DNA of 22,792 nucleotides from a virus, in IMG/VR virus record IMGVR_UViG_3300030106_006202, positions 1-22,792 of that record; one strand, 5' to 3'. The notes below the pieces were generated by a model that was not told the origin of the DNA, ran no database searches, and saw nothing but the letters and a program-made list of their open reading frames with translations. Each line of letters opens with the position of its first letter. Positions within the stretch are counted from its first letter, which is position 1. Both the position numbers and the translations under genes were made by a program. Positions 1 through 22,792 of the stretch are shown here, in pieces.

Positions 1-1
1 A

Positions 2-451
2 AAAGTTATGGATGTAAATGCAAAAGGCATATACATGATGTCCAGAGCATGCTTGCCATCATTGATTAAAAACAGAGGAACAATATTAAATATTGTCAGC
101 AATGCTGCTCACATGCCAATGACTTGTTCTTTGGCTTACAATGCATCAAAAGGTGCTGCTCATATAATGACTTTGCAAATGGCTCGTGAACTAACAAGAA
201 GGCATGGCATAACAGTTTTTGGTATAGCACCAAACAAATTATCAGGCACTGGTATGAGCAAATCAATAGATGAACAAGTTGTTAAAACTCGTGGTTGGGC
301 AAATGATTATGCTCGACAATATCAATTAGATGGATTGTTAACAGGTGAAGAAACACCACCCCAAAGATTAGCAGAGTTCATTGCATATTTATTACAATCA
401 AAAGAGCATCACAAATATTTAACAGGATGCATATTACCATATGGAGCTTAA
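2..451 (+). CDS. Short-chain dehydrogenase/reductase (SDR), 5'-truncated by the window edge
   Basis: NAD(P)-dependent oxidoreductase of the SDR family; substrate unknown. The reading frame is open to the first complete codon (Lys-Val before the Met at 8), and that Met sits inside the family's VMDVN segment, so it is not the true start and about 100 N-terminal residues including the glycine-rich cofactor loop lie outside the window. Counting from the Met at 8, the full catalytic tetrad is present: Asn4 (VNAKG), Ser31 (NIVSNAA), Tyr44 and Lys48 (YNASK). A Pro-Asn (IAPN) follows where SDRs usually have PG, and the C-terminal GCILPYGA matches the family's closing strand. It is followed with a short overlap region by the VOC gene and appears to be part of the same operon as the replication genes. 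Probable auxiliary metabolic gene; the substrate is not deducible. Confidence 0.85.
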   Translation, partial: KVMDVNAKGIYMMSRACLPSLIKNRGTILNIVSNAAHMPMTCSLAYNASKGAAHIMTLQMARELTRRHGITVFGIAPNKLSGTGMSKSIDEQVVKTRGWANDYARQYQLDGLLTGEETPPQRLAEFIAYLLQSKEHHKYLTGCILPYGA

Positions 452-452
452 T

Positions 453-929
453 ATGAAATTTACTATTGAACAAATCGCTATTTGCCCAGAGAACCCAGTT
501 AAGGCAAAAAAGTTGTTATCTGAAATAGGTGCAGTGGATTGGGTTGAGGATCATGTTGTTGCGACTGGTGCAGTTTTTGATGTTGTTGGAACAAATGAAG
601 CAGACTTGTCTTTTAATTATGATATATTCTCTGGCAAAGAGTTTGAGATTTTAAATTATACTGAAGGCAATAACTGGATGGATACAGATAAAAGAGGAAG
701 AAACTCTGTAAGTCATCTTGGTATGCACTGCACAAATGCTGAACTTGCTTTGTGGAAAACATTTTTTGAAGAAAGAAATATAGGTATCGCACAGGAAGTT
801 TTTACAGACTCTCATACAAATGTTGCAATAGCAGGCAAAAGATCTTACAACTATGTTATTTTTGATACCAAAGATATATTGGGTGTTGATTTAAAATTTA
901 TTGTCAGGATAGATAATGATAATATTTGA
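453..929 (+). CDS. VOC (glyoxalase/bleomycin-resistance fold) family protein
   Basis: About 158 residues with the two-module layout of vicinal-oxygen-chelate proteins. A first strand IEQIAIC opens module one, which ends near FEILNY; a second strand HLGMHC (His88, His92) opens module two, which ends ILGVDLKFI. His and Glu at these strand positions are the usual metal ligands of the family, so a metal-dependent isomerase, dioxygenase or binding role is possible; the substrate is unknown. The start was set at 453 rather than 441 because GGAG at 443-446 lies six bases before it, and this site sits over the last codons of the upstream dehydrogenase. The 3' end overlaps the exonuclease gene by 14 bases. 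Family assignment is by pattern only; an uncharacterised phage protein with a similar fold is the alternative. Confidence 0.65.
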   Translation: MKFTIEQIAICPENPVKAKKLLSEIGAVDWVEDHVVATGAVFDVVGTNEADLSFNYDIFSGKEFEILNYTEGNNWMDTDKRGRNSVSHLGMHCTNAELALWKTFFEERNIGIAQEVFTDSHTNVAIAGKRSYNYVIFDTKDILGVDLKFIVRIDNDNI

Positions 930-1449
930 TCTTGAGACAACAGGATTGCCAAAAGCTGAAGGCAGTGATTTAGAAATGCAACCAAAGATAATTGAATTTG
1001 GTGGTATTAAAGTTGATGATGACTTTAATAAAATAGACAGCTTTGAGTTTTTGTGTAATCCTGGACATCCATTAGATCCAAAAATAATAAAGATAACAAA
1101 AATAACAGATGAGATGTTAAAAGATCAAAAACCTTTTATTGCTCATTATAAAAAACTTGCTGAATGGTTTTGTGGTCAGAGTTCAATTGCAGCACACAAT
1201 CTATCCTTTGACAGACAGATATTAAAATTTGAATTAGAGAGAATAGATAAATTAACAAAGTTCCCATGGCCATATAATCATATCTGCACAGTTGAGATAG
1301 GTCAGTCAGTTTGGGGAAAGATGAGAAAGCTGGGTGATATATATGAAGATTTGTTTAATAAAAAGATTCAAGGTGCTCACAGATCTTTGGTTGATGTTGA
1401 AGCAACAATAGAAATATTGAGGTGGTACAGAAAAGAAGGACACATATAA
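916..1449 (+). CDS. DnaQ-like DEDDh 3'-5' exonuclease
   Basis: A 177-residue exonuclease of the RNase T/DnaQ superfamily, expected to remove 3'-terminal nucleotides from DNA using two metal ions. All motifs are visible: ExoI FDLETTGL (Asp5, Glu7), ExoII HNLSFDRQ (Asp99) and ExoIII with His155 and Asp160 (HRSLVD), which places it in the DEDDh class. The length matches the catalytic domain alone, with no extra interaction domain. AGGA at 906-909 lies six bases before the ATG, inside the VOC gene. The family C DNA polymerase follows 63 bases downstream and lacks an exonuclease domain of its own, so this is the likely proofreading subunit acting in trans, as epsilon does for alpha in bacteria. 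That partnership is inferred from context; a repair or host-DNA degradation role is possible. Confidence 0.9.
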   Translation: MIIFDLETTGLPKAEGSDLEMQPKIIEFGGIKVDDDFNKIDSFEFLCNPGHPLDPKIIKITKITDEMLKDQKPFIAHYKKLAEWFCGQSSIAAHNLSFDRQILKFELERIDKLTKFPWPYNHICTVEIGQSVWGKMRKLGDIYEDLFNKKIQGAHRSLVDVEATIEILRWYRKEGHI

Positions 1450-1511
1450 TGGTCACTAGATGTGCAAAAGATATTTGTCATGTATCAAACTACACAGTAA
1501 AATGGCAATAA
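1449..1511 (+). CDS. Possible 20-codon coupling ORF before the DNA polymerase
   Basis: A 20-codon frame fills almost exactly the gap between the exonuclease and polymerase genes. Its ATG overlaps the exonuclease stop as TAATG, it has AAGGA at 1436-1440 with an eight-base spacing, and its TAA ends one base before the polymerase ATG at 1513. The polymerase itself has no clear ribosome site just upstream. The peptide has two cysteines and no recognisable motif. The arrangement suggests a leader that delivers terminating ribosomes to the polymerase start. A chance ORF of this length cannot be excluded. Confidence 0.35.
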   Translation: MVTRCAKDICHVSNYTVKWQ

Positions 1512-1512
1512 T

Positions 1513-4326
1513 ATGCTAAATATTAGATTAAGAACTGAATATTCATTTCGCAAAGCATTTGGTCATACCAAAAAAGTTGTTGAAGCATCTGCAGGTGAAG
1601 CAGTTGGTATATGTGATGCTGGTACTTGGGGTCATGTTGCTTTTGATAAGGCATGTAAAGAATTAAATAAAAAACCATTGTTTGGTACTGAAATATCATT
1701 TGTTGAAGATTCAACTGCAAGAGAGAAACAGCCAGCAAATCAAATGGCTTTTATTGCAAAGAGCAATAAAGGATTAAAAGAACTTTATGAACTTGTAACA
1801 AAAAGCACAGAAAAAGAAAATTTTTATTACTTCCCCAGACTTTCATATTTTGACCTGTTTGATATATCAGATGAGTTAATCATATTGAGTGGAACACATC
1901 CTGCATGGGGAATGCTTCCTTTGGCCAGAAAAAATAATTTATATATTGAGATAAATCCTATGAGTTCTCGCAAGGCATTAGACTTTTGTGAAGCAAAAGG
2001 ATTCAAATGCATATCAACATCTGATAATTATTTCCCAAAAGTTGATGACAGAAAAGGTTATGAAGTTCTTGTTGGTCAGAATAGGATTAACAGAACAGCA
2101 CCAATGCATATATTAAATGAGTGGGAGTTAAAAGATTTAGTTCCTTGGATTCCAGATTCAGCTTTTAAAAATAGCTATGAAATAGCTGATATGTGTAATG
2201 TTGAATTACCACAAGGCTCAATGGTATCATTTGATTCTGAAAAAACTTTAGAAAAACTTTGTATTGAAGGTGCTGTAAAAAGAGAAATAAATTTAAAAGA
2301 TCCAATATATAAAGCGAGATTAAAAAGAGAGATTGATTTAATAGCTGATAAAAAGTTTGAAGATTATTTTTTTGTAATAGCAGATATGATTAATTTTGCC
2401 AAGCAACATATGTTAGTTGGACCAGCAAGAGGATCTTCAGCAGGATCATTGGTTTGTTATTTAACAGGGATAACTGACATCGATCCAATAAAACATGATT
2501 TATTGTTTGAAAGATTTATTGATATAACTCGTGAAGATTTACCTGATATTGATATTGACTTTCAAGATGATAGAAGAGAGATGGTTATAAATTATTTGAG
2601 AGATAAATATGGTGAGGAGAAAGTTGCACATCTAGGAACAATATCAAGATACAAAGCAAAGAGTACAATAACAGAAGTTGCCAAAGAACTTGGTGTTCCT
2701 GCTTGGGAAGTTAATGATCTCAAAGGTGCAATAATAGAGAGAAGTTCTGGGGATGCTCGTGCAGCCATGTGTATAATGGACACATTTAATGACCTCGACA
2801 TTGGGAAAAAAGTTCTGGAAAAGTATCCACAGATGAGAATAGCATCAAAAATGGAAAATCATGCTCGTCACAATGGTGTTCATGCAGCTGCAATAATTGT
2901 GACTGAAGATCCAGTAAGAAAATATTGTTCAGTAAATCAACAATCAGGTGCAGCACAGATTGATAAGATAGATGCTGAGAGCTTAAATTTACTGAAGATT
3001 GATGCTTTGGGATTAAGAACTTTATCTGTTTTGCAAGATATACTTGACCAAGTTGGTTGGCAAAGAGAAGAATTAATAAATTATAGATTAGATGATAAAG
3101 ATGCTTTTGATGTTTTAAATAAAGAAAAATATGCAGGAATATTTCAGTTTGAAGGTTATGCTTTGCAATCATTAACAAGACAAATGCAAATATATGATTT
3201 TGAAGATATCGCATCAATAACTGCTCTGGCTCGTCCTGGACCATTAACTTCAGGTGGTACAACACAATATATTCAAAGAAGAGTTGGTTCTTCACCAATA
3301 GAATATCTTCACCCAATGACTGAAGAAGTTACAAAAGTCACAAAAGGTGTTGTTGTTTATCAGGAACAGGTTATGAATATTGCTCGTGATGTTGGCAAGT
3401 TAAGTTGGGAAGATGTATCTCAACTTCGCAAAGCAATGAGCAAAAGTTATGGTGAAGAATTTTTTGACAGGTATTGGCAAAGATTTAAAGTTGGTGCTGA
3501 AGAAAATAATATCGATGAAGAACAAGCATTAAAAATATGGAAAAATATTAACACAATGGGATCTTGGGCATTTAATCGTAGTCACGCAATATCTTATGGA
3601 CTTGTCAGTTATTGGTGCTGTGTTTTAAAAAGTAAATTTCCATTAGAATTTGCAGCTGCATGTTTGAGAAATGTTAAGGATGATGAACAAGGAGTCAAAC
3701 TTTTAAGAGAAGTTGTAAGAGAGGGTCTTGTATATAAACCATATGATAAATATAAATCAACAAGTAATTGGTCAGTTCAAGATGGCCAATTGATAGGTGG
3801 ATTGATTGGTATAAAAGGTGTTGGTCCAAAAATGTCCGAAGATATAATAAATAGAAGAGAGCTCAATCAACCATTGACACCAAGACAGAATAATCTTTTA
3901 GACAATGGGGAAACACCATATGATGATATTTTTGAGTGTGAAAGAAGATTTGGTCATATTAAAAAAGAACCAGCAAAACATAATATAAAAACAGCCATAA
4001 CAGATATACAAAATCTTGAAGCTGACAATCCTGGAGAGTTTGTTGTTTTTGGAAAGCTCATTGAAAAGAATTTAAGAGACTTGAATGAAACAGTAAACTT
4101 GGCAAAAAGAGGTGGTCGCAGAGCAGAGACTAATAACTTATGGTTGAACATGAAATTTGAAGATGACACTGGTCCAATTTTAGCAGGCATCAATAGATGG
4201 GCATATCCAAAGTTGGGCAAACCAATAGTTGAGGAGGGCAAAATTGGTGATTGGTATCTATTAAAAGGCAAAATAAATAAAGGATTTAGAAAATTAAATG
4301 TAGAGAAATGGCGTAAGCTGACATAA
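1513..4326 (+). CDS. dnaE-like: Family C DNA polymerase (DNA polymerase III alpha-like, DnaE type)
   Basis: Replicative DNA polymerase of 937 residues, shorter than the roughly 1,100-1,200 of bacterial DnaE. Order of parts: a degenerate PHP domain (about 1-230); the palm with GPARGSSAG near 303-311, PDIDIDF at 344-350 (catalytic Asp345 and Asp347) and KIDALGLRTL (third catalytic Asp497); FNRSHAISYG near 687-696; a helix-hairpin-helix (GIKGVG) near 765; and an OB-like region at about 835-937. The C-terminal tau-binding domain seems absent. In the PHP region the metal histidines are replaced: LRTEYS instead of HxHSEYS, CDAG instead of TDHG, SDNY instead of NDVH. PHP-linked nuclease or pyrophosphatase activity is therefore unlikely. 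Proofreading would come from the separate exonuclease upstream. The stop codon merges with the promoter module at 4325. Confidence 0.95.
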   Translation: MLNIRLRTEYSFRKAFGHTKKVVEASAGEAVGICDAGTWGHVAFDKACKELNKKPLFGTEISFVEDSTAREKQPANQMAFIAKSNKGLKELYELVTKSTEKENFYYFPRLSYFDLFDISDELIILSGTHPAWGMLPLARKNNLYIEINPMSSRKALDFCEAKGFKCISTSDNYFPKVDDRKGYEVLVGQNRINRTAPMHILNEWELKDLVPWIPDSAFKNSYEIADMCNVELPQGSMVSFDSEKTLEKLCIEGAVKREINLKDPIYKARLKREIDLIADKKFEDYFFVIADMINFAKQHMLVGPARGSSAGSLVCYLTGITDIDPIKHDLLFERFIDITREDLPDIDIDFQDDRREMVINYLRDKYGEEKVAHLGTISRYKAKSTITEVAKELGVPAWEVNDLKGAIIERSSGDARAAMCIMDTFNDLDIGKKVLEKYPQMRIASKMENHARHNGVHAAAIIVTEDPVRKYCSVNQQSGAAQIDKIDAESLNLLKIDALGLRTLSVLQDILDQVGWQREELINYRLDDKDAFDVLNKEKYAGIFQFEGYALQSLTRQMQIYDFEDIASITALARPGPLTSGGTTQYIQRRVGSSPIEYLHPMTEEVTKVTKGVVVYQEQVMNIARDVGKLSWEDVSQLRKAMSKSYGEEFFDRYWQRFKVGAEENNIDEEQALKIWKNINTMGSWAFNRSHAISYGLVSYWCCVLKSKFPLEFAAACLRNVKDDEQGVKLLREVVREGLVYKPYDKYKSTSNWSVQDGQLIGGLIGIKGVGPKMSEDIINRRELNQPLTPRQNNLLDNGETPYDDIFECERRFGHIKKEPAKHNIKTAITDIQNLEADNPGEFVVFGKLIEKNLRDLNETVNLAKRGGRRAETNNLWLNMKFEDDTGPILAGINRWAYPKLGKPIVEEGKIGDWYLLKGKINKGFRKLNVEKWRKLT

Positions 4327-4362
4327 GTCATTGTTTTTATTGAGATCTTTTTTAACTTTCTT
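4325..4362 (+). repeat. 38-bp inverted repeat, left copy
   Basis: Aligns without gaps to the reverse complement of 8423-8460 with 33 of 38 positions identical by hand count. The first 13 bases and the last 17 (CTTTTTTAACTTTCTT and the base before it) are identical. It begins within the polymerase stop codon and lies just upstream of the -35 element. Confidence 0.85.
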
Positions 4363-4433
4363 TAAAAATAATACTTTACTTTTCTGGGCAAAAGAGATAT
4401 CATCTATTCATAGAGTTAAGAAAGGAAATAATT
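4325..4433 (+). promoter_or_regulatory. Promoter/leader module, rightward copy (sigma70-like)
   Basis: The only sizeable non-coding gap on the left half. It contains TTTACT at 4375-4380, a 17-base spacer and TATCAT at 4398-4403, a good sigma70-type -35/-10 pair, preceded by a T-rich block at 4347-4363 and the word AAGTCATTG at 4325. The leader ends in AAAGGA (4421-4426) before ATG 4434. The same elements in the same order occur inverted at 8460-8361 ahead of the leftward operon, which strongly supports function. Whether a phage-encoded regulator binds the conserved upstream block is unknown. Confidence 0.75.
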
Positions 4434-4925
4434 ATGACAAAACATACTCCAAAAAGAAGACAAATTACTGACTGGGTTGGTAAGCAAAGAAAAACATGGT
4501 GTGGTCCATATGCGATCGCAGTTGTTTGTGGTACTGAATATGAGCCAGCATATCAAGTGGCAAAAGCAGTTCGTGGCAAAAGGCATGCCAAAGGAATCAC
4601 TGTTACTCAGATGATTAAGTCTTGCAAAAAATTAGGTGTCACTGGTGTAAATAAAAAACTTGATAAAAAAATGAAGTTATCAAAATGGCTTGACCAACAC
4701 ACTCTTCCAAATAAAGTTTATGTTGTCAATACCACACGTCATTTTATAATTGTTGATACAAGAGATTGGACAACTATTGATAACCAGCAACCAGAATGGA
4801 AAGCTGTAACAGCATCCAAGCACATCAACACAATGGTTCATGGTCATTTTATAGTTGATAATCCAAAGTTCGAGACAGCCAAAGATGAATGGCTTTTTGA
4901 ACCACTTGCTGCATCTAGCAAGTAA
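4434..4925 (+). CDS. Papain/C39-like cysteine peptidase-fold protein
   Basis: A 163-residue protein with the hallmark of papain-like peptidases: TWCGPYAIA around Cys23 at the start of a helix, Gln18 five residues before it as a possible oxyanion residue, RHFIIVD with His103 on a strand, and IDNQ (Asp116, Asn117) as the likely third member. The layout resembles C39 bacteriocin-processing peptidases (CG, then HF, then D/N), but there is no transporter or signal peptide, so it should act in the cytoplasm. It is the first gene behind the rightward promoter with AAAGGA seven bases before the ATG, and a terminator follows, so it may be the most highly expressed gene of the unit. The substrate is unknown; a non-catalytic relative is possible. 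Confidence 0.6.
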   Translation: MTKHTPKRRQITDWVGKQRKTWCGPYAIAVVCGTEYEPAYQVAKAVRGKRHAKGITVTQMIKSCKKLGVTGVNKKLDKKMKLSKWLDQHTLPNKVYVVNTTRHFIIVDTRDWTTIDNQQPEWKAVTASKHINTMVHGHFIVDNPKFETAKDEWLFEPLAASSK

Positions 4926-4958
4926 AGGCAATCAAGCCAAACACAAAAGGAGATTTCC

Positions 4959-4990
4959 TGAGCATGAAGTAAAACTGCTCATTTTTTATT
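4959..4990 (+). terminator. Rho-independent terminator-like hairpin
   Basis: TGAGCA (4959-4964) pairs with TGCTCA (4976-4981), with AGT/ACT able to extend the stem across a small bulge, and six Ts follow at 4982-4987. It lies between the peptidase-like gene and the SleB-type gene, so it may reduce read-through to the latter rather than block it, as no promoter is seen in the gap. Confidence 0.6.
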
Positions 4991-5000
4991 GGAGGGATTT

Positions 5001-5423
5001 ATGTTAACAGAATTAGCATGTATGGCAACAGCAATATATTTTGAAGCACGTGGTGAACCAATGGTTGGTCAGGTTGCAGTTGCTCAAGTTATAATGTCAA
5101 GAGTATATGATGAAAGATATCCTGATACAGTCTGTGATGTTGTAAAGCAGGGATATTATTATTCATGGGACAAAACAATACCAATCAGGGACAAATGTCA
5201 ATTTAGTTTTTGGTGCGATGGTAAACCTGAAACGATTAAAGATGAGGATGCATATTTTTGGGCAACAGAAGTTGCTCAAGCAGTTATGGTTGGCACACTT
5301 TACGATACAACACAAGGTGCGACTCATTATCATGCTTATTATGTTCAACCATCTTGGAGCAAAAAATTTACCAGAACAGTAAGGATAAATGATCATATAT
5401 TTTATAGATGGGAGAATGATTAA
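5001..5423 (+). CDS. SleB-type cell-wall hydrolase
   Basis: A 140-residue protein matching the hydrolase_2/SleB catalytic domain, a peptidoglycan-cleaving (lytic transglycosylase-like) fold. Visible signatures: AIYFEARGE with the expected catalytic Glu15, VAQVIMSRV, CQFSFWCDG, and GATHYHA followed by a conserved PxW near the C-terminus. The ATG at 5001 was chosen because GGAGG at 4991-4995 sits five bases upstream; a TTG at 4989 would place this site inside the gene. There is no signal peptide or cell-wall-binding domain. A separate T4-type endolysin is encoded in the late operon (18681-19142), so this enzyme may serve another step, such as virion-associated wall opening, or simply be a second lysin. 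It overlaps the next gene as TAATG. Confidence 0.85.
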   Translation: MLTELACMATAIYFEARGEPMVGQVAVAQVIMSRVYDERYPDTVCDVVKQGYYYSWDKTIPIRDKCQFSFWCDGKPETIKDEDAYFWATEVAQAVMVGTLYDTTQGATHYHAYYVQPSWSKKFTRTVRINDHIFYRWEND

Positions 5424-5617
5424 TGACAAAATTTTCAGATGAATTTATTAACAAAGTAAAACAACATTGGGATGACAATAAAGGAAAACCTTTAGGAAAT
5501 AAAGTTGTTGGTATTCATAGAGAATATAAAAAATTAAAAAAATTTGGGATGCAAGATTTAGCAGAGCATTTTAATATAACTTTTGCTCAAGCAACAAGGA
5601 TTATTTATCACAAATGA
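5423..5617 (+). CDS. Small HTH-like protein, unknown function
   Basis: 64 residues, rich in lysine. The C-terminal third (DLAEHFNITFAQATRII) reads like a helix-turn-helix of the kind found in small regulators and in homing-endonuclease tails. The ATG overlaps the stop of the SleB-type gene (TAATG), and GGAG at 5411-5414 provides the ribosome site. It ends inside the nuclease gene that comes from the opposite strand, overlapping it by 17 bases. A DNA-binding role is plausible but the motif is short, and I recognise no family. Confidence 0.6.
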   Translation: MTKFSDEFINKVKQHWDDNKGKPLGNKVVGIHREYKKLKKFGMQDLAEHFNITFAQATRIIYHK

Positions 5618-6014
5618 CTTTTGACAAATCAAGCCAATCTTCTTTTGTCATATTTCCTTTTTTATGCCAATGCAAAAGATCAGAGAATTTTGTTTTTGAA
5701 ACTCGATTGTAAACTTCTTTAGAATTAGAGCCATCGATTAAACCAATAAAGTTCCTGCCAATACGAATTAAAACCCAACAATGACCTTTGTGGCTTTTAT
5801 ATTCTTTCAACCAAATGACCTGATTCAGTGCCAATCCTGTAGAAACTCTTTTCTCTGGCCAATGATTGAGATACTTTAATTCTATCCAACCAGACTCACC
5901 ATCTTTATTAATATAATGAATATCTGGCATTCCTCTCATAACTCTGTTTTCAACTCTATACATTTTCAAAGGCAAAGAAGTTCTCAACAAATGCCAGAAA
6001 TTTTTTTCACTCAT
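5601..6014 (-). CDS. VRR-NUC-like PD-(D/E)xK nuclease
   Basis: A 137-residue nuclease of the PD-(D/E)xK superfamily, probably VRR-NUC type. The core is GMPDI (Asp31), followed by WIELK (Glu45, Lys47), with a later LNQVIWL segment carrying the family's conserved Gln. Stand-alone VRR-NUC proteins are known in phages, often beside SNF2 helicases, and are thought to cut branched DNA during replication and recombination. The start at 6014 was chosen over 6026 because GGAG (6024-6021) lies six bases upstream, over the last codons of the helicase gene, whose stop is one base before this ATG. It is the last gene of the leftward operon; its 3' end overlaps the convergent HTH-like gene. No terminator is visible at the end. 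Confidence 0.8.
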   Translation of the reverse strand: MSEKNFWHLLRTSLPLKMYRVENRVMRGMPDIHYINKDGESGWIELKYLNHWPEKRVSTGLALNQVIWLKEYKSHKGHCWVLIRIGRNFIGLIDGSNSKEVYNRVSKTKFSDLLHWHKKGNMTKEDWLDLSKVICDK

Positions 6015-6015
6015 A

Positions 6016-7716
6016 TTATTCTCCATTATTTAAAAAGACTGATCTCGGATCTTTAGTTATCGCATCAGCAAGATTCTTTTTATCTCGCAATGCTTCTATT
6101 ATTTTTGAATCAATTGTTCCTTTTGCTTCAATATCTATATATGTTACATTCTTTGTAGTTCCTATTCTGTGACATCTGTCTTCAGATTGCAATCTTGTTT
6201 CAAGGTCAAAACTATTAGAATAATAAATAGCATAATCTGCAGCAGTCAATGTTAAACCAATGCCACCAGATTGAGGTTGGCCAATAAAGTATTTTATTTT
6301 GGGATCATTTTGAAATCTATCAACTGCAGTTTCTCTTTCATCTGTTGGAATATCCCCATAATAACTAACAGCTGACTCACCTAATGCCTGTCCTATGGCT
6401 CTTATATCAGCTTTAAATCTTGCCCATATGATAACTTTTGACTGTATCTCACCAAGAATGCTTATTAAAGCTGATAGACGAGGATTGTCAGCATTGATCA
6501 TTTGAATGCCATCTTCAGTTGGAAACCAATTACAAGTTATTTGTTGCAACCTTAAAAACCTTGTTATTGCTTCTGGTGCTGATACTGTTTTGCCTTCAAG
6601 TTCTGCTATGTATTCTTTTTGTAAATCCTTATAAATTTTTTGTTGATCAGATGTCAACTTTATAGCATATCTTTGATATATCTTTTTAGGCAGATCCAAA
6701 CAATCTTTTTTAAGGACTCTAAAACTATGACCCTCAATGTTCTTTGTTAATTCATCAATGTTTTGATAAGATACTATCTCTCTATTATCAAAACCACCCA
6801 TCACACAATATCTTGCCCTGAAAGAATAAAAACTATCATATCCAAGAATATTAGGATCTAAAAATTTAAACTGACTATAAACATCCTCTGGACCTTTTGT
6901 AACAGGTGTGCCAGTTAATATCCTGCGATATTTAGCATTTTTAGAAAACTTTGTTATCATCTTTGTTCTTTTTGCTCCTGGTTTTTTGATCCTAGAACTT
7001 TCATCAACAACCAACATAACATTGTGCGATGATAATATTTTCATCATATAAAATACAGCAACACTGCTAACAAATGCTTCAACATTAAAAGAGAACACTT
7101 TAAGACAGTTTTCAGCACCTATAACAGCATCAAATTTTTCCCTGTGCTTTTTTATGGTATTCTGCCCTGACTTGTAGTATATGCTCTCATATGGGCACCA
7201 ATCAGGCATATGTACAGGAAGTTCTTTGCTCAACCAGTTTCTGTGAACACCATTTGGTGCAATAACAACCAAAGCATTAATTTTATTATTTGCATATAAA
7301 TATGCAGCATTGTCGATTATAACTTTACTTTTTCCTGTGCCTTGTTCCATCAAAAGACCAAATGCTTCTTTATCACGTGACATGTAAAATGCTTTTCTCT
7401 GATGATCAAAAGGTTTTGTTTTAAATTTAAAATCATCATTAGTTGGCAACACTTCAACTTTAGCTGAACGAGTATTTTCTGCCTCAATTAAAAGATCAAC
7501 ATATTTTTCTAATATTGGCTTGGCTTCATCTGACCAAGTTGCATCTGGCCAATATTTTTGTATCCTGCTTATATTGGCACTGGTGGGATCAAATAAAAGA
7601 TCCCGACCAACCCATTTTTTATATCCAGGAAGACTAGACAGCTTTTCAATAGATGTGCTGTCCAGCTTTACTTTAGCAACACAATACTTGCCAAATTCTG
7701 CTTTTTCAATATGCAT
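6016..7716 (-). CDS. SNF2-family superfamily 2 helicase/translocase
   Basis: A 566-residue ATP-dependent DNA translocase. An N-terminal segment of about 75 residues resembles the HARP-like lead domain of annealing helicases (LPGYKKW and following). The motor then shows Walker A EQGTGKS (near 123), motif II VVDESS (DESS rather than DEAH, near 233), motif III LTGTP (near 267), motif V GGIGLTL (near 484) and motif VI with QSEDRCHRIG (near 509). These are diagnostic of SNF2. It likely remodels forks or strips proteins in phage replication or recombination, together with the nuclease encoded directly downstream. The start at 7716 is preferred because it overlaps the upstream stop as TAATG with GGGGA six bases away; Met codons at 7728 and 7740 would extend into the upstream gene. 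Confidence 0.9.
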   Translation of the reverse strand: MHIEKAEFGKYCVAKVKLDSTSIEKLSSLPGYKKWVGRDLLFDPTSANISRIQKYWPDATWSDEAKPILEKYVDLLIEAENTRSAKVEVLPTNDDFKFKTKPFDHQRKAFYMSRDKEAFGLLMEQGTGKSKVIIDNAAYLYANNKINALVVIAPNGVHRNWLSKELPVHMPDWCPYESIYYKSGQNTIKKHREKFDAVIGAENCLKVFSFNVEAFVSSVAVFYMMKILSSHNVMLVVDESSRIKKPGAKRTKMITKFSKNAKYRRILTGTPVTKGPEDVYSQFKFLDPNILGYDSFYSFRARYCVMGGFDNREIVSYQNIDELTKNIEGHSFRVLKKDCLDLPKKIYQRYAIKLTSDQQKIYKDLQKEYIAELEGKTVSAPEAITRFLRLQQITCNWFPTEDGIQMINADNPRLSALISILGEIQSKVIIWARFKADIRAIGQALGESAVSYYGDIPTDERETAVDRFQNDPKIKYFIGQPQSGGIGLTLTAADYAIYYSNSFDLETRLQSEDRCHRIGTTKNVTYIDIEAKGTIDSKIIEALRDKKNLADAITKDPRSVFLNNGE

Positions 7717-8360
7717 TACAGTCCCCATCTTTCTGCACATATTGGTCCAATGCCTTTTTCGATACTACCATGATTTGTTAAATCTCTACCACAAGCAGAA
7801 CAATTACCAGTCCTTTTACCATAAGCAACAGCAGAACCGAGTGGATCTTTAGCAATCTCTTGCAACTTTTCGAGAGTTCCTTCAGGTGCATTAAAAGGTA
7901 AAAAATAACCACCAGTCACTTTACCAGCATACTCACCATCAACTTTAACATAGATGGCACCAGCATTTACTCCAGAATCTGGAGCTCTAGATAAAACAAT
8001 ATTATCAACACGAAATTTAGGACTTTTAATTGCTTCATGTGCTTTGTCAAAAATTTTCTTAACATTGCTCAAATCAATAGAAACAATATTACTTTGCCTT
8101 TCCTCTTTATTCTTTTTGATTTTCATTAACATAGCACTGGCAGCAATCATCTGCTTTTCAGACAAAGAGCCTTTAATTGCAATTTGATCAATCAATGATG
8201 CAGCAAAAGAGTTCCAAGATGAAATTTCTTTAAGAGCATCAAATATTTTTTTATTGTCTGCATCCATACAAAATTTTTGAGCTTTAAGTTCACTCGCTCC
8301 TAAAAATTTTCTTTCATGATATTCGTTAATTTCTTTGATTGCATTCATAATTCTTGTCAT
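7716..8360 (-). CDS. Zinc-ribbon protein with DUF6011-like C-terminus
   Basis: A 214-residue protein. The C-terminal 30 residues (CSACGRDLT, then SIEKGIGPICAERWG) match the DUF6011 pattern: a compact zinc site with CxxCGRxL and GIGPxC signatures, common in phages and mobile elements and of unproven function. A middle region (GAIYVKVDGEYAGKVTGGYF) looks beta-rich; the N-terminal half is helical and charged. The start was moved to 8360: AAAGGA lies seven bases upstream and the MT start matches the opposite copy of the promoter module at 4434, whereas the ATG at 8378 would put the ribosome site inside the gene. It is the first gene of the leftward operon and overlaps the SNF2 helicase as TAATG, suggesting a nucleic-acid role. 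Function not known. Confidence 0.75.
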   Translation of the reverse strand: MTRIMNAIKEINEYHERKFLGASELKAQKFCMDADNKKIFDALKEISSWNSFAASLIDQIAIKGSLSEKQMIAASAMLMKIKKNKEERQSNIVSIDLSNVKKIFDKAHEAIKSPKFRVDNIVLSRAPDSGVNAGAIYVKVDGEYAGKVTGGYFLPFNAPEGTLEKLQEIAKDPLGSAVAYGKRTGNCSACGRDLTNHGSIEKGIGPICAERWGL

Positions 8361-8460
8361 AATTTTTTCCTTTCTCATTTAATTATTAATAGATTATCTC
8401 TCTTTTTTATTCAAAAGTAAAGAAGAAAGTTAAAAAAGAATCTAATTAAAACAATGACTT
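8361..8460 (-). promoter_or_regulatory. Promoter/leader module, leftward copy (sigma70-like)
   Basis: Read leftward: AAGTCATTG from 8460, the T-rich block at 8438-8423, TTTACT at 8421-8416, a 17-base spacer, GATAAT at 8398-8393, then a leader ending with AAAGGA before ATG 8360. It matches the module at 4325-4433 element for element, with the same -35 sequence, the same spacer length and a 20-of-21 match across ribosome site and start. It separates the end of the late operon (stop at 8463) from the leftward cassette operon. Confidence 0.75.
8423..8460 (-). repeat. 38-bp inverted repeat, right copy
   Basis: Reverse-complement partner of 4325-4362 (33 of 38 identical). Here only one base separates it from the -35 hexamer, against twelve in the left copy. 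An AT-only inverted repeat (TAATTAA/TTAATTA) also begins here, at the end of the late operon, followed by a T-run; it could weakly terminate late transcription. Confidence 0.85.
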
Positions 8461-8462
8461 AA

Positions 8463-8765
8463 TTAATCAAACGCATCTTTTATGCTTTTTATTACATTTT
8501 TTAATGTAAATGGCTTTTCATTTGGTCTGTATTTACATTTTATTTCTCTTGGACAATCTACATTTCCTGCACTCATATCAATATATTCATTCCATTGTGT
8601 GTAGTTTGCTCCTACATAAACACAGATATGTTGATTATTGCTCCTCATTTGCTTCGCCAATCTACAGGTTGTGTGTTCTCTGTCTCTGGCAAAAACAACT
8701 ATTGCTAATATAGATATTACAGCAATAAAAATAAGAATGTAATATATTATCCGAATAAAACACAA
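8463..8765 (-). CDS. Small membrane-anchored cysteine-rich protein
   Basis: About 100 residues, no family recognised. One hydrophobic segment (about residues 5-25) is followed by a charged outer domain with four cysteines (TTCR, HICV, VDCP, IKCK) that could form two disulfides in the periplasm, plus a lysine-rich C-terminus. There is no ATG near the front; TTG at 8765 is the listed start and AGGA lies eleven bases upstream, so the exact start is uncertain and a non-ATG codon somewhat further upstream is possible. It is the last gene of the late operon, after the internal virion protein genes. Spanin-like or virion-associated roles are conceivable but unsupported. Confidence 0.6.
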   Translation of the reverse strand: MCFIRIIYYILIFIAVISILAIVVFARDREHTTCRLAKQMRSNNQHICVYVGANYTQWNEYIDMSAGNVDCPREIKCKYRPNEKPFTLKNVIKSIKDAFD

Positions 8766-8796
8766 ATTAAAATAAATCCTAAAATTGAAAGAATAA

Positions 8797-9282
8797 TTAT
8801 CGAGTAACAGAATACGATATGAGCCAAATCATCCATCCGAGACCTCCTGCACCAATCAGGCAAGCAATGCCCATAATAGTGTAATCTCTTATCATTTTTT
8901 GTTGCTCCTGTTTTGCATAAATTGCTTGTTGTCTCGCTTTTCTTATACGACCTTCTTCTTTGATAAGGTCATCCCATGCTTGTAAACCATAATGACCAAT
9001 CAAAAAATTTTTGAGCTCCTCTCTTTGCTTTTGTAGTTTCTTTTTACTAGCAAAACTCTCTATTGCAACTTCTTCAACAGAGCCATTAAAAAGTTTATCA
9101 AATGTTGATGGATTATTTGCATTTTTGTGTATGTTATCAACATCACTTACTGCTTTCATCCATGTAGATAATTGACTCGATAGATCCTCAATCTCACGAC
9201 CCATCATTATGGCTTTTTTAATGCCATTATATGCGGCTGTTGCTCCTGATACAGCAGCAGACAATGTAATTGGGTCGATCAT
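8797..9282 (-). CDS. Putative virion protein with C-terminal membrane segment
   Basis: 161 residues: a small N-terminal Ala-rich helix, a long charged, probably coiled-coil middle (about 30-130, rich in Lys, Glu and Gln) and one hydrophobic segment near 135-157 (IMGIACLIGAGGLGWMIWLI). Its ATG directly follows the stop of the upstream ejection-type protein (TAAATG) with AAGG just upstream. The place at the end of the internal-protein series suggests a virion or ejection accessory that meets the inner membrane. No family is recognised. Confidence 0.65.
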   Translation of the reverse strand: MIDPITLSAAVSGATAAYNGIKKAIMMGREIEDLSSQLSTWMKAVSDVDNIHKNANNPSTFDKLFNGSVEEVAIESFASKKKLQKQREELKNFLIGHYGLQAWDDLIKEEGRIRKARQQAIYAKQEQQKMIRDYTIMGIACLIGAGGLGWMIWLISYSVTR

Positions 9283-11394
9283 TTACCTTGCTGATTCTAT
9301 TATTTTCTTTTTTGTGTTTTCTGGTAAGTTTTGAATAATAGTATTTATTTCAGATGGCAATTCTGATATTGCTCCGATTGCTGTATCTTCAGCTCCAATA
9401 GATTGTAAATACTGTGAATATGCACCTGCTGATATCGGACTGCCTGAATCGACAACCATGCCACCACTTTCAACAAATTGAGGATATGTTAATACTTGAC
9501 CTGCAAATGCAGGAGATATTATTGAATCTGGTGCAAATTTTTCTGCTGTAAAAGCACTCGCAGTTGTCGTGCCTGCAACTAAACTGTCCAATAACTGACC
9601 AACTCTTTTACTTAATATAGACAGAGCATCTCTGTCTGTTAATGCTCTCTGTATAAGATCAGCATCTTCAGAAACTAATATTTTTGCTGCTTGTTCAAGC
9701 TGTGCTTGAGATATGTTGTCAACTTTCGAACCAATCATTTTTCTGGCCATTCTTGTGAAAGCAAAAATATTTAAAGGATTCAATGCAAATTCAACAACAT
9801 CAACTGCAGCATCTGCACCAACTCTTTTAACACCTTCAGATGTTATCGCTGTCGGAGAGCCACCAAGAACTCTTCCTTTTGTTGTTTGTGTTTTACTTGC
9901 TAATTCTAATTTTTTTAAAGTATCCTCAAACATTCCTTCAGGATAAATCTTCTCTAATATATCTCTTTCTTTCCTGTCTAATTTACTTAATGCTGACATA
10001 AAACTTTTAGCAGAACTTAAACCGAATTTATTTTTTAATTGAGCTGCAACTCCTGCTCTAAAAGAATCCATTGCTAGGTCATCACCTCTTTGTGCAAGGT
10101 TGTCAAACTGTATTGATAAATCTTCAAAGCTCTTGCCAAATGCTTTTTTACCATCTTCAAATGCTTGTTGTGCTGCTTTTATACTTGCCCATTTTGCTCT
10201 TGTTGTTGCTAATTCTGGTGATACATCATCAAGAATACTTCTAACAGACTTTTCAATAGTATTTAATGAAGTTCCAAGATTGCCTTTACCACCACTGAAT
10301 GCTTTGTTAGTTGCATCTGCCAATGCTCTTCTTATAATCTCACCATCTTCAAGAGTTACATCTCTTAATAATTCTAATTTGCCATCTGTTATTTTAAAAA
10401 GGTCAGGTGCATTGCTTGCTTTTAAAAGTTTGTTTATATCTTTTTGTAAAAATTTTTGATTTGTTAATATTTGTTCTGCTGATAAATTTAATGAATTAGA
10501 TTGTAGAGCTTTGCCTTGATCAAATATTTCTTTATATGCTGCTGATTCTGCTGCTTCTAATTCTTTTAAATTTTTGCTCAATGCTAATGTTATATTCTCT
10601 CCACCTTCTGGTGCAAGTTCAGACAATAATGCTTTTTTTCCTGATTCAAAAGTCTCGTCTGCTCTTCTTGTTAATGTGTCAGCAATTATTTGACCACCAG
10701 ATCCACTTTTTGCATATATTGATCTTAATGCGTTTGCTGTTTGTTCACTCATGTCTGGTATTATTTCACCAGCATTAACTTTTCTAACAACGTCTTCAAG
10801 AGTTAAATTACCCTCTCGCATTATTCTTAAAACTTCATCCTCTGCTGCTTTACCGAGTCTACCTGTTAATTTTCTTCTTATAAAGTCTGCTGGCTTTTTT
10901 AATAATGCTGTGCCTGCTTGAGTAATTTTACTTCCCACTGGACCAGCAACACCACCAAAAACTGTACCAATGCCAGCACCTTCTAATCTGCCACCAAAAC
11001 CTTCGCCACCACCAGCACCTGCTAATGCTCCACCTGTTGCTCCAATTGCTGCTGCTCTTCCGAGAGTTGGCACTAAACTTCCACCACCAGTAAATGGTGC
11101 AGCTGCAATACCAGAACCCAAAGCACCACCAATCTCATATTTCAAACTTCCTGGTTTTTCTTGTGCTGTTTTTAAAGCACTTCTTTCTTTTTCCAATGCT
11201 TCACTATAAGTCTCTGGACCAATAGACCTAATTGCAGCAATCGCTTCATCTGAAAAATTAAATAATGCACCTTGTGCAGCAAGACGAATTTTTTCACTGA
11301 ATGTTAAACCTTGATCATCAGTTTCTTCAGCACTTGTTTCAATTTTATATTTTTCAAGTAATTTTTTTAATACTTCTGTTGAATTATCTGACAT
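9283..11394 (-). CDS. Large internal virion / DNA-ejection-type protein
   Basis: 703 residues. After a charged N-terminus (1-80) comes a long Gly/Ala-rich stretch (about 85-160; GGALGSGIAAAPF, GATGGALAGAGGGEGFGG, FGGVAGPVG) of glycine-zipper type that could insert into membranes. The rest is largely helical with charged repeats (to about 550), and a more hydrophobic C-terminal part follows. This architecture is typical of podovirus internal core proteins that leave the virion and form part of the genome-ejection conduit; specific homology cannot be claimed. The ATG overlaps the stop of the upstream virion gene (TAATG). No lytic domain is visible in it. Confidence 0.65.
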   Translation of the reverse strand: MSDNSTEVLKKLLEKYKIETSAEETDDQGLTFSEKIRLAAQGALFNFSDEAIAAIRSIGPETYSEALEKERSALKTAQEKPGSLKYEIGGALGSGIAAAPFTGGGSLVPTLGRAAAIGATGGALAGAGGGEGFGGRLEGAGIGTVFGGVAGPVGSKITQAGTALLKKPADFIRRKLTGRLGKAAEDEVLRIMREGNLTLEDVVRKVNAGEIIPDMSEQTANALRSIYAKSGSGGQIIADTLTRRADETFESGKKALLSELAPEGGENITLALSKNLKELEAAESAAYKEIFDQGKALQSNSLNLSAEQILTNQKFLQKDINKLLKASNAPDLFKITDGKLELLRDVTLEDGEIIRRALADATNKAFSGGKGNLGTSLNTIEKSVRSILDDVSPELATTRAKWASIKAAQQAFEDGKKAFGKSFEDLSIQFDNLAQRGDDLAMDSFRAGVAAQLKNKFGLSSAKSFMSALSKLDRKERDILEKIYPEGMFEDTLKKLELASKTQTTKGRVLGGSPTAITSEGVKRVGADAAVDVVEFALNPLNIFAFTRMARKMIGSKVDNISQAQLEQAAKILVSEDADLIQRALTDRDALSILSKRVGQLLDSLVAGTTTASAFTAEKFAPDSIISPAFAGQVLTYPQFVESGGMVVDSGSPISAGAYSQYLQSIGAEDTAIGAISELPSEINTIIQNLPENTKKKIIESAR

Positions 11395-12998
11395 TATTGT
11401 TCTCTTGAATCAATCTCTTCTTCTATAAATTTTAATTGTTGAACTGTATAAATTTTAGCAGCATTTGGCTTTTTCAATAAATTTTTTAAATCTTCTGTCG
11501 TTAAACTTTTTATTGTATCTTTAAAAAATAAATCTTTGCCTGTTGCTATATTTTGTAATTGTTTATTAGCATAACCTTGAGGATCTAATATTTGATATGT
11601 TTCATCACCACTGGTATAAGTTAAAAAAGGAACAGCATTAGGATATATAGATTTGAATGCGTCCATGCCTGATGCTTGAATCATACCTCTTGTCGCAGTT
11701 TCTCTTAATGCTCTTTTTTGATCAAGAACTTCTTGACTATCACCAACAACAGGGAAATATTGTAAGAGTGCATCTGCATATTCTGAAGCAGCAATCGCAG
11801 CACCTGATTCTTCTCTTAATTGAGCTGCAACCCAGTTTTGTGCTGCAACGTGAAATTGTTGTGCTAATGGATCTACACCAATCATACCCAGACCAAGAGT
11901 GCTCATTGCCCTTATTTTTGCAACATCCTCAATAGTTAAAATATAACCTTGAGCAATAACATTTCTTAATACACCTTCATTAAAAAGCATTCTGCTTCCA
12001 AATCCTGCAGCTTTAGTTTGATTTTGATCAAATTTTTGAGACTTCTCACTTAATATTTTTTCAAGATCAATTCCTTCAGGGACAGGTAAATTTGTTCCTG
12101 AAAGATCAATTCCTGGAACTTGAACTTCAATTTCTCTACCATCTTCAAATTTTGTATATTTACCACCTGATACAAGTTTTTGATATTTAATAGAATACTC
12201 TGATAAATCAGCAGGAGACACATTTTCACCAGCAGCAAGTTTTTGACCAATCTCATTTACTCTGGCAACCATTCTTTCAAACTGTGCTCCTTGTGGTGGT
12301 TTATCAAATAACTTTGCAACACCTTGTGGTAATAGTTCAAATTCATCTGCTGTGATAGATACAATTTTATCATCAGGAATAGTTGTATCAGGGAATATTT
12401 GTTTATACTTTTCTTCATTTAAAATTTGTATGTTAAAAGGTTTTGCAGGTGATGGTGATTTAATTTCATTTAATGTAAAACCTTTATTCTGTAGATTTTT
12501 TGCTTCATTGCTATCTAAAAGTCTGGTTGTTTTATCACCCTCTGGAGAAGTTATTTCATAATTTTTTAAAGTTCCTGTTTTGCCTAATGCTGTTGCTAAT
12601 GTTAATGCTTGTGCTGGCATTGCTTCTTTACGTTTTCTCTCTTCTTCACGTCTTTTTAAAAGATAGGCAGTTGGTGATTCTAATGCACCAGCAGCAGAAC
12701 CAAACAATGTTGCTCCTGGTTCACTGGCTCTTCTGGCCAGATCCGTAAAGTATAAAAGTCCGAGAACATTTTTATCGATGGGTTGTGCTTGTGGTGTCAC
12801 TTGTTTTAATAAATCCATCGCACCTTGAAAATCTATACCACCTAATGCACCTGCAGATACATCTGCCATATTAGTTGCTGACACACCTAAATTAGAACCA
12901 GTTTGATTGATCAATGGTGCTGATAATTGTTTATTTATATCAGGAGCAATCTCATGACCAGATTGTGCATTCCCTCCTTTACTTATTAAATGTGGCAT
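11394..12998 (-). CDS. Internal virion protein with conserved ESGAAI/GDS motif
   Basis: 534 residues, no transmembrane segment. Residues around 390-440 carry LREESGAAIAASEY, then YFPVVGDS and a downstream RGMIQASG, a pattern I associate with large internal proteins of many alphaproteobacterial phages (glutamate, then SGxAI, then FPxxGDS). The middle region is rich in Lys and Glu, and a short basic helix (RREEERKRKE) is near 115. The gene lies between two other virion-type genes, starts three bases after the upstream stop and ends by TAATG overlap with the ejection-type gene. A structural or ejection role follows from context and the motif; no enzymatic site is seen. Confidence 0.65.
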   Translation of the reverse strand: MPHLISKGGNAQSGHEIAPDINKQLSAPLINQTGSNLGVSATNMADVSAGALGGIDFQGAMDLLKQVTPQAQPIDKNVLGLLYFTDLARRASEPGATLFGSAAGALESPTAYLLKRREEERKRKEAMPAQALTLATALGKTGTLKNYEITSPEGDKTTRLLDSNEAKNLQNKGFTLNEIKSPSPAKPFNIQILNEEKYKQIFPDTTIPDDKIVSITADEFELLPQGVAKLFDKPPQGAQFERMVARVNEIGQKLAAGENVSPADLSEYSIKYQKLVSGGKYTKFEDGREIEVQVPGIDLSGTNLPVPEGIDLEKILSEKSQKFDQNQTKAAGFGSRMLFNEGVLRNVIAQGYILTIEDVAKIRAMSTLGLGMIGVDPLAQQFHVAAQNWVAAQLREESGAAIAASEYADALLQYFPVVGDSQEVLDQKRALRETATRGMIQASGMDAFKSIYPNAVPFLTYTSGDETYQILDPQGYANKQLQNIATGKDLFFKDTIKSLTTEDLKNLLKKPNAAKIYTVQQLKFIEEEIDSREQ

Positions 12999-13000
12999 AA

Positions 13001-14080
13001 TTAACTCGTCAATTTATAAGCACTATACAATCCACCAAGACCACCTAGCAACTGACCATATAAACTAGGATTCTGTATGTATTGTGTGCCTGTTTGTAGT
13101 TGAACATTTTGTGTATTATATGGAACACCTTGTAAAGCACCAAGAGCAAAATTTAATTGATCCATTGGAAACTGTCTTTGATCAACATAATCTGCAAATG
13201 CCATATCTAATGCCATCTGATCTAATCTTCTTCTTGCTTCACCTGTGCTTATTAAACCTGCTGCTGCCTGCTGTTCTAGTCCTTGTATTAATGGAGCCAT
13301 GCCTTCAAGTTGCTCTTGAGCACGCAACCTTGATGCTTCTTCTGTTTCATATGCTGCTCTTGCTGCATCTTCAGCACCAAATCTAGCAGTCCTGTCTGAT
13401 TCAAACTGCCCTCTCATTGCTTCTTCTGCTCTAAATCTTGCTGCTCTGTCTGCATCGGATCTGCCAGCTGCAAAACCTAATGCATCTCTAGATGCTTGTG
13501 CTCTTATATCACCTGCTGCTTGTGCTGCTTCACCCATTGTCTGACCTTCAAGCAATGCAAGTCTAGAACCAAAACCACCACCACCAGTTGCTGCTTTTGC
13601 TCTGGCTTTTGATAAATTATCAAATAATGTTTGATCAACTTGTCTTATTGCAGGGTCAACTGCAGTTTGATAAACATCTATAAATGGTTGTGCTGTTTCT
13701 ATTGAAAATGGATCTCCGACTAATTCTTCTCTTGTAGCACCTGAATATTCTGGTCCAAGTAATTCTTCTGTTGTCATTGAATCAAAACCTTGACCAAGAT
13801 TCATTGCTGCTTCACCAGCAGCAGTTACAAAAGGATCAAAAGATGTAGTTCCTCTTGCCATTATGTCTGCAGCTTGTTGTTCTTCTGGTGTTAATTTAGA
13901 GCCATCATAAGTTGCTATTCTTGGTCCAGTGTATGCTGGGAATGGTGACGATGCTATATTTGCAGCTTGTTCGAATAACATTTTACCACCAGCAGATACC
14001 CATTCTGGCAGTTCTGTGCCTTCAATTACTGTGCTTGAGTCTGGCAGTTCTGTTACACTTGTTGTACAAAAATTTCCCAT
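13001..14080 (-). CDS. Virion-associated protein with Ala/Arg-rich coiled-coil repeats
   Basis: 359 residues. The N-terminal part (LPEWV, then AYTGPRIA near 50) matches a recurring pattern in phage structural proteins encoded near tail genes. A Gly-rich loop (ATGGGGFGSRLA) near 170 is followed by a long helix of Ala, Arg and Glu that contains two consecutive 18-residue repeats at 211-228 and 229-246 (both starting DRxARF). The C-terminal 60 residues are Gln/Gly-rich. GGAG lies six bases before the ATG, which immediately follows the stop of the GNAT gene. Probably a structural or ejection component; not an enzyme as far as can be seen. Confidence 0.6.
   Translation of the reverse strand: MGNFCTTSVTELPDSSTVIEGTELPEWVSAGGKMLFEQAANIASSPFPAYTGPRIATYDGSKLTPEEQQAADIMARGTTSFDPFVTAAGEAAMNLGQGFDSMTTEELLGPEYSGATREELVGDPFSIETAQPFIDVYQTAVDPAIRQVDQTLFDNLSKARAKAATGGGGFGSRLALLEGQTMGEAAQAAGDIRAQASRDALGFAAGRSDADRAARFRAEEAMRGQFESDRTARFGAEDAARAAYETEEASRLRAQEQLEGMAPLIQGLEQQAAAGLISTGEARRRLDQMALDMAFADYVDQRQFPMDQLNFALGALQGVPYNTQNVQLQTGTQYIQNPSLYGQLLGGLGGLYSAYKLTS
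13343..13450 (-). repeat. Two tandem 54-bp coding repeats
   Basis: Residues 211-228 and 229-246 of the 359-residue virion protein align as an 18-residue unit beginning DRAARF and DRTARF, with the Arg, Ala and Glu/Asp positions conserved. It looks like duplication within a coiled coil rather than a mobile repeat. Confidence 0.6.
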
Positions 14081-14521
14081 TTACTTCTCCACATATACAG
14101 ATCCAGCTTTTTTAAAACCCAATCTCTCAAAAAATTTATCTTTGCGTTCAATATCACCAGAAAACACATGACCGAGCCTTACAGACATCTTAATTGATTT
14201 TGCAAAATTTATAAAGTATTTTACTAACATTATTGCCGATCTACTTTTTCTATAATTTTTAGAAACAAAAAACCAAAGATCAGATAAATGTTTTTCATCA
14301 CTCCACCAATCATTCGCATAGATGCCACCTATTGATCCTGTTATAAATCCTTCATTATTATAAGTCACAAACACTATACCATTCTTAATAACATTATCTA
14401 TTTTTCTGGCCAAACACTCTAGTTTTATATTAGGGATATTTATTACTGTTCCTTCATGCATTTCTTTTAATAAAAGTAATATTATAAAGGCATCATCTAA
14501 ATTTGCCCTGCGAATGTTCAT
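14081..14521 (-). CDS. GNAT-family N-acetyltransferase
   Basis: 146 residues with the GNAT layout: an opening strand IRRANLDDA, a central strand pair (FVTYNNEGFITGSIGG), the acetyl-CoA strand (DLWFFVSKNYR) followed by the pyrophosphate-loop region NYRKSRSAIMLVK (a degenerate Q/RxxGxG/A), and a closing FFERLGFKKAGS, typical of the family's last helix and strand. It would transfer an acetyl group from acetyl-CoA to an unknown amine, protein or small molecule. It overlaps the upstream Met-rich gene as ATGA and abuts the downstream virion gene, so it is expressed with morphogenesis genes. Phages often carry such genes among structural genes; virion protein or host target modification are both possible. 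Confidence 0.85.
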   Translation of the reverse strand: MNIRRANLDDAFIILLLLKEMHEGTVINIPNIKLECLARKIDNVIKNGIVFVTYNNEGFITGSIGGIYANDWWSDEKHLSDLWFFVSKNYRKSRSAIMLVKYFINFAKSIKMSVRLGHVFSGDIERKDKFFERLGFKKAGSVYVEK

Positions 14522-14856
14522 CCCATTTTACTTAAAGCACCCATTTCTTTTTTGCCTTCTTGCATTCCCATGCCCTCAACAGCATTTATAAGTTCTGCCA
14601 ACTCTGGCAACAATTTAATTAATATTCTTGCTGTTTCTGGAGTTATTGCTTTATCAAGCATCCTTAACTCCTCTGGTGACATATTTGCTAAACGAGCCAT
14701 AAGAACAGCAGTCATCTCCTCTGATGGTCTCATTAAACTCATTTTTGCTTCTGGTGGCATACCACCTCTCATTTGATCCATACCTCTTGGTGCCATGTTT
14801 GCACCTTTCATATCTGGCATTGGTGGCATCATATTTTTATCGACGTGTCCTGGCAT
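14518..14856 (-). CDS. Methionine-rich small protein, unknown function
   Basis: 112 residues, of which 19 are methionine by count; 15 of these lie in the first 66. The first 45 residues are Pro/Met/Gly-rich and probably disordered; the rest (about 46-95) is helical and ends in a short Gly/Met tail. AGGAG lies six bases before the ATG, which overlaps the stop of the upstream gene (TAATG). It sits between a virion protein gene and GNAT. No family recognised; a scaffold or assembly-factor role would be a guess. Confidence 0.7.
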   Translation of the reverse strand: MPGHVDKNMMPPMPDMKGANMAPRGMDQMRGGMPPEAKMSLMRPSEEMTAVLMARLANMSPEELRMLDKAITPETARILIKLLPELAELINAVEGMGMQEGKKEMGALSKMG

Positions 14857-16091
14857 TATATCTCCTTTTGTTTATAAAGTGTTGACCAATCTGTTTTTTT
14901 ACAAAAAGATCCTATAACCAAGCACATTGGTTCTAAAATTTTCCTGTAAATTTTACCTAAATAATCTGGCTTATCTCTTTCACCATATATATAGGCAATC
15001 TCATTTGCTCTATGACCTGCGACATGTTTCCAAAAATTTACAAATCTGCCTTTACGCATTTGCCTGACCATCCAAACTGCCCACACATGATAACCATTAA
15101 CATGCATTGGAGTCAGGAAGTCTCTTGTAAATTTATAGTCAAGAACAACTTGTTTGCGAGACATTATTCCTTGTCTCATTAATTCATTACATATAACTCT
15201 GCCACCAAGTGCTGAACCTAAAACTCCCCCGATGATTCCGCCAAATCCTGGCAGCAAAGCATTCCCCAGATATGTTCCAATAGCTTGAGCACCTGCAGAT
15301 CTTGCTGCTTTGGCTGGATCTCTGCCTGATGCTAATTGAACACCGAAATTTAAAAGTGCAGAACCACCTGCTCTTGCTAGATTTGCTTTACCAGCAGCAG
15401 ATGTCGGATCTATCCTTTGACCAAATTTTTCCATAAATGTTGGTGCTGCAGTTTGTGCTGTTATTGGCTCTGCAAATAAATTGGCTTTCCCTGATTGTGC
15501 TGCTTCAGTTAAAACAGATTGTTCATATACTCCAGGAACATCTGTTTTTGGCAATTTATTAAACAAATCTAAATTCCCTGTTGCTTGAGCAGTTGATCTA
15601 GATACAAGTTCAGGTTGAAATGCTTCAGTTCCTTTTATTTGCCCTGCGTCTAAAAGTTTAAAACCTGTGGTTGTTGATTGGTCAACTAATTGTAATGGAG
15701 TTGAACCGAATGTATCACCTAAACCTGCAGAAACAGCAGATTGACCAGAATCAATAACATAAGGATCAAACATAGATGCACCAATTTGACCTGCGGCAAG
15801 AGAGCCAACCTGACCAACAATGTCACCTGCTATCTCTCCAGGACTTGGCAATCCAGGAGGAACTCCTTGTTGACTTACAATTTGTTCATATTGCTCTAAT
15901 AATGCTTGGTCTGCTGGATCTGTTGGAGTGTATGAGCCTGTTCCAGTTTGAATACTTTGAACCCAGTTGAATACAGGCATTGCTTCTGTACCATAAACAT
16001 TTTGTAAATTGCTTAAATCTCCTAATGGTGTTTGAGATTGTATTTGGAACAATGGATATTCTATCGGTTGTGGTGCTTCTTCTTCAGCCAT
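14856..16091 (-). CDS. Phage structural protein with conserved C-terminal domain
   Basis: 411 residues. The first 270 are Gln/Thr/Ala-rich and low in hydrophobics. A glycine-zipper hydrophobic stretch at about 275-300 (LLPGFGGIIGGVLGSALGG) leads into a C-terminal domain (CNELMRQGIMSRKQV, then HVWAVWMVRQMRKG) whose pattern recurs at the end of virion proteins in many tailed phages. The start at 16091 was chosen because GGAGG lies six bases upstream; the in-frame ATG at 16121 would extend further into the upstream gene without a good ribosome site. The first bases overlap the upstream gene's end by eight. Probably a tail or ejection component; function not known. Confidence 0.65.
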   Translation of the reverse strand: MAEEEAPQPIEYPLFQIQSQTPLGDLSNLQNVYGTEAMPVFNWVQSIQTGTGSYTPTDPADQALLEQYEQIVSQQGVPPGLPSPGEIAGDIVGQVGSLAAGQIGASMFDPYVIDSGQSAVSAGLGDTFGSTPLQLVDQSTTTGFKLLDAGQIKGTEAFQPELVSRSTAQATGNLDLFNKLPKTDVPGVYEQSVLTEAAQSGKANLFAEPITAQTAAPTFMEKFGQRIDPTSAAGKANLARAGGSALLNFGVQLASGRDPAKAARSAGAQAIGTYLGNALLPGFGGIIGGVLGSALGGRVICNELMRQGIMSRKQVVLDYKFTRDFLTPMHVNGYHVWAVWMVRQMRKGRFVNFWKHVAGHRANEIAYIYGERDKPDYLGKIYRKILEPMCLVIGSFCKKTDWSTLYKQKEI

Positions 16092-16413
16092 TTGATGCCT
16101 CCATATAACTTGCCACAACATGTAATCTGTCTGCTGTTGCTGCTGTTGCTTTTAAAATTTCATTTTCTTGCAAAACCAATGGTCCTTTTAATAACTCTTC
16201 AGTGCTCAATGCACCAACACTCTCATTTTTATATAAACTAAAAACTGCACTTGCACTATCAGTAATTGTTAATGTTATTGTATCTTCACTTGATGAATCA
16301 TTTGAAACCATCAAAGATTTAAAAATACAACTTGTTGCTGCTGGTGCTGTGAGGACAGTTGTCGCATTTGTTGTTGTTAAATCAATTTTAGCATTTTTAT
16401 AAACTATTGCCAT
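16084..16413 (-). CDS. Small beta-rich virion protein
   Basis: 109 residues with alternating hydrophobic and Thr/Ser pattern (LTTTNATTVLTAPA, TITLTITDS, LVLQENEIL, LHVVASYMEA), as in small beta-sandwich phage decoration or tail proteins. The start is set at the MAIVYKNAK methionine (16413), which overlaps the upstream stop as TGATG; the ATG at 16428 lacks such a junction. Its 3' end carries the GGAGG ribosome site of the next gene. Structural role inferred from composition and position. Confidence 0.65.
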   Translation of the reverse strand: MAIVYKNAKIDLTTTNATTVLTAPAATSCIFKSLMVSNDSSSEDTITLTITDSASAVFSLYKNESVGALSTEELLKGPLVLQENEILKATAATADRLHVVASYMEASNG

Positions 16414-16589
16414 CAGCTCATAAACCAACTCATTTTTTGAGATTCTTCTGATAAATTTCTTGTTGCTGTTGTCGCAGCAAAAAACATAACTCTTTTATCA
16501 AGTTCTAATGCATTTATTAATCTACTAAAAAATCCTTGATTATAATTAGTTGGTGGTTCTGGTAATCTAAATGTTGTTGTACCACTCAT
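16413..16589 (-). CDS. 58-residue phage protein, unknown function
   Basis: A short gene that fills the space between the nozzle-like gene and the small beta-rich gene. The frame of 58 codons plus stop starts with ATG overlapping the upstream TAA (TAATG) and ends with TGA overlapping the downstream ATG (TGATG). The protein begins MSGTTTFRLPEPP and continues with an amphipathic helix (GFFSRLINALELDKRV), a small hydrophobic patch and a polar C-terminus with several Met and Trp residues. Coupling on both sides makes it very likely real. No family recognised; it is probably a small virion or assembly protein. Confidence 0.8.
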   Translation of the reverse strand: MSGTTTFRLPEPPTNYNQGFFSRLINALELDKRVMFFAATTATRNLSEESQKMSWFMS

Positions 16590-18691
16590 TATCTTAAACC
16601 ATCCTCTCTTGTGTTAATTCTAAAATCTCCAAATGCCCAGTCATCTGTAGTTCCTGTGCTTGATAATTTTACAGCTATTTGACGACCTTTTGCTCTTGTG
16701 CTTATTTTAGTTGTGCTTGTTGAAATAGTAAATGGACCTTTTGTAATTTCTGTTGCATTTGGATATTTTCTAGATTTTAATTCTAAAAGTAAATTTGTAT
16801 CAGAAGTCAATGTAACATCAGGAACAACTTTATCAACCATAAATAATTCATTACCACCAGAAGTTATTTCCATTGGTGAACTTTCAACAAATGCATTCAT
16901 CGCTGAACCATTATCACTTGTCCCAGTTTCATGATCATATAAAAAACCATTCTCATCAAAAGCAAAAGGAACTGTCCTCGCACCAAAACTGTCATGCCAA
17001 ACTGTTCTGTTCAAAGTTCCAACTGTCCAAACATTTTCTTGATAATTATATGTTACATAGCTGTCTGGTTCTGGGTTTGTAGTTCCTGCTGTATTTGATG
17101 TGCTTACATAAAACCAAGTCACCTCTTTAAATTTACGATTGTGACCAATAACTGTTTTATCTATATAATCTTCTTGCATTCTATTAAAAACAAAATATTG
17201 AACAGAACATGGCAACTCTCTAATAACACCATCATATTTAAAAAATCTATTTTTCCCCATCCAATAAACTATGCCATCTGCGTCACCGACAACATTTTTA
17301 CCACCAGCACCTGTTCCTGTTGCTAATAATCTGAAAGAAAATATAAATGGTGCTCCAACAAATGACATGCCATAAACTGCTTCATCTGTAAATATAAGCA
17401 TCTCATCTCTTGTTGGCTGCATTGTTACAATTTTATTACCTATTTCAAGTCTTTGATCACCAGCTGTATTCGTAGTTGTTGGAGTAAATACATTAAAGGT
17501 TTCTTGGTCTGACCATCTTATTAACATCGGATCCATAGTTGATCCTCCTAATGGTATTGTGCCACCAAGAATAACATGTCTATCAGGAAATGAAACTGCT
17601 GAAACTCTTGCTTTGCTAGGAACACCAGTTGCACCTGATTCTTCAGATATTAAAACAGCTCTATTGCCGACACCATCAGATGTATCATAATAATATATCG
17701 CACCACCACGAACAGTTGCAATTATATCTTCATCCCATAAATTCAATGACCAAACTGAATGCTCTAAATTAATATCTGATTCACTGGCAGATCTTGGAGT
17801 TCCCCATGTTGAGTTTCCCCAACCACCAACTCCCCAACCGAGTGCAGGATCACCAGATTGAGTTCCTAAATTTCCATCAATACCGACTAAATATTTAATG
17901 ACAACATCTAAACCACCACCAGCAGAAACTGTGCTAGATGCTGCACTTGGTACTGTTATTGTAAAAGCATCAGAACTTGTCACTGTTATTTCAAAACCTT
18001 CTGATCTATTTAATACATCCGTTGTAATACCACCTGTTGCTGTTGCACCTGATATTACTACATAGTCTCCTGATTGAGCTCCATGTGCAGTATCTGTTAT
18101 TGTTACAGTTGTGCTTTCGTCTGTTGTTGCAATAGGATTAACAAGGATCTGTGTTACAGTCGCACCATTACTGTGAGATGCAGCTGATGTACTGTTAGTT
18201 CCTCTGGTGCAACCTGTTAATGTTAATGAACTTATGCCTGTATATGTTATGACTTCTGAATTTATTTTTATAGTTCCAGCAGTTGTAAATCCTGTCACAC
18301 TTGCTAAATCTATTTCAGTTTCACTGCTGTCTAATCCTTCTGTTGTGGTTGTTGAAGTATTCGAAACATCTCTCAATGGTGTTACATCATACATAACACC
18401 ATTTTCAATAACATATAAATGACTGTGAGAGCCAACGATTATTCTATCTTCACCATCTGACTCTGCTCTCCAAAATAATATATTTCTAGCAATACCATCT
18501 AAAGAAGTCTCTGTTGTATAATCTGCTGAATTAGAAGTGTCTGTTCCATAAATTGTATCTTTTTGCCAACCACCTATTTTTTCAGCATAGCCATTTATAA
18601 ATCTTACAAGATTGCTGTCAATCCAAAATGGACCATTTTTACCTGCTGAATAATTTGTTATGTCTTTAACAACACCAGCTTTAATTTTCAT
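16589..18691 (-). CDS. Nozzle-like tail protein (propeller type) with inserted domain
   Basis: 700 residues. The N-terminal part (GPFWIDSNLVRFINGYAEKIGGW) and the repeated strands with Trp and Gly (LFWRAESDGEDRIIVGS, YYYDTSDGVG, IRWSDQ, VYWMGKNRFFKYDG) fit the propeller-type nozzle or tail tubular B-like proteins of podoviruses. Around 112-262 a Thr/Ser-rich stretch (SVTGFTTAGTIKINSE, TGCTRGTNSTS) resembles small decorating domains inserted in phage tail proteins. The start was set at 18691 (MKIKAG), which overlaps the end of the lysozyme gene by 11 bases; the TTG at 18706 is less likely. The ribosome site is weak, so coupling to the lysozyme gene is likely. Name is by architecture, not by close similarity. 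Confidence 0.65.
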   Translation of the reverse strand: MKIKAGVVKDITNYSAGKNGPFWIDSNLVRFINGYAEKIGGWQKDTIYGTDTSNSADYTTETSLDGIARNILFWRAESDGEDRIIVGSHSHLYVIENGVMYDVTPLRDVSNTSTTTTEGLDSSETEIDLASVTGFTTAGTIKINSEVITYTGISSLTLTGCTRGTNSTSAASHSNGATVTQILVNPIATTDESTTVTITDTAHGAQSGDYVVISGATATGGITTDVLNRSEGFEITVTSSDAFTITVPSAASSTVSAGGGLDVVIKYLVGIDGNLGTQSGDPALGWGVGGWGNSTWGTPRSASESDINLEHSVWSLNLWDEDIIATVRGGAIYYYDTSDGVGNRAVLISEESGATGVPSKARVSAVSFPDRHVILGGTIPLGGSTMDPMLIRWSDQETFNVFTPTTTNTAGDQRLEIGNKIVTMQPTRDEMLIFTDEAVYGMSFVGAPFIFSFRLLATGTGAGGKNVVGDADGIVYWMGKNRFFKYDGVIRELPCSVQYFVFNRMQEDYIDKTVIGHNRKFKEVTWFYVSTSNTAGTTNPEPDSYVTYNYQENVWTVGTLNRTVWHDSFGARTVPFAFDENGFLYDHETGTSDNGSAMNAFVESSPMEITSGGNELFMVDKVVPDVTLTSDTNLLLELKSRKYPNATEITKGPFTISTSTTKISTRAKGRQIAVKLSSTGTTDDWAFGDFRINTREDGLR

Positions 18692-19142
18692 TAGTTGAAG
18701 TGCCAAGTGCTTTCATCCTATTTATTAATCTATCTGCTCTATTTGTAACTTGTTTATACCAACGACTGTCTTTCATTTGAACTGCTGCTTCTAACCAATT
18801 ACCATCTTTAACAGCTTGTATTTTCTTTTTAAATTTACTATATCTTGGATATCCAAGATTGAACATCATGTTTGCACATATATGTTGAACTTCCTCTGGC
18901 ATATTATCCCAATCATCATAAATTTTTTTGCAATCATCAATAGTTATATTCATATCTTGTTCAAATAATTGACCACATCTTTCATATGAAACTTTTGTTC
19001 CAACTGGTAAACCTGACTCCTCATCACCTTCTTTTATTAAATGACCAATGCCACATGTTGGTAAACCTAAATGATCTAGATATATTTCTAATTTAAATCC
19101 CTCATCCTTTTCTATCTCATCTTGTAATTTATTGAGATTCAT
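18681..19142 (-). CDS. T4-type lysozyme (GH24 endolysin)
   Basis: 153-residue muramidase that hydrolyses the glycan strands of peptidoglycan at the end of infection. The catalytic triad spacing of T4 lysozyme is kept exactly: Glu14 (DEGF), Asp23 (YLDHLG) and Thr29 (PTCGIGH), that is E-x8-D-x5-T. The C-terminal NRADRLINRM corresponds to the conserved NRA..R motif. There is no signal sequence, so release needs a holin, and the upstream gene (holin-like) overlaps it by ATGA. Its length is close to the T4 enzyme. The gene lies inside the late operon next to the nozzle-like tail protein. Confidence 0.95.
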   Translation of the reverse strand: MNLNKLQDEIEKDEGFKLEIYLDHLGLPTCGIGHLIKEGDEESGLPVGTKVSYERCGQLFEQDMNITIDDCKKIYDDWDNMPEEVQHICANMMFNLGYPRYSKFKKKIQAVKDGNWLEAAVQMKDSRWYKQVTNRADRLINRMKALGTSTNEN

Positions 19143-19543
19143 TTTTTGCTCCTTTGATTCATTATCTGCAATCCTTGTTTACCAAACCTATATCCAAATG
19201 ATGCACCAATAGAAATATACAAACAATTTTGAAACCATGTTGGACAATGCTCATCTAAAAATATGAAACCTTCTTTAACATATTCTTGAGTCCATGGCAA
19301 AAAACATGCTAATAATATGCCACCAAATATAATTGTCCAAAACTCATCTTTCCAACTTCCAGCCATTTGGCTTGTAAGATTTTGTTCCATGAGCATACCA
19401 GATGTTGCTTCAGTTTCGTAAACTTTTGCTTCTGCTTTTGCTCTCGCAACCTTTACATCTGTTTCTGCTTTTGCTTTATCAACTCTGCCTTGTAACCAAG
19501 TCCCTGCTAAACTAGCAATTGGACCAATAAAACTTTGTAACAT
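19139..19543 (-). CDS. Holin-like membrane protein
   Basis: 134 residues. An N-terminal amphipathic segment and a charged Ala/Lys/Glu coil (about 20-50) are followed by hydrophobic segments near 66-82 (TIIFGGILLACFLPW) and 107-122 (CLYISIGASFGYRFG) and a basic tail. The pattern resembles the three-TM holins of gene transfer agents and marine phages (SWKDEFW before the first TM). Position directly before the endolysin with ATGA overlap supports a holin role: timed permeabilisation of the inner membrane. With five other small membrane or secreted proteins nearby, which one is the true holin is not certain. Confidence 0.7.
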   Translation of the reverse strand: MLQSFIGPIASLAGTWLQGRVDKAKAETDVKVARAKAEAKVYETEATSGMLMEQNLTSQMAGSWKDEFWTIIFGGILLACFLPWTQEYVKEGFIFLDEHCPTWFQNCLYISIGASFGYRFGKQGLQIMNQRSKK

Positions 19544-19545
19544 AA

Positions 19546-19746
19546 TTATCCTTTTATTTTTTTAGTTATCCATAAAAATATAGCATAAACTGTTAAACCA
19601 TAAATTGTTGCGATGCCAATGTCAACAAGATGTTCTCTCATATGATATATAAATTGTATCCCTGCTTCAACATCACTGCCACCACCATCATTAAAATTAA
19701 CTGTTTTAGTTAAATTTTCAACATCACTTATGGTCTGTTCCATCAT
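19546..19746 (-). CDS. Small single-TM protein, possible lysis accessory
   Basis: 66 residues (65 if the second of two adjacent Met codons is used). The N-terminal 35 are acidic with a Gly-rich turn (NDGGGSD); one hydrophobic helix at about 41-60 ends in a basic KKIKG tail, predicting an N-out, C-in orientation. The start overlaps the upstream stop (ATGATG over TGA). It lies between the basic peptide gene and the holin-like gene. A second holin, antiholin or lysis regulator is conceivable from context only. Confidence 0.65.
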   Translation of the reverse strand: MMEQTISDVENLTKTVNFNDGGGSDVEAGIQFIYHMREHLVDIGIATIYGLTVYAIFLWITKKIKG

Positions 19747-19886
19747 TTACTTGTCAACCAATCCCAAAAAGTTTTTCTCTTTTTAGTTCCTATTAGTTTT
19801 TTTATAAAAGATAAAATTTTATTTTCACCTTCTACAACTCTTGGTGTATATACAGTCTTTTTTGGTCTTCCTCTTTTATTTGCCAT
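19743..19886 (-). CDS. Basic 47-residue peptide with AT-hook-like motif
   Basis: The start at 19886 has GGAG upstream, one base after the stop of the previous gene; the frame could be read further upstream, but that part overlaps the 64-residue gene in another frame and is not coding. The protein carries 14 Lys/Arg residues of 47. KRGRPKK at residues 4-10 fits the AT-hook core (RGRP flanked by basic residues), which binds the minor groove of AT-rich DNA. A basic amphipathic helix (ILSFIKKLIGTKKRK) follows. Either DNA binding or membrane interaction is possible; its place among lysis genes does not decide which. Confidence 0.65.
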   Translation of the reverse strand: MANKRGRPKKTVYTPRVVEGENKILSFIKKLIGTKKRKTFWDWLTSK

Positions 19887-19887
19887 T

Positions 19888-20082
19888 TTACTCTCCTTGT
19901 TTTTTTGGGACAGACTTTGGGACGCAATATGCTTTGACCCAAATTCTGCTGTCCCCTGCCAGTGAGGGATCGAGGTTTTGTGCCCTAATTTTTGCTGCAA
20001 TTCTAAGACACGAGTCCAGATCACTGAAATAAACTGCCTCCTGTACTGTTCCTGATAAAAATACGACGAGCAACCATGTCAT
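19888..20082 (-). CDS. Small exported or membrane-anchored protein
   Basis: 64 residues. A short hydrophobic N-terminus (TWLLVVFLSGTV) acts as signal or anchor; the rest has two cysteines (DSCLRI and YCVPK) that may form a disulfide outside the membrane, and a basic tail. The start overlaps the upstream EF-hand gene by ATGA and the stop is one base before the next ATG, with GGAG of that gene in its last codons. Similar small proteins are common beside lysis genes in marine phages, without known function. Confidence 0.7.
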   Translation of the reverse strand: MTWLLVVFLSGTVQEAVYFSDLDSCLRIAAKIRAQNLDPSLAGDSRIWVKAYCVPKSVPKKQGE

Positions 20083-20414
20083 TTACCATTGCCATTCCTT
20101 GTCTTTCCCCATGTACTAAAACCGAAAAATGTTGCGACAATACCAGATTGTGCAACTAAAAATGTATTTAAAAAACCACTAATGCTATTTAATCTTTCTA
20201 TTGCTATTAATGGTGTAAATAAAACTGCAACAGCAATACAAACAGAACCCATAGCAACCCATGCCATTGCTCTGTGCTGATCCATCATTTTATCGATATT
20301 TTCTAGATGAACAAGCTCTTTGTGTAAAGACAACTCTTTATCAGTTATTTCACCATCACCATCTAAGTCTGCTTCCTCATACATAGAACCTTTTTCAAGT
20401 TTTTTCTGAGACAT
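20079..20414 (-). CDS. Two-TM membrane protein with canonical EF-hand loop
   Basis: 111 residues. Residues 16-27 (DLDGDGEITDKE) are a complete 12-residue EF-hand calcium loop: Asp at 1, 3 and 5, Gly at 6, Ile at 8 and Glu at 12. A charged helix (about 28-47) links it to two hydrophobic segments at about 49-72 and 80-100, then a short basic tail. Both ends of the gene overlap neighbours (TAATG before, ATGA after). A calcium-responsive membrane protein in the lysis region is suggested, but the function is unknown; the EF loop may be structural. Confidence 0.75.
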   Translation of the reverse strand: MSQKKLEKGSMYEEADLDGDGEITDKELSLHKELVHLENIDKMMDQHRAMAWVAMGSVCIAVAVLFTPLIAIERLNSISGFLNTFLVAQSGIVATFFGFSTWGKTRNGNGK

Positions 20415-20581
20415 TATGAGACCTTTAATATAATTCCAACAAGTAATACAATTATGGTGCCAGCAGAACCAAACAAGATTTGCTCAATCCTTTTTATTCT
20501 TAAGATAGTTTCTTTCCATCTTTCTTCTAATTGAGTTTCCAAAACTGTAATCCTTTTGTCTAAATCATTTATCTTTGTCAT
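20414..20581 (-). CDS. 55-residue coiled-coil plus TM protein (XhlA-like layout)
   Basis: A short frame that accounts for the otherwise empty 20415-20564. It starts within the end of the upstream gene (ATG at 20581, or the Met codon just before at 20584) and its TAA overlaps the next ATG (TAATG). The N-terminal 33 residues form a charged coiled-coil (DLDKRITVLETQLEERW), and residues 35-52 form one hydrophobic helix (ILFGSAGTIIVLLVGIIL). This is the layout of haemolysin XhlA-type phage proteins, which associate with holins in the membrane. No strong ribosome site, so translation is probably coupled. Confidence 0.75.
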   Translation of the reverse strand: MTKINDLDKRITVLETQLEERWKETILRIKRIEQILFGSAGTIIVLLVGIILKVS

Positions 20582-20771
20582 CATTAACAGAATTTATCAA
20601 AGCATTTACAAAATAATCTTTTGCTTTATCTATTTGATCTTTTTCAAAAGCCAATTTGTTACTTTTTATTTGAAGATCTTGAACTTGCTTAATATAATAT
20701 TTTTGATGATTATCTAAATCATCGGCACTAAAATCTTTGCCATCTATTTTTACAATATTTTCTTTGCTCAT
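20565..20771 (-). CDS. Small coiled-coil phage protein (DUF6447-like)
   Basis: 68 residues, opening with VKIDGKDFSADDL and continuing as a charged helix with heptad spacing (YYIKQVQDLQIKSNKL). This resembles the small DUF6447-type proteins found beside tail and lysis genes in cyanophages and pelagiphages, whose role is unknown. Its ATG overlaps the upstream stop (ATGA) and its 3' end overlaps the XhlA-like gene by 17 bases. No enzymatic motif. Confidence 0.65.
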   Translation of the reverse strand: MSKENIVKIDGKDFSADDLDNHQKYYIKQVQDLQIKSNKLAFEKDQIDKAKDYFVNALINSVNDDKDK

Positions 20772-21082
20772 GGTGCTTTACTTTCAGCAAATGTTTTAAA
20801 CGCAGTTTTTACATCATCAGTCCAAGCTGCTTCAGCTATAGCTTTTACTTTGGCATCTTCACCACTTAAATCAGTAGGTGTATGTGTCCACTTACCATCA
20901 GTATTTTTTTCTGAATTAAATGGTCTTAACACATGACGATGAAAACTGCGATTAAGTTCAACTTTAGAACCATCTGACTGCTCTTCCATAATCTTTGTGG
21001 CTCTGCGAACTTGTATGTTCCATTGCAGTACGACTTCGATTTTATCATATTCTATTTCTTTTGTTATATCACCAGTTGCCAT
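20768..21082 (-). CDS. Small phage protein downstream of the tail fibre, unknown function
   Basis: 104 residues. The core LQWNIQVRRATKI with a later SFHRHVLRPF resembles a conserved small protein that often follows tail fibre genes in marine phages. Composition is mixed, no membrane segment. It has the best ribosome site of its neighbourhood (AAGGAG shortly before the ATG) and lies after a small hairpin, so its translation starts independently of the tail fibre gene. Role unknown; possibly tail-fibre assembly. Confidence 0.6.
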   Translation of the reverse strand: MATGDITKEIEYDKIEVVLQWNIQVRRATKIMEEQSDGSKVELNRSFHRHVLRPFNSEKNTDGKWTHTPTDLSGEDAKVKAIAEAAWTDDVKTAFKTFAESKAP

Positions 21083-21107
21083 ATTTTCTCTCCTTTTTAG
21101 GCTTCCA

Positions 21108-21128
21108 ACTCTAGCAATCCACTAGAGT
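21108..21128 (-). other. 7-bp hairpin in the tail fibre/small gene gap
   Basis: ACTCTAG and CTAGAGT flank a seven-base loop, in the 52-base gap after the tail fibre stop. No U-run follows on either strand, so it is not a standard terminator; it could be a processing site or mRNA 3' stabiliser that adjusts tail fibre versus downstream expression. Confidence 0.45.
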
Positions 21129-21134
21129 ATTCCT

Positions 21135-22792
21135 TTATGAACTTGCTATAAATGTTCCAGACAAATACATTGTATCCTCACTTGTAAACACGTTGTTTTG
21201 TGCTTGTGTTCTTGAACCATCTTCATTTTGTTGATGCAAAATTATATTTGATGAACCTCCAGTTGATACCCAAGACATTCCTATTGAACCAGTATCAACA
21301 TTGTGAGTGCTAACATGAGCCATTGCTATAGTATAATAACCACTATTACTACTTGCTGTATTGGCATCAACAGTAAAAGGTAAATCTAATGTTGCTGTGT
21401 TTGTGTTTTGAGAACCTAAAGCGTGAATGAAAGCAGTAAAGTGTACAAATTTTCCTATTTTAATATATCTTCCTGTTGAGTTGGTTTGAAAGGCAAACCC
21501 ATTCATACCTAAAGTGTATGTTCCTTCTTCATAGTCATCTAATGTGTTACTATCTGTATTAGATGTAACACCTAGATTAACACCTTTGCCTGCTGTACCA
21601 AATAATAAATCGCCAGTTTCTACAGTTACATCACCTGCTGTTTCTACTTGCAATTTTGTGGTTACACTTGAATTTCCGAAAGCACCTGAAGTATTGAAAG
21701 AAAGATTACCAGATTGGTCTGCTTGAATAATTGCTACAGGCAGAGTGCCTTGATACATCTCAAGTTTACCACCTCTGTTATTGCCCTCTAATCTTAAGAT
21801 TGCATGAGTATTTGAAGTGCCTTCATCTATATGTAATTGAGCAGAAGGTGATGCTGTTCCTATTCCAACATTACCTGCACTATCAATCCTCACTCTTTCG
21901 CTACCACCAGTGTTAAAGGTCATATAGTTATCTGTATTACTAGCATAATCAGTTCTGTAGGCTATCTTACCATCTATATTTCCATCATCATCTTTAAAAC
22001 CTATTGAACCTTCGCCACCATCACCAGTTGCAGCTAAAAACAATGTTGGATTTCCTGCACTAATAGTTATATCATCATTTGTAGTTAGAGCATCATTTAG
22101 TGTTAAACCTGTATTATGAACATGAGTAAGTGTTACATCATTATCTGCACCAAAACCTAAAATTGCACCATCACTATCAAGTTTTAAATCATGGCTGACC
22201 AGCACAGCAGTTGAAGCATTTAAATCAATAGTTGCTTCACCATCTATTGTTAAAACACCATTTGAACTTTGATGTATAAAACTGGCTGTATCACCAAATG
22301 TTAATTTATTTGTAGAGTTTAAAGTGAGACCTGTTCCATCTGTATGAGTCAAAGTTGTATCAGTGTCAGCACCAAAACCTAAAACTGCTGAATCAGACTT
22401 TAAAGTTAAATCATCACCAACAGTTACATCTGTTCCTATTTTTAATGCTGTTCCGAAAAAACTTGCTACAGCAGCACCTGAACCTGCACCATCTGCATAA
22501 ATAATATCAGCAGCACCATTAGCAATAGTTGCATTTGAACCTGTCCCTTGACTAAACTGTACTTCTTGGCCAGAGTTGTTAACAACAAAATATAATTTAT
22601 CTTGAGTGTTATCGCCAATAGTTATTGTGTTTGTTCCTGATGGTGAGCCACCGAGAACCAATACTTTGAACATACCATCAGTCAAAGAGCCATCTGTTGT
22701 TGTAAGTGTATGCGATGTCCCTGTTAAAGTTATCGCACCAACACCACTTAATGCTCTGTCTATTATGTCAAAGTTTGTATTGGTTGTATTTC
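21135..22792 (-). CDS. Tail fibre / receptor-binding protein, N-terminus beyond the window
   Basis: At least 552 residues in frame to the window edge; the Met at 22685 is internal because coding sequence (ALSGVGAITLTGTSHTLTT) continues upstream. The visible part starts with a GSPSGTNTITIG/VLVLGG segment, followed by two similar beta-repeat units (LGFGADTDTTLTH and LGFGADNDVTLTH), then NVGIGTASPSAQLHI, the familiar motif of marine phage tail fibres, and a C-terminal domain beginning LDDYEEGTYT that is common at fibre tips. The product would form a trimeric beta-structured fibre for host recognition. No intramolecular chaperone or peptidase dyad is evident. Host range cannot be inferred from this sequence. 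Confidence 0.85.
   Translation of the reverse strand, partial: NTTNTNFDIIDRALSGVGAITLTGTSHTLTTTDGSLTDGMFKVLVLGGSPSGTNTITIGDNTQDKLYFVVNNSGQEVQFSQGTGSNATIANGAADIIYADGAGSGAAVASFFGTALKIGTDVTVGDDLTLKSDSAVLGFGADTDTTLTHTDGTGLTLNSTNKLTFGDTASFIHQSSNGVLTIDGEATIDLNASTAVLVSHDLKLDSDGAILGFGADNDVTLTHVHNTGLTLNDALTTNDDITISAGNPTLFLAATGDGGEGSIGFKDDDGNIDGKIAYRTDYASNTDNYMTFNTGGSERVRIDSAGNVGIGTASPSAQLHIDEGTSNTHAILRLEGNNRGGKLEMYQGTLPVAIIQADQSGNLSFNTSGAFGNSSVTTKLQVETAGDVTVETGDLLFGTAGKGVNLGVTSNTDSNTLDDYEEGTYTLGMNGFAFQTNSTGRYIKIGKFVHFTAFIHALGSQNTNTATLDLPFTVDANTASSNSGYYTIAMAHVSTHNVDTGSIGMSWVSTGGSSNIILHQQNEDGSRTQAQNNVFTSEDTMYLSGTFIASS
22081..22410 (-). repeat. Two imperfect ~100-bp coding repeats in the tail fibre
   Basis: Segments 22310-22410 and 22081-22190 encode parallel units: an LKxDS start, LGFGAD, TLTH, then GLTLN. 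The DNA word GCACCAAAACCTAAAA on the + strand is shared by both. This is a unit duplication typical of beta-helical fibre shafts. Confidence 0.65.

Follow-up and report, generated by a model that had tools for sequence, protein, structure and literature searches.

A phage DnaE-type polymerase with a disabled PHP metal site and an adjacent stand-alone DEDDh exonuclease

Gene content of the locus

The window, that is, the whole stretch of viral DNA analyzed (22,792 nt), carries a DEDDh 3'-5' exonuclease gene followed by a gene for a DnaE-type DNA polymerase III alpha subunit, both at the positions given in the original prediction. It is a fragment, since a contig with an identical polymerase spans 53.8 kb. 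The corresponding families, PHROG_192 and PHROG_405, are both present, adjacent, and on the same strand. In 79 of the 80 close relatives listed, the exonuclease lay upstream of the polymerase, the remaining record being cut inside the polymerase, so that a failure of the two genes to co-occur in relatives did not arise. Because the open reading frames are long, the family E-values very low, and the gene order kept in these relatives, the pair is more than a chance arrangement. The proposal of a compact alpha gene paired with an exonuclease gene, with a disabled PHP domain, was upheld. The genes flanking the pair are included in Table 1. The short-chain dehydrogenase (SDR) is a neighbor in a conserved block, with no role in replication implied; a copy of 223 aa in another contig (L433) was 51% identical to the neighbor in Xanthomonas phage XcP1.

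Table 1. Features of the window
Feature	Position	Strand	Basis
FabG-like SDR, 5' end truncated at the window edge	8..451	+	PHROG_3142
162-aa protein, no family, same block	441..929	+	Same-position genes in XcP1 (54% identical) and WFH (53%)
DEDDh 3'-5' exonuclease gene, 177 aa	916..1449	+	PF00929, E 1.5e-28; PHROG_192 ("DNA polymerase exonuclease subunit"), E 4e-43
DEDDh active-site codons: D5 928-930, E7 934-936, D99 1210-1212, H155 1378-1380, D160 1393-1395	928..1395	+	
DnaE-type DNA polymerase III alpha gene, 937 aa	1513..4326	+	PHROG_405; model
PHP domain with dead metal site, about residues 1-230	1513..2202	+	Alignment; model residues 1..231 match alpha-epsilon chimera structures 4gx8/4gx9
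Catalytic aspartates D345 (2545-2547), D347 (2551-2553), D497 (3001-3003)	2545..3003	+	52/52 aligned rows
OB fold closing the polymerase at its C-terminus	4030..4326	+	Model strands 841-935; OB-fold structure matches over about 823..937
Small PHROG_2165 protein adjoining the helicase	5601..6026	-	31% identity to XcP1 homolog over 91 residues
SNF2-type helicase	6016..7740	-	PF00176, PHROG_62; 35% identical to Pseudomonas phage PB1 helicase

The polymerase and its PHP domain

The polymerase matched PHROG_405 in a profile search (E = 4e-243) and, in Pfam, the families DNA_pol3_alpha, finger, and PHP; its structure model had a mean pLDDT of 90.0 and a pTM of 0.82. As predicted, all three catalytic aspartates are kept: they correspond to D401, D403, and D555 of E. 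coli and did not vary in the alignment, in which the window is one of the rows. In the predicted structure, the protein begins with a PHP domain without an inserted exonuclease, the OB domain is C-terminal to the polymerase core, and residues 1-937 align with residues 6..1073 of E. coli alpha and 7..1122 of Thermus aquaticus alpha. In E. coli alpha, tau is bound by the final domain. That domain has no counterpart in the window polymerase, which according to the model alignment stops with the OB fold, residue 1073 being the last of E. coli alpha to be aligned; the claim that the tau-binding part is lost was thereby borne out. Nine window-type phage polymerases compared likewise ended at the OB fold or with a short tail. 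The missing domain weakens the description of the protein as a full cellular alpha, not as a DnaE-type polymerase.

At the nine metal positions of the PHP domain, the window polymerase has R5, R7, K14, A36, E60, Q77, T128, D171, and Y173. Compared with the intact site HHDHEHCDH, the window site (RRKAEQTDY) is altered at seven of the nine positions, with E60 and D171 retained; the active-PHP signature that we applied, HHDHEH[C/H]DH, taken from PMC12926913, is absent from it. Judged by sequence, then, the metal site is not intact, and the loss goes further than the replacement of metal histidines by R, A, and Y that had been proposed. At the same positions, E. coli DnaE reads R H D F D H G D R, retaining four of nine residues versus two in the window, and none of the nine columns was invariant in the 52-row alignment.

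With the metal positions excluded, PHP identity between polymerases of 45-50% palm identity was 26% in the window clade (337 pairs) and 26% in a second phage clade with a dead PHP domain (11 pairs), versus 42% in the intact-PHP clade (141 pairs). OB identity at the same palm identity was similar in all three (0.288, 0.285, and 0.293, respectively). For the same degree of palm divergence, dead PHP domains thus seem to have changed more rapidly than intact ones, as would be expected under relaxed constraint, and poorer alignment of the PHP domain could partly account for the difference.

The exonuclease and the sliding clamp

Both its active site (D, E, D, D, and h) and its fold, modeled with a pLDDT of 96.8, place the smaller protein among the DEDDh exonucleases (RNase_T superfamily). 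The compact enzyme announced just upstream of the polymerase was therefore found with its active site intact, and none of the five catalytic residues varied among the 47 phage exonucleases aligned. Beyond the last catalytic D, these 47 proteins have 10-23 residues versus 76 in E. coli DnaQ, and in structure comparison the window exonuclease aligned only with epsilon residues 8..180 or 8..182. In E. coli, the C-terminal segment of epsilon binds the PHP domain of alpha, and a clamp-binding motif precedes that segment. A tail of this type was absent from all the aligned exonucleases, which hence contain no known docking element. Placement in a single subfamily by structure failed, the fold matching DinG (Z = 21.5), epsilon (21.2), TREX1 (20.1), and PolC (19.4).

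A phage-encoded clamp found no support: no DnaN (PF02767) match exceeded the cut-off in 32 records, and one record (G007) gave a single weak match below it (E = 9.5e-5). Nor did the aligned polymerases show a clamp-binding motif in the place where E. coli alpha has one; divergent motifs are possible. Q-x-x-L-L-like strings occurred in 21 of 52 polymerases, at no single conserved place, and the QxxLL at about residues 791-795 was not taken to be a clamp motif, since it recurs in close relatives and is missing from most distant ones.

Distribution and inheritance of the pair

The distances of the exonuclease and the polymerase were correlated across 47 loci (0.81), and none of 2000 permutations gave a value as high. 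Among the 50,697 INPHARED records, 1307 matched the polymerase and 432 matched the exonuclease, and the same pair was found in two phages of 40-42 kb, Vibrio phage vB_ValP_VA-RY-3 and Cronobacter phage Ss1. The suggestion that such a pair is unusual in small phages is not supported, given these matches, these two phages, and the pair already in print for Pbunavirus. The alpha-epsilon pair itself is already known, from Pbunavirus, Wifcevirus, and the two 40-42 kb phages.

In the second dead-PHP clade, the exonuclease belongs to another lineage, and its gene lay at least 20 kb from the polymerase in the records whose positions were compared. That the two exonuclease lineages were recruited separately is only suggested, because E. 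coli DnaQ was the sole outside reference in the exonuclease tree.

PHP state and DEDDh genes in related phages

The survey covered complete records for 10 of the 80 close relatives listed, for 50 of 80 listed matches of a search with palm peptides of a full-length alignment, for 50 of 80 listed matches of a two-peptide search, and for 98 distinct contigs from two 80-match lists made with palm alignments only, mostly the longest contigs in each case. Each list stands for at least 80 matches. The two-peptide scan favors intact PHP domains, because one of its peptides is itself from the PHP domain. Counts are of records, and a virus present in both INPHARED and IMG/VR could be counted twice. Before tabulation, two duplicate contigs (L420 and L369) were taken out, and ten records were set aside because N-terminal PHP motifs were missing from their polymerase reading frame; in control genomes, the DEDDh search found the family in 10 of 14.

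Across 234 phage records, a dead PHP domain occurred with a DEDDh gene in 86 and without one in 18 (15 of them contigs below 40 kb), while an intact PHP domain occurred with a DEDDh gene in 3 and without one in 117; the ten records with an unreadable polymerase N-terminus all lacked the gene. Among contigs of at least 40 kb, the respective counts were 47, 3, 2, and 97, with 9 unreadable. The three large dead-PHP records without a PF00929 match were L280, L289, and L304, and an intact PHP domain was accompanied by a gene annotated as DnaQ-like in the INPHARED phages Taylor and MeganTheeKilla, and also in contig L352. In the surveyed phages, then, a dead PHP domain mostly accompanies a DEDDh gene. 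The records are related and few independent changes lie behind the counts; because of this relatedness, Fisher tests were set aside as evidence.

According to PMC12926913, in most bacteria whose sole DnaE is DnaE1, either PHP or DnaQ is the one candidate proofreader. The same rule appears to hold in phages, with the caveat that only four changes of PHP state fell on the tree (sign test p = 0.25), two of them being single bacterial-looking contigs (L304 and L394). The phage version of the rule was not found in our literature search. A study of viral replicases by Kazlauskas and Venclovas from 2011 may already treat the PHP state of phages.

Function and origin of the pair

Most probably, the pair specifies a replicase of the phage itself, in which a DnaE-type alpha subunit works with a stand-alone DEDDh proofreader, and the PHP domain of the alpha subunit has lost its metal site and stays as a scaffold. 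The alpha subunit would synthesize the phage DNA and the exonuclease would proofread its primer ends, a task presumably carried out in related phage polymerases by a PHP domain with a complete metal site. The exonuclease may make direct contact with its polymerase, the dead PHP domain being one possible site, through a surface other than an epsilon-type tail, and the clamp, if any is used, would be that of the host.

The lack of an epsilon tail, a fold about as close to DinG and TREX1 as to epsilon, and the distant DEDDh gene of the second dead-PHP clade would also suit an exonuclease engaged in repair, recombination, or breakdown of host DNA, the polymerase being left unproofread or borrowing the host DnaQ. 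We regard this as unlikely, given that in the window clade the exonuclease adjoins the polymerase and is co-inherited with it, and that DEDDh genes are rare beside an intact PHP domain (3 of 120), a rarity not expected of an enzyme for general repair. Far less probable still is that the altered PHP domain retains another enzymatic job, such as the PHP-linked pyrophosphatase proposed for E. coli DnaE in PMC4822814: E60 and D171 do remain, but the window has fewer metal residues left than E. coli, no metal column is invariant, and the domain diverges as if relaxed.

The pattern could also have been inherited rather than evolved in phages, if the polymerase had been acquired from a proteobacterial host whose DnaE1 was already accompanied by DnaQ and had a dead PHP domain. 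E. coli DnaE and other sampled bacterial DnaEs do have dead PHP domains, and the named hosts among the 50 best polymerase matches were proteobacteria. However, when trees were built from the palm alone, one with 81 and one with 25 bacterial rows, the window clade adjoined the clade of intact-PHP phages (support 99), distant from the proteobacterial DnaEs. The best bacterial palm match reached 36-37% (among 588 candidates listed), compared with 53-56% across the full polymerase in the remoter phages among the listed relatives. A host-derived polymerase was rejected on these trees, and we consider it very improbable.

Beyond the replicase itself, we propose tentatively, at somewhat less than even chances, that in viral DnaE polymerases the PHP proofreader was swapped at least twice for DEDDh exonucleases of differing lineage, independently of the proteobacteria, and that these exonucleases, having no tail, attach to the dead PHP domain through a novel contact, giving a PolC-like arrangement from two proteins. 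For a phage with a Pol III alpha, such a pair is nothing out of the ordinary, and by itself the finding is modest. The survey makes it testable, as both states of one polymerase exist in phages, intact PHP without DnaQ versus dead PHP with DnaQ, and the genomes are of a size that allows culture and editing. Such phages offer a clean setting for asking whether PHP is the ancestral proofreader and what changes when a DEDDh enzyme takes over, and they suit the question of how an exonuclease without the epsilon tail stays at the primer end.

Comparison with known systems

With the E. coli Pol III core, the window pair shares the DnaE fold from PHP to OB, a dead PHP domain, and a separate DEDDh exonuclease; it differs in lacking the tau-binding domain and the epsilon tail, and lies far off in the palm tree. 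The best named matches of the exonuclease were to the PolC-type exonuclease domain, namely TIGR01405 (E = 1.3e-24, under that model's whole-protein cut-off), 2p1j (E = 1e-9), and 9qrn, the top row of Foldseek. The PolC exonuclease is described as sitting inside the PHP domain, whereas the window encodes its exonuclease as a protein of its own, beside a DnaE-type polymerase. A DnaE-like clade containing actinophages is the neighbor of the window clade in the palm trees, but actinophage polymerases have an intact PHP metal site and only rarely a DEDDh gene. Mycobacterium tuberculosis DnaE1, which proofreads by its PHP domain according to PMC5636811, was a good structural match to the window polymerase (Z = 38.8-39.8).

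The closest INPHARED polymerases were those of VA-RY-3 (44.7% identity) and Ss1 (43.2%). In both phages, the same two genes overlap by a few bases, the exonuclease is annotated as hypothetical, and none of the nine PHP positions is retained, the residues there differing from those of the window.

The polymerases of Pbunavirus, whose alpha-epsilon pair is described in PMC12390725, and of Wifcevirus and Carpasinavirus were about 37-41% identical to that of the window, in genomes of 62-71 kb versus about 54 kb here. Pseudomonas phage PB1 (Pbunavirus), Escherichia phage WFH (Wifcevirus), and Xanthomonas phage XcP1 (Carpasinavirus) have adjacent DEDDh and DnaE genes and a dead PHP domain, as in the window. 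In these three and in Pseudomonas phage Banzai (Pbunavirus), a small protein and a SNF2-type helicase also follow the polymerase, though in the window both are on the opposite strand, unlike in the PB1, WFH, and XcP1 group. No SDR was seen in the stretch of PB1 examined, in contrast to the window; in XcP1, WFH, and Luteibacter phage Pluto, an SDR and a protein of the 162-aa type precede the pair, just as they do here.

Genes of the window and their virus

The exonuclease and polymerase genes are arranged head to tail, both on the + strand of the window. The original prediction of a compact DEDDh exonuclease just upstream of the polymerase was borne out: all 47 aligned rows conserve the active-site residues D5, E7, D99, H155, and D160. 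The model of this protein (pLDDT 96.8) matched DinG (Z 21.5), residues 8..180 of E. coli epsilon (Z 21.2), TREX1 (Z 20.1), and PolC (Z 19.4), and its best named sequence match was the PolC exonuclease domain.

As also predicted, the polymerase keeps all three catalytic aspartates (D345, D347, and D497, aligned with E. coli D401, D403, and D555, in 52/52 rows) and has lost the PHP metal site: the nine positions are R5 R7 K14 A36 E60 Q77 T128 D171 Y173, seven of them altered relative to the intact signature HHDHEHCDH. At position 7, 48 of the 52 rows carry R or K. E. coli DnaE, whose PHP is dead too, has R H D F D H G D R at the nine sites, against RRKAEQTDY here. The AlphaFold model was good (pLDDT 90.0, pTM 0.82) and aligned over its whole length with T. 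aquaticus alpha 7..1122 and with E. coli alpha 6..1073, ending before the last domain of the latter, in agreement with the predicted lack of a C-terminal part; the protein comprises the PHP, the polymerase core, and the OB domain.

Because a contig of 53,766 bases with a 100% identical polymerase encodes a terminase, portal, AEP-type primase, UvrD/Dda-like helicase, ThyX, and polynucleotide-kinase-type phosphatase, the window, a virus record of 22,792 bases, most likely derives from a tailed phage whose genome is about 54 kb long. The polymerase is followed by a weakly C39-peptidase-like protein and a cell wall hydrolase gene, and the GC skew switches sign at about 5000–6000, where gene direction turns from + to −.

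Coordinates of the features in the window and in other records
Feature	Record	Position	Strand	Basis or remark
162-aa protein	window	441-929		54% identical to same-position gene in XcP1, 53% in WFH
DEDDh exonuclease, 177 aa	window	916-1449	+	PF00929, E 1.5e-28; PHROG_192 "DNA polymerase exonuclease subunit", E 4e-43
DnaE-type DNA polymerase III alpha, 937 aa	window	1513-4326	+	PHROG_405, E 4e-243; Pfam DNA_pol3_alpha, finger, PHP; TIGR00594 over cut-off
C39-peptidase-like protein (weak)	window	4434-4925		E 3.3e-5
Cell wall hydrolase	window	4989-5423
Exonuclease subunit/DnaQ-like	L434 (Bacillus phage Taylor)	1142-1771		annotation; intact PHP
Exonuclease subunit/DnaQ-like	L435 (Streptomyces phage MeganTheeKilla)	999-1487		annotation; intact PHP
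DnaE with DEDDh exonuclease fused at N-terminus	L394	4207-8601		PHP partly broken (HHQTEQNNY); contig classed viral
DnaE split in two	L099 (Klebsiella phage p4727)	2683-6938		236-aa open frame between parts
DnaE split into two adjacent genes	L094 (Microbacterium phage Haunter)	1857-5205

PHP state and exonuclease gene across phages

The nine PHP positions were read in each polymerase and whole records were searched for PF00929, a search that was positive in 10 of 14 control genomes. A match was found in 23/36 records of a first set (26 INPHARED phages and 10 IMG/VR contigs). Among contigs taken from the matches listed, it was found in 49/50 from a scan with the window's alignment (the single exception was L141, in which 663 bases separate the polymerase from the end of the contig), in 0/50 from a scan with intact-PHP phages, which was biased toward intact PHP by a PHP peptide as one of its two peptides, and in 16/50 and 1/50 from two palm-only scans, whose 100 contigs include two duplicates. 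Over all 234 records, a dead PHP occurred with the DEDDh gene in 86 and without it in 18, and an intact PHP with it in 3 and without it in 117; a further 10, all without it, had an unreadable N-terminus. For contigs of at least 40 kb, these numbers were 47, 3, 2, 97, and 9.

The 18 dead-PHP records without the gene are mostly short contigs bearing the signature of a second dead-PHP clade, in which the exonuclease gene is distant from the polymerase; three (L280, L289, and L304) reach at least 40 kb. Of the three intact-PHP records with the gene, two carry DnaQ-like annotations, and these, Taylor and MeganTheeKilla, are exceptions to the either-or pattern. The L394 and L304 polymerases cluster with bacterial DnaEs, and their contigs may be bacterial DNA.

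In L322, L324, L330, and L350 (also L321), the polymerase frame starts within the PHP, with the first metal motifs outside it, possibly reflecting an intron, intein, or frameshift. Two phages have a split DnaE. In L107 and kin, of the second dead-PHP clade, the nine positions show a repeated non-metal pattern (e.g., ARETRFDPF, SRETRYDPF) that does not look like random decay and may point to a function in structure or binding.

Number of losses and co-inheritance

On a palm-only tree of 117 rows, the PHP states called for four changes, of which L394 and L304 account for two, and the exonuclease states for six. Only four independent pairs were available; the two characters were opposite in 2.8 of these on average, moved together in 0.0, and had equal exonuclease state in 1.2 (sign test, p = 0.25). 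The association is strong in terms of records counted but weak in terms of independent events.

The window's clade (41 rows, all with dead PHP and exonuclease, support 100) neighbors an intact-PHP clade without exonuclease, whose named members infect Actinobacteria. The phylogeny against bacterial DnaEs kept this neighbor in both trees (81 bacterial rows in FastTree, 25 in IQ-TREE), with proteobacterial DnaEs, also PHP-dead, placed elsewhere. In IQ-TREE the two clades joined at 99, as did the wider phage group, which is adjoined by Actinobacteria DnaEs and one Saprospiraceae row. Because the second dead-PHP clade (Rhizobium phage RHph_X66 and kin) branches separately (support 100) and its exonucleases do not group with those of the window's clade (98 and 95; E. 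coli DnaQ was the sole outside reference), the PHP site was probably lost twice within phages. Neither this double loss nor a phage-wide PHP/DEDDh rule was found in the literature searched, and priority is not claimed; the likeliest prior source is Kazlauskas and Venclovas 2011 on viral replicases, which may have treated the phage PHP state.

At 45–50% palm identity, PHP identity (metal positions excluded) was 26% for both dead clades, the window's (337 pairs) and the RHph clade (11), and 42% for the intact one (141), a descriptive contrast, since pairs are non-independent and worse alignment of dead domains may contribute. The OB domain showed no such difference (0.288, 0.285, and 0.293, respectively). 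Dead PHP domains thus look to be under relaxed constraint, as expected if their enzymatic job were lost. Exonuclease and polymerase distances correlated at 0.81 over 47 loci, a value reached in 0 of 2000 permutations, which shows joint inheritance, not contact.

Comparison with known systems

The best supported mechanism is that the phage would supply its own replicase, with the DEDDh enzyme proofreading instead of the PHP site; we infer that the exonuclease may dock on the dead PHP domain. In E. coli epsilon, a clamp motif precedes the PHP-binding segment of the C-terminal tail. The binding of that segment to the alpha PHP domain is described in PMC3919608. The window exonuclease matches residues 8..180 of epsilon but lacks this tail: only 10–23 residues follow the last catalytic aspartate in the 47 rows, vs. 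76 in E. coli DnaQ, so these exonucleases have neither segment nor motif. Lacking the E. coli-type tail, the exonuclease may be held at the primer end by another surface. The 32 records searched gave no phage-encoded clamp over the cut-off.

By tblastn, 1307 of 50,697 INPHARED records matched the polymerase, every one below 60% identity, and 432 the exonuclease. Co-occurrence in relatives was confirmed: among the matches listed, the exonuclease is upstream on the same strand in 79/80 close IMG/VR loci, within 763 bases in 78 and at 3.8 kb in one, and the 80th breaks off inside the polymerase. The same pair occurs in two phages of 40 and 42 kb (Vibrio phage vB_ValP_VA-RY-3 and Cronobacter phage Ss1).

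Xanthomonas phage XcP1, Luteibacter phage Pluto, and Escherichia phage WFH share the window's gene order (SDR, unknown protein, exonuclease, polymerase, small protein, helicase), with 51–54% identity for the SDR and unknown protein in three pairs compared. Pluto has one extra small gene ahead of the helicase, and the window, unlike these phages, encodes the small protein and helicase on the opposite strand. The 162-aa protein, for which Pfam, NCBIfam, and PHROG gave no match, is better conserved than the polymerases of XcP1 and WFH (37–38%). Pseudomonas phage PB1 has the order from exonuclease to helicase, with no SDR in the stretch examined. In PMC12390725, the polymerase and exonuclease of Pbunavirus are identified as alpha and epsilon homologues. 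The description of the pair as unusual in small phages was therefore too strong, and, given its recurrence in relatives, in small phages, and in these named phages, the locus belongs to an already known kind of pair.
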